From contig NZ_AP019781.1 of the NCBI RefSeq assembly GCF_019669965.1, positions 744,001-808,000 of the forward strand: a stretch of 64,000 bases of DNA. The letters run 5' to 3'. Both the position numbers and the translations under genes were made by a program. The notes beneath the pieces were generated by a model, which searched no databases, had not been told where the DNA came from, and saw only the letters and a list, made by a program, of their open reading frames with translations. Origin of the DNA: Methanoculleus chikugoensis (lineage in GTDB: Archaea; Halobacteriota; Methanomicrobia; Methanomicrobiales; Methanoculleaceae). Each line of letters opens with the position of its first letter. Positions within the stretch are counted from its first letter, which is position 1. Below are positions 1 through 64,000 of the stretch, piece after piece.

Positions 1-72
1 ATCCCGGGCTTGCTTGCCCTCATCATCGCGGGGGCGGGGGCGCTCCTCTACTTCCGGAAAGGAGAGCCCTGA
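1..72 (+). CDS. C-terminal end of a membrane-anchored protein (cut by window edge)
   Basis: An open frame enters from the left edge and stops at TGA. The visible 23 residues are a hydrophobic stretch (LLALIIAGAGALLYF) followed by the basic tail RKGEP. This is a typical C-terminal transmembrane anchor, preceded by a Pro-Gly pair. The pattern loosely resembles an archaeal PGF-CTERM sorting tail, which the next gene also seems to carry. The rest of the protein lies outside the window, so its function cannot be judged. Confidence 0.5.
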   Translation: MPGLLALIIAGAGALLYFRKGEP

Positions 73-114
73 AGCGGGCCCTGAAAACTGTTCAAAAAAA
101 GCGATGGAGGAGGG

Positions 115-1332
115 TTACCCTCTCCGTCTCCTCCCCGCGAGGAGGAGGAGCAGCGCCGCCCCGGCAGCAGCCGCACCGAATCCCGGTGCCGCCGTCGGGG
201 CGGGGCTCACCGCCTCCGTGATGCCGGCAAGCCAGGCGGCGCTGGTATCGGGGGAGAGGAACCGGATGCCCGCGAGGGTGTATCCGCCGGGAGCGCTGGC
301 GGCCCCGTAAATCCCGGTAGCGGTGAACGCCGTGTCCCACAGGATCGTTCCGTCACCATCCGTTCCGAAGACGAATCCCTCTCCGCTCCTCGCGTCCGTG
401 CCTGCAACCACGTACCCGCCGGAGGGCCGCAACTCGACGGCGTATCCGGTCAGCCCCTCCATGTTCCGGAGCCAGACCTCCTTGCCGTCTCCGTCGACGA
501 GGCCGTACCAGTAGTTGCCCGCGTAGACGAACCGCCCGTCGTCGGTCTCCTTGACGTCGAAGATGACCGGGACCTGGTAGTTCTCATGCCAGAGCGTGTT
601 CCCGTCGGCATCGAGGCGTATGAGGAAGGCGTCGCCGATGTCGTAAGTAAAGGGCGACTTGGTGCCCCCGAGGACGTAGCCGCCGTCGGCGGTCACGGTT
701 CCTACGTTCGCAGAGATCCCGGGGAACGTCCGGTTCCAGGCGGGCGTGCCGTCACCGTCGGTCTTTACGATGACCGCCGTCGTCTCGTTCTCCGATTCGG
801 GCGGGTTCCAGAGCCACCCGATCGCGGCGTAGCCGCCGTCCGCAGTCTCCTCGACGGACGAGACCTTCATCCCGGGAATGACCTGCCGCCACTCCTCTTC
901 ACCGGCGGCATTCGTCCTGATCAGGAACGAGGAACCCTGGTAGTTGAAGTCCTGATCGACCACGGTTGTGGACATGTTGTAGGCGCCGATGATATATCCC
1001 CCGTCATCGGTCTCTGCAACGGAGGCCGGCGCTATCTCGGGCATCGTCACCGTCCACGTCTCATTACCCCGGCCGTCGGTCTTTACGAGCAGCAGGCTCT
1101 CGCTCCCCCCGTACTTCTCCGCAAGGGTCGAGCCGAGGGCGATGAACCCGCCGTCCGCCGTCGGCGCAACGGCGTCGAACTTGTTGTTGTTCTCCGGTGC
1201 GAACGTCACGTTCCAGGCGACCTCCGGTGAGGTCTCGCTCGCAGAGACGATTCCTGCCGGCATCACCACCGCTATGAGCAGTGCCGCGAGGATCGTCCCC
1301 GACTTCCAGAAGTCTCGGACTGTTTCCGTCAT
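115..1332 (-). CDS. Secreted beta-propeller-like surface protein with PGF-CTERM-like tail
   Basis: The protein has about 405 residues. The ATG at 1332 is preferred over an upstream in-frame ATG because it places a signal-peptide hydrophobic segment (ILAALLIAVVMPAGIVSA) near the N-terminus. The body holds about seven repeats built on a DGGY/F core (DGGFIALGS, DGGYIIGAY, DGGYAAIGW, DGGYVLGGT, SGGYVVAGT, PGGYTLAGI) spaced roughly 50 residues apart, as expected for propeller blades. The C-terminus is PAPTAAPGFGAAAAGAALLL followed by RRRRG: a Pro-Gly-Phe motif, a transmembrane stretch and a basic tail, the three-part layout recognised by archaeosortase A. It probably sits covalently lipid-anchored on the cell surface. 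Ligand and role are unknown. The gene is transcribed away from endA. Confidence 0.75.
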   Translation of the reverse strand: MTETVRDFWKSGTILAALLIAVVMPAGIVSASETSPEVAWNVTFAPENNNKFDAVAPTADGGFIALGSTLAEKYGGSESLLLVKTDGRGNETWTVTMPEIAPASVAETDDGGYIIGAYNMSTTVVDQDFNYQGSSFLIRTNAAGEEEWRQVIPGMKVSSVEETADGGYAAIGWLWNPPESENETTAVIVKTDGDGTPAWNRTFPGISANVGTVTADGGYVLGGTKSPFTYDIGDAFLIRLDADGNTLWHENYQVPVIFDVKETDDGRFVYAGNYWYGLVDGDGKEVWLRNMEGLTGYAVELRPSGGYVVAGTDARSGEGFVFGTDGDGTILWDTAFTATGIYGAASAPGGYTLAGIRFLSPDTSAAWLAGITEAVSPAPTAAPGFGAAAAGAALLLLLAGRRRRG

Positions 1333-1426
1333 GGAATCGATCACTGGTGCGGCGCGGCACGCAAAAAGCGTAGTGGTTCGCCCCGGCAATCCATTAATGA
1401 ACGTGAACCTCCAATACCTCTAGCAC

Positions 1427-2437
1427 GTGTTGGCAACATTCGACGGAACCTGGGTGCGCCTCGGCGGTGAAGGGCGGGCGCTCTACGAGCAGGGCGGCTA
1501 CGGCAGGCCCGAGGGAACCGGCCTCCGCCTCTCTCCCGAAGAGGCGCTCTACCTCATGGAACGAAACAAGATCGACGTGAAAGACTTCGGTTTCGACGCC
1601 CTGCTCGGCCTCTTTGCCGGCCAGCCGAACTTCATCCGCAGGTACCTCGTCTACCGCGACATCCGCGAGCGGGGATACGTGATCCAGCCCGGGCCGCAGG
1701 ATTTCCGCGTCTTCCGCCGCGGCCACAAGCCCGGCGCCGGGAAGTCCCGGTACCTGATCCGGGTTCTCTCCGAGCGCGACATCGTCGATTTCGACCGGTT
1801 AAGCCAGGACGTGCTTGCCGCGGTCAACATGCGCAAACAGTACCTCCTCGCGGTCGTCGACGACGAGGACGAGTTGACCTACTACGAGGTGCGGGTGCAG
1901 GATCTTCCCGGGGTCGGGGAGCCTGCGGGATGCGCGACGCCGGTGGAGGCCACGCTCTTCGGGACCTACGCGCTCGCCCACCTGCCGCCGGGAACCCCGC
2001 TCGAAGAGGACTGGTACGGCAAGCGGCTCGATACCGAACGGCTCCTCCTCCGCCCGGTCGAGTCGATCTATCTCATGCGCAGACGCTGCCTCTCGGTCGT
2101 GCAGGACGGGGGACAGATGACCGCAGAGCAGTTCCTCGATGCGGCGGCAGAAAAAGACGTCGAGATCCATGAGAAGGAACGGGTCTTCTCCGACCTCCGC
2201 GAGAAGGGCTACATCCCCCGGACGGGCTACAAGTTCGGCCACCATTTCCGCGTCTACTCCGGGAAGAAGAGCCATTCCGAGATGCTCGTCCACGCGGTTC
2301 CGTCCGGAACCTCTACGCCGATGAGCGCCGTCTCCCGCTCCGTCAGGCTCGCTCACAGCGTCAAAAAAAAGATGTTGTTTGCCTGCATATATAACACCGA
2401 TATCAGATACGTCGAATTCGCCCGAATAAAACTGTGA
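1427..2437 (+). CDS. endA: tRNA-splicing endonuclease EndA (fused two-repeat form)
   Basis: EndA removes introns from pre-tRNAs by cutting at bulge-helix-bulge motifs. At 336 residues this is the double-length euryarchaeal form, two tandem copies of the endonuclease fold that dimerise. The C-terminal copy keeps the catalytic triad: a Tyr in HFRVYSG (about residue 277), the His in SHSEML (about 283) and a Lys in HSVKKKM (about 313). The N-terminal copy has a degenerate version (DFRVFRRG), as expected for the structural repeat. The start is GTG followed directly by TTG; either could be used. It is followed 10 nt later by trpS and probably heads a translation-related operon with trpS, pheS and pheT. 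Confidence 0.93.
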   Translation: MLATFDGTWVRLGGEGRALYEQGGYGRPEGTGLRLSPEEALYLMERNKIDVKDFGFDALLGLFAGQPNFIRRYLVYRDIRERGYVIQPGPQDFRVFRRGHKPGAGKSRYLIRVLSERDIVDFDRLSQDVLAAVNMRKQYLLAVVDDEDELTYYEVRVQDLPGVGEPAGCATPVEATLFGTYALAHLPPGTPLEEDWYGKRLDTERLLLRPVESIYLMRRRCLSVVQDGGQMTAEQFLDAAAEKDVEIHEKERVFSDLREKGYIPRTGYKFGHHFRVYSGKKSHSEMLVHAVPSGTSTPMSAVSRSVRLAHSVKKKMLFACIYNTDIRYVEFARIKL

Positions 2438-2447
2438 GCGTCAGCAC

Positions 2448-3704
2448 ATGCATTCTGAAGTGAACCCGTGGTCGAGTAACCAGACCGTTGATGTGGATCG
2501 ACTCTTTGCCGAGTTCGGCATCGAGCCGGTCAGTGAGGTCGCACGAAGGCTTCCCGAAGTACCGTCGTTTATGCGCAGGGGTATCGTCGTCGGGCACCGG
2601 GACTACAACCTGGTAGCCGACGCTATCCAAAAGCGCACCCCGTTTCACGTGCTGACCGGGTTCATGCCCTCGGGCCTCCCGCATCTGGGGCACCTGATGG
2701 TCATGAAAGAGGTCGTCTGGCACGTCCGGCAGGGCGGGAACGGCTACGTCGCCGTCGCCGACCGTGAGGCGCACGCGGTCCGCGGCATCTCGTGGGAGAA
2801 GTGCCGCGAGTACGGGAAGGAGTATCTCAAAGCCCTCTACGCCCTGGGATTCGAGGGCACGACCTACTACCAGAGCAAAAACGAGCGCCTGAAAGACCTC
2901 GCGTTCGAGGCGTCCACGAAGGTGAACTTCTCGGAGATGTCGGCGATCTACGGGTTCGGACCCGATACCTCGCTCTCCCATGCCATGAGCGTCATCACCC
3001 AGGTTGCCGACATCCTCTTCCCGCAGCTCGATGCCGGCCCTGCGCCCACCGTCGTCCCGGTCGGCCTCGACCAGGACCCGCACATCCGGCTCACCCGGGA
3101 TGTGGCCTACAAACTCAGGCTCTTCACGGTCGAGGATCGCGGCGACCATATCAGCGTCCGGTCGAAGAACGCTCCCGAGGAGGCTATCGAGGCCGTGCAC
3201 CGCGCCTTCCCCGGCTCGAAGAAGTACGCGGGCCACGTCGACGTCACCGGCCTTCCGCAGGGGCGGGTGGAGGACGCCGTCCGCGAGATCGAGATCGCTC
3301 ACGGCGGGTTCGGGTTCTACCTCCCCTCGTCGACCTACCACATCTTCATGCCCGGGCTCCAGGGCGGGAAGATGTCGAGCAGCGTGCCCGAGAGTTCGTT
3401 CGGGTTCTACGAGTCCGAAAAGTCGGTCAGGAAGAAGGTCATGGCGGCGATGACCGGCGGCCGGATGACGCTCGAGGAGCAGAGGCGTCTCGGCGGCGAG
3501 CCGGACGCCTGCTCGGTCTATCTCCTGAATCTCTTCCACATGCTCGAAGACGACGTGGAACTTGCCGATCTCCGGCGCCGGTGCGAGAGCGGCGAACTCA
3601 CCTGCGGGCAGTGCAAGAAGGAGACGCTGGAGCGCGTGAATGCGTTCCTCGCGGAGTTGCGGGATAAGATGGATGCGGTCGAGCACCTTGCAGAGGAGGT
3701 GTGA
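2448..3704 (+). CDS. trpS: Tryptophan-tRNA ligase
   Basis: This class I aminoacyl-tRNA synthetase (418 residues) charges tRNA-Trp in the cytoplasm. The HIGH-like signature is PSGLPHLGHL and the KMSKS-like loop is GGKMSSSVP. The segment VVPVGLDQDPHIRLTRDVA is typical of archaeal and eukaryotic TrpRS and separates it from TyrRS. Length and the N-terminal extension before the Rossmann fold (WSSNQTVDVDRLF) match archaeal TrpS. It starts 10 nt after endA, and its stop overlaps a possible GTG start of pheS by 4 nt, so co-transcription of endA-trpS-pheS-pheT is likely. Confidence 0.95.
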   Translation: MHSEVNPWSSNQTVDVDRLFAEFGIEPVSEVARRLPEVPSFMRRGIVVGHRDYNLVADAIQKRTPFHVLTGFMPSGLPHLGHLMVMKEVVWHVRQGGNGYVAVADREAHAVRGISWEKCREYGKEYLKALYALGFEGTTYYQSKNERLKDLAFEASTKVNFSEMSAIYGFGPDTSLSHAMSVITQVADILFPQLDAGPAPTVVPVGLDQDPHIRLTRDVAYKLRLFTVEDRGDHISVRSKNAPEEAIEAVHRAFPGSKKYAGHVDVTGLPQGRVEDAVREIEIAHGGFGFYLPSSTYHIFMPGLQGGKMSSSVPESSFGFYESEKSVRKKVMAAMTGGRMTLEEQRRLGGEPDACSVYLLNLFHMLEDDVELADLRRRCESGELTCGQCKKETLERVNAFLAELRDKMDAVEHLAEEV

Positions 3705-3706
3705 CG

Positions 3707-5152
3707 GTGGAACTGACGCTGAACGAGAAGAGGCTCCTGGTTGCCCTGGGGACGATGGGATCGGCCGACGCGGCCGTCCTTGCGGAGAAGATGGATACCC
3801 GCCGGGAAGCGGTGGTGCAGTACGCGAACCTCGCCGGGGAGCGGGGCCTTGTGGACGTGGAGAAGCACGTCTCACGGCGGTATGTCCCGACGGAAGAGGG
3901 GCGGGCCTACATAGGAAAGGGCCTCCCCGAGCGGCAGGTGCTCGATAGCTTCGAGGAGACGATCCCGATGCGCGATCTCCAGAGCCATCCGCTTGCGAAG
4001 ATCGCCATCGGCTGGATGCGCAAGAAGGGCTGGATCGCCATCCGCGACGGGGTCGTGCAGAAGACCGGCCGGACCGCCCCGGGACCCGATGAGGCCGCGT
4101 TTGCAAGGCTCGGCGAGAGCGGCGCGATCGAGGACGGCGATGGTGTTGCCGATCTCGCGAAGCGCGGGCTTGTCGAGGAGGAGGAGACCGTCGCCTACAC
4201 CGTCTCGGTCACGCCCCGCGGCCGCGAACTCCTCAGCCAGGGCCTCGACCTGCGGGAAGAGGTGGGGACGCTCACCCGCGAGCAGATCCTCTCCGGTGAG
4301 TGGAAGGACCTCCCGCTCCGGCGCTACGACGTCACGAAACTGCCGAAACGCGCCTACCCGGGCAAGACCCACCCCTACCAGCGCCTCATCGACGAGATGC
4401 GCCGCATCCTCTTCGACATGGGCTTTGAGGAGATGGCGGGCGGGATCGTGCAGAGTTCGTTCTGGAACTTCGACGCTCTCTTCCAGCCGCAGGACCACCC
4501 GGCGCGGGAGATGCAGGACACCTTCTTCCTCGGCGAGCGCTGGCCGCTCCCGGCGGGATACGAGCGCGTCCGCGATATGCACGAGCACGGCGGCGAGACC
4601 TCCTCGACCGGGTGGGGGGGAACCTGGAGCGCCGAGAAGGCGGAGCAGTGCGTGCTCCGGACCCACACGACGAGCCTCTCCATCCAGCACCTGGCGAGCC
4701 ACCCCACCCCTCCGGTGAAGGCGTTCTGCATCGGCCGGGTCTACCGGCGGGAGGCGGTCGATCCCACCCACCTTGCGGAGTTCGAGCAGCTCGAGGGGAT
4801 CGTCATGGACGAAGACGTCAATTTACGTCACCTCCTCGGGTTCTTGAAAGAGTTCTACGCCAAGATGGGCTTTGAGAAGGTCCGGTTCCGACCCGGCTAC
4901 TTCCCCTACACCGAGCCCTCCGTGGAGCCGGAGGTCTACGTCGACGGGCTCGGCTGGGTGGAACTCGGCGGCGCGGGCATATTCCGCCAGGAAGTGACCG
5001 CGCCCTTCGGGATCGAGCACCCGGTGCTCGCGTGGGGTCTCGGGATCAGCCGGGTGGCGATGCTCCGGCTGGGGCTGCGGGATCTCCGGCAGCTCTACAG
5101 GAGCGACGTCGAGTGGGTCCGGGAGACGCCCACCTACGGCGGGAGGCGGTAA
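3707..5152 (+). CDS. pheS: Phenylalanine-tRNA ligase alpha subunit
   Basis: PheS is the catalytic class II subunit of the heterotetrameric PheRS. The roughly 150 N-terminal residues look like winged-helix DNA/tRNA-binding folds of the archaeal enzyme, followed by the catalytic core. Motif 2/3 regions are visible as [17 protein letters not shown] and [13 protein letters not shown]. Two in-frame GTG starts exist, at 3701 and 3707. The Shine-Dalgarno GGAGGT at 3695-3700 abuts the first but is 6 nt from the second, so 3707 is chosen ([11 protein letters not shown], 481 residues). The first GTG overlaps the trpS stop. pheT starts one base after the pheS stop. Confidence 0.95.
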
Positions 5153-5153
5153 T

Positions 5154-6794
5154 ATGGGAATAATCACGCTACCCTACCGGTACCTGGAACGGTTGACCGG
5201 GACCGACCGGCAGACGATCATCGACCGCGTTCCGATGATCGGGGCCGACATCGAACGGATCGAGGAAGACCACGTGGACGTCGAGTTCTTCCCCGATCGG
5301 CCGGACCTCTACTCTCCCGAGGGCGTTGCCCGGGCGATGCGCGGGTTCCTCGGTATCGAGGAGGGCCTCCCGGCCTACGCCGTCCGCCCTTCCGGGATCA
5401 CCTTCTCGGTCGATCCGGGCCTTGCCGGTATCCGGCCGTATCTCGGCTCGGCCGTGATCCGGAACGTCAACCTCGACGAGGAGGCGATCGAGAGCCTGAT
5501 GGCCCTCCAGGAGGCCCTTCACTGGGCGGTCGGGCGCGGGCGGGGCAAGGTGGCGATCGGCGTCCACGACCTCGATGCGGTCAGGCCGCCGTTCCGCTAC
5601 ATCGCCTCGCCCCGGGATCGGTCGTTCGTCCCGCTGGACTTCGAGCGGGAGATGACGATGGAAAAGATGCTCGCCGACCACCCGAAGGGCCGGGACTACG
5701 CACATCTGGTGGAAAACTTCAATCGGTTCCCGCTGATCGTCGATGCCGACGACCGGGTGCTCTCCTTCCCGCCGATCATCAACGGCGAGCTGACGAGGGT
5801 CACGTCGGCGACAAAGAACATCCTGCTCGACTGCACCGGCACCGACCGGAAAGCGGTGATGACGGCGGTCAACATCATCTGCACGGCGCTCGCCGAGGCC
5901 GGGGCGACGATCGAGACGGTGACCGTCGAGGGAGAGGAGATGCCCACGCTCGCCCCCGCGGAGCGCGTCGTCTCGGTCGCGGAGTGTTCCTCCCTCCTCG
6001 GCCTCCCTCTCACGGGAGAGGAGATGTCGCGGCTTCTTCGCCGGATGCGGTTCGGGGCAGAGCCCGACGGCGACTCACGGGTCCGGGTGCTCGTCCCCTG
6101 CTACCGTTCGGACATCCTCCACGACTGGGACGTCTTTGAAGACGTGGCAATCGCCTACGGCATCGAGAACTTCGACGCCGTCCTCCCGGAGACCTCGACC
6201 GTTGCAAAGGAGCACCCGATCCCCGCAATCGCGGGAGCGGTAAGGTCGGTGATGATCGGTCTTGGCTATCTCGAGATGATGCCGTTCACCCTCTCAAACG
6301 AGCGGGTGCTCTACGCGAACATGCAGCGCGAGCCTGCTCCGGGGACCCTGCGGGTTCTCCACCCGATCAGCGAGGAGCAGACGGTGGTCCGGACTGACCT
6401 TCTCCCCCTGCTGATGGAGATGCTCCAGGCGAACAAGCACCGCGAACTCCCGCAGCGGCTCTTTGCAGTGGGCGACGTGGTCGAGGACTGCGTCACCTCC
6501 CAGCAGGCCGCCGCAGTCAGCATCCACCCGGCGGCCGACTTCTCTGAGGCATACGCGGCGGCGGACGTCCTCTGCCGGGAACTCTCGCTCTCCTATACGA
6601 TCGTCGAGTCGGCCGACCCGGCGTTCCTCGACGGCCGCCGCGGGGATATCGTCGTCGACGGAAGAATAGCGGGGGTGTTCGGGGAGATCCACCCGGCTGT
6701 TCTCAGGGCGTTCGATCTCGAACACCCGGTCGCGGCGCTCGCGCTCGACCTTACAGCCGTACCGGGATACCCCGTCCCGCCAGGTACTCCTTGA
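5154..6794 (+). CDS. pheT: Phenylalanine-tRNA ligase beta subunit
   Basis: PheT is the non-catalytic partner of PheS, with tRNA-recognition and editing (B3/B4) domains. At 546 residues it has the usual archaeal size, shorter than bacterial PheT because the EMAP and ferredoxin-fold domains are missing. B5-like features ([20 protein letters not shown]) and the C-terminal catalytic-like domain ([19 protein letters not shown]) are visible. The ATG is two bases beyond the pheS stop, suggesting coupled translation. The last 44 nt overlap the convergent hisF gene in antisense. Confidence 0.95.
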
Positions 6795-7557
6795 CCTGGC
6801 GGACGGTGAACTCGCCGTAGTGGAAGACGCTTGCCGCGAGGCAGGCGTCGGCCTTTCCTTCCGTGAACCCTTCGTAGAAGTGGTCGAGCGTCCCCACGCC
6901 GCCGCTCGCGACCACCGGGATCCCGACCGCCTCCGAGACCGCTCCCGTGATCGGGATATCGAACCCCTCCTTCGTCCCGTCGGTCTCCATGCTGGTGAGC
7001 AGGATCTCGCCCGCTCCGCGCTCCTCCGCCTCTCTCACCCAGGCGACGGCGTCAAGCCCCGTGCCCCGGCTTCCACCGTGGGTCACGACCTCGTACCAGC
7101 ACTCCTGGCCGTCGGCGAGGGTTATCGGCGTCTTTCCCGGTGTCGTCTCGTAGTTGCGCCGGACATCGACGGCGACGACGATGCATTGGGTTCCGAACCG
7201 CTCTGCGCCCTGCGAGATCAGGTTCGGGTCGGCGACGGCGCTCGAGTTGATGCTCACCTTGTCCGCGCCCGCCCGGAGGATCTGCTTCATATCCTCGATC
7301 GTCCGGATGCCGCCGCCCACGGTGAGCGGGAGGAAGAGCTGGTCGGCCGCCCGCTGCACGACGTCGATGATGGTGCCCCGGTCTTCCCTGGTGGCGGTGA
7401 TGTCGAGGAAGACCACCTCGTCCGCGCCCTGCTCGTTGTAGCGCTGGGCGAGTTCCACGGGATCGCCCGCGTCGCGCAGGCCGACGAAGTGCGTGCCCTT
7501 GACCACCCGCCCGTCCTTGAGGTCCAGGCAGGGGATGATCCGCTTGGTCAAAACCAT
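6751..7557 (-). CDS. hisF: Imidazole glycerol phosphate synthase cyclase subunit HisF
   Basis: HisF is the cyclase half of IGP synthase. With HisH ammonia it converts PRFAR to imidazole glycerol phosphate and AICAR in histidine synthesis. The (beta/alpha)8 barrel (268 residues) shows the diagnostic [15 protein letters not shown] start with catalytic Asp12, the second catalytic Asp in VAVDVRRN, and phosphate-binding loops VGGGIRT and VASGGVG. No other his gene is visible, so histidine genes are dispersed here. Its 3' end overlaps pheT, and its 5' side faces a long repeat-bearing intergenic region. Confidence 0.95.
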
Positions 7558-8038
7558 GCGTAGTGGTTTTGAGGGCGGAGGTGATGAGGGTTTGGTATGT
7601 GCGACTGGCGCGAGCGAAGCGAGCGGCAGGAGCAGGAGAAAACGCTACGCGTTTTCGACTTGCGACGCTCCGCCGGGAGCAGAGTTTGAGAAAACGCGTA
7701 GCGTTTTCGACTTGCGAAGATTCATTGAAACCGGAACACAAGCACAGGAGGAGCGGGTTGGAGACAGGGGAGGGGGGGATGCTCCCCCCTCCCCGCGAGC
7801 CGCCTCCCCCAATGGCGATATCCGGTGGAAATCAGTTTCCGCTTTTTGCGACTGGAAAATGGCTGAACGCACCGGAGATGCTCCTGGAGGATATCCATCA
7901 ATTGAGGTTGCACGTACACGCGGGCGAACCCGATCCCCTGGAGCCCGTGCTGCTCCCTTACTTTTAAGTACTCACGAAAGACACCTTTACAGGCAAACCG
8001 GAGGATATCCGGGCGGGATAACCGGTCTGGTGGTTTTT
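7558..8038. other. Intergenic region with palindromes and an ORB-like site, no gene
   Basis: I see no convincing gene here. Frames running in from the adenosylhomocysteinase side are low-complexity Arg/Ser/Pro translations. The stretch holds two copies of a hairpin-forming repeat (7636-7665 and 7688-7717), a G/C-run block near 7770-7800, and a motif TCCGGTGGAAATCA near 7820 that matches 13 of 14 bases of the origin-recognition-like motif near 20380. Confidence 0.6.
7636..7717. repeat. Pair of 30-bp repeats with a 19-bp hairpin whose loop is inverted
   Basis: Both copies read GAGAAAACGC, three loop bases, then GCGTTTTCGACTTGCGA, at 7636-7665 and 7688-7717. The arms GAAAACGC and GCGTTTTC are perfect reverse complements. 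The three-base loop is TAC in the first copy and GTA in the second, its exact reverse complement, as if the hairpin had flipped in place between identical flanks. Confidence 0.8.
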
Positions 8039-9265
8039 ATGGAGTCTGGAGATCTAAAAATTGCGTGGGCGCGGCAGTATATGCCGGTGCTCTCGTCCAT
8101 TCGGAAACGTTTTGTCGAGGAGAAGCCGTTCTCCGGCATGACTGTCGGCATGGCCCTGCACGTCGAGGCGAAGACCGCGGTGCTGGTCGAGACGCTCGCG
8201 GCAGGCGGAGCCGAGGTATACATCACGGGGTGCAACCCCCTCTCGACCCAGGACGACGTCTCGATGGCGCTCGATACCCGGGAAGGGGTGCACTCCTACG
8301 CCCGCCGGGGCGCCAGTGTCGAGGAGTACTACGCGGCCATCGACCGGGTGCTCGACGCCTGCCCCGCAATCACCATCGATGACGGGATGGACCTGATCCA
8401 CCGCATCCACACCGAGCGGCGGGATGTGCTGGACTCGATCATCGGCGGGTGCGAGGAGACCACGACCGGTATCCACCGGCTCCGCGCGATGGCACAGGAC
8501 GGGGCGCTCAAGTTCCCGGTCGTCGCCGTCAACGACACCCCGATGAAGCACTTCTTCGACAACGTCCACGGCACCGGGGAGAGCTCGCTTGCGTCGATCA
8601 TGATCACCACGAACGTTCTTATCGCCGGAAAGCGGTTCGTCGTCGCCGGCTACGGCTACTGCGGCCGGGGACTTGCGCAGAAGGCCCGGAGCCTCGGCGC
8701 CCGCGTCATCGTGACCGAAGTGGACCCCCGGCGGGCGCTCCAGGCGCACATGGACGGGTTCGACGTCATGACGATGGACGAGGCGGCAGCGCTCGGCGAC
8801 ATCTTCGTCACCACCACCGGGAATACGGGCATCCTCACCGAACGCCACTTCCCGAGCCTGAAGGACGGGGCGATCCTCGCGAACGCCGGCCACTTCAACG
8901 TTGAGATCGACGTCGACTGGCTTGCGTCGCACGCGGACTCTACCGTTCACCGGGACGGCATCGACACCTACGTGCTCGGTGGGAAGGCCGTCCACGTCCT
9001 TGCCGAAGGGAGGCTCGTGAACCTCGCGACGCCGAAGGGCATGGGTCACCCCGTCGAGGTGATGGACCTGAGTTTCGCGGTCCAGGCGCTCTCCGCCGAG
9101 TTCATCGCGAAGCACGGCCGCGAACTCGCTCCCGGCGTGCACGACGTCCCGTCCGCCATCGACGAGGCTGTGGCGCGGCTGAAACTCGACGCGCTCGGCC
9201 TCTCGATCGACCGGCTGACGCCCGAGCAGGAGACCTACATGAGCAGCTGGACGATCGGGACGTAA
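8039..9265 (+). CDS. ahcY: Adenosylhomocysteinase family enzyme (possibly S-inosylhomocysteine hydrolase)
   Basis: This NAD-dependent enzyme recycles the by-product of SAM-dependent methylation, splitting S-adenosylhomocysteine (or in some methanogens the deaminated S-inosyl form) into homocysteine and a nucleoside. The 408-residue protein shows TGCNPLSTQDDV, NDTPMKHFFDN, the NAD-binding glycine motif GYGYCGRGLAQKA and TTTGNTGILTERHF, all family hallmarks. The frame stays open upstream, but that extension has no conserved features. The ATG at 8039, preceded by GGTGG, begins the expected MESGDLKIAWARQYMPVL. Substrate preference cannot be read from sequence; the M. jannaschii homologue is reported to prefer S-inosylhomocysteine. 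Confidence 0.93.
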   Translation: MESGDLKIAWARQYMPVLSSIRKRFVEEKPFSGMTVGMALHVEAKTAVLVETLAAGGAEVYITGCNPLSTQDDVSMALDTREGVHSYARRGASVEEYYAAIDRVLDACPAITIDDGMDLIHRIHTERRDVLDSIIGGCEETTTGIHRLRAMAQDGALKFPVVAVNDTPMKHFFDNVHGTGESSLASIMITTNVLIAGKRFVVAGYGYCGRGLAQKARSLGARVIVTEVDPRRALQAHMDGFDVMTMDEAAALGDIFVTTTGNTGILTERHFPSLKDGAILANAGHFNVEIDVDWLASHADSTVHRDGIDTYVLGGKAVHVLAEGRLVNLATPKGMGHPVEVMDLSFAVQALSAEFIAKHGRELAPGVHDVPSAIDEAVARLKLDALGLSIDRLTPEQETYMSSWTIGT

Positions 9266-9373
9266 CTCGTCCCTTCTTTTTCACCGCACCATAGACGCCT
9301 GCGCACGATCCATGATGGGAGCGGACGGTGGGCGGGGTTCGGTTCGCTGTTAGGGCCAGTGGCCATCTGTGCT

Positions 9374-9799
9374 TTATCGTATCTTGAGCATGAACCCGTG
9401 ACTGCATCTCCGGCACCGATACTGAGCATATATGCTGCACCCGGGAACATCGACATTCCCCAGGAGTTCCCCCGGGGAGCCGCACCGGGGGCATGCCGGC
9501 CCCCGATCGTCGAACCAGTGGCCGCATTTGAGGCATTGATGGACGGTATGGACCCGTGAGTTGGCGGTAATGATCTCCTTGACGTGGTCCCGGCACCCGC
9601 AGAATGGGCAGGGAGCAGGTCCATCCACTCCGGTATCGCACGACGGGCACGCCGTCTTCCGGGTCCTGTCTAACCCGCACACACCCGTCCCCCTGTTTTC
9701 TGCACGTTTGTTCCTCTCCGGGAGGGTGTTGCTCCACCCCTTTCGTGCTTCCGGTATACTTTCCGGCCTGCATGGGTCAACCACACTGCTCTGTCTCAT
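9374..9799 (-). CDS. Small multi-zinc-ribbon protein
   Basis: The product has 141 residues. The ATG at 9799 is preceded by AGGGAG, 5 nt upstream. At least five Cys pairs are visible: CPSC, CPFCGC, CLKCGHWF, CPRCG and CRRCSHGFM, consistent with two or three zinc ribbons in the C-terminal two thirds. The N-terminal 45 residues are polar and look disordered. A weak TATA element (CATTTAAGCG) lies about 29 nt upstream of the ATG, and three 10-bp iterons follow it toward the divergent ribbon-helix-helix gene, so both genes may be controlled from one site. A nucleic-acid or protein-binding regulatory role is plausible but unproven. Confidence 0.7.
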   Translation of the reverse strand: MRQSSVVDPCRPESIPEARKGWSNTLPERNKRAENRGTGVCGLDRTRKTACPSCDTGVDGPAPCPFCGCRDHVKEIITANSRVHTVHQCLKCGHWFDDRGPACPRCGSPGELLGNVDVPGCSIYAQYRCRRCSHGFMLKIR

Positions 9800-9830
9800 A
9801 CACTCCCTATGGGTGCTCCGATCGCTTAAA

Positions 9831-9860
9831 TGGTATCCATTGGTATCAATAGGTATCTCG
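9831..9860. promoter_or_regulatory. Three GGTATC iterons at 10-bp spacing in a divergent promoter
   Basis: GGTATC occurs at 9832, 9842 and 9852, each within a decamer (TGGTATCCAT, TGGTATCAAT, AGGTATCTCG). Spacing is exactly one helical turn. The array sits between the promoters of the zinc-ribbon gene (minus) and the ribbon-helix-helix gene (plus). Dimeric ribbon-helix-helix repressors often bind short half-sites repeated at such spacing, so this is a candidate autoregulatory operator. Confidence 0.6.
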
Positions 9861-9917
9861 TTGAAAAAATAAAAACAATACAATATAATTGTCCTGCCGG
9901 AATACCTGAATAGGAAG

Positions 9918-10199
9918 ATGGAGTCTCCCGATAACGTCTCAAGCAAGCAGGTGGGTGTGCGGCTCCCGGGTCATCTCTACCGGTGGCTGAAGGAGAAGGT
10001 CGACAGCGGCGAGTACTCGAATATGGCCCAGTCCGTCATCGGAGAACTGACGAAAGCGAGGACGCTCGAAGAGGTGCGGCGCCGCGAGACTTCGCTTTAT
10101 GGTGCGGGCGAGAACGAGCCCCTCGTCCGGATGGTGAACGAGCGCATCGAGGGGTTCCGCCGCGAGCTCCTGGATGAAGTGAAACGGCGGCAAGCCTGA
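9918..10199 (+). CDS. Ribbon-helix-helix (CopG-like) DNA-binding protein
   Basis: The 93-residue protein starts at an ATG 6 nt downstream of the expected transcription start of a TATA-like element (CAATATAATT, 9881-9890). The N-terminal beta strand KQVGVRLPGHLYRWL followed by two helices (EYSNMAQSVIGELTKAR) fits the ribbon-helix-helix fold. The C-terminal half is a charged helix probably used for oligomerisation. It is divergent from the zinc-ribbon gene across three GGTATC iterons, which suggests autoregulation. No toxin-like partner lies downstream; the next gene is modA after 232 nt. A solo regulator is more likely than an antitoxin. Confidence 0.7.
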   Translation: MESPDNVSSKQVGVRLPGHLYRWLKEKVDSGEYSNMAQSVIGELTKARTLEEVRRRETSLYGAGENEPLVRMVNERIEGFRRELLDEVKRRQA

Positions 10200-10381
10200 C
10201 CCGAACGTATCGTTCAACCTGCGTGCGACCGTCATCGGCCGGGGTGATTGCCTGTTCTCGCCCGGGCCGGTCGTCATGAAGAATCTCCTCAAACCCCCTA
10301 TCCGGCAACCGGCAGCGCAACACATTTTTATGCTCGCCGAACCTGTAAATCAGATATCGTTTATACGGGCCCCGAATAAGC

Positions 10382-10423
10382 TAAATTAAATATACCGTGC
10401 CGCAATCCTTTATGAACAAGGTG
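10382..10423 (+). promoter_or_regulatory. modA promoter and ribosome-binding site
   Basis: An archaeal TATA element AAATTAAATATA (10382-10393) lies about 40 nt before the modA ATG. AAGGTG at 10418-10423 is a reasonable Shine-Dalgarno 8 nt upstream of the start. No convincing ModE-type dyad was found. Confidence 0.55.
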
Positions 10424-10431
10424 TCATTATT

Positions 10432-11253
10432 ATGAAAGTATCAACCCCGGCAACCCTCGTTGCCGTAACGCTCATGATCATCGCCGGTCTCCTGGTTGCA
10501 GGATGCACGACCACGGAAGAGACCCCGGGAGAGACAACCCTGACGGTCTTTACGGCCGCATCGCTCACGGGGGCCTTCACGGATATCGGCAAAGCTTACG
10601 AGGCACAGAACGAGAACGTCAAGGTCGACTTCGTCTTTGACGGCTCGCAGACCCTCCGCACCCAGATCGAACAGGGAGCGAATGCGGATATCTTCGTCTC
10701 CGCGAGCACAAAGCACATGAAGGCGCTCCAGGACGGCGGGTTCATGGACAACAGCACCGTGGTTCCGTTCCTCGGGAACAGCCTGGCCCTGATCGTCCCG
10801 GTCGATAATCCGGCAGGGATCACCGGTCTCGCCGACCTGAACAAACCCGGTGTGAAGATCGTCATCGGCACCAAGGATGTTCCCTTCGGCGACTATACCC
10901 GGCAGATGTTCGAGAAGATGGCCGCCGATCCTGCCTATGGTCCGGCCTACAAGGACGCCGTGATGAAGAACGTCGTCTCCGAGGAGACGGCGGTGAGCTC
11001 CGTGGTGCCCAAGCTGGCGCTCGGCGAGGCCGATGCGGCGATCGTCTACAAGTCGGACGTCTCAAAGGACGACCTGACGAAAGTGACCCGGCTCGACATC
11101 CCGGCCGAATACAACGTCGTGGCCACCTATCCGCTCGGCATCCTTGCGGAGTCGCCGGGCAAGACTGAAGCAGAGTCGTTCATAGCATTCGTCCGGGGCC
11201 CGGACGGCAGCGCCATCCTGACGGAATATGGTTTTGACCCGATCCCTGCCTGA
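10432..11253 (+). CDS. modA: Molybdate ABC transporter substrate-binding lipoprotein ModA
   Basis: ModA captures molybdate (or tungstate) outside the membrane and delivers it to ModBC. The N-terminal hydrophobic segment ends in the lipobox LVAGC, so the mature protein is probably lipid-anchored at Cys. Binding-site signatures are visible: TVFTAASLTGAFTDIG, FDGSQTLRTQIEQGA and ADIFVSAS; then VPVDNPAGI, and EADAAIVYKSD near the C-terminus. The 273-residue length and motif set fit ModA rather than the archaeal WtpA type. Its end overlaps modB by 26 nt, implying translational coupling. Confidence 0.92.
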   Translation: MKVSTPATLVAVTLMIIAGLLVAGCTTTEETPGETTLTVFTAASLTGAFTDIGKAYEAQNENVKVDFVFDGSQTLRTQIEQGANADIFVSASTKHMKALQDGGFMDNSTVVPFLGNSLALIVPVDNPAGITGLADLNKPGVKIVIGTKDVPFGDYTRQMFEKMAADPAYGPAYKDAVMKNVVSEETAVSSVVPKLALGEADAAIVYKSDVSKDDLTKVTRLDIPAEYNVVATYPLGILAESPGKTEAESFIAFVRGPDGSAILTEYGFDPIPA

Positions 11254-12070
11254 ACGCGGGATATTTCCGCACGGCAGCCTGACGGTATTGAGGAGGGCGG
11301 TTCTTTCCCTCTTCACCACCGTCCTTCTTGCACTCTTCCTCCTCTTCATCACGCTGCCGGTAGTCTCGCTCTTCCTGCGCATATCGCCGGAAGGGTTCTT
11401 CCATTCGCTCACCCAACCGGTGGTGCTCGATGCCCTCTCGCTCTCCTTCGTCACCGCGACGGTGAGCACGGCGATCGTCGTCCTCTTCGGGACGCCGCTT
11501 GCCCTGGTGAACGCCCGGCGCGACTACACGGGGAAGGAGCTCGTCGACACCCTCACCGACCTCCCCATCGTCCTCCCGCCGGCGGTGGCGGGGCTCGCGC
11601 TGCTGATGGCCTTCGGCCGCCGGGGCGTGATCGGGCAGTACCTCGATATCTTCGGCATCCATATCGGCTTCACCACGATCGCGGTGATCCTCGCACAGGT
11701 CTTCGTCGCCTCGCCGTTCTACATCCGGCAGGCGCGGGCGAGTTTCGAGGCGGTCGACCGCCTCTACGAGGATGCGGCGCGGACGCTCGGGGCCTCCCCC
11801 ATGACCGTCGCTCTCCGGATCACCATCCCGCTTGCGTGGGGCGGACTCGTCTCCGGGGCGATCCTCTCGTTCGCCCGGGCACTCGGGGAGTTCGGTGCGA
11901 CGATCATGTTTGCCGGAAACTTCCAGGGCAGGACCCAGACGATGCCGCTTGCAATTTACACGACCATGCAGGGAGACATGAACGCCGCGATCAGCCTCTC
12001 CATCATCCTTGTCGTGATATCGTTTGCGGTGATCTCTGCCGTGAAGATCGTCACCCGGAGGAAGTATTGA
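11228..12070 (+). CDS. modB: Molybdate ABC transporter permease ModB
   Basis: ModB is the membrane channel of the molybdate importer. This 280-residue protein has five to six hydrophobic segments and the cytoplasmic EAA loop (YEDAARTLGASPMTVALRIT) that docks on the ATPase. The motif RALGEFGATIMFAGN near the C-terminus is characteristic of ModB/CysT-type permeases. Its ATG lies inside the 3' end of modA, and its TGA overlaps the modC ATG (ATGA-type junction), so the three genes form a tightly coupled operon. Confidence 0.93.
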   Translation: MVLTRSLPERGIFPHGSLTVLRRAVLSLFTTVLLALFLLFITLPVVSLFLRISPEGFFHSLTQPVVLDALSLSFVTATVSTAIVVLFGTPLALVNARRDYTGKELVDTLTDLPIVLPPAVAGLALLMAFGRRGVIGQYLDIFGIHIGFTTIAVILAQVFVASPFYIRQARASFEAVDRLYEDAARTLGASPMTVALRITIPLAWGGLVSGAILSFARALGEFGATIMFAGNFQGRTQTMPLAIYTTMQGDMNAAISLSIILVVISFAVISAVKIVTRRKY

Positions 12071-12861
12071 TGCTCTCCGTCCATGCCGTCCGGCAACTGC
12101 GTGACTTCGTCCTCGACGTCACGCTCTCGGTCCGGTCCGGCGAGACCCTCGTCCTCATCGGTGAGAACGGCTCGGGCAAGTCCACGGTGCTGAACCTGAT
12201 CTCCGGCATCCTCACCCCGGACCACGGCGAGATCGTGCTCGGGGATCGGACGCTGTTTTCGGACGAGAAAAAGATCGGTATTCCTCCCGAGAGCCGGAAG
12301 ATCGGTCACCTCTTCCAGTCCTACGCGCTCTTCCCGCACATGACCGTCGCCGAGAACATAGCGTTCGGCCTCCGGTGCCGGAAGGTTCCGCGGCCGGAGG
12401 TTGCCTTCGCCGTGACGAACCATCTCCGCGCGATGAACCTCGCCGATCTCTCGGATGTCAACGCCGGCCGGCTCTCGGGCGGGCAGCGGCAGCGGGTGGC
12501 CCTTGCCCGGGCGCTGGTGCTCAACCCGGACCTCCTCCTCCTCGACGAACCGCTCGCCGCCGTCGATATGCGGGCGCAGGCTGCGATGCGGAGCGAGCTT
12601 CGCGACCGGATCCGGAGCGCCGGCATCCCCTGCATCGTCGTCACCCACAACCTCCGCGACGCCCTTGAACTCGGCGACCGTCTCTGCCTCATCGAGGAGG
12701 GGAAGGTGGTGGCCGAGGGTGCGCCGGAGAAGGTGCTCGGCATGCGGGAGAACGGGTTCATCGCGAGTTTCGCCGGGTCGGAGCCCCGCAACGGATTTAT
12801 GCCCCGGGCGTCCATCACTGCTCATAGCCGGAGGCCGCCGGACTCCCGGCCCCTCGGATGA
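12070..12861 (+). CDS. modC: Molybdate ABC transporter ATP-binding protein ModC
   Basis: ModC powers molybdate uptake. The 263-residue ATPase has Walker A GENGSGKST, the Q-loop in HLFQSYALFPHMT, the signature LSGGQRQR, Walker B LLLLDEP with the D-loop AAVD, and the switch His in VVTHNL. The start is the ATG that overlaps the modB stop; longer in-frame extension upstream lies within modB and is not needed. The C-terminal regulatory TOBE domain found in many ModC proteins is essentially missing (about 30 low-complexity residues after the core). A separate molbindin gene near 21.3 kb may supply that function. Confidence 0.94.
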   Translation: MLSVHAVRQLRDFVLDVTLSVRSGETLVLIGENGSGKSTVLNLISGILTPDHGEIVLGDRTLFSDEKKIGIPPESRKIGHLFQSYALFPHMTVAENIAFGLRCRKVPRPEVAFAVTNHLRAMNLADLSDVNAGRLSGGQRQRVALARALVLNPDLLLLDEPLAAVDMRAQAAMRSELRDRIRSAGIPCIVVTHNLRDALELGDRLCLIEEGKVVAEGAPEKVLGMRENGFIASFAGSEPRNGFMPRASITAHSRRPPDSRPLG

Positions 12862-13307
12862 TGACCATGGTGAAGCACGGATACGTTCTCCTCCTCGCAC
12901 TGCTCGCGGCGATCTCTCTCGTGCCGGGTTCTGCCGCGGGCGGGGAGATCCCCATCAATTACTCGTTCAACGAGTCGCACGCGGAGATCTACGAGCGGAT
13001 GCTGGAGCAGAACGCCTCCGTCGGCGAGTACTACGAGCAAGTCTGCCCCGAGTTCCTGGAGAGCATGCCCCCGGAGGTGAGGGCGCATCTCTACAACACG
13101 ACGATGGCGCGGCACGGGGATCTCGCTTCCGGCAGGGAATTTGTGCCTCCCGGGAAACAGGTCGCCATCGCCATCGCCTCGCCCGTGATCCCGGTCTGCG
13201 GAGTGCCTGTTGCCCTGGTCACCATCGTCCTCGCAGCCCTCGGCATCCTCATCCTGCTCGCGGGAGTCTTGCTCGTCCGGGAGCGTATCCGCAGCGGGAA
13301 GGGGTGA
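12858..13307 (+). CDS. Small membrane-anchored extracytoplasmic protein of the mod operon
   Basis: The protein has about 149 residues and no recognised family. A signal peptide (YVLLLALLAAISLVPGSAAG) is followed by an acidic ectodomain of about 80 residues with two Cys and three N-glycosylation-type sequons, then one transmembrane helix (VALVTIVLAALGILILLAGV) and a short basic tail. Three closely spaced ATGs (12858, 12861, 12867) could be used; the first overlaps the modC stop as ATGA, so it is translated as the fourth gene of the molybdate operon. A role as an accessory of molybdate transport is only inferred from position. It converges on ogg with a 3-nt gap. Confidence 0.7.
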   Translation: MMTMVKHGYVLLLALLAAISLVPGSAAGGEIPINYSFNESHAEIYERMLEQNASVGEYYEQVCPEFLESMPPEVRAHLYNTTMARHGDLASGREFVPPGKQVAIAIASPVIPVCGVPVALVTIVLAALGILILLAGVLLVRERIRSGKG

Positions 13308-13310
13308 ACT

Positions 13311-14165
13311 TCAGGCCGCCCGGCGCGCCGGGCCACGCGCGCAGTAGAGGTATTCCTGCGCATACCCCGCGTATTCCCCGAAGTAGTCCCGGCTAAATCG
13401 CCGGATCCGCTCGTACTCCGCCGGGGTGCAGTTTTTGCCGAGATCGGGGAGATACATCTCTCCCACGATCCGGCGTATCCAGACGTCGACCGGGAACGCT
13501 TCAAAAAACCCGAACGCAAAGAGCAGCACGCAGTCCGCCGCCTTCGGCCCCACGCCCCGGAGTTGCATCAGCGCCTGCCGCGCCTCCTCGAACGGAAGGG
13601 CGGCGACCCGCTCCGCCCAGTCCGGGTGCTCTGCCGCATATCCGGCAGCCTCCCGGACGTAGTTCGTCCGGTAGCCGAGTTTACAGTCCCATAAGTCCCC
13701 GTGCGGAACCCCCGCGAGCGCCTCCGGTCCGGGGAACGCGTATGCCCTGCCGGAGGGCCCGTCTACCGGCCTCCCGTAGCGCTCCGCCATCAGCGCGACC
13801 CGCCGCTTCACCGCCGGGATGTTCGTGTTCGTGGCGCAGAGATACGAGATCAGGCACTCCCACGGTGGCTGCCTGACAAGCCGAAGGCCGCGGCACTCCC
13901 GGATGGCGGCGCCGATCGCCGCGTCGCGGTCGATCGACGAGAGGATGGCAGGAAGATCCTGGTCGAGCCGGAAGTAGTCGCGGACGAACCCATCGTCCGC
14001 CCCCTCAAACATGAGACGGGATCCGTCCTGCCGTATCCGGACGGCCCGGCCGTCGACGACGCCCCGCCACCACCCGTTTGTCTTCTCCCAGCGGAATGCC
14101 TGCCCGCAGGAGAGCGTCAGGTCGAGGTCGAACGGCTGGTCGGGCCGGAGTTCGATCGTCTTCAT
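13311..14165 (-). CDS. ogg: 8-oxoguanine DNA glycosylase/AP lyase (Ogg-like)
   Basis: This repair enzyme removes oxidised guanine and nicks the abasic site. The 284-residue protein has the OGG1-type N-terminal domain (FDLDLTLSCGQAFRWEK, the start of the family) and a helix-hairpin-helix-GPD domain: LRGVGPKAADCVLLFAFG supplies the hairpin with the catalytic Lys (in GPKAAD), and FPVDVWIRR holds the conserved catalytic Asp. The tail (EYAGYAQEYLYCAR) matches the family end. It is transcribed in the same direction as nifB, 30 nt downstream of it, and could be co-transcribed, though no functional link is apparent. Confidence 0.9.
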   Translation of the reverse strand: MKTIELRPDQPFDLDLTLSCGQAFRWEKTNGWWRGVVDGRAVRIRQDGSRLMFEGADDGFVRDYFRLDQDLPAILSSIDRDAAIGAAIRECRGLRLVRQPPWECLISYLCATNTNIPAVKRRVALMAERYGRPVDGPSGRAYAFPGPEALAGVPHGDLWDCKLGYRTNYVREAAGYAAEHPDWAERVAALPFEEARQALMQLRGVGPKAADCVLLFAFGFFEAFPVDVWIRRIVGEMYLPDLGKNCTPAEYERIRRFSRDYFGEYAGYAQEYLYCARGPARRAA

Positions 14166-14195
14166 GGCCGGTAGCCGCGGCGGGTAAAAAAGGGG

Positions 14196-15107
14196 TTATT
14201 CTTTCTTCTCATCCTTCATCTGCTGGTAGACGCAGGACTGGACGTCCTGGCCCAGTTTCCCGATCGCGTCCGCCCGGCAGCGTGCGCAGTGGCGCATCTG
14301 CTTGATGTAGGGTTCGCACCGGTCCTGCATCTCCCGCTTCTCCTTCGGCGTCGGGGGGGTGATCGCGGCGAACTTGTACTGCGGGATGAGCGGGATGACG
14401 TTGAAGGTGAACGCTCCCATCTCCCCGACCTTCTTTGCGATCTCGGGAATGTGCTCGTCGTTGATCCCGGGGATGTAGACGGTGTTGATCTTGACGAACA
14501 TCTTCTTTGCCACCGCCATCTCGATCCCCTTCATCTGCTGGGCGAGGAGGAGTTCGGCCGCCTCGCGCCCGTGGTACTTCTTCCCGTCGTACTCGACCCA
14601 GGAGTAGATCTTCTCACCGATCGCGGGGTCAACAGCGTTGAGCGTGACCGTGACGTTCCCGACATCGTACTTCGCGAGTTCCTCGATCGACTCGGGGAGC
14701 GCAAGACCGTTCGTGCTGATGCACATGATCAGGTGCGGGAACTCCTCGTGGATCAGCTTGAGCGCCTCGAACGTCTCCGGGTTTGCGAGCGGCTCGCCCG
14801 GACCTGCGATCCCGACCACCTTCACGTACGGGTACTCCCTGACGACGTTCCGAACAAGGTCGAGCGCCTCCTCCGGGGAGAGCACCCTGCTCGTCACGCC
14901 CGGCCGGCTCTCGTTCACGCAGTCGAAGTCCCGTATGCAGTAGTTGCACTGGATGTTGCACTTCGGAGCGACGGGGACGTGGCACCTCCCGAAGGCGTGG
15001 CAGGCTTTATCTGAGTAGCAGGGGTGCTCGCTGATCTTGCGCAACTGCTCCGGATCGTAGGGAACCTCCCTTCCCTGGACCGTTGCGGTTCGATACTCGT
15101 CGGCCAT
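14196..15107 (-). CDS. nifB: NifB-type radical SAM protein (FeMo-cofactor precursor synthesis)
   Basis: NifB fuses [4Fe-4S] units with a SAM-derived carbide into NifB-co, the precursor of nitrogenase cofactors. This 303-residue protein has the family-diagnostic block HPCYSDKACHAFGRCHVPVA, the radical SAM cluster CNIQCNYC, CVNESRPGVTS, SAM-binding GIAGPGEPLANPET, and a C-terminal CARCRADAIG with further cluster ligands. It is the short archaeal form without a fused NifX domain. No nifHDK or other nif gene is nearby, so it is unlinked from any nitrogenase operon. The modABC genes two to three kilobases away would supply molybdenum. Confidence 0.92.
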   Translation of the reverse strand: MADEYRTATVQGREVPYDPEQLRKISEHPCYSDKACHAFGRCHVPVAPKCNIQCNYCIRDFDCVNESRPGVTSRVLSPEEALDLVRNVVREYPYVKVVGIAGPGEPLANPETFEALKLIHEEFPHLIMCISTNGLALPESIEELAKYDVGNVTVTLNAVDPAIGEKIYSWVEYDGKKYHGREAAELLLAQQMKGIEMAVAKKMFVKINTVYIPGINDEHIPEIAKKVGEMGAFTFNVIPLIPQYKFAAITPPTPKEKREMQDRCEPYIKQMRHCARCRADAIGKLGQDVQSCVYQQMKDEKKE

Positions 15108-15188
15108 ATAACTAATCTATGCGCCGGAGGATGTTATATACTGATGGTTGCCGGCCGGTCCGGGTGGACCGGTAAAAAGGTGGTAGGG

Positions 15189-17222
15189 TCAGGCCGTCTC
15201 CTGGCTGAGGTCGAACGGGAGGCGTTCCTCGCCGGTCTCGCGCGCATCCCTCTCCGGCTCCATCCCGAACCGTTCCTCGGCGGCTTTGAGGATCCGGCCG
15301 AGCATCTCGGAGTAGTTCAGGCCTGCGTACTTCGCCATCCTGGCGAGGTGGCCGTCCCAGCACCAGCCGGGATTCGGGTTGACCTCGAGGAGTTTCGGGT
15401 TGCCGTGCTCGTCGAGCCGCCAGTCGAACCGGCAGTAGTCGCGGCACTCCAGGCGTTCGAAGAGGGCGAGGCAGCACCGCACGATCATCTTCTCGGTCCC
15501 CTCGGGGAGATCCGCCGGCTTTGACGTGACCTTCCAGTACGGCGAGTCCGGGAGCCACTTTGCCTCGTAGCCGCAGATACGGGGGAGGTCCGGGGGCAGG
15601 GCGGAGTAGTCCTCCTCGATGACGGGCAGCACCATGCTGTAGCCCGACGGATTTCCGATGATGCCGACGCTGATGTCCTTTCCCGTGAGGAACTCCTCGA
15701 CGAGGAGCGAGCAGTCGTACCCGAGGGTCGTCCGGAGCGAGGTGATGATGTCGGCGAGCTCCTCGATGGTGTGGGCGATGCTCTTCTGCGTGATGCCGTA
15801 GGAGGAGTCGCCGGCGTTCGGCTTGACGATCGCCGGGAACTTCATCCCGACATCGTAGGTGCGGTCGCCGGGGGTGATGAAGCAGGCGTCCGGCACCGGG
15901 ATCCCCATCTCTTTTGCGATCCCGCGCACGAGCGATTTGTCGTAGCAGAACGCGAGCGACTGCGGGCCGGCTCCCGTGTACGGGATGCCGTACATCTCAA
16001 GAAGCGCCGGCACGTGGAGTTCTTTCCTCGGGTCGTTGTTGAACCCCTCGTCGCAGAGGTTGAAGACGTAGTCCACCTTCCCCTTCAGCCGCGGGAGATC
16101 CTGGATCAGCGTCTCGTGTTTGGAGTGGTAGGTGAACTGGTAGCCGGAGAGTTCCCGCAACGCCGCCTTCATCTGGTCGATGGTGTAGAAGTCGTCGTCG
16201 TCGAAGGCGCAGGAGGGTTTCAGGGCATCGGGCCTGGCCGGGTCGCCGAGGAGCACCGCGACGTGTTTTGCCTTCTCCCGGCCTTTCGTCTTCGTCGCCG
16301 ACCACTCCTTCCTGACGTGCGCGGTGACGATGTGGCGGCGCTCCATCATCCCGAGGTCCTGGTTGCGCTGCGACTCGGTCGCGATCTCCTGGAAGGCAAT
16401 CCCGGAGAATCCCGCCCGTTCCAGAAGCCGCCGGAGCGCCTCGGGGGTGTAGAGATGCTCGGCGTAAAACTGGTCGGCCACGACGCCCTTCTCGACGTCG
16501 GTGATCACCTCGCGGGATATCAGGCGCTGTTCGTCGAACGAGAGCGACCTCTCGCGGCAGACGAACATGGCGTCGTCGATCCACTCCCACGACCTCGGCT
16601 GGAAGTGCTCGCGTAAGTACTCGCCGTCGGCGACGTCCAGAAGCACCCGTCCCCAGGGTTTGAGGATGCGCCGGATCTCGGTGAGGATCCGCAGGTCTTC
16701 CTCGACAGAATCGAAGTAGCCGAAACTGTTCCCGAGGATGAGGACGACGTCGTAGGTGTCGGTGCGGTACGGGAGCCGCCGGGCGTCCCCCTCCCGGAAC
16801 CGGATGGGGAGCCCCTCTTTCTTCGCGGTCGACCGGGCCCGCTGGATCAGGTAGTGCGACTGGTCGAGGCCTTCGGCGTTGTAGCCTCTGCGCGCGAGTT
16901 CGAGGGTGTGCCTGCCCTGGCCGCAGCAGAGGTCGAGAACCCTCTCGTGGGGCTGGAGATGCAGAACCCGGGCGATCCGGTCGATCTCCCGCTCGGTGAT
17001 CCCGGGGTCGTCGACGACATCGCCGTCGGTCTTCAGGTAGAGGCGATTGAAGATACCCCTCCACCAGTCGGATTTTACGTGTTCCTCAAGGTTCGGGACC
17101 GGACCGATCGTCCTTTTGTCCCGGTGTTTTGCCTTGCGTTTGCTATCGGGAGGCTCGTCGGTGTGGACCTCGTCGATCATGCCGGCCCACTCCCCCCGGC
17201 TCCGTTTCCGGAATAGAACCAT
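15189..17222 (-). CDS. Fusion of SAM methyltransferase and D-Ala-D-Ala ligase-like ATP-grasp
   Basis: The protein has about 677 residues in two modules. The N-terminal half is a class I methyltransferase: motif I RVLDLCCGQGRH (about residues 94-105), acidic motif YNAEGLDQS, and DVVLILGNSFGYFDS. The C-terminal half (from about residue 325) is an ATP-grasp domain of the D-alanine-D-alanine ligase type, with CYDKSLVRGIAKEMGIPVP, FPAIVKPNAGDSSYGI, LLVEEFLTGKDISVGI and the Mg-binding CRFDWR..LLEVNPNPGW. Methanogens lack bacterial peptidoglycan, so a carboxylate-amine ligation on another substrate is likely. The ATG at 17222 is used because upstream in-frame sequence is not protein-like; another ATG at 17180 is possible. 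It lies upstream of nifB in the same direction. Confidence 0.85.
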   Translation of the reverse strand: MVLFRKRSRGEWAGMIDEVHTDEPPDSKRKAKHRDKRTIGPVPNLEEHVKSDWWRGIFNRLYLKTDGDVVDDPGITEREIDRIARVLHLQPHERVLDLCCGQGRHTLELARRGYNAEGLDQSHYLIQRARSTAKKEGLPIRFREGDARRLPYRTDTYDVVLILGNSFGYFDSVEEDLRILTEIRRILKPWGRVLLDVADGEYLREHFQPRSWEWIDDAMFVCRERSLSFDEQRLISREVITDVEKGVVADQFYAEHLYTPEALRRLLERAGFSGIAFQEIATESQRNQDLGMMERRHIVTAHVRKEWSATKTKGREKAKHVAVLLGDPARPDALKPSCAFDDDDFYTIDQMKAALRELSGYQFTYHSKHETLIQDLPRLKGKVDYVFNLCDEGFNNDPRKELHVPALLEMYGIPYTGAGPQSLAFCYDKSLVRGIAKEMGIPVPDACFITPGDRTYDVGMKFPAIVKPNAGDSSYGITQKSIAHTIEELADIITSLRTTLGYDCSLLVEEFLTGKDISVGIIGNPSGYSMVLPVIEEDYSALPPDLPRICGYEAKWLPDSPYWKVTSKPADLPEGTEKMIVRCCLALFERLECRDYCRFDWRLDEHGNPKLLEVNPNPGWCWDGHLARMAKYAGLNYSEMLGRILKAAEERFGMEPERDARETGEERLPFDLSQETA

Positions 17223-17429
17223 TGTTCTGCCGGGTTGCAAAAGAGAACGGTTATCCTGTACATAGTTGGATGATCTTTCGATAGGATGGTATCGATAAAA
17301 GCATTGCGTCACGATCCTCTCTTTAGCGGGAAACAGGCACATTGAAGGTGGGTTTTGGTTCCCGCATATCCCGAACACGCACCGGCCTCCCCGGGCCGGG
17401 CTCCCCGGTCCCGGATCCCCAAGAAACAC

Positions 17430-17439
17430 CTATATATGC
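17430..17439 (+). promoter_or_regulatory. TATA box for the first CxxC microprotein
   Basis: CTATATATGC lies about 38 nt upstream of ATG 17473 and 50 nt upstream of ATG 17485, so transcription would start near 17461 with a short leader. Confidence 0.5.
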
Positions 17440-17472
17440 AGGCAGGTAGTTGTGTATGTGCAGATTATCTGC

Positions 17473-17661
17473 ATGGTTGAGTATATGGAAGAGAGATATC
17501 CCCGCAGGGGCCCCAGATCGTTTCAGGACCGCCCCCGCGAGTTCCACAAGGCGGTCTGTTCCGACTGCGGTAAAGAGTGCGAAGTTCCTTTCAAGCCAAC
17601 GGAGGGTCGGCCCGTCTACTGCCTCGACTGCCTCCCGAAGCACAGGAAACCCCGGTTCTGA
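17473..17661 (+). CDS. CxxC-x17-CxxC zinc microprotein (copy 1)
   Basis: This 62-residue protein has an Arg/Pro-rich N-terminus (EERYPRRGPRS) and then CSDC, exactly 17 residues, and CLDC, ending PKHRKPRF. A further Cys sits within the spacer (GKECEV). This is the small archaeal/bacterial cxxc-x17-cxxc zinc-finger type, expected to bind one zinc and possibly nucleic acid. ATG 17473 is listed; ATG 17485 (MEERYP) is homologous to the start region of the second copy and has GGTTGAG a few bases upstream. The next gene is a close tandem duplicate. Confidence 0.75.
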   Translation: MVEYMEERYPRRGPRSFQDRPREFHKAVCSDCGKECEVPFKPTEGRPVYCLDCLPKHRKPRF

Positions 17662-17689
17662 GTAGCCAGTACGAATTCTGTTTCCAGAA

Positions 17690-17881
17690 GTGAGTGAAGT
17701 TCCGATGGAAGAGAGATACCCCCGCAGGGGCCCCCGTTCGTATGACGACCGCCCCCGTGAGTTCCACAAGGCGGTCTGTTCCGACTGCGGTAAAGAGTGC
17801 GAAGTTCCTTTCAAGCCGACTGAGGGCAGGCCGGTCTACTGCCGCGACTGCCTCCCGAAGCACAGAAAACCCCGATTCTAA
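17690..17881 (+). CDS. CxxC-x17-CxxC zinc microprotein (copy 2)
   Basis: This 63-residue near-identical paralogue of the preceding gene differs mainly in the first residues, at SFQ versus SYD, and at CLDC versus CRDC. Zinc ligands are CSDC and CRDC with a 17-residue spacer. The listed start is GTG 17690; the ATG at 17705 aligns with copy 1 and may be the true start. DNA identity over about 170 nt, at an offset of 220 nt, points to recent tandem duplication. A run of eight T (17886-17893) follows the stop and could end transcription. Confidence 0.75.
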   Translation: MSEVPMEERYPRRGPRSYDDRPREFHKAVCSDCGKECEVPFKPTEGRPVYCRDCLPKHRKPRF

Positions 17882-17893
17882 CCCTTTTTTTTA
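17882..17893 (+). terminator. T-rich transcription terminator
   Basis: ACCCTTTTTTTT directly follows the stop codon of the second CxxC gene. Oligo-T tracts are sufficient for many archaeal terminators. The same tract would be A-rich on the opposite strand, so it serves only the + strand. Confidence 0.5.
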
Positions 17894-17906
17894 GCCGATC
17901 GCGCCG

Positions 17907-18677
17907 TCACACGATGAGCCGCCTTCGCATCAGCCTGATGGCGAGAACGAAGAAGATTACGGTAGCCGCCGCTATCCAGGCGAGATTGAGGAGGTTTACC
18001 GGCGAGAACGCCGCGAGCGTGATTGCCCGGTTGACGGCGACGACGTGCGTGAGCGGAAGAGCGGCGAGGGCGAAGTACTGGATTGGTTCCGGGAGCAGAT
18101 CGAGCGGGAAGAACGTCCCCGAGAAGAGGAACATCGGGGTGATGAAGAGGAACGAGGGGTAGTTCAGCGCGTCGATGCTCGGCGTGATCGCGGTGAAGCA
18201 CATCGCGATGCCTGCAAAGAGGAGGCCGGCGAGGAACGCGAAGGGTATGAGCAGCAGGGACGACGGCATGGCGACAACGTTGAAGATGAGGAGCACGGGG
18301 AGCATCAGTGCGGCGTAGATCATTCCCCGGGTGGCGCCCCAGAGCATCTCCCCCGCGATCACCTCGTCGATGCCGACCGGGGTCGCGATGATGGCATCGA
18401 ACGTCTTCTGGTAGTACATCCGGACGAAGGAGGAGTAGGTGCACTCGAAGAAGGCCGAGTACATCACCGATATCGAGACGAGGGCGGGTGCGATGAAGAC
18501 GGGGTAGGGGATCCCGTCGACCGCCTCGATGTAGGTTCCGAGACCGAACCCCAGCGCCAGGAGGTAGAGAACCGGCTCGACGAAGGGCGGGATGAAGTTT
18601 ACCTTGTATGTCCTGAGGAAGGCGTCCCAGTTCCTCCGCCAGACGCTCCGGACTCTCGTGGTGATGTCGACGATCAT
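17907..18677 (-). CDS. ABC-2 type transporter permease
   Basis: Permease of an export-type ABC transporter (256 residues). The N-terminus (VRSVWRRNWDAFLRTYKVN) precedes six hydrophobic segments. The ABC-2/NodJ-like motif region YQKTFDAIIATPVGIDEVIAGEMLWG and the conserved FLFSGTFFPLDLLPEPIQY before the last helices fit drug, polysaccharide or Na+ exporters. It starts 3 nt after the ATPase gene, so the two form a two-component exporter. Substrate cannot be predicted. Confidence 0.88.
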   Translation of the reverse strand: MIVDITTRVRSVWRRNWDAFLRTYKVNFIPPFVEPVLYLLALGFGLGTYIEAVDGIPYPVFIAPALVSISVMYSAFFECTYSSFVRMYYQKTFDAIIATPVGIDEVIAGEMLWGATRGMIYAALMLPVLLIFNVVAMPSSLLLIPFAFLAGLLFAGIAMCFTAITPSIDALNYPSFLFITPMFLFSGTFFPLDLLPEPIQYFALAALPLTHVVAVNRAITLAAFSPVNLLNLAWIAAATVIFFVLAIRLMRRRLIV

Positions 18678-18680
18678 CGC

Positions 18681-19562
18681 TCACTCCCGCAGGCTCCGGC
18701 CGGTCAGCCGCAGAAAGACGTCCTCGAGGGTTGCCGGCCGGACCGTCACCGCCGCCTCGTGCCGACAGACCTCGAGCAGTTCTCGTGCAACGTCGTTCGG
18801 GCGGTCCGTGAAGACCTGAACCACGTCGCCGGCAAGGTCGTAGTTCAGCCCGAGTTCCTCCAGGCGACCAACCACCTTCTGTGTCCGCTCGACCTCGACG
18901 ATGTCGCTTCCCGCGTGCTCCCGGATGAGGTCCGCCGGGGTGCCCTCGACGAGGATCTTTCCGTGATCCATGATCACCAGCCGGTCGCAGAGGCGTTCCG
19001 CTTCGTCGAGGTAGTGGGTGGTGAGGACGAGGGTGTTTCCTTCGGCCCGGAGGCTCCGGAGTTTCTCCCAGATCAGGTGCCGCGCCTGCGGGTCGAGACC
19101 GATGGTGGGCTCGTCCAGGATGAGCAGTTCCGGTTCGTTGACGAGCGCCCGGGCGATGATCAGCCGCCGTTTCATCCCGCCCGAGAGGTTGTCGATCAGG
19201 ACGTCCCGTTTCTCGTCGAGCTGCATGAATGCGAGGAGGTCTTCGGCCCGCCTCTCCGCCTCCCGCTTCGGGATGCCGAAGTAGCGGGCGTAGATCAGCA
19301 GGTTCCGGTAGGCCGAGAAGTCCGGGTCGAGGTTGTTCTCCTGCGGTACCACCCCGAGATGGCTCTTGATCCGGCGGTGGTGGGTATCCACATCCATGCC
19401 GAAGACCTCCAGGGTGCCGCCGGATTTAGGGGAGATGCACTGGATCATCTTCATGGTCGTCGTCTTTCCCGCTCCGTTCGGGCCGAGAAACCCAAAGACC
19501 TCCCCCTCTCTGACCCGGAAGGCGATGCGGTCGACCGCGACGAGGTCTCCGAACCGCTTCAA
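18681..19562 (-). CDS. ABC exporter ATP-binding protein (NatA/CcmA-like)
   Basis: ATPase partner of the ABC-2 permease. Visible are Walker A GPNGAGKTT, the Q-loop VVPQENNLD, signature LSGGMKRR, Walker B LLILDEPTIGLD and the H-loop LTTHYLDEAERL, plus a C-terminal DUF4162-like extension ending DVFLRLTGRSL. The start is unusual. The only standard start codon in frame is TTG (19562), giving KRFGDLVAVD, which lacks the first six or so residues usual in the family. The frame remains open upstream and encodes the expected GDIIVAHDLLKRFGDL with GGAGGAGG upstream but no ATG, GTG or TTG. Confidence 0.88.
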   Translation of the reverse strand: MKRFGDLVAVDRIAFRVREGEVFGFLGPNGAGKTTTMKMIQCISPKSGGTLEVFGMDVDTHHRRIKSHLGVVPQENNLDPDFSAYRNLLIYARYFGIPKREAERRAEDLLAFMQLDEKRDVLIDNLSGGMKRRLIIARALVNEPELLILDEPTIGLDPQARHLIWEKLRSLRAEGNTLVLTTHYLDEAERLCDRLVIMDHGKILVEGTPADLIREHAGSDIVEVERTQKVVGRLEELGLNYDLAGDVVQVFTDRPNDVARELLEVCRHEAAVTVRPATLEDVFLRLTGRSLRE

Positions 19563-19784
19563 GAGGTCGTGCGCTACGATGATGTCCCCGATCGTTCCTC
19601 CTCCCGAAAGGGTCAGTGGAGTCGTGCGACTACAACATTCTTTCGCTCACCCTTCTGCCGCGCAGGGGGTTCCCGGCTGGGAGGCATGCAGCATTCCCGC
19701 CCGGTTCGGGCCGGAATTCCGGTCTATCGGGACGGGGCCCCCGCAGCCTTTTTGCCCGGCAGAGTAAACCGCACTTATCTGCAG

Positions 19785-20222
19785 ATGTGGAGTCGCAGCG
19801 AAACCATGATCGAGAATTCCAGGGATACAGGAGGGGTCTTCTCCCCTCCGGAAGCCGTATACGTCGATTCCTCGCAGTCCCGCGGCCGGGGCGTCTTCGC
19901 CCGCAGGGATCTTGCGGCCGGCGAGATGATCGAGATCTGCCCGGTTATCGTGCTCGCTGGAGCGGATGAGCAGGAACACCTTGATAAGACGCACCTCTTC
20001 GACTACTACTTCGCATGGGGGGAGCACGCCGCCGTGGCGCTGGGCTACGGGTCGCTCTACAACCACTCCTACCACGCGAACGCGGATCACGTCTGCGATC
20101 ATCTCCGGGGCGCGATCCGCATCTCCGCCCACCGCCCCATCTCGAAGGACGAGGAGATCACCATCAACTACGGCGGGCCGGCGGACTGCCCCGATCCCGT
20201 CTGGTTCGATGCGGTGGAGTGA
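19785..20222 (+). CDS. Small SET-domain protein
   Basis: Minimal SET-domain protein (145 residues from ATG 19785; ATG 19806 gives 138). SET folds transfer a methyl group from SAM to protein lysines. Visible motifs are SRGRGVFARRDLAAGEMIEI, the NHS-type core LYNHSYHANADH, and the end DEEITINYGG with the pseudoknot Tyr. There are no other domains. Stand-alone SET proteins occur sporadically in archaea and may methylate chromatin or translation proteins; the target here is unknown. Divergent from the ABC exporter. Confidence 0.82.
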   Translation: MWSRSETMIENSRDTGGVFSPPEAVYVDSSQSRGRGVFARRDLAAGEMIEICPVIVLAGADEQEHLDKTHLFDYYFAWGEHAAVALGYGSLYNHSYHANADHVCDHLRGAIRISAHRPISKDEEITINYGGPADCPDPVWFDAVE

Positions 20223-20652
20223 GTTTTCTTAACGCCCGGAGCCGCGCTGATCTGCCGTTCCGGCCCCATTTTGCTCCGGTTTATCCCCGGGGCAGAGCGA
20301 TCGTTGCCGGTATCGAGAACCGGGTGCCGGGGTACCGCCCCACCCTTGCCGGGCAGTTCAGGCCCGCCTGCCAAAATCTCCAGTGGAAATCAAGGGGTTT
20401 GCACAATACTCTCTATATTGTAGATATTCTCTCGATTCTCCGTTGCGGCTGTCGACCCCGGTAACCGTCCCGCAGGCCGTGCGGGTAACTCAGAACCGTC
20501 CTTTAAATTGGATGATTTGAGGGATTTAAGGGCAATTTGGGGATATCTCAGACGGGTGTCCGGGATGTAGGCGTGTGAGAAGGGAGATGCGGCCCGAACG
20601 CGCCGCGATTCGCCTGCAACGACCATATCGGCCGATGTGCCGTGCCGGTGCC
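20223..20652. other. Intergenic region with origin-recognition-box-like motif, no gene
   Basis: No gene seen. Apart from the motif at 20377-20400 it contains an A/T-enriched tract (AATACTCTCTATATTGTAG near 20404-20422, and 20500-20540), several imperfect GC hairpins, and the 3' flank of the downstream minus-strand membrane protein. Confidence 0.5.
20377..20400 (+). other. Candidate origin recognition box (ORB-like)
   Basis: TCTCCAGTGGAAATCAAGG followed by GGTTT resembles the archaeal ORB pattern, a CCAGTGGAAA core followed by a short G-rich tract, bound by Orc1/Cdc6. An A/T-rich segment follows. Only one strong copy is present, whereas functional origins usually have several, and the orc1/cdc6 gene is 6 kb away, so this is tentative. 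Confidence 0.35.
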
Positions 20653-21162
20653 CTATCTCCTGATGACCAGTTGCACCCGCTCGGTCCGCACGGTGCCTCC
20701 TCCGGTCGCCGTGACCACGGCATCCACGGTCGCGGTGGAGACGAGCGGCGGGAGGTCGGGGGCCGCGACCTCGTAGGTGAGCGGCGGGTAGGGTACGGAG
20801 ATCGTGCCGAGGTCATGGTTATCGCGGTATACGCCACCGAGCGCCGTAGCGGTGACGTTGACCTCGATGGGAGCGGCAAATCCGTCTTCTGGGTGCACCG
20901 TGAGCGTGAACCTGACGGTATCGCCCGGCCGGGCCGTGGCGGACGACGGGGTGACGCTGATCGAGAACGTGCGGGACGCAACCTGCACCGGGGCGCCCGT
21001 CGCGACCGGGGTTCCCGGGGTTCCGGCCGGGGCCGGGGGGAGGGCCGGTTCTTTTGGAGGGGGTGCGCCCTCGCTCGCGAGGAGGGCGTAGGTGCCGGCG
21101 AGCACGGTCATCAGGACGCAGATGATGACCGCAATCAGCAGGGGAGGGTATTCTCGTGCCAT
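20653..21162 (-). CDS. Membrane-anchored protein with an Ig-like extracellular domain
   Basis: The 169-residue protein has an N-terminal transmembrane anchor (PPLLIAVIICVLMTVLAGTYA), a Pro/Ala-rich linker, and one beta-rich domain of about 100 residues (FSISVTPSSATARPGDTVRF to the end) of the kind found in archaeal surface and bacterial adhesion-type proteins. It is exposed outside with no catalytic motif. The function is unknown. It is followed on the same strand by no close gene; the molbindin gene is upstream with its own start. Confidence 0.7.
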   Translation of the reverse strand: MAREYPPLLIAVIICVLMTVLAGTYALLASEGAPPPKEPALPPAPAGTPGTPVATGAPVQVASRTFSISVTPSSATARPGDTVRFTLTVHPEDGFAAPIEVNVTATALGGVYRDNHDLGTISVPYPPLTYEVAAPDLPPLVSTATVDAVVTATGGGTVRTERVQLVIRR

Positions 21163-21249
21163 GGGTGCCCCACGGTGGGTATGCCGGCAGAACGGTTGCC
21201 GGTCTATTTATGCGTTGCCGCCCTGCTCGGGGTAAAAGGGGTGGGTTGT

Positions 21250-21459
21250 TCAGTCGATGGCGACCATGACCTCGGTCGACTTGACCACGGCGTAGACTTT
21301 CTTGCCGACGGTAAGCCCGAGATTCTCCACGGACTTCTTCGTGATGACCGCGGTAAGTTCGCCGCCGCCGTCCAGCGCGATGACGACCTCTGCAGTGACG
21401 ACGCCCACATCAATGGCCTTTACTTTTCCGGGAAGCTGGTTTCTTGCGCTTAACTTCAT
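21250..21459 (-). CDS. Molbindin (Mop/TOBE-domain molybdate-binding protein)
   Basis: This 69-residue single Mop domain begins MKLSARNQLPGKVKAIDVG, the typical molbindin start, with TAEVVIALDGGGELTAVITK and KKVYAVVKSTEVMVAID. Such proteins oligomerise and store or sense molybdate and tungstate oxyanions in the cytoplasm. The frame is open further upstream, but the added sequence is not Mop-like, so the ATG at 21459 is used. Because ModC in this window lacks a C-terminal TOBE domain, this free-standing copy may provide the oxyanion-binding role in trans. Confidence 0.88.
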   Translation of the reverse strand: MKLSARNQLPGKVKAIDVGVVTAEVVIALDGGGELTAVITKKSVENLGLTVGKKVYAVVKSTEVMVAID

Positions 21460-21838
21460 GATGCACCGCGGCGGTGATCCTGCTCTCCGGGCAATATAAG
21501 TTTCGATGCCCGGAAGACCGGCGTGGTACGCAACCTCTCCCTGCGGATGGGGATGCCGCGATGCTGTCTGTCGCTGTGGGTTCCGGGATGGGGAAGAGCG
21601 GCGGCGCCTGGTGTCCCCCCGGCCTGCACGAGTGCTAAAATAGGGCTCTGTTGAATGCCTCACCCTGAGGCATAGCACCTGCTACCTCCATCGACGTTGC
21701 TGCACGCGAAGACGCGAAGACGCGAAGGGGATTGCCAGCAACTCTCTGGATTTCGCGTTCTTCGCGCCTTCGCGCGAGACTCCGGAGTTGTGATACGGTT
21801 CTCCTGGGCGCAAAAGAGTGGGTTTACCTGTCCCCGGA
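21460..21838. other. Intergenic region with CGCGAAG/CTTCGCG repeat, no gene
   Basis: No gene seen. The main structure is an inverted repeat listed separately. A second block near 21500-21600 is GC-rich without coding signal. Confidence 0.5.
21704..21780. repeat. Inverted repeat of CGCGAAG units (copy 1)
   Basis: Three tandem ACGCGAAG units (21704-21727) face CGCGTTCTTCGCGCCTTCGCG (21755-21775) across about 27 nt of unrelated sequence, so the transcript can fold into a long imperfect hairpin. The same modules occur at 42497-42580. Confidence 0.7.
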
Positions 21839-22822
21839 TCACTGTGCCGCGTCGACCCGACGTAGGAACTCCCGCACGGCCGTGAGGTATGCCCCGGTCT
21901 CTTCGAGGTGGTGGCTGTGCGAGGCGCCTTTAAAGACTTCGAGCTCCGATCCCGGCACCAGACTCCGGTAGTATTCCATGGTCGCGGGTGGCGCTTCGTC
22001 GTATTCCCCGCAGGTGAAGAGCACCGGAACCGGGACGCCGGCGAGCCGGTCGGCGACGCTGAACTCCCGGAGGGTTCCCGTGCAGGTGAACTCGCTCGGC
22101 CCCCACATCTGCAGGTAGACCGGCATGGCGAGGTGCTCGATCGACCTGTTCAAGCATTCGGGCCAGGGATCCGTCCGGCAGACGTGCCGGGTGTAGTACG
22201 CCGTTATGGCCTCCTGGTACTCCGGCGAGTCGAAGTTCCCGCCTGCTTCCGCCTCCCGGATATCCTCCTGCATCTCGTCGGGGAACGCCGCGAGGTTCGC
22301 CCGCTGGTCGGCGACCCACCGGCCGGCGTCCAGCAGCGGCCCGGAGAGGATGAGGCTCTCGACGCCGTCGGGTTTTTTAGCGAGGACGTATTCGGCCGCG
22401 AGCCCGCCTCCCCAGGACTGCCCGAGGAGGTGCACCCGGGAGAGGCCGAGCGCCTCCCTGACCTCGCCGACCTCGTCGACGTAGCGCTCCACCGTCCAGA
22501 GAGCGGGGTCGCCGGGCCGGTCGGAGTTCCCGCACCCGAGCTGGTCGTAGAAGACGATCGGCCGCTCGTCCGCGAGGGCTTCGAGCGGTTCGAGGTAGTC
22601 GTGCGTCATCCCCGGCCCCCCGTGGAGGACAAGGAGGGGCGTTCCCGCGCTCTCCGCACTGACGATCCGGAACCAGACCCGGCCGCCGGTGACGCCGACG
22701 TAGCCCTCGCGGGTGTCGCCGTCGGTTCCGGTTATGGTGACGTTCGATCCGTCGGCCGCCCGGCCCGTCATGATGCAGAGCGCGAGCAGCACCGTTGCGG
22801 TTGTGAGAACAAGAAGTAGCAT
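21839..22822 (-). CDS. Proline iminopeptidase-like alpha/beta hydrolase (membrane-anchored or secreted)
   Basis: The hydrolase has 327 residues from ATG 22822. The N-terminal hydrophobic segment MLLLVLTTATVLLALCIM is a signal peptide or anchor. Family features are VLHGGPGMTHDYLEP (oxyanion hole HGGPG), YDQLGCGNSDRP, the nucleophile elbow GQSWGGGLAAEY with catalytic Ser, an Asp in CGEYDEAPP and the His in KGASHSHHLEE. The motifs match prolyl aminopeptidases and the related tricorn-interacting factor F1, but the family includes other esterases, so peptidase activity is likely rather than proven. An export signal is unusual for cytoplasmic iminopeptidases. It sits at the left border of the low-GC island. 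Confidence 0.85.
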   Translation of the reverse strand: MLLLVLTTATVLLALCIMTGRAADGSNVTITGTDGDTREGYVGVTGGRVWFRIVSAESAGTPLLVLHGGPGMTHDYLEPLEALADERPIVFYDQLGCGNSDRPGDPALWTVERYVDEVGEVREALGLSRVHLLGQSWGGGLAAEYVLAKKPDGVESLILSGPLLDAGRWVADQRANLAAFPDEMQEDIREAEAGGNFDSPEYQEAITAYYTRHVCRTDPWPECLNRSIEHLAMPVYLQMWGPSEFTCTGTLREFSVADRLAGVPVPVLFTCGEYDEAPPATMEYYRSLVPGSELEVFKGASHSHHLEETGAYLTAVREFLRRVDAAQ

Positions 22823-22976
22823 GAGATTCTCCTGGACATTTTTCCCGGTATGGTTACCCCTGGAGTGCACGACCGGGGGGCTGTAGGGGGCCGGCGGCGG
22901 TGTGTTCCTGGTGGGGTGTTTGGTTGGGGATATTTTGAATATTATGAAATAGGATGGAAATTGCCCTTATGGTGAG

Positions 22977-23214
22977 ATGATTCACGTACCGACTCGGTTT
23001 GCAATCATAGCGTTCATATTTTTGCCGGGCGTGCTGACGTGCCTGTCTTTAGGAGCAGATGGGGCTGACATCGGGTAACCCCTCGGCTCATTTACGACGG
23101 TTGCAAAAAGCCGGGTATGTCACTATCGAGAAGGCGTTTTCCGAGAATCCGTATTCCATAAGCGTTCATCGCAATAAGACAAAATTTAAACGTGTCGACA
23201 GGCGAGAATTCTAA
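22977..23214 (+). pseudogene. Decayed winged-helix transcription regulator (HTH_34-like)
   Basis: The N-terminal piece MIHVPTRFAIIAFIFLPG (from ATG 22977) and, in another frame from 23059, MGLTSGNPSAHLRRLQKAGY, then VTIEKAF, align with the winged-helix pattern in which GLT-GNLS-HL-KLEEAGYV-VEK forms the recognition helix and wing. A frameshift near 23020-23055 separates the two; the second frame ends at TAA 23212 after 51 codons. A TATA-like tract (ATATTTTGAATATTA) lies upstream. It is probably a dead regulator at the edge of the low-GC island. Confidence 0.6.
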
Positions 23215-23221
23215 AGCGCAC

Positions 23222-24568
23222 TTAAGGTGGTTTGAAAAATGGTATAATGCTCCAGATTATTCTGACTATTCGAAGAGGTGTAGGTGTACTAACCCTCACC
23301 TCATTCTCCCATTCTTTTAAATTGTCTTCAAATGTCGTGCATTGACCGTTGACGCCGTAAAAATTATAAAGATGGCGAATCATCTCCATGTGCGTGTCTC
23401 TTAAGTAAATACTCCTATTAAGGATGTCATTTTGATACTTTAAAAATCTAGAGAATTTTCGAACAGATGGTTCGTCATAGTCCCATCTTCGCAGATTTTC
23501 CCGTGAGATTTTATATCGCTCAAAGATACTGTTATTCTTAGCTTTTAACTTGTCTATTTCTTGTTCTAGGAACCAGTCTAAGTCTTCGTAAATTTTTAGA
23601 TTTATAAGAGACAATTCAACTAGTGAGAGCAGATCCCAAAATATATGTAGTGCCTTCCTATTATTTCGAATAGATGAGAAAACAAAGCTAGTGTATGTAC
23701 TGGTCCCTAATAGGTAGATATCATCTAAAATCTCTAAATAGTCCAACTTCTTTAGTTCTCGATTGAAATATTTTTTCGCAAATAACTTTGCACTGACGTC
23801 AGATGCTATTTTTAATGTGGTAAGCCAACCCCGATCAGAAAATTGTGATACGTTTACTCCCTTTGATTTGATTGAGTATACTGATTGGTTGAAAGCCTTG
23901 AGAAATTTCTCTAAAATTGAATGCAATTGTCCTTCGTGGATATTTGACGCCCAACTCCAATTACTTTCTTTACCCGGGTATACTTTAGACGCAAGATTCT
24001 TGATTTCCGCTAGTTGCAGGTGTCCTTTCCAACTTAATTTGATGGGGACATGAATAACTGCATATCCACAAGGGTAGAAGTGGGCGTGAATTTTGCCTCT
24101 TGCATTTAATTTTGATACGTTCTTACTTACGTCTGGCATATCGATGGCTTCAAAAATAACTGGATTTCTAAGTTCAAAGTAAAAAGAAGAAATTCTATAA
24201 TCGCCAATATCTGGGCAGTAGTACAGAAGATTGTCACATGATCTTCTTCCTTGTGTACCACCAACACTTTGCAGAAGTTCAATAAGCTCGTTGTCCGTAT
24301 ACCCCTTTGGTCTAATCCGAAATTCACGTGGGTTAAAGCATAATTGGCTGACTCCTTGGACTTCTGGTGCTTGTGGATTTGAGTTGTCATCTGAAACATC
24401 CGATTCTGAATCATTAAGGTGTAAGAGGTCAGAAAAGCAATTCTCACTACGAAATATCGATCCCCAACTTGGGGTTAAGGTTGAAGGCGGCTTAAGAGGT
24501 CGATCATCGACGTTAACCACCTGTGTGTTCACAACGTACACAGATTGGATTGTCAAAGAGTATCCCAC
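23222..24568 (-). CDS. Unrecognised low-GC 448-residue protein of tRNA-linked island
   Basis: I do not recognise a family. Base composition is strikingly AT-rich compared with neighbours on both sides, a sign of transfer. The first about 75 residues are polar. The middle contains a compact segment with YYCPDIGDYRISSFYFELR and a patterned HAHFYPCGYAVIHVPI that looks like paired beta strands. The C-terminal 200 residues are helical and charged, and the last residues (IVRIIWSIIPFFKPP) form a short hydrophobic tail that may touch the membrane. The ATG at 24568 lacks a ribosome-binding site and lies inside the upstream 91-codon frame in a different phase, so start, coupling or frameshift is uncertain. 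A membrane-tethered effector or stress protein is possible but unsupported. Confidence 0.65.
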   Translation of the reverse strand: MGYSLTIQSVYVVNTQVVNVDDRPLKPPSTLTPSWGSIFRSENCFSDLLHLNDSESDVSDDNSNPQAPEVQGVSQLCFNPREFRIRPKGYTDNELIELLQSVGGTQGRRSCDNLLYYCPDIGDYRISSFYFELRNPVIFEAIDMPDVSKNVSKLNARGKIHAHFYPCGYAVIHVPIKLSWKGHLQLAEIKNLASKVYPGKESNWSWASNIHEGQLHSILEKFLKAFNQSVYSIKSKGVNVSQFSDRGWLTTLKIASDVSAKLFAKKYFNRELKKLDYLEILDDIYLLGTSTYTSFVFSSIRNNRKALHIFWDLLSLVELSLINLKIYEDLDWFLEQEIDKLKAKNNSIFERYKISRENLRRWDYDEPSVRKFSRFLKYQNDILNRSIYLRDTHMEMIRHLYNFYGVNGQCTTFEDNLKEWENEVRVSTPTPLRIVRIIWSIIPFFKPP

Positions 24569-24788
24569 CCATGCAAATGTGCGCCGGTGTGGCGAACACC
24601 TTGGACAATGAACAATTTTCTAGATTGTCCATAAGCCCACGTACGTCAAGTACAACATCACGGATCAACCTGCACGTGACATCTTGATTGCTGCAGTTCA
24701 AGGTGCCAGTGAGGTAACCCATTTCAACCTGTAAGCCGTACAGGTTGCCAGTTGCACCAGCATGACGCTCCCGGTCGGTGTTCTCCAT
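24513..24788 (-). CDS. Small protein with near-leaderless promoter, upstream of island gene
   Basis: The product has 91 residues, Cys-rich in its second half, and no recognised family. The ATG lies about 32 nt downstream of the centre of an excellent TATA box (AAATATATATTA on the minus strand), leaving a leader of only about 5 nt, which supports a real gene. The last 56 nt overlap the start of the 448-residue gene in another frame. Either the two are separate proteins with overlapping ends, or they are one longer protein split by a frameshift near the shared HICMG region (around 24565). Confidence 0.45.
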   Translation of the reverse strand: MENTDRERHAGATGNLYGLQVEMGYLTGTLNCSNQDVTCRLIRDVVLDVRGLMDNLENCSLSKVFATPAHICMGGILFDNPICVRCEHTGG

Positions 24789-24814
24789 CGCCGACTACCC
24801 CCCCCTGGAGACTG

Positions 24815-24826
24815 TAATATATATTT
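24815..24826 (-). promoter_or_regulatory. TATA box of the low-GC island genes
   Basis: Reads AAATATATATTA on the minus strand, about 32 nt (box centre) before the ATG at 24788. Confidence 0.6.
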
Positions 24827-24829
24827 CTT

Positions 24830-25209
24830 CTCCTGGGTGTAGGTGCCAGATTCGCTGGTTTCAGTTATACAAAAAAGCATCGAGGACAAATCTCAATTTA
24901 TAGCGTCATGTAGTATCAATCAAGACTAACCCTTCTTTAATTGCATAATTGAGTTGCATTTCTTGCAGACAAGCTCTCATCGACTATCTGTCCGGAGAGC
25001 GAATAGCCCGCTACGAGACTGAGCACTAGGGGCAAAAGCCATCTATCATCGCGCAGGACAACAGAGTTGTGCTTCCGGCAACCCCCACCGCACAGGTCTG
25101 CTGTGAATATTCGCTCCTAGGACTCAAATGGTGCATCAAGAAACCAGGAAACCTTGTGGAATATAAAAGAGCGAACCAATGACGCTGCGCCGCCAGTGCC
25201 AAACAGCAA
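24830..25209. other. Low-GC stretch between island genes and tRNA-Val, no intact gene
   Basis: No intact gene. A short open stretch on the + strand (about 24950-25029) would encode RQALIDYLSGERIARYETEH before a stop and reads like the end of a decayed protein, too short to identify. No integrase and no duplicated tRNA 3' end were seen. Confidence 0.4.
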
Positions 25210-25283
25210 TGGGCCTGCCCGGATTCGAACCGGGGATCTTCGCCGTGTAAGGGCGACGTCATAACCGGCTAGACCACAAGCCC
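25210..25283 (-). tRNA. tRNA-Val (anticodon UAC)
   Basis: The full cloverleaf can be folded by eye: acceptor GGGCUUG pairs with CAGGCCC (one G-U pair), anticodon stem UCGCC/GGCGA encloses loop CUUACAC with anticodon UAC, and the T arm is CCCGG-UUCGAAU-CCGGG. The discriminator is A. CCA is not encoded. There is no intron. The low-GC island lies directly beyond its 3' end, a classic integration position. Confidence 0.95.
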
Positions 25284-25690
25284 CGTGGATGCCTTATAGT
25301 GTTTTGCACCGTGACGGATAAACGTGTTGCCTGCTCCTGATTCCGGGGCTGTCGTGTCCGTGCTCTTCCGTCCGTCGCGGCTCGTGCTCACAAGCCTCTC
25401 CTCAAAAGCCCCCACCGCCCGCGCTTCGCGCTCCTCATTCGCACCTGACGGTGCTCAAACTCCGCTCCTGATGGAACGTCGTTCCGCCCCCCCAAGGGGG
25501 CGGGCAGTGCGTGGTGATAAACGATCGGCGGCACGGCGGTCGTTCGAGCATCGTTAGATGCGCAGTCCCATGGGAAGTTATATGCGGATCCTTGGTATTC
25601 CGGTAAGAATCCGCTCCGCGGGACGCCTCGATAGAGGCGCCCCTCTAAAGAGAGTTGAGGAAACGTACCAACAGGGCCTAAAAAAAGAGT
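25284..25690. other. Intergenic region with dispersed-repeat copy, no gene
   Basis: No gene seen; the open frame on the + strand is Arg/Ser/Pro-rich shadow. It contains a copy of the GCACC/GGTGC hairpin element (25440-25463), a palindrome around GGACGCCTC..GAGGCGCC (25620-25645), and, in the mch orientation, a T7 run just after the mch stop that could terminate its transcript. Confidence 0.5.
25440..25463 (-). repeat. Dispersed hairpin element (copy A)
   Basis: On the minus strand it reads GGAGTTTGAGCACCGTCAGG followed by TGCG. The core GCACC-GTCA-GGTGC is a hairpin. The element matches 42438-42461 at 23 of 24 positions in opposite genome orientation, and a diverged copy lies at 46826-46843. 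Confidence 0.7.
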
Positions 25691-26638
25691 TCAGATAAAC
25701 CCGAAGGACTTCAGCGTCACTTCGGGGTTGACGGCTCCCACGTGGTAGACCTTGCCCTCGGAGAGCTCGTTGATGACGACCTCGGCCGGGGAGAAGAGCG
25801 AGGTGTCGATCTGGTAGAAGTCGAAGTTGGCTTCCTTGAAGATATCGTAGAACGGCTTCCCGTATCCCTTGGACTTGTTGCTCGGGATCCGATCCAGGTA
25901 GTCCTTGATCTCCGGCGCGTTCATCGTCAGCATGATGCTGCCGTGGTAGATCGTCGCGTCGTTGGTGCAGCCCATCGCCTTCGTGCCGTCCTTCTTGACG
26001 GGCGCAATCGGGGCGTGGCCGATACCCGCGGTGATCTTTCTGGTGTCGAACCCGAGCTCGTTCAGCTTGTAGATCGCGGTCTCGACACAGCGGCCGGCGA
26101 CCTGGATCGAGCCGACGAGGGAGGCCGTGGGGGCGACGACCGCGCAGGTGTTCGCCACGTCCACGTTGCAGGCCTCGGCGATGTTCTCCATCACCGCGGC
26201 GTTCGGGAGGTGGTCGCTCTCAAGACAGATGACCGCGTAATCAAACTCGTCCTCGTACTCGATGACCTCGTAGGTGTGCTTGGGCTTCAGGGAGAGCGCC
26301 CGTGCGGGGCCGCTCCCCATCGCGAAGTACTTGTTGACGCTGATCGTCCAGCCCGCCTTCTGGGCGCCGAGGCACGCAATCGACGGGAAGTCGGTGCTGA
26401 CCTCGATGAACGGCATGGGGAACTCCTTGATCCGGCCCATCGTAATGTCGACCTCGCCGAGCCCGCCCATGCAGATCTCGGTGAACCGCCTCCCAGTCAG
26501 GTACCCGCCCGAAGTGCTGACGCCGCAGTCAACAATGCGTGCGCCGTTGTCGAGCTCGTGCGGGGCGGCATTGAACTCCTCGGCGTATTCGAAGAGTTCC
26601 TCAAAAATATCCAGTGCCAGTTCGTTCACGCTGAGCAT
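25691..26638 (-). CDS. mch: Methenyltetrahydromethanopterin cyclohydrolase
   Basis: Mch converts formyl-H4MPT to methenyl-H4MPT in CO2 reduction to methane, so its presence marks a methanogenic (or methanotrophic) archaeon. The 315-residue protein begins MLSVNELALDIFEEL, has CGVSTSGGYLTGRRF, GSGPARALSLKP, CLESDHLPN and HAPIAPVKKDGTKAMGCTND. An in-frame upstream ATG adds eight residues, but the start at 26638 has GAGGT about 8-10 nt upstream and matches the family start. It follows orc1/cdc6 by 49 nt in the same direction and may be co-transcribed with it. Confidence 0.95.
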   Translation of the reverse strand: MLSVNELALDIFEELFEYAEEFNAAPHELDNGARIVDCGVSTSGGYLTGRRFTEICMGGLGEVDITMGRIKEFPMPFIEVSTDFPSIACLGAQKAGWTISVNKYFAMGSGPARALSLKPKHTYEVIEYEDEFDYAVICLESDHLPNAAVMENIAEACNVDVANTCAVVAPTASLVGSIQVAGRCVETAIYKLNELGFDTRKITAGIGHAPIAPVKKDGTKAMGCTNDATIYHGSIMLTMNAPEIKDYLDRIPSNKSKGYGKPFYDIFKEANFDFYQIDTSLFSPAEVVINELSEGKVYHVGAVNPEVTLKSFGFI

Positions 26639-26687
26639 GTGGAAAACCTCATCAGAGTACAAACGGTGGGGGAACAGATAAGGATTA

Positions 26688-27833
26688 TCAAATCGATTGC
26701 TCCTGCCCCAGGTGTTCCAGCACGCGCCCGGGATCGTACCGGAGACTGATCAGCCGTGTTCGCCCCCTTCCCTGGCGGTAGTGGAGGTTCAAGAGCCGCA
26801 TCGCATCGAACTTCTGGATGATCTCGTAGAACTTGGTGTAACTGACCCCGCCCACCTGCTCTTTGACGAACCGGTAGACGTCGCCGGCGTTCATCTCCTT
26901 ATCGTCGCGGGCCGACATATCCGCGATCCTGGCCAGCACCTCCCGCTCCTCGGCCTTGAGCGCCCGGAGCGAGAACGCAAGGTGGAGGTACCGGGAGACC
27001 TCGTATGCCTTGCAGACATCCCCCCGCTCGACCGACCGGCGTGCCTCCCGCTCGGCGTTCAGGGCCGCACGCTTCAGGAGATCGATACCGACGCGGAGGT
27101 CGCCGCTCTTCATCGTCTGCTCCACCACGAGATCCAGCATATCGGGCCGGAGGACGTTCGGGTAGAGACCCTGCAGGACACGCTCCTCGAGGATGCCGTG
27201 GATCTCCTCCGCTGAGTAGGGGGGGAAGTAGATCTCGGTCGGGCGGAAGACCGATGCCACCCGTGCGTCGACCTCGGTCTGCAGGGTGACGGACATGTCG
27301 CTGACGATGGCGACGACCCCGATCCGGACGCCCGGGTAGGCCTCGTGCGAGCGCAGCAGGGGATAGAGCACCTGGTTGATCTCGTTCTCGTAGAGGAGGT
27401 AGTTCGCGTCGTCGAGCGCCACGAGGAGCACCTGCTCTTCGCGCTGCAGCACTTTCGCTATGGCGTCGAAGACCTGCTTGAACGACGTGCCCGACGGCGG
27501 CGGCGGGTGCCCGGTGACGCGGCGGTAGATCTGCGAGAAGATAGCGAACTTGGTGTTGTCGATCTGGCAGTTGATGTAGACGGGGACGAGCTTCTTCGTA
27601 GCCTCTTCGATCTCGGCAAAGACCTTTTTGACGCTCGTCGTCTTCCCGGTTCCCGGGAGGCCGCGGCAGATGGTGTTGAGCGGCCTCGCCCCCCGCAGCC
27701 CGGGCTTGACCTGAAACGCGAGTTCCCGGATCTGGGCGTCACGGTGGTTGAACTGCTCGGGGACGTAATCGATCTCGAAGACCTCGGGATCCCGAAAAAG
27801 CGTCTCGTCCCACATGAGCAGGTTCTTCTTCAT
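26688..27833 (-). CDS. cdc6: Orc1/Cdc6-type replication initiator
   Basis: Orc1/Cdc6 binds origin recognition boxes and loads the MCM helicase. The 381-residue AAA+ protein has Walker A RGLPGTGKTTS, Walker B LLVALDDANYL, sensor 1 in VAIVSDMS, an Arg finger in RVASVFRP and sensor 2 in KSGDLRVGIDLLKRAA, then a C-terminal winged helix (YRFVKEQVGGVSYTKFYEII). Walker B has DD rather than the usual DE, as in the Orc paralogues of some euryarchaea, which may affect ATP turnover. A TATA box 28 nt before the ATG suggests leaderless transcription. Confidence 0.92.
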   Translation of the reverse strand: MKKNLLMWDETLFRDPEVFEIDYVPEQFNHRDAQIRELAFQVKPGLRGARPLNTICRGLPGTGKTTSVKKVFAEIEEATKKLVPVYINCQIDNTKFAIFSQIYRRVTGHPPPPSGTSFKQVFDAIAKVLQREEQVLLVALDDANYLLYENEINQVLYPLLRSHEAYPGVRIGVVAIVSDMSVTLQTEVDARVASVFRPTEIYFPPYSAEEIHGILEERVLQGLYPNVLRPDMLDLVVEQTMKSGDLRVGIDLLKRAALNAEREARRSVERGDVCKAYEVSRYLHLAFSLRALKAEEREVLARIADMSARDDKEMNAGDVYRFVKEQVGGVSYTKFYEIIQKFDAMRLLNLHYRQGRGRTRLISLRYDPGRVLEHLGQEQSI

Positions 27834-27855
27834 TATACAATCCTCGGGTACGGTA

Positions 27856-27866
27856 GTATTTATATC
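27856..27866 (-). promoter_or_regulatory. TATA box of orc1/cdc6
   Basis: GATATAAATAC on the minus strand, centred 28 nt before the ATG; implies a leaderless mRNA start. Confidence 0.6.
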
Positions 27867-27907
27867 CTCCAGGTTGGTTTCTCCTCATCGCGCGGATCCT
27901 GCAGGAA

Positions 27908-28501
27908 TTAAGGCTGTTCCATGCACTTCTTGCAGAGCGTTTTGCTCATGAAGAGTTGAGAGAGTTTTGCCTGCGATTTCGTCACTTCCGCCCCGCAGAC
28001 CTCGCAGACATCCCCCGCCGGAACCCCGGACGGTTTCGCCGGAACCGGTTCCTGCTGCGGCGGTGCCGCCTCCGGCTGTACGGGGGGCTTCTCCTCCGGC
28101 TTCTCGGGCGGTCTCGGCACCCGGGGCGGCTCCGGGTGCTCCGGTGCCGGCGGAATCGCCGCCTCGATGACCTCGGGCGTCGGGCAGGCTCTCTTCTCCT
28201 CCTCCCGGGCAGCCGGTTCCGCCACCGTCACCGGGGCTGCCGGCTCAGGCGCCTTCTTCTCCGGGAGAGGTGCCTCTCGGACCGCGGGCCTTGCCGCGAG
28301 AACGCGGCGACGGTATGCATCCACGCGCTCGGCGGTTGCCTGATCGCCGCGCCCGAGCCGGGCAAGGATCCCGTCGAGGAATGTGATAAGGTCGTCCACA
28401 TCCTCGTGGGTCTCTACATCTCCCTCGACCTCGAGGCGGAGATTTTCGTAGTTCTCGAGGTTGATGGTGATCCCGATGGTGACTTCCTTCTTGCTGGACA
28501 T
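27908..28501 (-). CDS. Proline-rich protein with C-terminal zinc finger
   Basis: The 197-residue protein has three parts. The N-terminal 75 residues are conserved-looking and acidic (KKEVTIGITINLENYENLRL and DDLITFLDGILARLG). A long Pro/Glu/Ala linker follows (about residues 80-160). A C-terminal zinc finger closes it: CEVCGAEV about 20 residues before LCKKC. I do not recognise a named family. The start ATG at 28501 lies 29 nt downstream of a TATA box (TTGTATATAAAG on the minus strand), so a leaderless mRNA is likely. It stands 74 nt upstream of orc1/cdc6, in the same direction but with a separate promoter between them. A nucleic-acid-binding role is plausible from the zinc finger only. Confidence 0.72.
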   Translation of the reverse strand: MSSKKEVTIGITINLENYENLRLEVEGDVETHEDVDDLITFLDGILARLGRGDQATAERVDAYRRRVLAARPAVREAPLPEKKAPEPAAPVTVAEPAAREEEKRACPTPEVIEAAIPPAPEHPEPPRVPRPPEKPEEKPPVQPEAAPPQQEPVPAKPSGVPAGDVCEVCGAEVTKSQAKLSQLFMSKTLCKKCMEQP

Positions 28502-28824
28502 ATTTCCCGAATAATATTGTATCTCTTTATATACAATTCCACCGGCGACCCGCATCGCCCCGCCGAACGGCTGGTCCGGCCGCATTTCTCCGCCCCGGCA
28601 CCGGGGGCGATCCGGGCCGGCAGTCGGCGGCACGATGAAGACAGGTGGCTGTCCCGGGTATCCGGGACGGTTCCGACCGCCGCCCGCGTGGGTGCCGGAA
28701 CCCCTGTGTATGATGGCGTATGGCTATTTCTTCGCGCATGAATTTTTATATCTCTGCTGCTATATCGGGGTGAAGTTTCCGACACCTCTACCCGGTAGCC
28801 CGTACGATATGATCGAGGAGCGTG
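28502..28824. other. Promoter-bearing intergenic region between divergent genes
   Basis: No gene. It holds the minus-strand TATA (28526-28537), GC-rich imperfect repeats of CCGGG/CCCGG, and a + strand TATA (AATTTTTATA, 28741-28750) with GAGGAG just before the first beta-helix gene. Confidence 0.55.
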
Positions 28825-30378
28825 ATGACTACCCGCCTGCGTCAAAAAGCGTCAGATCCATCCCGGCCACGCCCACCCGCCGCGGACCTGCCGGTCGTTC
28901 TCCTGGTCGGCGTAGTTGTCGGGCTTCTGCTCGTCCAGGGTGTTGCCGCCACGCCCGCGGCGCCGATCGTTGTGGCGGCGAGCGACAGCAGCGCTGCAGC
29001 GGATGCGCACTACGTCTGCGACGGCCTCGACGACCAGGTGGAGATCCAGGCGGCGCTCGATGCGCTGCCGCCGGGCGGCACGGTCGTCCTCTCGGACGGC
29101 ACGTTCAACTGTTCGGGCAGCCTCATCCCCGCCGCCGGAGCGACGCTTCTCGGGCAGGGGCCGGAGAATACGTCCCTCGAGTTCAGCCGGAACGGCCTCC
29201 TTAACGTCTCGGAGGAGAGCGTCACCCTGGATGGATTTCACATCCGGGGCTCGGGCTACGTGAATGCGAGTACGGATACGACCCTCGACCTCACCCGGTG
29301 GCACGGGGTGCTCACCGTCTACGCGAGCCATGCCCGGGTGTACAACGTCACGGGCACGGCGGACGCGAGCATCCAGGCGGTCTTCCTCCTCCTGCACAAC
29401 CCGAACGTCTACGCCCCCGTCCTCGAAGACGTCGAGTTCGCCGACTGCCGGGCCGCGGATACCGGGACCTACGGGTTCCTCCACAACGCCTGGGGGACTG
29501 AGAACACGACGATCAAAAACGTCCGGTACGTGAACTGCTCCGCCATCAACTGCGGGAGCAACGGTGCGTTCAACCAGTGGGTGACCGGGTTCAACTTCGC
29601 GGAGTTGAACGATATCGAGGGTCTCCGGGTGGCGGACTGCCTCGCGGAGGGCAACCTGGAGTCCGGGTTCCACTTCGAGTGGGACTCGGAGAAGCGCGAC
29701 TGCGTCTTCACCGACTGCGTGAGCCGCAACAACGGCCGGAAACCCTATCCCGACGACTACCTGGTGGGCGACCCCGACTTCTTCGGCGCTGGCTTCTACC
29801 TCCCGGGAGGGGAAGTGGCGCTGGTGAACTGCCGGGCAGAGGGGAACGGTGCGTTCGGGTTCTTCGTCATCAACCCGGAGGGCATGCTCCTCTACAACTG
29901 CACCGAGAGCGAGACCGGCCGTAACTCGACCGCCGGCACCTCCGCGAAACCCATCTCCTACTGCATCCTCCAATCCCTGCCTGTCTCGAAGAGCCCGTCC
30001 ATCGTGATGGATCACTGCCGGAGCCTCGACTCGTACGGCTGGGGCCTCTTTGTCTGCGGCACGGAGAACGCGCTCATCAGGAACTTCACCATGACCGATC
30101 CGGCGGGTATCAACGGTGTAGGGGCGATGCTCGGGTGCCCGTCCGGCGAACTCCCGGTGAACTCGACGATCGATGCGGGCATCTCCGACTCGGTCATCGA
30201 TATCTCCGCGTCGGGCGACCGGCCGCAGACGCTGGTCTCCATCGTCAACAACAGAAACGTCGCGTACTCCGGGACGATCGTCTCCGATGCTCCCCGCCCG
30301 GTGGCGGTCGAGTGGAACCTGGAAGGGGGTGTGGACCTGACGGGTCTCAAGGTGCTGCCGGCCGGCGGTGCGGCATAG
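28825..30378 (+). CDS. Secreted right-handed beta-helix surface protein (paralogue 1)
   Basis: This 517-residue protein starts at ATG 28825 with GAGGAG 4 nt upstream. A transmembrane/signal segment (LPVVLLVGVVVGLLLVQGVAAT) is followed by the family N-terminal module VVAASDSSAAADAHYVCDG and EIQAALDALPPGGTVVLSDG, then a parallel beta-helix with repeated short strands and Asn/Cys ladders (NCSAINCGSNGAF, DCVSRNNGRKP, NCRAEGNGAFGFF). The fold belongs with pectate-lyase-like and carbohydrate-active beta helices; no catalytic residues can be assigned. Of the four paralogues this is the most diverged in its C-terminal half and lacks THYFGCGYYAP. It stands at the edge of the glycan gene region. Confidence 0.8.
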   Translation: MTTRLRQKASDPSRPRPPAADLPVVLLVGVVVGLLLVQGVAATPAAPIVVAASDSSAAADAHYVCDGLDDQVEIQAALDALPPGGTVVLSDGTFNCSGSLIPAAGATLLGQGPENTSLEFSRNGLLNVSEESVTLDGFHIRGSGYVNASTDTTLDLTRWHGVLTVYASHARVYNVTGTADASIQAVFLLLHNPNVYAPVLEDVEFADCRAADTGTYGFLHNAWGTENTTIKNVRYVNCSAINCGSNGAFNQWVTGFNFAELNDIEGLRVADCLAEGNLESGFHFEWDSEKRDCVFTDCVSRNNGRKPYPDDYLVGDPDFFGAGFYLPGGEVALVNCRAEGNGAFGFFVINPEGMLLYNCTESETGRNSTAGTSAKPISYCILQSLPVSKSPSIVMDHCRSLDSYGWGLFVCGTENALIRNFTMTDPAGINGVGAMLGCPSGELPVNSTIDAGISDSVIDISASGDRPQTLVSIVNNRNVAYSGTIVSDAPRPVAVEWNLEGGVDLTGLKVLPAGGAA

Positions 30379-30607
30379 GTCCCCGGGGCGCCCGTGGTGC
30401 GGAAGGTTTCATGCGTAAATCCCTCGACCTCCAGAGTCGGCCGTTTCCTTTCCGGAATCCCCGGCGGAACCCTCCGGTGAGGACGGGCCGGCTAAACCCT
30501 TAAATGGTACTTCCGTGCCATAGGGGTTGATCCGGGGCGGAAGGTGTCGCCGGGCTCTCGCGGCTCCGCACGACCCCGGGTAGCAGCAATAACGGACGGG
30601 TACTTTC

Positions 30608-32260
30608 ATGTCGGCAGGACTGCAGTTGGGGACGAGAGAACGGCGCATCCTCATCGCCGTCGCGATCATACTCACGGTGATCGTTGCCGCCGTGCTGATC
30701 ATGCACTTTTACCCTCCGGTGCCGGTGCCCCCTCCCCCTCCCCCTCCCCCGATCACCCCCATCCCCACGACGCCGGCGGTGCCCCCGGAAGTTGCCGGGC
30801 CGACGATCGTCGTTGCGGCAGGCGACAGCAGCGCTGCAGCGAAGGCCCGGGCCGACATCGTCTGCGACGGCACCGACGACCAGGCGGAGATCCAGGCGGC
30901 GTTCGATGCACTATCCTCGGGCGGCACGGTCGCTCTCCTCGAAGGCACGTTCAACTGCGCTGGGAACATCTACCCGGGCGCGAAGACCATGCTTCGCGGG
31001 GAGGGGGCGGATGCGACGTTCATCGAGTTCACCGATAACGGGCGGCTCCTCGTCTCCCGCGAGTCCGTCACGCTCTACAACTTCCACGTCAGGGGCACCG
31101 GATACCCGAAGACCGAGCCCGATCTCTGGCTCGGCGTGGTCACCATCTATGCGAGCCACGCGAAGGTCCTCGCTGTCGAGGGGACCGCCGATGCCACCAC
31201 CCAGGCGGTCTTCCTCCTGCTGCACGACCCGGACGTCTACGCTCCTCCCCTCGAGGACGTCGAGTTCGTCAACTGCAAGGCCGCGGACACCGGGACCTAC
31301 GGGTTCCTCCACAACGCCTGGGGGTCGACGAACAGGGTGATCAAGAACGTTCGCTACGAGAACTGTCAGGCGATCAACTGCGGGAGCGACGGGGCGTTCA
31401 ACCCCTGGGTGACCGGGTTCGACTTTGCGGAGCTCAACGACATCGAAGGTCTCCGGGTGACGAACTGCCTCGCTGAGGGTAACCTGGAGTCCGGGTTCCA
31501 CTTCGAGTGGGATCCCGAGAAGCGCGACTGCATCCTCACAAACTGCATCAGCAGGAACAACGGGCAGAAAGCCTACCCGACAAAGGCCTACCGCGAGGAC
31601 GACCGATCCACGCACTACTTCGGGTGCGGCTACTACGCGCCCCGCGGTGACGTCACCTTCATCAGCTGCTACTCCGAGGGGAACAGCCGGTATGGGTTCT
31701 ACGCGACGAACGGCGGCAAACTCTACAACTGTGTCGACCGGAATGTCGGAGCCGGGAAGACCGATTACCGGATCGTGGAGCCTGCATCGTTCTACGCCGC
31801 CCCGACACGATCGATAGCCCCGTCCCTCGTGCTTGAGAACTGTTCGAGCATCGACTCGTACGGCTACGGCCTTCATATCGACCTCGCAAGCGATGTCCTG
31901 ATCAAGAACTTCTCCCTGGAGAATCCGGCCGGGATCGATGGAAAGGCGACGAACCTCGGAGGATCGCAGGGGGGGCCGCTGTCTAACTCCGTGGTCAACA
32001 TCTATGCATCGGGCGACAGGGCGGAGACGCTGATATGGGCAAGGAACAACGAGAACGTCGAGTATTCGGGCAGGATCGTCTCGCAATCGGCAAAACCGTT
32101 CGTGATCGAGGGCGATCGCACGCAGAACGTCCGGATCAGGGATATGGAGATCGTCTCCGCGAACCTCGCACCGTTCACCAACGGCGTCATCCTCACGAAT
32201 ACGGTTCCTGCCGGTGCGGTGACGTTTGAGAACGTGGCGGTCACCTCGGGCTCGCTCTGA
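30608..32260 (+). CDS. Membrane-anchored right-handed beta-helix protein (paralogue 2)
   Basis: The protein has 550 residues. Unlike its relatives it has an N-terminal transmembrane anchor rather than a cleavable-looking signal (RRILIAVAIILTVIVAAVLI) and a Pro-rich stalk (PPVPVPPPPPPPPITPIP). The beta-helix body repeats the family blocks TIVVAAGDSSAAAKARADIV, DTGTYGFLHNAWG, NCQAINCGSDGAF, LESGFHFEWDPEK, THYFGCGYYAPRGD and TNGGKLYNCVDR. It ends in plain beta-helix coils with no dockerin or sorting tail. A likely TATA (CTTAAATGG near 30498) lies 105 nt upstream. Probably a surface-tethered glycan-binding or -modifying protein. Confidence 0.8.
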   Translation: MSAGLQLGTRERRILIAVAIILTVIVAAVLIMHFYPPVPVPPPPPPPPITPIPTTPAVPPEVAGPTIVVAAGDSSAAAKARADIVCDGTDDQAEIQAAFDALSSGGTVALLEGTFNCAGNIYPGAKTMLRGEGADATFIEFTDNGRLLVSRESVTLYNFHVRGTGYPKTEPDLWLGVVTIYASHAKVLAVEGTADATTQAVFLLLHDPDVYAPPLEDVEFVNCKAADTGTYGFLHNAWGSTNRVIKNVRYENCQAINCGSDGAFNPWVTGFDFAELNDIEGLRVTNCLAEGNLESGFHFEWDPEKRDCILTNCISRNNGQKAYPTKAYREDDRSTHYFGCGYYAPRGDVTFISCYSEGNSRYGFYATNGGKLYNCVDRNVGAGKTDYRIVEPASFYAAPTRSIAPSLVLENCSSIDSYGYGLHIDLASDVLIKNFSLENPAGIDGKATNLGGSQGGPLSNSVVNIYASGDRAETLIWARNNENVEYSGRIVSQSAKPFVIEGDRTQNVRIRDMEIVSANLAPFTNGVILTNTVPAGAVTFENVAVTSGSL

Positions 32261-32660
32261 CTGCCCGTACGTCCCCGGGATCACCGGTGCCGTTTCCGGC
32301 CGGGGTGCGGCAGGGGGTAGTTGCCGCCGCGGTCGGCCGGGTGCGGGGTGTCGCACAATTCCGCGAGTTTTATACTAGTTGCCGTATTATATTGAGTATT
32401 CTGCCCCCGTTCACCCGTCCGGAATACCCCCGAGGATCCCCGGTCGAGGCGCGTATTCTGTGGGCGTATGCGCTAAATTTCGAATTTGTATATATTCTTT
32501 TTTGTCGGGGCACAAATTCCCAAAATGATGGAAATTATCGATTATGCCGTTAATGGCTGGTTATTTTAAAATTCAAATCTTTTAAATCAGCCCATTTTAT
32601 TTAAAAAACCTTTTAAAATACGGCTATCAGATAATGGAGTATCTCCCAAGAGGTGAGATA
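32261..32660. other. A/T-rich leader region upstream of the dockerin protein
   Basis: No gene. The first 190 nt are GC-rich; from about 32460 the sequence becomes very A/T-rich with several TATA-like tracts (GAATTTGTATATATTC, TTTTATTTAAAAAACC). Transcription of the dockerin protein gene probably starts here. Confidence 0.5.
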
Positions 32661-35225
32661 ATGCGAGATAGACGGACAACGAAGCTTCTTATTGCAGTGT
32701 TCCTGATTGTCGGGCTCATCCCGATTGTCGGGGCGCTCGAAGCGACTCCCACCACGATTGTCGCGGCAAGCGACAGCAGTGCGGCCGATAAAGCGGCGGC
32801 TGCCTATGTCTGTGATGGGGTCAACGATCACGTGGAGATCCAGGCAGCACTGAATGCCCTGCCGTCATCCGGCGGTGTTGTCCTCCTCTCCAGTGGTACT
32901 TACAACTGCGCAGGGATCATTTCTCCTAAAGCAGGCTCCACCCTCAAGGGGGAAGGTGAATCGGAGACGAACCTTGTCTTCACCCGCGACGGGCGGATCA
33001 ACGTCGACCGCGAGTCCGTCACGCTGGACGGGTTCCACATCAAGGGAACCGGCTACAGCAGCGGCGTCAAGTGGCTCGGCGTGGTGAACATCCGTGCAAG
33101 CCACGCGAAGATCCACAACATCGCGGGAACGGCGGATGCGAGCATCCAGGCGGTCTACCTCCTGATCCACGATCCTACCGTGTATGCCCCGACCCTTGAA
33201 GACGTCGAGTTCGTCAACTGCAGGGCCGTGGACACCGGGACCTACGGGTTCCTCCACAACGCCTGGGGGACGACGAACAAGGTGATCAAGAACGTTCGCT
33301 ACGAGAACTGCCAGGCAATCAACTGCGGCAAGTTCGGAGCGTTCAACCCCTGGGTGACCGGGTTCAACTTTGCGGAGCTCAACGACATGGACGGCCTTCG
33401 CGTGAAGGACTGCTATGCGGAGGGCACTCTCGAGTCCGGGTTCCACTTCGAGTTCGACCCGAAGGTGACGAACGCCGTCCTCGAGAACTGCACGAGCAAC
33501 AACAACGGGCAGAAACCCTTCCCGACGCGGGCCTACCAGCAGAACGACATGTCGACCCACTACTTCGGGTGCGGCTACTACGCCCCGAACTGTGACGTGA
33601 CGTTCATCAACTGCGTCGCGGAGGGCAACTCCATGAACGGGTTCTACACGACGAACGGCGGCAAGCTCTACAACTGTGTCGAGAAGGACACCGGTGCCGG
33701 GAGAACCGACTTCTCCTACCGGGTGCCTGCCGGCTACTACAGCATCCCGAGCCGCTCGGTCAACCCTTCTACCGTGATGGAGAACTGCACGAGCATCAAC
33801 ACGAACGGCTACGGCCTCCAGGTCGACCTCGCGAACAACGTGAAGATCCGGAACTTCCACCTGATCGACCCGATCGGGTACAAGGGCAAGGGCTCGAGCC
33901 TCGGCGGCACGAACGGCCAGTTCGATAACTCCGAGGTGAGCATCTATGCGTCCGGCAACCGCGTGGAGACGCTTGTCTGGGCGAAGGAGAACGTTAACAC
34001 CGTCTTCTCCGGTCAGATCGTCTCCGATGCGGCAAAACCGTTCGTGATCGAGGGTTACAGGACCCAGAACGTCCTCGTGAAGGAGATGGAGATCGTCTCA
34101 AAGACCCTCCCCGCCGGTTCCCCCGGCGTGACCGTCGTGAGCACGGTTCCGGCAGGTCAGGCGACCCTCCAGAACGTGAAGGTGACGTCCACCGGCTCGC
34201 CGGCACCGACCCCGACCGTCCCCACCACGCCGGCTCCCTCCGGGAAGCCGGATCTTGTGGTGACCGACATCGCCTGGACGCCGGCAAACCCCGCCTCCGG
34301 GGATGCGGTGACGCTGAAAGCAACGATCAAGAACCAGGGCGACGCCCCCACGCCTGCGGGCACCCGGCACGGCGTCCTCTTCACGTTCGATGACGGTGCC
34401 GCCGGTGCAGGGGTCTGGTCCGACGCCCACACGGCATCGATCGCCCCCGGCTCCTGGGTCACCGTGACCGCGAACGGCGGTTCGGCCGGTGCAACCTGGA
34501 CGGCCGTCGAGGGTACGCACACCGTGAAGGCCGCCGTCGACGACGTCAACCGGATTGCTGAGTCGAACGATGCCAACAACGTTCGCACCGAACAGATCGC
34601 GGTCGCGAAGGCCGCGTCGGGGTCCACCCCGACCCCCACCCCCACCACGCCGGCCCCCTCCGGGAAGCCGGACCTTGTGGTGACCGACATCGCCTGGACG
34701 CCGGCAAACCCCGCTACCGGGGATGCGGTGACGCTCAAGGCCACGATCAAGAACCAGGGTACCGCCGCGACGCCTGCGGGCACCAAGCACGGCGTCCTCT
34801 TCACGTTCGATGACGGCGCGGCAGGCCCCGGCGTCTGGTCGGACACCCACGCTACGGCCATCGCTCCCGGTGCATCGGTTACCCTGACCGCGAACGGCGG
34901 CTCGGCCGGTGCAACCTGGAAGGCCATGGTGGGCACGCACACCGTGAAGGCCACCGTCGACGACGTCAACCGGATCGCCGAGAGCGATGAGACCAACAAT
35001 GTCATGAGCAAAGAGATTGTCGTTGGAAGTCTGCCGGTTCCCGTCAGGGGCGACCTTAACGGAGACGGCAACGTCGATTGGGTCGACGTGACGATCGCTG
35101 CCGAGATGGCGCAGAAAACAACGCCGTCCGACCCGGCTGCCGACGTTAATGGAGACGGCACCGTGGACTGGAAGGATGTTGCCCTGATCGCCGACTTCTT
35201 CTTCGGCAGGACCTCTTCTCTCTAA
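32661..35225 (+). CDS. Secreted beta-helix protein with two CARDB domains and a type I dockerin (paralogue 3)
   Basis: The 854-residue protein starts at ATG 32661 with AGGTGA 4 nt upstream; an upstream in-frame ATG would precede the signal peptide (LLIAVFLIVGLIPIVGA) needlessly. The order is signal peptide; beta-helix (about residues 20-505) with the family blocks; Pro/Thr linker; CARDB 1 (KPDLVVTDIAWTPANPASGD onward); PTPTPTTPAP linker; CARDB 2 at 140-residue offset; then a dockerin with two calcium loops DLNGDGNVDWVD and DVNGDGTVDWKD. Dockerins bind cohesins, so the protein may be assembled onto a surface scaffold encoded elsewhere. No cohesin is visible in this window. Confidence 0.88.
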   Translation: MRDRRTTKLLIAVFLIVGLIPIVGALEATPTTIVAASDSSAADKAAAAYVCDGVNDHVEIQAALNALPSSGGVVLLSSGTYNCAGIISPKAGSTLKGEGESETNLVFTRDGRINVDRESVTLDGFHIKGTGYSSGVKWLGVVNIRASHAKIHNIAGTADASIQAVYLLIHDPTVYAPTLEDVEFVNCRAVDTGTYGFLHNAWGTTNKVIKNVRYENCQAINCGKFGAFNPWVTGFNFAELNDMDGLRVKDCYAEGTLESGFHFEFDPKVTNAVLENCTSNNNGQKPFPTRAYQQNDMSTHYFGCGYYAPNCDVTFINCVAEGNSMNGFYTTNGGKLYNCVEKDTGAGRTDFSYRVPAGYYSIPSRSVNPSTVMENCTSINTNGYGLQVDLANNVKIRNFHLIDPIGYKGKGSSLGGTNGQFDNSEVSIYASGNRVETLVWAKENVNTVFSGQIVSDAAKPFVIEGYRTQNVLVKEMEIVSKTLPAGSPGVTVVSTVPAGQATLQNVKVTSTGSPAPTPTVPTTPAPSGKPDLVVTDIAWTPANPASGDAVTLKATIKNQGDAPTPAGTRHGVLFTFDDGAAGAGVWSDAHTASIAPGSWVTVTANGGSAGATWTAVEGTHTVKAAVDDVNRIAESNDANNVRTEQIAVAKAASGSTPTPTPTTPAPSGKPDLVVTDIAWTPANPATGDAVTLKATIKNQGTAATPAGTKHGVLFTFDDGAAGPGVWSDTHATAIAPGASVTLTANGGSAGATWKAMVGTHTVKATVDDVNRIAESDETNNVMSKEIVVGSLPVPVRGDLNGDGNVDWVDVTIAAEMAQKTTPSDPAADVNGDGTVDWKDVALIADFFFGRTSSL
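34220..35025 (+). repeat. Two tandem CARDB-encoding repeats (420-bp offset)
   Basis: Units at about 34220-34605 and 34640-35025 are highly similar in DNA, including long identical stretches such as CGCCTGGACGCCGGCAAACC. The offset of 420 bp equals 140 codons, so the reading frame is kept. This indicates recent internal duplication or gene conversion. Confidence 0.85.
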
Positions 35226-35442
35226 AGCATCTATCGGGAGGAGTGGTTGATCCCTCCTCTCCTCCTGGTTTTGCCACGGGTGCCGCCCCGTAACACCTGT
35301 ACGGTGCTTGGTCATATTGGTTATGGACGGCGCTCCTCCCCGGATCCGGCAGGCATCGTCCGTTGCCGCATCGTGCAACACGGCCCTGAACGTTCTCTCC
35401 CGGAGGATCTCCGGCTCTCGCGGGGTTGGAGCGGCGGATACA

Positions 35443-35452
35443 TCTATATAGG
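35443..35452 (+). promoter_or_regulatory. TATA box of the first flippase gene
   Basis: TCTATATAGG centred about 28 nt before ATG 35476, giving a leaderless transcript and excluding the upstream in-frame GTG as the start. Confidence 0.6.
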
Positions 35453-35475
35453 TGCCGACCGATACAGGCGGCCGA

Positions 35476-36717
35476 ATGGCAGTAGCGCTCCCGAAGAACT
35501 TCAGTGAGGTCAGGCAGCACCTACAGCAGCCGCTTATCCGGAATTCGTTCTTTATCATGGCCTCGTCGTTCGTTGCAGCGGGGTTCGGGTTCTTCTTCTG
35601 GATGATCGCCGCCCGGTTCTACTCGCAGGCGGACGTGGGTATTGCAACCGCCCTGATGTCGTCGATGGGCCTCCTCATCCTCATCTCCCGCCTCGGTCTC
35701 GACCAGTCGGTGATCCGGTTCTTTCCGACCCGCGACAAGAACAGGGTGCTCGGAACCGCCGTCCTCGTCCCTACGGCGGTTGCGCTCGGTGCGGGCCTCT
35801 TCTTCATCGCAACGGTCGACGTCCTGGCTCCCGAGCTCGCCATCGTCAGATCGATCGCGCCGCTCTACCTCGTCATCCTCGGGTCTTACTCCGTCACCTG
35901 GGTCTTTGAGGGTGCGTTCAACGCCCTGCGGAAGTCCGAACACTACTTCGCGCTGAACCTGCTCTACGGGACGCGGATCCTCTTCCTCGTCCCCCTGGTC
36001 TTCCTCGGCGCGGTGGGCATCTTCGGCGCCTTCGGCCTCTCGTTTATCCTCGGTCTCGTCCTGGCGCTCATCCTCCTTGCCCGGTGCTCTGTCCGGCCGA
36101 CGCCGTGCGTCGACCGGGTCTTCCTGCGGGAGGCATGGCAGTTCTCCGCCGGTGCGTATGTCGCCGGGATATTGATGTCCGCCCCGAACATGCTCATCCC
36201 GATCATGGTGCTCAACGTGCTCGGGGCCGAGAGCACCGCCAACTACTACATCACCTACGCGATCGTCTCGATCCTCTTCATGATCCCCTACGCGTTCACG
36301 ACCTCGCTCTTCGTCGAGGGAAGCCACGGGGGGGAGATGAAGAGGAGCGTTCTCCGGACGCTCGCGAGCATGTTCGCCCTGCTCATACCCGCGATCATCG
36401 GCCTCTCCCTCTTCGGAGAGCAGATCCTCAACCTGATCGGTAAGGACTACGTCGAAGGGATGGCCCTGCTCCGCGTGCTTGCCGCATCCGCCCTCTTCGT
36501 CTCCGTCTGCCAGACGTTCATATCCGTCGCGAAGGTCCGAAACGATATCCGGAGCCTCGTCGTCCTCAGCGGTTTTATCAGCGTCGCCCTGCTCGGGCTC
36601 GGCTACACCCTGATGAACCGGTTCGGCCTCATCGGCATGGGATACGCGTGGCTCGCCACGTACGTCGCCGGAACGCTCCTCGTCGGTCTGATCCTGAAGA
36701 AGAAAGGATGGCTATAG
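35476..36717 (+). CDS. Polysaccharide flippase (Wzx/MATE-like)
   Basis: This integral membrane protein (413 residues) has about 12 hydrophobic segments and matches the O-antigen/teichoic-acid flippase family: an amphipathic N-terminus, then NSFFIMASSFVAAGFGFFFW, FYSQADVGIATALMSSMGLL, and LGLDQSVIRFFPTRDKN. It should move lipid-linked oligosaccharide across the membrane. The start is ATG 35476, placed 28 nt after a TATA box. It converges on a DUF2206-like membrane protein. Exported glycans may then meet the secreted beta-helix proteins encoded on both sides. Confidence 0.85.
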   Translation: MAVALPKNFSEVRQHLQQPLIRNSFFIMASSFVAAGFGFFFWMIAARFYSQADVGIATALMSSMGLLILISRLGLDQSVIRFFPTRDKNRVLGTAVLVPTAVALGAGLFFIATVDVLAPELAIVRSIAPLYLVILGSYSVTWVFEGAFNALRKSEHYFALNLLYGTRILFLVPLVFLGAVGIFGAFGLSFILGLVLALILLARCSVRPTPCVDRVFLREAWQFSAGAYVAGILMSAPNMLIPIMVLNVLGAESTANYYITYAIVSILFMIPYAFTTSLFVEGSHGGEMKRSVLRTLASMFALLIPAIIGLSLFGEQILNLIGKDYVEGMALLRVLAASALFVSVCQTFISVAKVRNDIRSLVVLSGFISVALLGLGYTLMNRFGLIGMGYAWLATYVAGTLLVGLILKKKGWL

Positions 36718-36754
36718 GTTTTTCCGGCGCGCTATGGGAACCCGGGCCGGTTCT

Positions 36755-38980
36755 TCACCGGTAGTAGACGGCGGAACCGGCGTTGTCGTAGATCCGGTGG
36801 CGGCTCCGGATGAACCGGTCTGCATCCGTATACGTTGCCGTGGTGACCGCCTGATCCTGCGTCTCGATCCGGATGCTCTCCCGCACGAGGTTGTACGTGC
36901 CGAAGTAGAGGTAGGAGTTGGGTTCCAGCAGCGACGCATTTGCCGGAACGTACCGCTGGCTGCCCGGGTTGAACCCCAGCAGGAGCCACCAGCGTGTGCC
37001 GTCGACGTAGACCGGGCGCTCGTTCCCCTCTGAGAAGAGCCATACTGCCCCCTGCACCTCCCTGCTGTTGAAGACCGGTTTGTCGCCGGCGGTGTCGAGC
37101 GCCATCGATGTCGGGTTGTCGTCCATGACCTGGTAGAGGAGCCCGCTGTTGAAGAGGAAGAAGACGACGAAGAATACGGAGAGGGCCTGGTACGCCGTCC
37201 CCATGAACGGGGCAACCCTGACTGCGCGTATCCACCCGGTCAACCTCTCGTACAGCGCTATGCCGCCGATGATCGCGAATGGGGCAAGGAAGATCAGGGT
37301 GATGTGGTAGAGCCTGCTGGTGTTGAGCGAACTTGCGAAGAACGGGACGACGATGCCGGCTACGTTGATGAGCAGGAAAACGAGCGAGACGGCGAGATAC
37401 TCGGGCTCGATGCGCCACCGCTCGCGTCTTGCGAGGGTTGCAAGCAGCCCGACGGCGATGAGGGCCTGGGTGGCGACATGGACGATCTTCGCGAGGCCGT
37501 GGAGAGGCGTCGTCGACTGGCTGGTGAGGATATGCATCCCCTGGGCGGTTGTCGGGTTGAATGAGTCCATAAAGAGGGTATTCCATATCTTGTCCCCGAT
37601 GCCGGTGACGGTAGCGAGCGCCGTGCCTTCGGCGACCGTCGAGTACCAGAGGTAGACCAGGACGGCGAAGATGACGATGTAGGGGAGGATGAGCGTCCTC
37701 ACCGGTGTCGTCCTCCCGCCGGTTCCCGCCGGAGCGAGGGGATCGTGCCTCAGGAGGGCCGCGCCCCTGGCGAGCCTCTCCGGCAGCCGGGACTGCAGGC
37801 GCTCGGGAACGGCAAGCAGCAGCCATGCCGGAACGAGCGAGAAGAGGTAGATGTACGAGAGCCCGTAGTGCGAGACGATCATGGCGAACGCGAATGCGAT
37901 CATGAGAAACGCCTGCTTCCCCCGGTCCATGGTCTTGTCGATCATCACAAGAACGGTCAGCGCGAGGAAGAGCTCCGCGATCTGCTGGCGGGCGAGGGAG
38001 ATCATCTCCGTGTAGAACGTGAAGAACGAGAAGAAGAAGAAGATCGAGAAAAACCCTATCCTCGCGTCCGTCTGTTTCTCGACCGCCCGGTAGAGCCCGA
38101 GCGGCACGAGCGCGAAGAGAAGGGGGTAGACGATCTTGAAGATCCAGACGGGGTCGAGATCGCATATGAGCGAGTAGATGGGGACGAGCGCAACGACGGA
38201 GAGCATCCCGTTCGTGTTATACGGGATGGCCATGTCCCAGAGCCCCGAGATCAGCACGCCGTTTGCGAGGTGGAGTTCGTGGTGAATATCGTAACCCCAG
38301 ACGTACTCCGATATCAGCGAGGTATGGTAGAGGAGCGATAACGCGATGGCGTAGATCCCGAGCGGATAGCAGGATTTCGGGATGAAGCGGTCGAACCCGA
38401 CGGCGAGACCGATGACGGCGATCAGGACGAGGAGCAGGAAGAGGAGCGTGACCATGTGGTAGTTGTTGCGCATGTAGGTTCCGATGATCGCAAGGAACGG
38501 GAGCAGTATCAGGAACGGTACCGCAGGGGAGGAGGGGACGGCGAGCCTGGGGCTCTCACCGGTACGCCCCTTATCCCTGGTGAGCGCGAGGTAGAGCAGA
38601 ACCTGCACGACGGCGACGAGCGTGAGGAGGAGGATCGGGAACGAGAACGGCCGCGTGTACCCGAGCAGCGGATATACGACGTTGGCGGTAAGGCCGGTGA
38701 GCATGACGATCACGAGACTCAGCCCGGCGGAGTAGAGCACCGTCTCGATTGTGCCGAGATCGTGGAGCCTGAGCGCCTTCAGCACGAGGACCCCGGGGAG
38801 GAAGGTGAGATACAGGAACGCCAGGGCTTCCCTGGCAATCGGTACGTAATACCCGATGAGATCGAGACAGACCACCGCGAGGAAGACGAACTGGATCGCC
38901 TGGAATGTCCAGAAAAACGTTCTGTTATCCCAGTCATTCATTCGGAACGGGTTTCGAAGGTGCATGGTATCCCTTGTCAT
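36755..38980 (-). CDS. Large polytopic membrane protein (DUF2206-like)
   Basis: About 741 residues with roughly 14 transmembrane helices, followed by a C-terminal soluble domain of about 140 residues (NSREVQGAVWLFSEGNERPV, RRWWLLLG-like region, YLYFGTYNLVRESI). This matches an archaeal membrane-protein family of unknown function (DUF2206) commonly encoded beside glycosyltransferases; the layout resembles GT-C type glycosyltransferases or polymerases. ATG 38980, or later ATGs at about 38965 and 38941, could start it. It ends close to the convergent flippase. Probably acts in assembly of an exported glycan. Confidence 0.75.
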   Translation of the reverse strand: MTRDTMHLRNPFRMNDWDNRTFFWTFQAIQFVFLAVVCLDLIGYYVPIAREALAFLYLTFLPGVLVLKALRLHDLGTIETVLYSAGLSLVIVMLTGLTANVVYPLLGYTRPFSFPILLLTLVAVVQVLLYLALTRDKGRTGESPRLAVPSSPAVPFLILLPFLAIIGTYMRNNYHMVTLLFLLLVLIAVIGLAVGFDRFIPKSCYPLGIYAIALSLLYHTSLISEYVWGYDIHHELHLANGVLISGLWDMAIPYNTNGMLSVVALVPIYSLICDLDPVWIFKIVYPLLFALVPLGLYRAVEKQTDARIGFFSIFFFFSFFTFYTEMISLARQQIAELFLALTVLVMIDKTMDRGKQAFLMIAFAFAMIVSHYGLSYIYLFSLVPAWLLLAVPERLQSRLPERLARGAALLRHDPLAPAGTGGRTTPVRTLILPYIVIFAVLVYLWYSTVAEGTALATVTGIGDKIWNTLFMDSFNPTTAQGMHILTSQSTTPLHGLAKIVHVATQALIAVGLLATLARRERWRIEPEYLAVSLVFLLINVAGIVVPFFASSLNTSRLYHITLIFLAPFAIIGGIALYERLTGWIRAVRVAPFMGTAYQALSVFFVVFFLFNSGLLYQVMDDNPTSMALDTAGDKPVFNSREVQGAVWLFSEGNERPVYVDGTRWWLLLGFNPGSQRYVPANASLLEPNSYLYFGTYNLVRESIRIETQDQAVTTATYTDADRFIRSRHRIYDNAGSAVYYR

Positions 38981-39126
38981 GTCTCTGGCCGGCTACGTGT
39001 GTGGGCAGCGAATCTTCTCCTTCGGTGACACCCGACGGGCCGCCTGCTGCATCGGTGCACCTACTCCCCGGCCAACCTATTAATGTGTTGCGCCGGTTCG
39101 GGCCCCGTTGCGGGAGGGAGATCCGG

Positions 39127-40302
39127 TCAACGCTCGTTCCCGGCAGCAGGGGCGTTATCGGCGAACGCCTCGTCCGCGGGAACGTTTCCCTTCCCCCGGG
39201 CGGATGCCAGTTCACCGTAGACAGCGAGGAGAGATCGTGCTATCGTCGACCAGGCCATGTCCGTCTTCAGTTTCGCGTAACCCCGCTCCCCCATGCGGCG
39301 GCACGCCCCGGGGTCCTTCAGCAGGCGGACGATCGCGGCTGCCAGTGCTTCCGGATCCCGCGGCGGCACGACGTAGCCGGTCACACCGTCGTCGACGACC
39401 TCGGGCAGGCTCCCCACGTCGGTCACCACCACCGGCCGCCGGAACCCGTACGCGGTCGGTATGACGCCGCTCTGGGACGCTTCGAGGTACGGGAGCGCCA
39501 CGACGCTCGCCTGCTGGAAGAGCCGGGCGCCCTCTTCATAGGGTATCCGGTAGTTGTAGACCTCGAACGTGTCCCGGCCCGCCATCGCCTCCTCGTACCG
39601 GCTGAACTCCTCGCCCGTTCCGGCGATGACGATCCGGGCGTCCGGGATCTCCCGGGTGATGAGCGGCTCCGCCCGGATCAGGCAGTCGAGCCCCTTGTAG
39701 CGGTGGATGCGTCCGAAGAAGAGGACCCGCCGGCCGTCCGGCTCCAGGTCGGCCCGCTCGAACTTCACGAACGGCGCCACTTCGTGCTCGCCGATGGGGA
39801 TGACGTGCACCTTCCGCTCCGGGACGTGGTAGTCCTTCACCAGGGTCTCCCGGAGTGCCTTCCCGTGAACGAAGATCCGGTCGGGCATGACCCTTGATAC
39901 GAAGAGGGTGAGCCGGTAGAGCAGCGAACCTGCGTCGAGGAGACGGTCTTCGCCGGGGTGGGGTTCGATGTCGTGGAACGTCGCCACCAGCGGGTGCTTC
40001 CGGAGCATCGGGAGGAGCGGACAGAGCATGGGGTTGTTCACTTGGAAGTGGACGACGTCGGGTGCGAAGTCGTCGATTGCGGCGACGATATCTTTGAGCA
40101 CCGGGTAGCACGACGGACCGAACCTCCCGGCGTATCGCGAGTAGCCGAAGATGTGAACCTTCACGGTCGGGTCGATGCTCTCCACATATTCTTCCGACCT
40201 GTAGTCCGGGAGCAGCAGCAGCACCTCGGTATGCCGGGCAAGTTCGTTTGCCATCTGGATGGTGTAGTCGTAGAACCAGAAGGTCAGGCACGCCACGCGC
40301 AT
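39127..40302 (-). CDS. Glycosyltransferase family 4
   Basis: GT-B fold glycosyltransferase (391 residues). The acceptor half begins RVACLTFWFYDYTIQMANEL; the donor half has FGRIHRYKGLDCLIRA, VIAGTGEEFSRYEEA, and the GT4 donor-site region YLEASQSGVIPTAYGFRRPV. This resembles mannosyl- or glucosyl-transferases acting on lipid-linked oligosaccharides. A TATA box about 29 nt upstream of the ATG implies a leaderless mRNA. It stands alone between the DUF2206-like gene and the fourth beta-helix gene. Confidence 0.88.
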   Translation of the reverse strand: MRVACLTFWFYDYTIQMANELARHTEVLLLLPDYRSEEYVESIDPTVKVHIFGYSRYAGRFGPSCYPVLKDIVAAIDDFAPDVVHFQVNNPMLCPLLPMLRKHPLVATFHDIEPHPGEDRLLDAGSLLYRLTLFVSRVMPDRIFVHGKALRETLVKDYHVPERKVHVIPIGEHEVAPFVKFERADLEPDGRRVLFFGRIHRYKGLDCLIRAEPLITREIPDARIVIAGTGEEFSRYEEAMAGRDTFEVYNYRIPYEEGARLFQQASVVALPYLEASQSGVIPTAYGFRRPVVVTDVGSLPEVVDDGVTGYVVPPRDPEALAAAIVRLLKDPGACRRMGERGYAKLKTDMAWSTIARSLLAVYGELASARGKGNVPADEAFADNAPAAGNER

Positions 40303-40846
40303 AGGGGCCCTCTCTATGAGGATGCTCTATATAGAGATTGTGCCCTGAAGCGTTGTTTGACGGATGAACCCTGGTGGGGTCTGCAGAGAGCCGGCGGCAT
40401 CTACCGCGGCGGCCGTTTCCCTCCCGGCGTCTCTACATGGTCTTTCTGCTGCATCAGGCCGCAACGGTTTTCGATACGCGCAAGCGGTATGGAATCCTTG
40501 CCGTTTCACGCCGTCGCCTCGTAGCGAGGGCCGGATGGCCCGTGCCATGCCGGCGCACGAGACCGAACCCCCATCCGTTTCGGATGAAAGCGTTTCGGGG
40601 AGGGTCACTCCCGTCGAACGGTGGCGGGAAGCGCGAGTATTTGTAATCTTCGGTTTTAATCAAACTAGTTATATAATATCTTTTTGCAGAAAACGATCTC
40701 TGTTATGATGCCATGTCACCACAGCATATCGCATCGGTGCGGCCCATATTGCCGATTAACTCCTCAAATTAATTTTATTTTCACGGTAAAATATTTATAT
40801 TGCGATGGAAAGACGGTAGTGATACCTCACAGAGAGGCTGAATGGC
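40303..40846. other. Intergenic region with divergent promoters, no gene
   Basis: No gene seen. The left end has the TATA of the glycosyltransferase (CTCTATATAGAG, 40325-40336). The middle is GC-rich without coding signal. The right end (40640-40800) is A/T-rich, with AAATATTTATAT (40789-40800) as the likely TATA of the fourth beta-helix gene. Confidence 0.55.
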
Positions 40847-42304
40847 ATGACAGACAGGCAGAATATACTGAGACTGGCTGCAGCACTTCTGGTGTGCTGC
40901 TTTATTGGGGCACTCTCTCCGGTAAGTGCAGCCGAGTCCGCAAGTCCGGCCACGCTCACTGTGGCTGCAAGCGATAGCACCGAGCTGTCGAAGAACCAGG
41001 CAGACTATGTCTGTGACGGAGTCGACGACCAGGCCGAGATCCAGGCGGCGCTCGCCGCGCTGCCCGAAGGCGGTAACGTCGTCCTCTCGGACGGTACGTT
41101 CAACTGCGCCGGCGTCATCGCGCCGCCGGCAGGCACGACGCTCTCCGGACAGGGTCCGGATGCAACGAACCTTGTCTTCACCAGCGATGGACGTATCAGC
41201 GTCGACAAGGAGTACGTGACCCTCGACGGGTTCCACATCGAGGGCAGCGGCTACAGCAGCGGCGTCAAGTGGCTCGGTGTGATGACTATCCGTGCAAGCC
41301 ACGCGAAGATTCACAACATCACGGGTACCGCTGATGCCAGCATCCAGGCGGTCTATCTCCTGATCCACGATCCGGCGGTCTATGCCCCGACCCTTGAAGA
41401 CGTCGAGTTCGTCAACTGCAAGGCCGTGGACACCGGCACCTACGGGTTCCTCCACAATGCCTGGGGATCGACGAACAAGGTGATCAAGGACGTCCGCTAT
41501 GACAACTGTCAGGCGATCAACTGCGGAAGCAAAGGCGCGTTCAACCCCTGGATCACTGGGTTCGACTTCGCGGAGTTGAACGACATGGACGGTCTCAGAG
41601 TGACGAACTGCCTTGCTGAGGGTAACCTGGAGTCCGGGTTCCACTTCGAGTTCGACCCGAAGGTGACGAACGCCGTCCTCGAGAACTGCACGAGCAAGAA
41701 CAACGGGCAGAAACCCTACCCGTCGGTGCCCTACAAGCAGAGCGACATGTCGACCCACTACTTCGGGTGCGGATACTACGCCCCGAACGCCGACGTGACG
41801 TTCAAGAACTGCGTCGCGGAAGGCAACTCGCTGTATGGGTTCTACGCGACGAACGGCGGCAAACTCTACGACTGTGTCGACAAGGACACCGGCGCCGGGA
41901 AGACCGACTACACCCACCGTAAGCCGGCCGGCTACTACAGCATCCCGAGCCGCTCGACCGACCCCGCCCTGGTGCTTGAGAACTGCACGAGCATCGACTC
42001 GCACGGCTACGGCCTCCAGGTCGACCTCGCGAGCAACATCCGGATCGAGAACTTCGAACTCGTGAACCCGGCAGGGATCGACGGCAAGGGTGCAAGCCTC
42101 GGCGGCACGAACGGCCAGTTCAGCAATGCCGAAGTGGACATCCACGCCTCCGGTGACCGGGTCGATACGCTCGTCTGGGCGAAGAACAACCAGAACGTCC
42201 AGTACACGGGAGAGGTAACCTCCGCCTCCGAGAAGGCGTTCCTGGTCGAAGGCGGCCAGAACGTCCAGACGGACGGCATGGCGGTTGCGTCTGCCGGCGA
42301 GTAA
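40847..42304 (+). CDS. Secreted right-handed beta-helix protein (paralogue 4)
   Basis: This 485-residue protein starts at ATG 40847 with GAGAGG upstream. The signal peptide is LRLAAALLVCCFIGALSPVS and the mature N-terminus begins AESASPATLTVAASDS. The beta-helix is very close to the dockerin paralogue, sharing ASHAKIHNI, TADASIQAVYLLIHDP, DTGTYGFLHNAWGSTNKVI, LESGFHFEFDPKVTNAVLEN and DMSTHYFGCGYYAPN. It ends after the beta-helix without CARDB, dockerin or anchor, so it may be freely secreted. Similarity extends to DNA level, suggesting recent duplication or gene conversion. A hairpin plus T-tract terminator follows. Confidence 0.82.
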   Translation: MTDRQNILRLAAALLVCCFIGALSPVSAAESASPATLTVAASDSTELSKNQADYVCDGVDDQAEIQAALAALPEGGNVVLSDGTFNCAGVIAPPAGTTLSGQGPDATNLVFTSDGRISVDKEYVTLDGFHIEGSGYSSGVKWLGVMTIRASHAKIHNITGTADASIQAVYLLIHDPAVYAPTLEDVEFVNCKAVDTGTYGFLHNAWGSTNKVIKDVRYDNCQAINCGSKGAFNPWITGFDFAELNDMDGLRVTNCLAEGNLESGFHFEFDPKVTNAVLENCTSKNNGQKPYPSVPYKQSDMSTHYFGCGYYAPNADVTFKNCVAEGNSLYGFYATNGGKLYDCVDKDTGAGKTDYTHRKPAGYYSIPSRSTDPALVLENCTSIDSHGYGLQVDLASNIRIENFELVNPAGIDGKGASLGGTNGQFSNAEVDIHASGDRVDTLVWAKNNQNVQYTGEVTSASEKAFLVEGGQNVQTDGMAVASAGE

Positions 42305-42318
42305 ACCGGTCGATACCA

Positions 42319-42351
42319 TCGGGCCTGACGGGCCCGGTCCTAATCTTTTTT
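42319..42351 (+). terminator. Hairpin and T-tract terminator
   Basis: GGGCC-TGACG-GGCCC hairpin followed by CGGTCCTAATCTTTTTTA, 15 nt after the stop of the fourth beta-helix gene. Confidence 0.65.
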
Positions 42352-42437
42352 ACGTTTTGTTAAATCCTCCTGAGGACGAATCCCCTCCGGATTATTCATA
42401 TCTGCGGCTCACGCGAAGAACGACGGCCCTTTGGGCC

Positions 42438-42640
42438 GGAGTTCGAGCACCGTCAGGTGCGAGAGCGCGAAAGGAACTGCGAACACCTTCACCAACTTCG
42501 CGCCTTCGCGCCTTCGCGCGAGACTGCATCGCTGTTCCCGCACAATTGCCTCACGCGAAGACGCGAAGAACGCGAAGGGGGCTGTCAATACCCATCCGGA
42601 CTTCGCGCTCTCGAAGAACTTCGTTCTTCTCATGCTCCGG
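42438..42640. repeat. Composite intergenic repeat (hairpin element plus CGCGAAG inverted repeats, copy 2)
   Basis: This block starts with GGAGTTCGAGCACCGTCAGG (hairpin element shared with 25440-25463). It continues with ACTTCGCGCCTTCGCGCC (42495-42512) and TTCGCGCGAGACT, the reverse-complement arm ACGCGAAGACGCGAAG near 42553-42568, and GAAGAACTTCGTTCTTC near 42615. Modules are shared with 21704-21780. No gene is present between 42305 and 42696. Confidence 0.7.
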
Positions 42641-42696
42641 CCTCTATTGAGAGTATGCCGGGTATTCCCGGGAGCGGCTCTGCCGGGCGGAAAAAA

Positions 42697-43932
42697 TCAA
42701 AAGGTGTCCGGGGCCTTCGGGACCGCCTCTCGTGAGACGTCCGCCGGTGCATTCCCTTCCGCGCTCCCGGCAACCTTCGCATAAAACGTCTCGATGTCGC
42801 GGACGATCGTCTCCCAGTTGTACCTGGTCCGGACGAGTTCTTTCGCCTGTTCCCCGAACCTTTCCCGCAACGCTTCGTCGGTAAGCAGACGTCCGATGGC
42901 GCCGGCGAGCGCCTCCGGCGTATACCCGGTGTTGAACCCGACGGTGTTGTCGATCCACCCGAGCAGATCGCCCTTCCCCGTCGTCACGATGGGTGTTCCG
43001 CAGAGACACGCTTCGAGGAACGTGACGGGAAATCCGGTGAAGCTCGGCGTCACGAAGACGTCGGCGTCGGTGTACGCCGCCATCTTCTCCTCCTTGCTCA
43101 CGAACCCCGTGAAGACCACCCGGTCGTCGAGACCGAGCGACCCGACCCGCTGCCTGAACTCATCGTTGTGGCCCATATCCCCACCCACCAGCATCAGGAC
43201 GGCGTCGTCGAACTCCCGCGCAACCACGGCAAACGAGCGGATCAAAAGATCGATCCCCTTCGTGGGGTCGAGCCTCCCGAGGTAGAGCACGACCTTCGTG
43301 GCGTCGTCGATCCCCCATGCCGCACGGAACCTGCCGCGGGCGGGAAGGGAGGGGTACTCGGCGAGGTCGATGCCGTTCGGGAAGATCGCGATCTTCTCGT
43401 CGGCAACACCCAGCTCGCGGTAGCGCTCCGCTTCTGTTTCGTTGAGCGCGATAACCCCCGCAGCGCCGAGGATCACCGTATCCGACCAGAACCGGTCGAA
43501 GAGCCGCTTCATCCGTTTGGACCCCGTATCCTGTGGGAGCGCCCCATGCGCCTGGAGCACGTAGGGTATGCCGTACTTCCTCGCGTAGTGCGAGGCGATG
43601 ATGGTGAGCATGGTGCGGTGGTCATGGATGTGGACCAGGTCGAACCCGGGAATCTCCTGCCTCGCGACCGCCGGCATGCGGTAGGGCATCACCGGCGGGG
43701 TCACACCCGGGGCGTATTTTCGTAAATTCTCAAAGTAATACACGTTCATCCCGTCGACGGAGGTGACGCGGTTCGTCGGCAGATCGTTCGGGTAGATGCT
43801 CCGGTTCGTCGTGTAGACCGTGATATCGTGCCCGTTCGCGTGCAGGGTCCGGGAGATGTCGTATGCGACTCGTGCCACCCCGCCCGATTCCCAGAGCGGT
43901 TTGAAGAACGGGGTCACCTGCAGTATCTTCAT
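42697..43932 (-). CDS. Glycosyltransferase family 4
   Basis: GT-B glycosyltransferase (411 residues from ATG 43932). It begins MKILQVTPFFKPLWESGGVA, typical for GT4, with IHDHRTMLTIIASHYARKYG, YLGRLDPTKGIDLLIRSF, LVGGDMGHNDEFRQRV and the donor-binding PSFTGFPVTFLEACLCGTPI. Its ATG overlaps the stop of the CapA-like gene by 4 nt (ATGA type), so the two are translated as a unit. It probably adds a hexose to a surface glycan. Confidence 0.9.
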   Translation of the reverse strand: MKILQVTPFFKPLWESGGVARVAYDISRTLHANGHDITVYTTNRSIYPNDLPTNRVTSVDGMNVYYFENLRKYAPGVTPPVMPYRMPAVARQEIPGFDLVHIHDHRTMLTIIASHYARKYGIPYVLQAHGALPQDTGSKRMKRLFDRFWSDTVILGAAGVIALNETEAERYRELGVADEKIAIFPNGIDLAEYPSLPARGRFRAAWGIDDATKVVLYLGRLDPTKGIDLLIRSFAVVAREFDDAVLMLVGGDMGHNDEFRQRVGSLGLDDRVVFTGFVSKEEKMAAYTDADVFVTPSFTGFPVTFLEACLCGTPIVTTGKGDLLGWIDNTVGFNTGYTPEALAGAIGRLLTDEALRERFGEQAKELVRTRYNWETIVRDIETFYAKVAGSAEGNAPADVSREAVPKAPDTF

Positions 43933-45011
43933 GCCCGTCCCCCCGTGCCGCGTTCCCGGAGCCGTTTCCGGATCAGGCCCGCGTAGCAGTTCAGGCAGAA
44001 CGGCGTGAAGAGCCAGACCCCGCACTCAAGCAGGGGCGCAAGCCCGTGCTGCCGGATGCGGTAACGGTAACTCTCCAGGTTGTACTCCAGGTAATCCGCG
44101 CCGATCTGCTCGAACCACCACGTTCGGGTGACGCCCCCGTTGCGCACCCTCTCGGAGCACTTCGCTATCCAGCGTTCCACCAGTTTCCTGGTCTGCCCCC
44201 TCGCCACCTCGGGCTGGAAGTCGCTGTTGATGACGCAGGGAATGGTCGTGTAATCCCGGATGCCGTGCCGGTCGAAGTCCACCGAGAGGATCATGGTGCT
44301 GTTGATCCCTTCCTTGAAGATCTCGGTATCGAACTGGAAGTTCCCGAGCGAATACGCGATCAGGCCGCCTTTGTACCGTTCCAGCCCCTGGATGGTATGC
44401 GAGTGGTGCCCGAGGATCAGGGTTGCCCCGTTCTCGATGAAGGCGTGAGCAAGCCTGACCTGGTCGGGCGAGGGGTAATAGGTGTTCTCGATCCCCCAGT
44501 GCAGGGAGACGATGACGTGGTCGGTGCGTTCCTTCAGCGCCCTGATATCTTCGATGACGCTCTTCCTCTTCAGTTTGGCCACGGTGACACCCGGCGGCGA
44601 CCGGAACCTTCCGGTCGTGTATGCGAGGAAGCCGAACCTGATCCCGCTCCGCTCGACGATCAGCCCCGGGAGTTTTTCATCGCCTCTTCCCCCTCCGACG
44701 TAGGCGATGCCTCGTGCCTCAAGCCCTTCGAGGGTCTTCTCAAACCCCTCCCGGCCCATATCGAGCGTGTGGTTGTTCGCCACGCTGAGGATGTCGAACC
44801 CGGCTTCTCTGAGGTACTCACCCGCCGCCGGGGGGGTTGTATTGACCCAGCGTTTCTTCCTCTCGGTTCCGCTCTCGGAGAGCACCGTCTCCAGGTTCCC
44901 GAAGAGCAGGTCTTTCTGCCGGAGTTCATGCTGAACCAGGGCAAAAGGCCTCTTGCCGTTCCTCATCCAGAGCAGCACGTCTCCCACCGCTCGCAGCCGC
45001 ACCGATGTCAC
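43929..45011 (-). CDS. CapA/PgsA-like metallophosphoesterase-fold protein
   Basis: This 360-residue protein belongs to the CapA family (calcineurin-like fold) found in poly-gamma-glutamate and capsule systems. Visible are RLRAVGDVLLWMRNGKRPFA, FGNLETVLSE, LSVANNHTLDMGREG, HVIVSLHWGIEN and LGHHSHTIQGLE, the family's metal-site regions. The frame stays open about 140 codons upstream, but a GTG at 45011 preceded by AGGAGGAG at ideal distance starts exactly where family similarity begins. A 4-nt overlap couples it to the downstream GT4 gene. No capB/capC genes are present, so a role in glycan rather than poly-glutamate assembly is possible. Confidence 0.85.
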   Translation of the reverse strand: MTSVRLRAVGDVLLWMRNGKRPFALVQHELRQKDLLFGNLETVLSESGTERKKRWVNTTPPAAGEYLREAGFDILSVANNHTLDMGREGFEKTLEGLEARGIAYVGGGRGDEKLPGLIVERSGIRFGFLAYTTGRFRSPPGVTVAKLKRKSVIEDIRALKERTDHVIVSLHWGIENTYYPSPDQVRLAHAFIENGATLILGHHSHTIQGLERYKGGLIAYSLGNFQFDTEIFKEGINSTMILSVDFDRHGIRDYTTIPCVINSDFQPEVARGQTRKLVERWIAKCSERVRNGGVTRTWWFEQIGADYLEYNLESYRYRIRQHGLAPLLECGVWLFTPFCLNCYAGLIRKRLRERGTGGRA

Positions 45012-45465
45012 ACCGCTCCTCCTGCGGAATGTTTGCCCGGGGCGGAAGATCCGGGCCTGCAGCCGGTCTTCATCGTCGATCTGAAGGCCTCCATCCCATC
45101 GGGCCGGATAGATGGAACTCTGCCGGCATCTGCGAGAGATGGTATCATGTACGGATAATCGTGAATACTGCCTTCCCTCCCCGATACGTTGAGTCCCTGA
45201 CAGGCGATCCGAGAATATATATTTTGCCCTGATTTTGACCTCCAGCATGCGTATCCCGACGCATACGGCTTTCCCGGAGCTCCCGAATCCCGGTGGAGCA
45301 TGGTGCGGCACCGGTCGGTGGAACTCGGGATGCCGAACCATTAACTGCTTGTGCACCGAGTATGTACCGGGATCGCCGGGCGGCAGATGATGAAAGTTAC
45401 CCCCACTGACCGGTGATGAAGCAGGGGACTGATGCCGCAACGACTCTTCTCTCCTTGAATATCCA
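45012..45465. other. Leader and intergenic region of the CapA-GT4 unit, no gene
   Basis: No gene. A minus-strand TATA (CAAAATATATATTC, about 45215-45228) would start transcription near 45190, leaving a leader of about 180 nt before the CapA GTG. The rest is GC-rich without coding signal. Confidence 0.5.
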
Positions 45466-46263
45466 TCAGGCCGGTAGCGAGGATTTTCCCGCGAAGGCGC
45501 AGGACAGTTCTACTCGGAGTGAACGGTCGGCATCGTCCAGAGCAGTCCGGTTCAGGCTGACTTCGCACCCGAGCCCCTCAGCGATCATGCATGCGATCAG
45601 GCTGCAGATCGAGCATGGACAGAGCATGCAGAACTCAGGGGAATCCGCGTGAAGCGAAGCGCAGCCTGAAAAGAGCAGATAGTTGTGCAGCGTGAAGATT
45701 ACCCGATCACCGTCTCTCCGGATATCCATCCACTCGGTAACCGAAAGAGTTTCCTCGCACACCTCGCGGATCGCTCCCATGAGCAGACTGTAATCCTTTG
45801 GGAGGGCGAGATCGTTGTCATTCTTTAGGTCATCCAGGAGGGGAGCCGCCAGGGGAGGAGTCAGGATACCCGTGCTCCCGTTATGGTACGCGAATCCGCC
45901 GCCTTCAGCCGCAAAGGATCTGTAATCGGACCGGGTCGAAGTGAATTGCGTGACTCTCCCACCTTCGCTCTCCGGTGGAAGAAAAACCGCGGGCCCGGAG
46001 CCGCCCATGTCACGGATGATGTGGCCGAGGGTGGGGATGCCCTGCACGGAGAGTCGGCCGGCAAGCCATGCATCTATGGGTTTATCTCCGCTGAGAGCGA
46101 AGAGAAAGCCTCCTCCGATGAAACAGGTTGCGCTCAGCATGAGGAACGGGCTTTGCATGTATTCCTGCGGATCGGTGAGTACGGCTGCAAGGATAAGCAG
46201 AGGTGCAAAGCCGATGAGGAGGTAGGAGCCGATTCTGTAATGGTTATACCCGTTCATTGTCAT
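45466..46263 (-). CDS. Two-helix membrane protein of unknown function
   Basis: The 265-residue protein has two N-terminal transmembrane helices (YLLIGFAPLLILAAVLT and FLMLSATCFIGGGFLFAL) and a cytoplasmic domain of about 200 residues. The C-terminal part is Cys-rich (CMLCPCSICSLIACMIAEGL) and ends in a beta-rich stretch with ALDDADRSLRVELS. The last 70 residues vaguely recall small-ligand-binding domains of the V4R type with Cys clusters, but I cannot assign a family. Neighbours encode capsule-like and glycan genes, which is the only functional hint. Confidence 0.65.
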   Translation of the reverse strand: MTMNGYNHYRIGSYLLIGFAPLLILAAVLTDPQEYMQSPFLMLSATCFIGGGFLFALSGDKPIDAWLAGRLSVQGIPTLGHIIRDMGGSGPAVFLPPESEGGRVTQFTSTRSDYRSFAAEGGGFAYHNGSTGILTPPLAAPLLDDLKNDNDLALPKDYSLLMGAIREVCEETLSVTEWMDIRRDGDRVIFTLHNYLLFSGCASLHADSPEFCMLCPCSICSLIACMIAEGLGCEVSLNRTALDDADRSLRVELSCAFAGKSSLPA

Positions 46264-46320
46264 ACCTGGTATCTAAGGGCAACCCGTTGGATAGGGGGTG
46301 GAACGTCCCTTGCATGCTGG

Positions 46321-46587
46321 TCATCTCAAGTATTCGATCAGCTCCAGTACTCTCAGGAAAATGATCAGACAAAAAAGCGCCGCACACACAATTCCCATAC
46401 GGTAGGTATTGCGGATGTACCCCGGTTTTGAGAAAACCGGATGAATCAGGTAGAGAATGACGAAGAACCCTACAAGCGCGACGGCTATAAAATATTTTAA
46501 GTCCGAGCCGTAGGATATACCCATAAGGTTGCTCACGGTGAGCATCCAGACCATCAGGGCGATTGGTGCAATATCTCTTTTACGCAT
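46321..46587 (-). CDS. Small three-helix membrane protein (near-leaderless)
   Basis: An 88-residue protein starting at ATG 46587, with three hydrophobic segments (IAPIALMVWMLTVSNLMGI, YFIAVALVGFFVILYLI, MGIVCAALFCLIIFLRVL). A TATA box (TTACATATATTCC on the + strand, 46616-46627) lies about 34 nt before the ATG, so the leader is only a few nucleotides; this supports the short start over longer in-frame starts. Family not recognised. It lies in the same direction as its neighbours in the glycan region. Confidence 0.62.
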   Translation of the reverse strand: MRKRDIAPIALMVWMLTVSNLMGISYGSDLKYFIAVALVGFFVILYLIHPVFSKPGYIRNTYRMGIVCAALFCLIIFLRVLELIEYLR

Positions 46588-46899
46588 CGGTGGAACATGC
46601 CTGAAATCGTGGGTATTACATATATTCCCTTCGGTGAGGCCCGGGCAGATCCCGGAGACGGCCTGCGGGTTTGATGGTGGCCCCACTATGCCATCATATC
46701 TCCCCATCCCTGCCGATCAAAAATGATAGCGCACAGCGTCAGCACTACCGCTGATCCGGCGGAGTACGAACAATACTATGCATGAGTTCATCCCAAAGCG
46801 CTGTTACCGGGAGAGGACACCCGCTCGCACCCGGCGGTGCTCACGCTTACTTTCGGGGCTGTTCCGTGGGATATCCTTCTAGTGCCCCGCTTTTCACTC
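46588..46899. other. Intergenic region with a diverged hairpin element
   Basis: No gene. It contains the TATA of the small membrane protein and a diverged copy of the GCACC/GGTGC hairpin element at 46826-46843 (CGCACCCGGCGGTGCTCA). Confidence 0.45.
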
Positions 46900-47910
46900 T
46901 CATCTGCGGTTCATTATTGCCGTTTGGATGGTCGATGCCAGGTTATAGACAAAATCGCCTCTTGCAACACTATAATACGGCACCAAAATTGGATTGTACC
47001 CTGTCGCATGATAACTCAGGCGTTGTGTATTTCCATGCATCATATTGACCTGATGAAATCCCATCTTCTGCATCTCCTCAAGAAGGCTGACAAATAAGAG
47101 CCGATTTGCCCCACTATCCCGAAATTCCTGGTTCGAAGCTGCACTCCAGGCGTATGCCCTTTTGTTATCCCAGATCCAGATGCGGGATGTTAAGATATTT
47201 TCAGACTCATCTCGTGCAACCCACATGCCGCCACATTTTTTTCTCTCAGTGAGGCCAAGCATGCTCGTAAAAAAATTCTCTTCAACTGGAGTATCCTGAT
47301 CTTGACGATCAAATACTTGAGTAAGTAACTTATGATGCGTCGCAACATCATTGAGTTTCTCAATATGCAAACCAGTATCTTCTGCTTTCCTTACTTCTCT
47401 TCGAACGCTCTTTGAAAACCTCTCAGGAAAATTGCCCTCTAAATCGATGTAATACGTATACGCCACACTTCCCTTCCAGCCACGCCATAAACAGGGTCGA
47501 ATATCCGGCAAATCCGGCGAGTTGGTTATGGTTATTGAAGAATAGCGATCTTCCCGGATGCTGTCACAGAGTGTATTGATGATGCCGTGTTGGACCAATT
47601 CACTTTCGCGCACTTTTGAGGTGTCCGGGCCCGGGAGGAGAAAACCTCCATATGGGGTGAGCGGTCCCGATGATACCGCATAAGAAACGACCCCGCCCCA
47701 GTCTTTTACAAACAGCGAACACCCACCTAACAGTTCATCATTTTTAAAACACCCATAGATTTTGAGTTTACTTGAGGAGGCATCTGCAACCACCTGCAAG
47801 TAGTCGGTATTGTGAAAGATGGTTCCTTGAGGAGACTGAACAGCAAGTTCGTTCCACAAACCGTACTCTTGGAACTCAAGAACTCTTGCTTCAAGGTCAT
47901 TTGCCATCAT
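46900..47910 (-). CDS. FemAB/GNAT-type acyltransferase (BioF2-like), copy 1
   Basis: This 336-residue protein is of the FemAB/Acetyltransf_6 kind, two tandem GNAT folds known from peptidoglycan cross-bridge and exopolysaccharide systems. Clues are the N-terminal SPQGTIFHNTDYLQVVADAS (a typical entry motif), LTPYGGFLLPGP, FPERFSKSVRREVRKAEDTG (central Arg/Lys-rich segment) and the C-terminal GANRLLFVSLLEEMQKMGFH. It may transfer an aminoacyl or acyl group onto an amino sugar of the surface glycan. The second Met of the double ATG could also start it. It sits directly after a broken deacetylase gene, mirroring the intact deacetylase/FemAB pair 4 kb away. Confidence 0.8.
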   Translation of the reverse strand: MMANDLEARVLEFQEYGLWNELAVQSPQGTIFHNTDYLQVVADASSSKLKIYGCFKNDELLGGCSLFVKDWGGVVSYAVSSGPLTPYGGFLLPGPDTSKVRESELVQHGIINTLCDSIREDRYSSITITNSPDLPDIRPCLWRGWKGSVAYTYYIDLEGNFPERFSKSVRREVRKAEDTGLHIEKLNDVATHHKLLTQVFDRQDQDTPVEENFFTSMLGLTERKKCGGMWVARDESENILTSRIWIWDNKRAYAWSAASNQEFRDSGANRLLFVSLLEEMQKMGFHQVNMMHGNTQRLSYHATGYNPILVPYYSVARGDFVYNLASTIQTAIMNRR

Positions 47911-48815
47911 ATCAATCTATCGGCAATTTCCGCCCCGCGCCGTCCCTTCCCCTTACAGTGTCGCGGAATCTTCTCGTAGATCTTCAGCCCCTCCTTCATG
48001 CAGGAATCATGCCGGAGAATGGGTGAACCCCCCACGGCAGCGTTCGGTTGCGTCGATGGGGCACCGGGCGACCTCCCGGGTTTTTCCGGCGTCGAGCCGC
48101 ATATAACCCTCGAACGTGCGGTCCATAACAGCAAGAGGGATCTCTAGGATATCAATCTCTCGGCCGGCCTTGAGGTCATAAGCCTTGAAGGGGTAGCACA
48201 TCCCGCCCCTGAAACCGATGCCGTCGGCATACCCGATGGTGGCTTCGCCGCAAAACCCCGCTCGGCTGAGGTAGCCGACGACCGGCCGGCCGAGGGCCGC
48301 TTCCAGCCGCTGCTTCTGGGCTGCGAGGGCGAGGAAGTAAAAAATCGACCGGGCACCGCACCCCTCCTCAAGGGCCGTGATCTCCCGGAAGTTGAACCAG
48401 GGAAGTTCGTTCAACCGGAACTGCCGGGTGCCGGTGAGAGTTTTTGTGATCTCGCCGGCCTTCAGGGGCCGCAATGCATCACACCTTGGGAGCGCGAACC
48501 GGTAAACCCCGTCGATACACGGGTGAGGCAGACAGCGAACGGCTGGATATCAGGTCCTCGGGGTGGCAGCCCTGTGCTCGGCGAGGCGGCGTGAGGCCCG
48601 GGGCTCAAAGGGCTCACGTGGTTGTTCACATCGTGGGGGAACCGGTCCCGGTCGTCACTGAATGTTTCACTGCACATCTCCGCATAGGTGAAGAGACGCC
48701 GTATCTCCGGGTTCTGCCGGAAGATCTCATGCATCTGCATGGTTGCCTTGAGGAAGAGGTTGTTGGTGGCGTTGATATTGAGTTCATCCCGTAACTCTCC
48801 ATTTCGTGATAGCAA
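47907..48815 (-). pseudogene. Broken polysaccharide deacetylase (copy 1)
   Basis: Three fragments in different frames align in order with the intact deacetylase near 51 kb. The first has EIRRLFTYAE, DRDRFPHDV and QPFAVCLT. The second has WFNFREITALEEGCGARSIF, GMCYPFKAYDL and ILEIPLAVMDRTFEGYMRL. The third is SPILRHDSCMKEGLKIYEKI. At least two frameshifts are needed, and about 55 codons carrying the catalytic-site LHGG segment are deleted between FYFLAL and KQRLEAALGR. The THDID metal-site segment is also lost at a frameshift. An IS5-like remnant abuts the 5' end. Confidence 0.82.
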
Positions 48816-49020
48816 ATGCCGGGCGGATCAGGCCGAGGAACGAGGCCTCGTATCGTTCATATCGGGAATTAATCTTCTTGAATGCCTCGATCCGGCTGGA
48901 GAACCGTTCGATGGCACTGCGCTTCTTGCAGAGTTCCGAATCGAACCAGACGCCCCTCCCTCGTTTCTGATGCTTCCGGAACCTCTTGCCTGGTATCCGT
49001 CTATAATTTTTTGGACCCTC
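48784..49020 (-). mobile_element. IS5-like transposase remnant (C-terminal piece)
   Basis: The minus-strand frame reads KRGRGVWFDSELCKKRSAIE then RFSSRIEAFKKINSRYERYE and ASFLGLIRPAFAITKWRV. This is the C-terminal DDE signature region of IS5/IS1182-type transposases, where a Glu in SAIERF and an Arg/Lys-rich helix follow a Lys/Arg loop. Upstream catalytic parts and ends are absent, so it is a dead fragment. It abuts the 5' end of the broken deacetylase. Confidence 0.65.
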
Positions 49021-49082
49021 TCTGAGTGCAGGGCGAAACACATATAGCCCCGCCGGGATTGGATAGGAGACAGGGGAATCGC

Positions 49083-50573
49083 GTGGCAAGTTTCCTCAGC
49101 AATATCTTCAAACTGACGACGGGCACCGTGCTCGCGCAGGTCGTCGGCATCCTCCTCATCCCGGTAGTTACGCGGATCTACTCCCCGGAGTATTTCGGCG
49201 TCGCCCAGCTCTTCCTCTCTATTGCCGCGGTGCTCGTGGTCATCTCCTCCCTCTCCTACCATTATGTGATCATGCTGCCGGAGAAGGATGAGGACTCCAT
49301 GAATGTCTCCGTGCTCTGTATCGTCTGTATTTTAGGCACCTCTGCCGCAGCCGGCGCTGTCTTCATCGGGTTTTCAGATTGGCTCGGGGCAGTCTTTGAA
49401 ACGCCGATGATCGCCGATTATCTCATATGGCTCCCGGTTTTCATCACTTTCAATAGTCTCTTCGTGATCCTGAATCGGTGGCTCTCCCGGAAGGCAAGGT
49501 ATGGCGTACTCTCCAAGGGCATTGTTGTGAATTCGGTCTCGACACGAGTGCTCCAGATCGGTGGCGGGCTGATCATCGCCTCCCCCCTGGGTCTTATCCT
49601 CAGTTCGGTGGCGGGTTTTGCTCTTGCCGACCTCTTCATGCTCTTCGGAACGCAGGAGGACGTCAGCCACTTGAAATCCGTTACGATGAGGCGGATGAGG
49701 GAACTTGCCGTCCGGTACAGGGAGTTCGCGTCCTATGGAACCGCAGGAAACCTTGCAAACAGCATGTCCTGGGAATTGCCTGCCTTCATGCTTGCCTACT
49801 TCTTCAACCCCACCGTCCTCGGCAACTATGCTCTTGCTATAATGGCAGTAAAACTGCCGATGGCGATGGTGGGAACAGCCATCTCCCAGGTGTTTTATCA
49901 GAAAGCGAGCGAGGAGATGAATCAAACCGGTGGTGTGAAGACCGTCGTCCAGGAGGTCCATACGCGGCTTATCGCCGTTGGTATCTTCCCCTTTATCATC
50001 TTCATCATCCTTGCCGAGGATCTCTTCACCTTCGTCTTCGGGGCGAACTGGCTTACCGCCGGTACCTATGCACAGATCCTCGCCCCCTGGCTCTTCGCAG
50101 TTTTCATTGTCTCGCCGATTACAACGCTGTTCGGAGTTCTGGAGAAACAGAAGACTTATTCATGTTTCGAGGTCATGACCCTATGTGCATGGGTGGTCAT
50201 CTTCTCTGTCGTCGGCGCCACCGGTAACCCCCTCTTAACCCTTGCTATCTTCTCCATCGGCGGCATGCTCATATGGGGAGCGAAGAGTGTCTACCTCTTA
50301 CGGGAATCCGGGGCTGGATCCCGGGACAGCATGCTCAGTCTGGGCCGGCACCTGCTGTTGAGCATCATCATCTCTCTTCCTCTTATGCTCGGGGTATATG
50401 TCGGGCTCCCGCTCTTACTCCTGTTTGGGATCGCAGGTATAACCGCGGTTGCCTATTATCTTTTGATCTTCTTTACAGATCCTCTGCTTCGTAGCGAACT
50501 CATAGGGATGATCCAGGGTTCGATTCCCACAAAGCACATCGATTGGATGGAACGGTTAGGCCTCTTTCGATAG
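49083..50573 (+). CDS. Polysaccharide flippase (Wzx-like), second copy
   Basis: A 496-residue protein with 12-14 transmembrane helices of the polysaccharide exporter superfamily. The N-terminus FLSNIFKLTTGTVLAQVVGI and the block LIPVVTRIYSPEYFGVAQLF are typical of Wzx flippases. GTG 49083 is chosen because family similarity begins there and AGGGG lies 7 nt upstream; sequence before it overlaps an IS remnant. It differs clearly from the flippase at 35-37 kb, so two lipid-linked glycans or two export routes may exist. It is the only + strand biosynthetic gene in this stretch. Confidence 0.88.
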   Translation: MASFLSNIFKLTTGTVLAQVVGILLIPVVTRIYSPEYFGVAQLFLSIAAVLVVISSLSYHYVIMLPEKDEDSMNVSVLCIVCILGTSAAAGAVFIGFSDWLGAVFETPMIADYLIWLPVFITFNSLFVILNRWLSRKARYGVLSKGIVVNSVSTRVLQIGGGLIIASPLGLILSSVAGFALADLFMLFGTQEDVSHLKSVTMRRMRELAVRYREFASYGTAGNLANSMSWELPAFMLAYFFNPTVLGNYALAIMAVKLPMAMVGTAISQVFYQKASEEMNQTGGVKTVVQEVHTRLIAVGIFPFIIFIILAEDLFTFVFGANWLTAGTYAQILAPWLFAVFIVSPITTLFGVLEKQKTYSCFEVMTLCAWVVIFSVVGATGNPLLTLAIFSIGGMLIWGAKSVYLLRESGAGSRDSMLSLGRHLLLSIIISLPLMLGVYVGLPLLLLFGIAGITAVAYYLLIFFTDPLLRSELIGMIQGSIPTKHIDWMERLGLFR

Positions 50574-50671
50574 CGGGTTTGAGAAAATTGTCCCCGGATT
50601 GGTCGGAGAGGGTGCCGGGATCATCGGGTGAAAGGCGCCCGTAGAGTGTTAAGGACAGGTGCCCCTTGAAG

Positions 50672-51724
50672 TCAAGGGGGCTGCATTCCGCTCTTCTGCC
50701 ACCATGCTTCAATCTCTTTGCAGCTCGTCATCCAGGCGCCCTTCTCATGGCCGTACTCCAGGATCTTCCGGTAGAATTGAAGCGGTGCACCGGTCATGAA
50801 CGTATTATGCCAGAGGATAGTGAGTACGCCGTTATGCCGTTCGACGGTATCGAGAAGGCGCTCTGTCTGAGTCCAGGCCTGCTCCATGTTCAACCGCATG
50901 AAGGAAAGCAGTGTCCTGTCCATTATTGCGAGCGGAATCTCCAGGATAGTCATTTCCCTGCTGGTATTTATGTTAAACGGCCGGAACGGGTGGCACATCC
51001 CGTTCCGGAACCCGGTGCAGTCCGGGTATCCGAGGGTGGTGTCGTACCGAAACCCTGCTCGTTCCAGCAGTTCCCAGGTGTCCGGCACCCGGAACCTGAG
51101 AAAGTGATTTCGATATCCGTTTACTGTCTGATTCAGAACCTTCTCTAATCGCCGCTTCTCTCTCTGCAGCTGCTCAAAGTCACGGTAGGCCTCGCATCCT
51201 CCATGCAGGCCGATCTCCCATCCCCCGTCAAGGAGTGTACACATCTCCTGCTCCAGATCCTCGATCGCGTATGTGCAGTCCCTGTCCCCCTTGTCAAGGG
51301 CCAGGAAATAGAAACTGGAGGATGCTCCGTAGGATTCTTCGAGAGCGGCAATCCCCTTGAAGTTCCATTCCGGACACTTCTTCGAGCGCAGCTGTGGGAC
51401 GATCCGGCCGGCACGTGTGAAATCCCTGTTCTTCAGTGCACTCAGGATTTCAAGGCTCTTGGAATGTATGGGCCTGTATACCGTGTCAATATCGTGTGTC
51501 AGACAGATTGCGAATGGCTGTGCTTCCGGATATTCGCACTGGTAACCCTTTTCCGTCAACAACTGTGATGCCCGGGGTACGGATATGTCCCGGTGGCAAC
51601 TCCTGTAGTACGGAAACCGGTCATACCGGTCACGGCTGCACGCATTGTACTCTTCCTTTCTGGTAAACAGGTTCCAGATCTCACTGTCCTGTTTGAGCAG
51701 ATCTATTCTCTGCAGACGACTCCC
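50672..51724 (-). CDS. Polysaccharide deacetylase (copy 2; 5' end unclear)
   Basis: NodB-like deacetylase expected to remove acetyl groups from an amino sugar. Visible are CLTHDIDTVY (metal-binding Asp), GGWEIGLHGGCEAYRD (His site), YRNHFLRFR, GYPDCTGFRNGMCHPFRPF and a C-terminal WHNTFM. The first usable start codon is TTG 51562, but clear coding similarity to the broken copy extends upstream (DLLKQDSEIWNLFTRKEEYN, RDRYDRFPYYRS) to a stop at 51725-51727 with no ATG, GTG or TTG in between. The 5' end may therefore be frameshifted or the gene recently damaged. It pairs with the FemAB-type gene upstream. Confidence 0.78.
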   Translation of the reverse strand, partial: GSRLQRIDLLKQDSEIWNLFTRKEEYNACSRDRYDRFPYYRSCHRDISVPRASQLLTEKGYQCEYPEAQPFAICLTHDIDTVYRPIHSKSLEILSALKNRDFTRAGRIVPQLRSKKCPEWNFKGIAALEESYGASSSFYFLALDKGDRDCTYAIEDLEQEMCTLLDGGWEIGLHGGCEAYRDFEQLQREKRRLEKVLNQTVNGYRNHFLRFRVPDTWELLERAGFRYDTTLGYPDCTGFRNGMCHPFRPFNINTSREMTILEIPLAIMDRTLLSFMRLNMEQAWTQTERLLDTVERHNGVLTILWHNTFMTGAPLQFYRKILEYGHEKGAWMTSCKEIEAWWQKSGMQPP

Positions 51725-52196
51725 TCACGCACACTTGGAATGGGAGATATTATGCTTTTCCTCCCGCCCCCCCAAAAATGGCAGGATCTGGTAAAGCCCT
51801 TTTGGCATTATGTTCCCGGATCCTATCATCGATCTCCACTGCTGTCGAGCACAGTCTGAAACGATCATGAGGCCTTGCAGGTTGCGGACTCACTAGACGA
51901 GAAGTGATCTCCGACTTCTATTTCAGCCTCATGTCGGCACCTGATAACATGTCGGGGAGGCGGAATCCATACGAGATGCCTGATGGTGATGTGCGGTCCG
52001 GCCCTGTTATTATGCACACGCGGGATTTGAAGGTCAGCCCCGCCCGGCAGAGGGTTTTAGGCGACTTCAGCCTTGAGTAAACGGTTACCATATGGAGAAC
52101 CATGCCCGGGATCGAGTCGACGGCCAATGCATCGGAATGTTCGATTTATCATTTTCAAGCCTTTCCACATCCCATCGCACTGTCGGGTTCCTCTGG
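51725..52196. other. Region without a recognisable gene
   Basis: No convincing gene. The left part may hold the lost 5' end of the deacetylase in another frame (GGAGGAAAAG and a short open stretch VREGVVCRE). A 69-codon minus-strand frame further right is weakly protein-like but has no family resemblance. Confidence 0.4.
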
Positions 52197-53213
52197 TTAT
52201 TGAGGAGTTCTGTTCATGCCGGCTTCATGATATCGTTCTCTGAGCCGATAGAGTAACGAGGTAGTTTTAGAGAACAGGACTACCCTCGAATATATCGGCA
52301 GGTGTTCTGCTCCAAAATCTGTCTTTATTCGAAAACGGGTATTCTTCGGATCCATCTTTTGCCGGCCGAAGGAGATCTTCTGATATCCATTTTCCCACGC
52401 CCAATTAAGCCCTTCCCAGAAGAGTGCATAGGTGGGGTGATATGTGTTGGGGAGACTTCGATTCAGGGAGAGATATTGGAAATATGCTGTCTTGCTGGCG
52501 GGATGGACGAAGGTGAGCAATCCCCCGGCATATATGTCCCCTTTTGATAACAATGTCACACGCATCTCATCCTGCGAATATGTTTCCAGAAGTTTCTGGA
52601 AAAAAGTGAGAGGCAAAATATCTGCGTTTATGCGTATGAGGTTTTCAGCATAATACCGATAAAACGTTTTCACATCTTCCTGCCGGCGGAGTTCACGGAT
52701 TTCAAATCCCTTCTCATCGAACCTGCGAATAAACTTCCTCTGTCCTTTTCTGGCAGGGAAGTTTTCCCAGATACTGTCTGGTGGTTTCTGCTGTAAATCC
52801 AATACCATATTGCCTGTATTGTCGGTGGGATGATGGTTGTATCCTATATGGTCAAACAGCGCTTTATTATTCATATTCAATGAAAAAAACGCGTACTTCG
52901 ATGCGAACAGAGCAAGTATTTCATTCAGGTCTCGGGGATTGAAATCATCATCCAGCAGGATACTGTTGAATCCTGAATAAGGGATAGGGTCAAGCCCATT
53001 TAGAAATACTATTGTGCGATGCCTCAAAGGGAATATGCCGACTATCTTCTGCTCTTTCCGGAGGATCCAGTACTTAAGGTCGATTTTGAGTGTATTTTCC
53101 AGTGTACTCTTCCATTTTGTGGTATGGTAAAATGTCCCCTCCGGGCACCGGTTGTTAAACTCATCCCAGGCCCCCGCATTCTCCTCCGACAGTTCTTGTA
53201 TGGAATAGCCCAT
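52197..53213 (-). CDS. FemAB/GNAT-type acyltransferase (BioF2-like), copy 2
   Basis: This 338-residue protein starts at ATG 53213 (MGYSIQELSEENAGAWDEFN). Family marks are RCPEGTFYHTTKWKSTLENT near the start, PIPYSGFNSILLDDDF, the central basic ARKGQRKFIRRFDEKGFEIR, and YHPTYALFWEGLNWAWENGY near the end. Such proteins attach amino acids or acyl groups to sugars. A minus-strand TATA (CATATAGAAAG near 53250) supports a short leader and this start. Similar in fold to the copy at 47 kb but quite divergent in sequence, so substrates may differ. It lies upstream of the deacetylase on the same strand. Confidence 0.82.
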   Translation of the reverse strand: MGYSIQELSEENAGAWDEFNNRCPEGTFYHTTKWKSTLENTLKIDLKYWILRKEQKIVGIFPLRHRTIVFLNGLDPIPYSGFNSILLDDDFNPRDLNEILALFASKYAFFSLNMNNKALFDHIGYNHHPTDNTGNMVLDLQQKPPDSIWENFPARKGQRKFIRRFDEKGFEIRELRRQEDVKTFYRYYAENLIRINADILPLTFFQKLLETYSQDEMRVTLLSKGDIYAGGLLTFVHPASKTAYFQYLSLNRSLPNTYHPTYALFWEGLNWAWENGYQKISFGRQKMDPKNTRFRIKTDFGAEHLPIYSRVVLFSKTTSLLYRLRERYHEAGMNRTPQ

Positions 53214-53369
53214 GGAAGGGCCATTACTTTTCCGAATGTAAAAAAAACTTTCTATATGACACAATGTGGAGTATTAATGAGTAATGACGGTTTTTTGACT
53301 CTGCAGAAAAACCTCGTCGGGGGATCGCACCTTCTCCCCATGTCGGCTGAGCAGTATCCGGGGGCGACT

Positions 53370-53720
53370 GAAGCCGTTCTACAGAGGCGGTTTTTAACGA
53401 TTGTGACCATGAAGCAGCCGACATCCGGGGCCGCCCCGAGCCGGCCGAACGGCTGCTCCGCCGATGAGCAGGATCTCTTGATGGCTTTGTTTCCCTCTCT
53501 CTCCTTGATCGGCAAGAGACGACCGCAGGCAGCCCTGTGCATGGCCTTGTCCATGAGCGCCTGAGATTTCACTCCGAAATAGTTGTTGCGTCGGTAGGCT
53601 AACCTTCTTTTCGAGAGATATTGCTCCTGTTTCCGCCTAGGTACCGTCGCAGCGGAGCAGCCTTCGACGGTAAGACCCTGTGGTTTGAGTTGCCGGTGAA
53701 AACCATTGGCAACCACACTC
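53370..53720 (-). mobile_element. IS5-like transposase remnant (second, degenerate)
   Basis: The minus-strand frame has SQALMDKAMHRAACGRLLPI, then KEREGNKAIKR, AEQPFGRL and MVTIVKN in order. This is the C-terminal pattern of IS5-group transposases, where a conserved Glu (E in AEQP) follows an Arg-rich helix. Flanking sequence does not continue the homology and the catalytic Asp regions are missing. Treated as a decayed insertion sequence. Confidence 0.5.
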
Positions 53721-54112
53721 CGTTGAACGAGGGGCGATTGGAGACAGATAGAGTATTTGAGAGGGAATGATTTGAAACTCTTTTCAGTTATCATTCAGTA
53801 TGCTGCCCCATTTCGAATCAGGGGTCAGAGTTAACTCCAGGATCCTGTATCGTTCTCCGGAGGTGTCGGGAATTATATCTGCAGCAAATGATTTATATAG
53901 TATGATGACCTGGACCCTGTCAAATCAGGAGCTTATGCCGGCCGTGCTGCTGGATGAAATGGAACAATGTGATTTGAATCTTGCATTCTTTCCAGGAATA
54001 GTCCATAATATGCTGGTAAATCCTGATAATTGCAATGGATGGATTTAATTGCGTGACTGCTGGTCGGTAGCGTCCAGGAGTTAATCTCTTGGTAAAAGTA
54101 ACGGGGGGAAGT
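53721..54112. other. Region without a recognisable gene
   Basis: No convincing gene. A/T content rises toward the right, with a TATA-like tract (ATTTATATAGTATG near 53890) and a GGGGGG-AAGT ribosome-binding-like sequence before the next gene at 54113. Confidence 0.4.
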
Positions 54113-54679
54113 ATGAACCAACGTGCAATACCCTGTACCTTCATGGCCCAGGAAGTATACGGATTTACGCGGCCGTCATACGTGTTTCGCGTGCAGAGAG
54201 TATGGAATGCGTCTATCAAGACTCCTCTGGTACCTATTGTTAAACAGGTTCCATACGTCGCTCCATTATGGAGGCAGGTTCAGCCGATACTTTCACCTTT
54301 AAGCGACGACGCTTGCAGCACAAATCGACCAACCGTTACCCAAAAGGAGGTTATGCCTGTGGAAGAGGTACTCGATCTACAACCCGGTGAATTTGTCCAG
54401 GTTCGGTCTTTAGAAGAAATACGCTCCACGCTTGATGAGAATGGGAAATACAAAGGTCTGCTCTTCATGCCGGAAATGGAGGATTTTTGTGGGGAAAAAT
54501 GCCGCGTATTTAAAAAGGTACGGTCAATCACCCTTGAATCTAACGGTGAAGTAAGAATATTAAGGAGTCCTACGGTTTTCCTGGAGGGGGTCTACTGCGA
54601 TGGGAAGAGGCACAGTGATTGCGACAGGTCGTGCTTGCTTTTCTGGAGGGAAGCCTGGCTGAAACGGATTGAGCCATGA
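54113..54679 (+). CDS. Conserved Cys-containing protein of glycan regions, function unknown
   Basis: The 188-residue protein starts at ATG 54113 right after a GGGGGGAAGT ribosome-binding site. The first about 75 residues are unremarkable. The C-terminal about 105 residues form a compact domain: DLQPGEFVQVRSLEEIRSTL, LLFMPEMEDFCGEKCRVFKK, VFLEGVYCDGKRHSDCDRSC and LLFWREAWLKRIEP. Six Cys in the pattern CxxxC and CDGx5CDRxC suggest a metal site. I recall similar stand-alone domains near exopolysaccharide genes but know no activity. An insertion sequence starts 58 nt downstream. Confidence 0.65.
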   Translation: MNQRAIPCTFMAQEVYGFTRPSYVFRVQRVWNASIKTPLVPIVKQVPYVAPLWRQVQPILSPLSDDACSTNRPTVTQKEVMPVEEVLDLQPGEFVQVRSLEEIRSTLDENGKYKGLLFMPEMEDFCGEKCRVFKKVRSITLESNGEVRILRSPTVFLEGVYCDGKRHSDCDRSCLLFWREAWLKRIEP

Positions 54680-54737
54680 TCCCTCCATTGCTCTTGCACC
54701 CCTGATTTTTGTCCTGTTCCGGCAATGCTTTAATTGT

Positions 54738-56456
54738 CCCACATTCCGCATGTCTTTGATCACAAATAGTAATTTTCATACTCCGTTCCAAGCAACCGGA
54801 GTATCTTCCAGAACTCCGGGTTCATGTTCGTAACCAGCACCGTCACCGCCTCTCCCGCTTGGAACCGGAGTTCCCGGACTCCGCGGAAGCGGAAGAACAG
54901 CCACTTCAAGGTCGGGTTCTGGGTCTGCTTCTTCGTCTGGCCGGTCACCGTTTCCCCGTTCTCCTGCAGGTTCCGGCGGAGCCGGAACTCGGTCATCGCA
55001 TAGATGAAGAGACAGAGGACCATGATCATCGCCAGTGCCTGGATCCGGGAGGGTTTCTTGAGAAAGATCTCCGCCACCCGGAACGAGGGATCCTTGAGGA
55101 ACCGGAACCCCCGCTCCACCGTGCCCTGCTCTTTGTTGTTCGTCAGCAGCTCGTCCGGTGAGAGTTCCCGATCGTTCGTCGCCAGGACAAACCGGCCGAG
55201 TTTCTGCCGACGTTGTTCGACAACCAGGGGGTTGTACTCAACCTCTGCAGAGACCGTATAGACCGTCTCCACCGGTTCATCCGCCTTCGGCCTGCCCCGC
55301 TTCTTCGTCAGCTTCCGGGTAGTTGCTCGGATGTCCAGAGAGCTAAAACGGAACTGCAGGTGCTCCTGCAGCCACTTCTCGGCGGCGATCCGGGCATCCG
55401 GCTCGCAGGCGAACTCCCGTGCGCCGAGTTTCCGGAGCGACGTCTCTGCCTTTTTTCTGTCATTCTCCAGCCTTTTTGCGAATGTCTTCTCCTGCTGCTC
55501 CTGCATCGGTGCCGAGTGGTAGACGACCCACTTCTGCGGGATGCCGGCATATTCAGACATATGCTCCGCATATCGGTAGCGATCGTCCGCGCACGGGTGC
55601 AGGGGGAGATCGGCGGCGACGAGATCCTTGACCTCGTTCAGGGTCGCTGGTACCCGGCTGATCCAGAAGGTATGAGTGCCGAGCGTCGCGAGGTTCTCGG
55701 CCGTATAGAACGCGGCATCGGCGATGTGGTAGACCTTGCCCGGGTGCTGCAGGTTCTCAGTCAGTTGAGTGATGATCGTCAGCAGGGTTTTCTTATCGGA
55801 CTCGTTCCCGGAGAAGGTCTGCAGAAAGAGCGGGATGCCGTGCTGATCGGTCGCCATTCCGAGGACGAACTGCTTGAGGTCCCACCGACCATCCTTGGGA
55901 TGGCCGTAGGTGATGGTCATATCGCGGGAGTCGAAGTCGGCGTCATACTCGCCGCTGACGCTGAACGTTGTGGTATCGACGTGGAGGCAGTGCGTGCCGT
56001 AGTCGCTGGCGAGGAGGCACTCGGCCACGATTGCGTTGAAGAGCTCGGTCGGACCGTATGCGGCGATCGCGTCGAGTGTCCTGCCCAGGACGTCGTCGTT
56101 GAGATGCTCGGTGGTGATGCCCTCGCCGAGGAGCCGGTCGACGGCAATCTCCGAGAAGAACTCCGGATAGAGGTAGAGCCGGCGCTCGACAAAACCAAGA
56201 CCGTTGAGCACCATGGCTTTGACAATATCCCCGTGGGTGAGGTGGTGGTGCCGCGTCTTGGGAATGGCACGGTCAACGACCTCGGCGATCCCGAGGGTGT
56301 CGAAAGCACCGGCAACGATCCCGAGATGGCCGATCGAGACGTTGGAGCCTTCGATGAAGTCAGCAGAGGTGGGCACAGCAGAGGTTTTTCCCGAAAGTAC
56401 AAGGATCTTGCGGTTTGATATTTCGACTAAGGAGTCAGGTTAGTGCGAAAGGTGGG
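54738..56456. mobile_element. Insertion sequence of IS1634 type, apparently intact
   Basis: About 1.72 kb bounded by imperfect terminal inverted repeats: left CCCACATTCCGCA, right (reverse complement) CCCACCTTTCGCA, 11 of 13 matching. TTGT lies directly outside both ends and may be a short target duplication (the family usually makes 5-6 bp). It encloses one full transposase gene on the minus strand. Confidence 0.7.
54760..56376 (-). CDS. IS1634-family transposase
   Basis: This 538-residue DDE transposase of the IS4-like IS1634 group looks complete. Candidate catalytic residues are Asp in LHVDTTTFSVSGEY, Asp in YHIADAAFYTAENL, and Glu in TVERGFRFLKDP (the Y-(2)-R-(3)-E-like region). The N-terminal half carries the helical DNA-binding part (LTHGDIVKAMVLNGLGFVER), and an internal segment is basic (RKLTKKRGRPKADEP). 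Terminal inverted repeats are close on both sides. The ATG at 56376 gives MPTSADFIEGSNVSIGHLGI, a typical start. Confidence 0.88.
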   Translation of the reverse strand: MPTSADFIEGSNVSIGHLGIVAGAFDTLGIAEVVDRAIPKTRHHHLTHGDIVKAMVLNGLGFVERRLYLYPEFFSEIAVDRLLGEGITTEHLNDDVLGRTLDAIAAYGPTELFNAIVAECLLASDYGTHCLHVDTTTFSVSGEYDADFDSRDMTITYGHPKDGRWDLKQFVLGMATDQHGIPLFLQTFSGNESDKKTLLTIITQLTENLQHPGKVYHIADAAFYTAENLATLGTHTFWISRVPATLNEVKDLVAADLPLHPCADDRYRYAEHMSEYAGIPQKWVVYHSAPMQEQQEKTFAKRLENDRKKAETSLRKLGAREFACEPDARIAAEKWLQEHLQFRFSSLDIRATTRKLTKKRGRPKADEPVETVYTVSAEVEYNPLVVEQRRQKLGRFVLATNDRELSPDELLTNNKEQGTVERGFRFLKDPSFRVAEIFLKKPSRIQALAMIMVLCLFIYAMTEFRLRRNLQENGETVTGQTKKQTQNPTLKWLFFRFRGVRELRFQAGEAVTVLVTNMNPEFWKILRLLGTEYENYYL

Positions 56457-56635
56457 TTGTGTATGGCATGGCGGCTTACCGGGTCAGGTAGAGCACTACC
56501 GCCATTGTGCCGTGTCGGAGATACCCGGTATTCGATTCAAGCGCAGGCTCCTGTTACCCGGATCTTTTGGGGTAATTTTTCTTCGGATCGGCAGGTCACA
56601 ATAACACTCCGTATCGGAGAAGAATTGTTTTAAGC

Positions 56636-57748
56636 TTACTTCTTTTGTAAGCCAACATAAATCTTCAGCAACCGCTCCTCCATGTTCTCCCAATTGTACT
56701 TTTTTTCATAGGCTTCCCGGCCGTTCTTGCCAAGGTGCTTGCACAGGGCGGGATTTTCTTTGAGCGTAAGGATTGCATGCTTGATCGCGTCAGCGTTCCC
56801 GTACGGCACGACGAAGCCGCATTTCTCCTCCCTTACAATCTCAGCCATTGCTGTCCCGTCACTGATCAGGATCGGTTTCCCGCACATCATCGCTTCAAAT
56901 AGTTTGTTAGGGCTGGCATAACGATTATTTGGGACATCGGGATCGTAGAGGGCGAACAGCAGGTCCGATTGTAACGTCCTCGAAATGACATCATCATAAG
57001 GAATTCTTCCGACGAATGTGACATGGGGCTCCTGTTCGCTTATAGACCGTAAATACTCTGCATAGTATCCGAATCCTGCAAATTCGACCAGAACATCCCC
57101 AATATCTTTTGCTGCATGAATTACCGATTCGAAATCCCTACCCTCTCCCAGTATTCCGGCATAGAAGATCTTAAACGGCTTCCACTGCTCTTGCCGCATA
57201 TCCACCGTCGCTAAGTGCCGGGAATCTTCAGGGGAATTATAAATGATGTTGATACCGTTATCCCCGTCTTTTCCAATCTGCCTCAATCGGCTGGGATCTA
57301 CTACAATGACTGCATCTGCGAATCTCATTAAGTAAATATCAAACGCAGCCACACAATTCCTGACGTATGCGGGCAACACCACCAGATCGGCATAAAAGTC
57401 AAAGATGTCGTAGACCAGTTGTTTCCTCTTGGATTTGGCGGCAAGGATGGCAGGGACATATGTGTCAAGATCGGCAGCATGGACAACATCCCAGTCTTCC
57501 TTTAACAACCAGAATAACGCGAGAATCCACCAGATCGGGAGATATAGGATTACCCCTTTTTCAACGGGAGCTCTAAATTTCAAGCGCCTAATGGTATAAC
57601 GGTGCCGTTTTTCTTGAACCGGCGCATTACCGAATCTTTGCCATCCTACCAGCGTCACATCATGACCCGCGTTCGCCAATGTTTTCGCTTCTTTCTCCAG
57701 CCTTACATCCGGATCGATGGGATTGGAGCGGAGCATGATAATTTTCAT
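56636..57748 (-). CDS. Glycosyltransferase (GT4-like)
   Basis: GT-B glycosyltransferase of 370 residues from ATG 57748 (MKIIMLRSNPIDPDVRLEKE); a GTG three codons upstream is also possible. The donor half has FYAGILGEGRDFESVIHAAK, FVGRIPYDDVISRTL, and the motif NRYASPNKLFEAMMCGKPIL, close to WcaK/GT4 transferases. It shares the RYASPNKLFEA-like pattern with the GT at the right end of the window. It probably adds a sugar to the surface glycan. The adjacent IS may have altered its downstream surroundings but not the gene. Confidence 0.87.
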   Translation of the reverse strand: MKIIMLRSNPIDPDVRLEKEAKTLANAGHDVTLVGWQRFGNAPVQEKRHRYTIRRLKFRAPVEKGVILYLPIWWILALFWLLKEDWDVVHAADLDTYVPAILAAKSKRKQLVYDIFDFYADLVVLPAYVRNCVAAFDIYLMRFADAVIVVDPSRLRQIGKDGDNGINIIYNSPEDSRHLATVDMRQEQWKPFKIFYAGILGEGRDFESVIHAAKDIGDVLVEFAGFGYYAEYLRSISEQEPHVTFVGRIPYDDVISRTLQSDLLFALYDPDVPNNRYASPNKLFEAMMCGKPILISDGTAMAEIVREEKCGFVVPYGNADAIKHAILTLKENPALCKHLGKNGREAYEKKYNWENMEERLLKIYVGLQKK

Positions 57749-58105
57749 GTATTTCACATTCCTGATGCCTGAACCGGTGGCATGCCGCAGAGACGGGGGT
57801 TCATGTCTGAATTGTGCGAACTCAGGTTACCTATCCCCGGAATACGGGGTTTTACTCCGGCTGGGGTCAAGATCTCAAGGAAAATCTGGTTCATCTCACG
57901 GGCATGGTGCAGTTCGGTGTCTTCGCCGTGTTGGCGCTTCTGGGGAAGGTATCAAGTGCAGGGGCAATGGACTCCTTCCGGAGCCCTTTGCCGATACTTC
58001 CGGGGTATGTTGATCGCCTGTTCAGGTATGCCTCATTAAGAACGGATGCCGGAGTACTGGGATGCGGTGGTGCCGGACCGGAGGTAGGTATCGGAATTGA
58101 AACCT
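57749..58105. other. Intergenic region, no gene seen
   Basis: About 350 nt with short open frames on both strands but no family resemblance, no repeat and no clear promoter. Confidence 0.4.
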
Positions 58106-59308
58106 TCAGCGAGTTGTCGTTGCTTTTTCCCATAGGACTGAGTATCTCCCAAAGAGAAAATCCTTCCATGCCAGGAGTATGAGATATTCGTTCAACAGTA
58201 CGTAGTGTATAATTTTGGGAATTGAAGCCACTGAGAAAGCTGTTTCATCTTTCCTCCCGGGTAACAACCGGGATCTCGCAAAAAGAAGTGCAGCAAAAAG
58301 GCTTACAAAGAAAGTTAACGTGAGAATAAGGTGTGCCAGTGCAACCTGAAGATCCCCTATGACCAGATAGAGTATTGGGATAGTCAGGATCATGAAGGGA
58401 GAAATCATGGTCAGTGCCTTATGTGAGGGGAAGATCAATCTTCGATACCAGTCTTTTGCGGATATCAGGAACTTTCCATGTTTAAATAGAATCTGGATTG
58501 TCCCGATGCTCGTCCGCTTTCTTTGTTTGATCTGATCCTCCGGCGTGGTGGGAGCGGGTTCGTATACGATCGCACCGGGCTCGTAAACGATTTTATATCC
58601 TTTTTCTTTGATGGAGACGCACATGTCTAAATCTTCAGTAAGCATCCGGACATCGGCATCGACGAGGTCTTTCCTCCATGCGTTGATCTCCCCGTGGAAG
58701 GTACATGCCGAGTCCAGCGCGGATTCACCGACCCGCATCATGTATTCCAGATCCCAGTAGAAAGAGGTAGAGGCCGCAAGAGAATTTTCTGGATTTGCAA
58801 CACAGTATTTACCCCCTACGGCCCCTACTTTTGGATCCTTGAAGTGCGGCATGATTTCTCGGAGTACGTTCGGGTCAAAGGCTGCGTTTGCATCGGTCAC
58901 CAAGACGAAATCTCCTCTTGCTGCCCTCTTTCCGAAGTTTATTGCGGATGCTTTCCCACGCCTCTCTTTTTCCCGAATGATCTTCACTGGCGGATTGTGA
59001 TCCCCATAACTTTGCAGGAGATCTTGCACGACGCCGACGGTTCCGTCAAGAGAACCGGAATCAACCACAATGATCTCGTAGTTCTCTCCGGGATAATTAA
59101 GGTTCAAAAGGTTCTCTATCCGCTGTGCAATAACGGTCTCTTCGTTATACGTCGGAACCAGGATCGAGACGAACGGTTGGTACGTATAATCCACGACCCT
59201 GGGTTTTGCCCTAAGAGCGACGGTTGCCATTAATAGGGGATATCCTACAAACTGCCAGATCAACAACGCCGACACGCCGACGATTACAAAGAGCCATAAT
59301 AATGTCAT
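58106..59308 (-). CDS. Processive family 2 glycosyltransferase (membrane synthase)
   Basis: This 400-residue GT2 of the hyaluronan/cellulose-synthase-like kind polymerises or extends a glycan at the membrane. An N-terminal helix (LLWLFVIVGVSALLIWQFVG) precedes the GT-A domain with VSILVPTYNEETVIAQRIEN, IIVVDSGSLDGT, the DxD-type FVLVTDANAAFDP, the acceptor motif TEDLDMCVSI and the QxxRW-like QRKRTSIG. Three to four C-terminal transmembrane helices follow. Gln-Arg-Lys-Arg-Thr in place of QxxRW is a deviation, so processivity is uncertain. Confidence 0.88.
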   Translation of the reverse strand: MTLLWLFVIVGVSALLIWQFVGYPLLMATVALRAKPRVVDYTYQPFVSILVPTYNEETVIAQRIENLLNLNYPGENYEIIVVDSGSLDGTVGVVQDLLQSYGDHNPPVKIIREKERRGKASAINFGKRAARGDFVLVTDANAAFDPNVLREIMPHFKDPKVGAVGGKYCVANPENSLAASTSFYWDLEYMMRVGESALDSACTFHGEINAWRKDLVDADVRMLTEDLDMCVSIKEKGYKIVYEPGAIVYEPAPTTPEDQIKQRKRTSIGTIQILFKHGKFLISAKDWYRRLIFPSHKALTMISPFMILTIPILYLVIGDLQVALAHLILTLTFFVSLFAALLFARSRLLPGRKDETAFSVASIPKIIHYVLLNEYLILLAWKDFLFGRYSVLWEKATTTR

Positions 59309-60199
59309 CTCTCCTTCACCTCATAAAACCGCATTTTTACTGCTGATGTTATGTGAGGAGGCCGCATTGTGTTTATTGCCGCATTGTGTTCATTTCCCGT
59401 CATCCGATCTCCTTTAATGCACCAGCATGCTTGGCATGAACCTCAGGGCCGACATCGAGGCTCCTTGGCTTCGCCGTCCCGAATAACCGGCACATACCGA
59501 TTGTCCAGGGTTGTGCTCTTCGGGCGGCCAATCGATCTTATCGGTTACCGTCTACGACACATGCTGCAGAAAATTTTGTTGATATCGAAGAACGTTTTTG
59601 AAGTGATTTTCTTTACCGCGTTAGCTGAAATCTCGAATGCGACAGAGAGTATTGGTCGGGCCCGGTTCGTGCAGAAGGTTCCCCATAGACTACTCATCGC
59701 ATATGGTGTCGGATCCCCTGCGGTCGGAACCAGTTCTTTCATGGGCAGGTGCTGTGGTAATGTCGGGCAGGTGTCCATCGGGTTACACTGCCATGTTAGC
59801 AAAAGGATATATATCTTTCTCAGCAGGCCCTTTTGCGTGGAAACGAGCCCCTTGCTCCTCAAAGCAGGTCTGTCCTCCGGTTAATTTTCCTATGTTTTCC
59901 GGTGAAGCAGGGCATGAGATATCCATAGGTTCAATTTTTCGGAGCGTTTCGGGTAGAGAGTTATGGATCAGGGTTAAGTGTAGCCTTTTTTCGTGATGAG
60001 CAATTTGCCGTTGCGGAGTGAGTGCGAACGGAGTTATTGGCTTTGTATGGGTTGGCCTGCACGGTAAGTATCGATGACCCGATGGCGTCCTGCTCCCTGT
60101 TTTGAAAAACTCCGGGCAATGATGCGTCGATGCCGGATCCGGATTGCAGCTTGACGGATGCGTTGAGTAAATCGAAAAGACGCGCCTTTCCTGCATACT
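59309..60199. other. Long stretch without a recognisable gene
   Basis: About 890 nt without a convincing gene. Short frames on the minus strand near 59400-59520 (NRYVPVIRDGEAKEP, GPEVHAKHAGALKEIG in different frames) read like the remains of a decayed coding sequence, but I cannot name it. A TATA-like tract (ATATATATC near 59805) is present. No repeat detected. Confidence 0.4.
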
Positions 60200-62113
60200 T
60201 CAGTGCATGAAGCGATAGAGATCGATGCCCTCATTCGAGTAAATCTTGTCCTTAGAGGAAAGTTGAAGCGTGATATACCGGATGTTTTCCTCTGTCGGGA
60301 GATAGGGCTGGTTATTCTCCGGATCAAATCCAGCGCTCTTCCCGTAGAGTAACCCACCTTTCCGGAACTGCTCATACGGAATAATAATGTATCCGCTCTT
60401 GCCCGATACCGTCAGATTATCCTGCATCCAGTGAAGGGTGTAATAAGGCAATCCCGGAATTTCCGGCTCGTACCTACCCTGCCTGGCGAAGAAACGGCTC
60501 GTATAGTAATCCGAGAACAGGGAAGAGTCCCCGGGTACCGTCTCCAGCACGTGGTTGAATCCGGCGATCTCATCCTGTTCGAAGGAGTACCGTTGGTACG
60601 ACGGCTCATGCTTGACAAGCCCCAGGGAACCGATGCCGTAGAGAACAACCAGAGCAATCAGCAGTGTTCCAACCAGTTTTGGCGATATCTTCATAGTTGA
60701 TAGATGTCTGGTGAGGATGTATATCCCAACGCCCATAACGATGGCAAGAAACGGCAGAAACAGAAATGCAAACCTGTCGATTCGGAGTATCTGCATAAAC
60801 TGGAATACTACGGAAAGGATGTTCGGAACGTTCAGGAGGATCGCTATCATTCCGAAAATCCCGAATACTACTGAGTATCTCGGCTGCTGCTTCCATAGGA
60901 GATAAAGCATTCCCATCACGCCAAAAAATACAACAAACAACGTATCAAGGTTGTCCGTTAGGAAACTGAGACCCAGATTTACCACCCCGGATAGAATAAT
61001 CGTTTGATACAGCGCCGGATCGACGCGTGGGAGTATCTGTTCAAAGAAAGAATAGGCAGTGAAGGTCCAGTAACAGGCAAACAGGGTGATGGGCACCATC
61101 AAGAGGATCAGGTTCACATGCCTTCTATCGTGAATGAATCTCTCGATACCAAAGAGGAGCCCGAGCAGGATGATGATCATCGGAGTGGAGATCTGGTGGA
61201 CTAAAAGAATGAAGATGAGTACGACCACAACGCAGAATCTCTGGCCTGTGGACCTCGTGATGACACGTTCTGAGTTAGCCTTTGGTTTTTCCAGGGAATA
61301 AAGCAGGTACAGGAGGATGAGAAACCCGACATAGGCGAGGGTTCTGGTCACCATATATGTGCCGTAGTATATGACGTCGGCATTCATGGCATAGATAAGA
61401 GCAATCATAAGAGAGATCTGTTCATTGTGAAAGATGCCGTTGACCAGAAGATACAGGAACAACACTGTTGTAACGTAGATCAGGCAGGTGACGATGAACA
61501 GAGCGGTCTGAATATCCAGACCCAGGATTTGCGATGATAGGGACATAAATACGTGATACAGGGGGAAATAGGCATAATCTCCGAGCCCTCCTGAGATTAC
61601 ATGCCCGGAAAGGAGGGTTACGGCGGACATGTAGATGTGCGGCATTGTGTCCGTAGCCCCGAAGTACAGGGCTGATCTGAGTGTATAACTGTAAATCGTG
61701 ACTGCAAGGACGAGCATGATCTCAAAGAGCACAACCGCAGGAAGTATCCTCCGTGATAAAGTCTGGAGAAATATTATAGCGTACGGGATAATCACCGCTC
61801 CAAGGCTCAATTTCGGTTCGACCGGGGCCGCGAACAGGAGCAGGATGGAAAACGTATAGGCTAGTAAAAAGAGTGTTACCGACGTCGAAGAGGAACAGGG
61901 GAACAACGTCACCTTCGTTAAGAGGTCGATATCGGTTTTCTTAATGAGAATGAATGCAGCGGATGCGATGAATACCGGTATTGCCATAATTGAGCCGTTG
62001 ATCAGGTAGCCCGTCATGCCAAACATGTAGCAGGAGATTGCCCCTACGATGTAGGCAAACAACACCAGATATGGAAAAAAACAGGCCGTTCTCTCCAGTA
62101 ACCGAATCTTCAT
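60200..62113 (-). CDS. Large polytopic membrane protein (GT-C/oligosaccharyltransferase-like)
   Basis: 637 residues with about 12-13 transmembrane helices and a C-terminal soluble part of about 110 residues (FEQDEIAGFNHVLETVPGDS, YEPEIPGLPYYTLHWMQDNL). The first large loop carries YFGATDTMPHIYMSAVTLLS with an acidic ATD and the following YFPLYHVFMSL, as in GT-C family glycosyltransferases and AglB/Wzy-like proteins that use lipid-linked sugars. No single family can be named with confidence. It lies upstream of the GT2 synthase on the same strand, with an 891-nt gap. Confidence 0.72.
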   Translation of the reverse strand: MKIRLLERTACFFPYLVLFAYIVGAISCYMFGMTGYLINGSIMAIPVFIASAAFILIKKTDIDLLTKVTLFPCSSSTSVTLFLLAYTFSILLLFAAPVEPKLSLGAVIIPYAIIFLQTLSRRILPAVVLFEIMLVLAVTIYSYTLRSALYFGATDTMPHIYMSAVTLLSGHVISGGLGDYAYFPLYHVFMSLSSQILGLDIQTALFIVTCLIYVTTVLFLYLLVNGIFHNEQISLMIALIYAMNADVIYYGTYMVTRTLAYVGFLILLYLLYSLEKPKANSERVITRSTGQRFCVVVVLIFILLVHQISTPMIIILLGLLFGIERFIHDRRHVNLILLMVPITLFACYWTFTAYSFFEQILPRVDPALYQTIILSGVVNLGLSFLTDNLDTLFVVFFGVMGMLYLLWKQQPRYSVVFGIFGMIAILLNVPNILSVVFQFMQILRIDRFAFLFLPFLAIVMGVGIYILTRHLSTMKISPKLVGTLLIALVVLYGIGSLGLVKHEPSYQRYSFEQDEIAGFNHVLETVPGDSSLFSDYYTSRFFARQGRYEPEIPGLPYYTLHWMQDNLTVSGKSGYIIIPYEQFRKGGLLYGKSAGFDPENNQPYLPTEENIRYITLQLSSKDKIYSNEGIDLYRFMH

Positions 62114-62728
62114 TCCGGATCCTGTTCCTCTCTCTAGATGGTAGCGCCTTCAGCAGTCAACCATAATAAATTTCACCTTTCTTCCTGGAGGTGAGCCAAA
62201 CACCCCGCGATGGATATGGATCTTTGGGGAGGTTGATCATCCGAGCGTGTCGTTCCATATATTTCCCCATGATATCCCCTCTATGTCCGCTCGCCGATCG
62301 CCTGTTTCCGCAACGAACGCGTAAATACCCGGCCTCATCCAGACGCCTTTCTCAATCGTTCCAATCTGGTTATCGGTGAGAGCGAGCTTGCCGTCGTCTT
62401 GAAAGAGATGGGGGAACAAGAGATCGCCCTGGAAATGAACCGGAAGTGCGCGGTCCCGGAAGACATGTAGCTCGAATTGGCCGATCATTACGGCGTGCCG
62501 CTTATCAGGGGGTCGGATCTTCACGCCGTGGAAGACCTTTCTGCCGTTTAAGTGGCTCTTGCGGTTGTGCTGAGCCGCGAGGTGTGGAATGTTACCTTCC
62601 GGTCGAGAGGTTGCAAGGGTCCGCGGGGACCGAGAGAACCCGGGTCTTCACCTGCGATGAGGGTACTTAAAAGCCCATTGCGACGGCCTTCACCGGCTAT
62701 CCTGATTGGCCGATAGATGTACCCGGCA
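62114..62728. other. Gap holding a possible remnant, otherwise without a gene
   Basis: Apart from the short minus-strand frame listed next, no gene is seen. A second minus-strand frame (to about 62550) reads LIAGEDPGSLGPRGPLQPLD, then RKVTFHTSRLSTTARAT, which also looks protein-like; the two could be parts of one frameshifted gene. Confidence 0.4.
62237..62524 (-). pseudogene. Possible remnant or small hypothetical gene
   Basis: The frame encodes 95 residues from a GTG, including VMIGQFELHVFRDRALPVHF, DLLFPHLFQDDGKLALTDNQ and IGTIEKGVWMRPGIYAFVAE. The composition is that of a real protein (beta-rich, jelly-roll-like), and the frame is open further upstream in a less protein-like way, with a better-looking segment in a neighbouring frame. 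A decayed C-terminal carbohydrate-binding or epimerase-like domain is possible. No family is recognised. Confidence 0.35.
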
Positions 62729-63952
62729 TTATAGCGGCGACGAACGACCGTTCCAGAGTCGATTGTACAACCTGAAGTATTCCGGACCCACAGTATTAAA
62801 TGTGAATTGAGCACTGAGAGTGAGTGCATCCTCCATCATCCTCCTGCACCTCTCGGGATCGGTCGCCAGATCTCGAAGGCTTGAGACGATCTCCTCTTCG
62901 GGGGTATACCGGTCAAACAGGAGCGAACATGAAGATACACTCTCAGGCGATTCAATGGATGCTCGCATTACCGGAATCGCCCCGCAACGGAGATACTCAT
63001 ACAACTTGTTTGGAGAACTTTTGATCCAGTACGTGGTCTCCGGGTCAATGAAGAGAAGACCGATGTGACAGTCCTCGGTGAGTCTCTGGGCCATGTTCCT
63101 GCCCACGTATCCCAGGTGAAAATGAAACCGCGTGCCGTATTTTTCCCGCAATGGTATCATCATCTGCTGTAACTCCTCATCATTACCGTAGGATGGTCCG
63201 CCGATGAAGAATGTGGTCTCTGGGATATGGGCCAGTATATCCGCGGCGATCTTCAGCATGAGCCGGACGTCCCGGTCATGTGGGTTGAGAGAGCCGATGT
63301 AAAGGAGATTAAATGCAGAGTTGTTCTCCGACATGAGAATCTTTTCACGGATACGTGCCTCATCGTATGTATCAGTAAGGGGAAAATTTGGGATATGCGT
63401 GTGTTCTGCTCTTGGAAAGAGCAACCTGGGATCCGATTCCCCCCCCAAACTGGCATGGGCGACTCCGTCGACCGCATCCTCTGCAAGAAGCTCGTACAAT
63501 CTGTGGCGGGTTAGCGTTGGCAGTTGGGTTCTCTTATTGAATACTTCGTAAAACTCGTGCCTATCGTAGACAATCCTTGCGCTCTGGAAAAGTTTTCTCT
63601 TCATCATAGTTGCAATTTTCAGGAGGCAGGGGTCGTGGACGTGTAGTACCGCCGGGGCGGTTAGATCTACACCTAGTTCTTTCAATATCCATTTTATCCT
63701 GGAATAAAAACAGAAGGGGAGGAGATATTTCATATTAAATACACAGAAATTCAATGGACGCATATGGGAGGATGGAGGGGAGATCCTGAAACCTTTCTCG
63801 CCGTAGAGGGAGAAATGGCCTGACTCCAGGGTAGGATCGAAGAGACTGAAGTGCAGGCGAAAGACACGCTCGTTATTTTGCAGTAGATATCTTATGTGCC
63901 GACCAACGCGCCCATCTTCCGGAGGGTGTTCATCAAGGACGATGAAGTTCAT
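62729..63952 (-). CDS. Glycosyltransferase (GT-B, GT4-like)
   Basis: A 407-residue GT-B fold protein. Donor-half marks are LLYIGSLNPHDRDVRLMLKI, TTFFIGGPSYGNDEELQQMM, YVGRNMAQRLTEDCHIGLLF and SSPNKLYEYLRCGAIPVMRA, the last corresponding to the nucleotide-sugar site. The acceptor half begins MNFIVLDEHPPEDGRVGRHI. A TATA box (CTATATATAGC) is centred 27 nt before the ATG, so the mRNA is leaderless. It is the upstream-most gene of this minus-strand glycan run that is visible; the cluster may continue beyond the right edge. Confidence 0.86.
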   Translation of the reverse strand: MNFIVLDEHPPEDGRVGRHIRYLLQNNERVFRLHFSLFDPTLESGHFSLYGEKGFRISPPSSHMRPLNFCVFNMKYLLPFCFYSRIKWILKELGVDLTAPAVLHVHDPCLLKIATMMKRKLFQSARIVYDRHEFYEVFNKRTQLPTLTRHRLYELLAEDAVDGVAHASLGGESDPRLLFPRAEHTHIPNFPLTDTYDEARIREKILMSENNSAFNLLYIGSLNPHDRDVRLMLKIAADILAHIPETTFFIGGPSYGNDEELQQMMIPLREKYGTRFHFHLGYVGRNMAQRLTEDCHIGLLFIDPETTYWIKSSPNKLYEYLRCGAIPVMRASIESPESVSSCSLLFDRYTPEEEIVSSLRDLATDPERCRRMMEDALTLSAQFTFNTVGPEYFRLYNRLWNGRSSPL

Positions 63953-63973
63953 CGACAGACCATTTCGCCTGCC

Positions 63974-63984
63974 CTATATATAGC
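63974..63984 (-). promoter_or_regulatory. TATA box of the right-end glycosyltransferase
   Basis: Reads GCTATATATAG on the minus strand, centred 27 nt before ATG 63952; a textbook leaderless promoter position. Confidence 0.65.
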
Positions 63985-64000
63985 TTAGGTGCCTTCCAGT

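Follow-up and report, generated by a model that had tools for sequence, protein, structure and literature searches.

Gene order and features of the locus

The element described here lies between two divergent genes of Methanoculleus chikugoensis, within the 64,000-nucleotide stretch of DNA that was analysed (the window), which corresponds to positions 744001-808000 of a genome assembled as a single contig of 2.62 Mb. The order here, shared by most of the genus, is ahcY, a zinc-ribbon gene (minus strand), the presumed operator, a gene for an apparent ribbon-helix-helix (RHH) protein (plus strand) and modA; the features are listed in Table 1. A preliminary description had noted three GGTATC words at exact 10-bp spacing; these were confirmed at 9832, 9842 and 9852 (the interval originally given, 9831-9860, includes a few flanking bases), as was their placement between the divergent promoters of the zinc-ribbon and RHH genes, an arrangement that is conserved with the pair in relatives.

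Table 1. Positions of the genes, boxes and candidate promoter elements in the window.
Feature	Position	Strand	Remarks
Zinc-ribbon protein, 102 aa, several C-x-x-C pairs	9374..9682	-	Probable GTG start at 9682, AGGGGG just upstream
Probable untranslated leader of zinc-ribbon gene	9683..9799	-	In frame here by chance
TATA-like element of zinc-ribbon gene, ATTTAAGC on minus strand	9824..9831	-	Adjoins box 1; candidate, from sequence only
Proposed operator, three GRTAYC boxes at 10-bp period, here GGTATC CATT GGTATC AATA GGTATC	9832..9857		From the sequence and the relatives' alignment
Box 1, GGTATC in this genome	9832..9837	+	Abuts TATA-like element of minus-strand zinc-ribbon gene
Box 2, GGTATC here	9842..9847	+	Dyad centre
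Box 3, GGTATC here	9852..9857	+
TATA-like element of RHH gene, AATATAATT	9882..9890	+	After conserved A-rich stretch; candidate, likewise
Box 4, degenerate here (AATACC)	9901..9906	+	About -17 from RHH ATG
RHH-type protein P0001, 93 aa	9918..10199	+	Extra C-terminal helix

Within the window the triple pattern matches only at 9832-9857, even with up to 3 mismatches allowed (0.04 expected), and it is also the one place with three evenly spaced copies (every 7-21 bp) of a non-trivial 6-mer, an event for which 40 dinucleotide shuffles of the window give an expectation of 0.075 (about 1 in 13). With such an expectation the repeat in the window by itself is weak evidence, suggestive only, so that the case for an operator rests on the comparison across genomes. 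GGTATC as a single word occurs 48 times in the whole window against 27.7 in shuffles, perhaps a matter of codon usage. A different repeat, GGGACCTACGGGTTCC, is found at 29464, 31292 and 33237 (with a variant at 41435), in steps of about 1.8-1.9 kb, and probably marks repeated genes or domains.

The long zinc-ribbon reading frame (9374-9799, minus strand) encodes 141 aa from 9799 because a GTGTGT run has contracted by 2 bp and so brought the apparently untranslated leader into frame. The leader (9683-9799) and the zinc ribbon are in different frames in most relatives, and at the site of the GTG at 9682 a start codon (GTG or ATG) is conserved behind a purine-rich stretch. Judged from these alignments, translation probably starts at 9682 and not at the ATG of the long frame. 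A leader frame of about 43 codons, apparently conserved in most relatives, was rejected as coding because its third positions are not the most variable (0.29, 0.36 and 0.25 for the three codon positions, vs. 0.05, 0.02 and 0.18 in the RHH gene). Profile searches with the zinc-ribbon protein matched zinc-ribbon families only and no toxin family. The TATA-like element of its gene reads TTTATATA or TTTATACG in other genera; a scan for promoters of the sigma-70 type is not meaningful for an archaeon.

P0001, the product of the plus-strand gene, has no meaningful match in Pfam and none by sequence in the PDB, and its similarity to a ParD-type antitoxin family in NCBIfam (E 0.026) falls below the cut-off. 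Its AF2 model has a presumptive strand at residues 10-16 and helices at 18-29, 36-60 and 67-92, which is the strand-then-two-helices order of the RHH class, with block means of pLDDT of 95-98 over residues 21-50; DSSP calls no strand at 10-16 because the single-chain model leaves that strand without a partner. In a Foldseek search with the model the best matches were RHH proteins, ParD2 first (probability 0.85, E 0.31, not significant alone). The model points to a protein of RHH type, an assignment that is weak by sequence. The family shows no variation at residues 10-24 (KQVGVRLPGHLYRWL), which comprise the strand and the beginning of the first helix. The literature on archaeal RHH operators in methanogens yielded nothing on P0001, and one scan of viral contigs found no relatives, leaving a mobile or viral origin unsupported.

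Conservation and symmetry of the boxes

RHH orthologues are present in 30 of the 40 genomes of the Methanoculleus family, and those 30, with no others, also carry the zinc-ribbon gene. It had been suggested at the outset that the repeats be sought upstream of orthologous gene pairs; they are there in all 30, with 23 exact matches to GRTAYC-N4-GRTAYC-N4-GRTAYC, 6 with 1-2 mismatches (16 or 17 of the 18 box positions matching) and 1 interrupted. The exact triples in the family always lie at the RHH gene (23/30), none of the 10 family genomes that lack this gene has the triple, and in the rest of the order an exact triple occurs in only 3 of 192 genomes, at unrelated places. The association of triple and RHH gene gives Fisher p-values of about 1e-22 over the order and 2e-5 within the family, both of which overstate the case because genomes were treated as independent and related ones are not.

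The boxes sit at about -86, -76 and -66 from the RHH start codon in nearly all orthologues, and most relatives carry a fourth, single box at about -17, which is GATACC, GGTACC or GATATC. In Candidatus M. thermohydrogenotrophicum (L112, G034:C191) the zinc-ribbon and RHH genes are separated by what looks like a transposase gene, the apparent insertion extending from about -1170 to -145 relative to the RHH start and leaving two boxes on the zinc-ribbon side. The three-box element is kept over four genera; more distant RHH homologues, in another family of the same order, have no boxes. Comparison shows the boxes, their spacing, their symmetry and their inheritance together with the gene pair, and on these alignments the GGTATC repeats are a real and conserved, operator-like element between divergent genes.

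The orientation of the boxes has to be described differently from the original account, which spoke of three direct iterons. Of 28 distinct operators, 27 have GATACC as box 1 and only that of this genome has GGTATC; box 2 is GGTATC in 16, GATACC in 6, GGTACC in 4 and something else in 2; and box 3 is GGTATC in 21. The common form in relatives is GATACC-N4-GRTAYC-N4-GGTATC, with the outer boxes opposed, and the all-direct form, found locally, differs from it by two transitions in box 1; repeats in a single orientation are thus confined to this genome, the outer boxes being inverted in 27 of 28 operators. Information content over the same 28 averages 1.77 bits in the box columns vs. 0.85 in the spacer columns, and the central box is conserved almost to the same degree as the outer two. 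Nearly all changes within a box are exchanges of A and G at its second position or of C and T at its fifth, which preserves GRTAYC while the spacers drift. In two relatives the operator is a perfect 26-bp palindrome, GATACCTATGGGTACCCATAGGTATC and GATACCTATTGGTACCAATAGGTATC. What is conserved, to judge from the aligned operators, is a near-palindromic GRTAYC box that recurs once per helical turn around a dyad.

The genome most similar at this locus among those compared (G004) has an ahcY gene 97% and a modA gene 98.5% identical to those here, and the immediate flanks of its operator (L019) are 98-100% identical, vs. 6 differences in the 26 positions of the operator itself. So many changes beside near-identical flanks are surprising for a site under simple constraint; the boxes themselves are nevertheless preserved. 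The 3' part of the RHH gene (10088-10199) is likewise only 83% identical to L019, where the operator flanks, ahcY and modA are 96-100% identical. From the sequences, local fast change or recombination may account for the divergence of the operator and of this 3' part.

The zinc-ribbon partner and the neighbourhood

The zinc-ribbon protein of Methanoculleus is without an RHH region. In the sister genus (G036, G037) the divergent partner starts with an RHH-like region (ITVRLPDSLYRWLMEKV in G036), followed by the zinc ribbon; a model of this fused form, of low confidence, has two helices and then a strand-rich part. A second divergent RHH/zinc-ribbon pair, paralogous to the first, was found in two genomes (L095, G008:C27; L096, G032:C59). 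Its boxes are GTATGC and GCATAC, inverted and 21-22 bp apart, its RHH protein has a different strand (PISGRIP against QVGVRLP), and its partner has an RHH-like region that is either recognisable or decayed. A changed strand together with changed boxes is as expected if the RHH protein reads the box. An unrelated observation concerns GGAATCGACCGGGATCTACTGGTATC, which is identical within and between genomes (L034, L058, L061 and L063 in G002; L041 and L060 in G011; L053 in G031) and is likely a mobile element.

Because the zinc-ribbon partner has an RHH-like region in the sister genus, the pair resembles the CdrS/CdrL system of haloarchaea: a small RHH protein with an RHH-zinc-ribbon protein (the latter in the sister genus only), and, by inference here, their own promoter as target. 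CdrL combines RHH with a double zinc ribbon; its single binding site in the genome is located upstream of cdrS, which encodes an RHH protein (PMC7439475), and CdrL has been reported only in Halobacteria (PMC7439475, PMC8406309). Unlike CdrS/CdrL, the pair here is divergent and has no linkage to ftsZ, and the partner in the genus has no RHH region. Identity of P0001 with CdrS was rejected: the CdrS gene lies directly upstream of ftsZ2, whereas P0001 is followed by modA, and the same genome has a separate CdrS-like RHH gene of 62 aa (L142, G000:C1:1656848) directly before its ftsZ gene. Identity of the zinc-ribbon protein with CdrL was rejected as well, the protein being a zinc ribbon only in this genome, with the RHH-like region in the sister genus.

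We tentatively put forward, as possible but on the whole doubtful, that these loci represent an archaeal module outside the Halobacteria in which duplicated RHH genes, one of them fused to a zinc ribbon, stand divergent over an operator with one box per turn. The fused copy would have lost its RHH region in Methanoculleus and kept the zinc ribbon, which may then serve as a signal or co-regulator for the remaining RHH protein.

The preliminary description also tied the pair to molybdate transport. As a matter of neighbourhood this stands, modA being the next gene in the genus, but modA was not found within about 1.5 kb of the pair in the other three genera (some contigs end sooner), and the modA promoter has no paired boxes. 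The search for boxes elsewhere in the genome, also proposed there, found no wider regulon: with strict patterns, by which weaker sites could be missed, there are three further box pairs, about the number expected by chance (about 2.5 by base counting), and two of these lie in long frames. Control seems, from this near-chance number, to be local to the locus.

The boxes as a probable operator of the RHH protein

The explanation that we consider probable is that the boxes are the operator of the downstream RHH protein, occupied by one dimer per box, with repression both of the protein's own gene and of the divergent zinc-ribbon gene. Each GRTAYC box, itself near-palindromic, would take one RHH dimer, with the two-stranded sheet of the dimer in the major groove, and three dimers would lie side by side on one face of the DNA, the middle one on the operator dyad. 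We infer that the RHH protein is the binder, that the dimers number three and bind cooperatively, and that the regulation is negative. The geometry first proposed for RHH dimers fits, in that dimers could line up next to each other on boxes spaced by a single helical turn; taken by itself, the arrangement is also compatible with a different dimeric regulator. A central dimer on the dyad would allow the middle box to face either way while the outer boxes are opposed in relatives, and the reversed box 1 of this genome suggests that a near-palindromic box is read tolerably in either direction.

In archaeal promoters TFB contacts the stretch just upstream of TATA. Since the zinc-ribbon gene has its TATA-like element directly beside box 1, occupied boxes would, given this promoter anatomy, cover the TFB site and repress that gene. 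The RHH gene is likely to be repressed as well, rather than activated, though with less certainty, since about 24 bp separate the end of box 3 from the TATA-like element downstream; in most relatives this autorepression would be helped by the fourth box, between TATA and start codon. The outcome would be a self-limiting two-gene switch confined to the locus, in which the zinc-ribbon protein may be a partner or a sensor.

P0001 and its proposed operator are in several ways like those of autoregulated RHH repressors such as CopG, AmrZ and ParD: a small N-terminal strand with two helices, and several adjacent near-palindromic subsites at the protein's own promoter, with the proposed dimers in successive major grooves. 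MetJ, Arc and omega are further autoregulated repressors of this class. Unlike the known RHH repressors, P0001 has no Pfam or NCBIfam match at cut-off and carries an extra C-terminal helix, and its three boxes stand about a dyad at a 10-bp period, with a divergent zinc-ribbon partner and an archaeal promoter. AmrZ binds as a dimer of dimers on two half-sites (PMC3325190), and CopG forms chains on its operator (PMC8251345).

The strongest competitor, unlikely in our estimation, is an unlinked dimeric regulator, for instance of helix-turn-helix type, that would control both genes from the outer boxes (GATACC-N14-GGTATC) or from two adjacent boxes, the RHH protein being a target and not the binder. 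The strictly inverted outer pair and the full palindromes would suit any two-fold symmetric protein, and in E. coli three dimers of NanR, a GntR-type repressor, bind cooperatively to the operator (GGTATA)3 (PMC8012715), which like the element here has three copies of a nearly identical word. NanR, however, acts on direct repeats, whereas the conserved arrangement here is inverted and no GntR-type gene lies beside the site. An unlinked regulator also fits poorly with an operator that is found only with the RHH/zinc-ribbon pair, with a central box nearly as conserved as the outer ones, and with a paralogous RHH pair that has different boxes of its own.

Somewhat less likely again is the reading that the operator is bound or tuned by the zinc-ribbon protein, either on its own or in a complex that also contains the RHH protein, after the manner of CdrL, whose single genomic site upstream of cdrS (PMC7439475) offers a precedent. 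The N-terminal RHH-like region of the partner in the sister genus, and in part in the paralogous pair, would agree with this, as would the perfect co-occurrence of the two genes, but in the genus the partner has no RHH region and the boxes are unchanged, and the fused form is modelled only at low confidence. A type II toxin-antitoxin system of ParDE kind, with the RHH protein as a ParD-like autoregulating antitoxin and the zinc-ribbon protein as toxin, was rejected as highly improbable: despite the weak similarity to the ParD family and ParD2 as best fold match, the genes are divergent and form no operon, the partner resembles zinc-ribbon families and no toxin, the locus is stable over the genus beside ahcY and modA, and the one viral scan gave no relatives. 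A chance repeat, or a conserved core-promoter sequence without a dedicated binding protein, deserves hardly any credence: about 0.08 such triples are expected in the window alone, but the comparison contradicts it, with preservation over four genera, variation restricted to GRTAYC and a strong association with the gene pair.

Operation by the RHH protein, as favoured here, would make the switch a fairly ordinary, known kind of self-regulation. Its most interesting aspects are that an RHH protein is paired with one that joins RHH and zinc ribbon, and that the latter has presumably lost its RHH region in Methanoculleus. To our knowledge, few archaeal RHH regulators have known sites, and here a candidate binding site can be read from comparison alone. 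The natural variants, which include flipped boxes, perfect palindromes and a paralogue whose strand and boxes have both changed, allow the recognition code and the dimer number to be tested directly in vitro with a protein of 93 residues.
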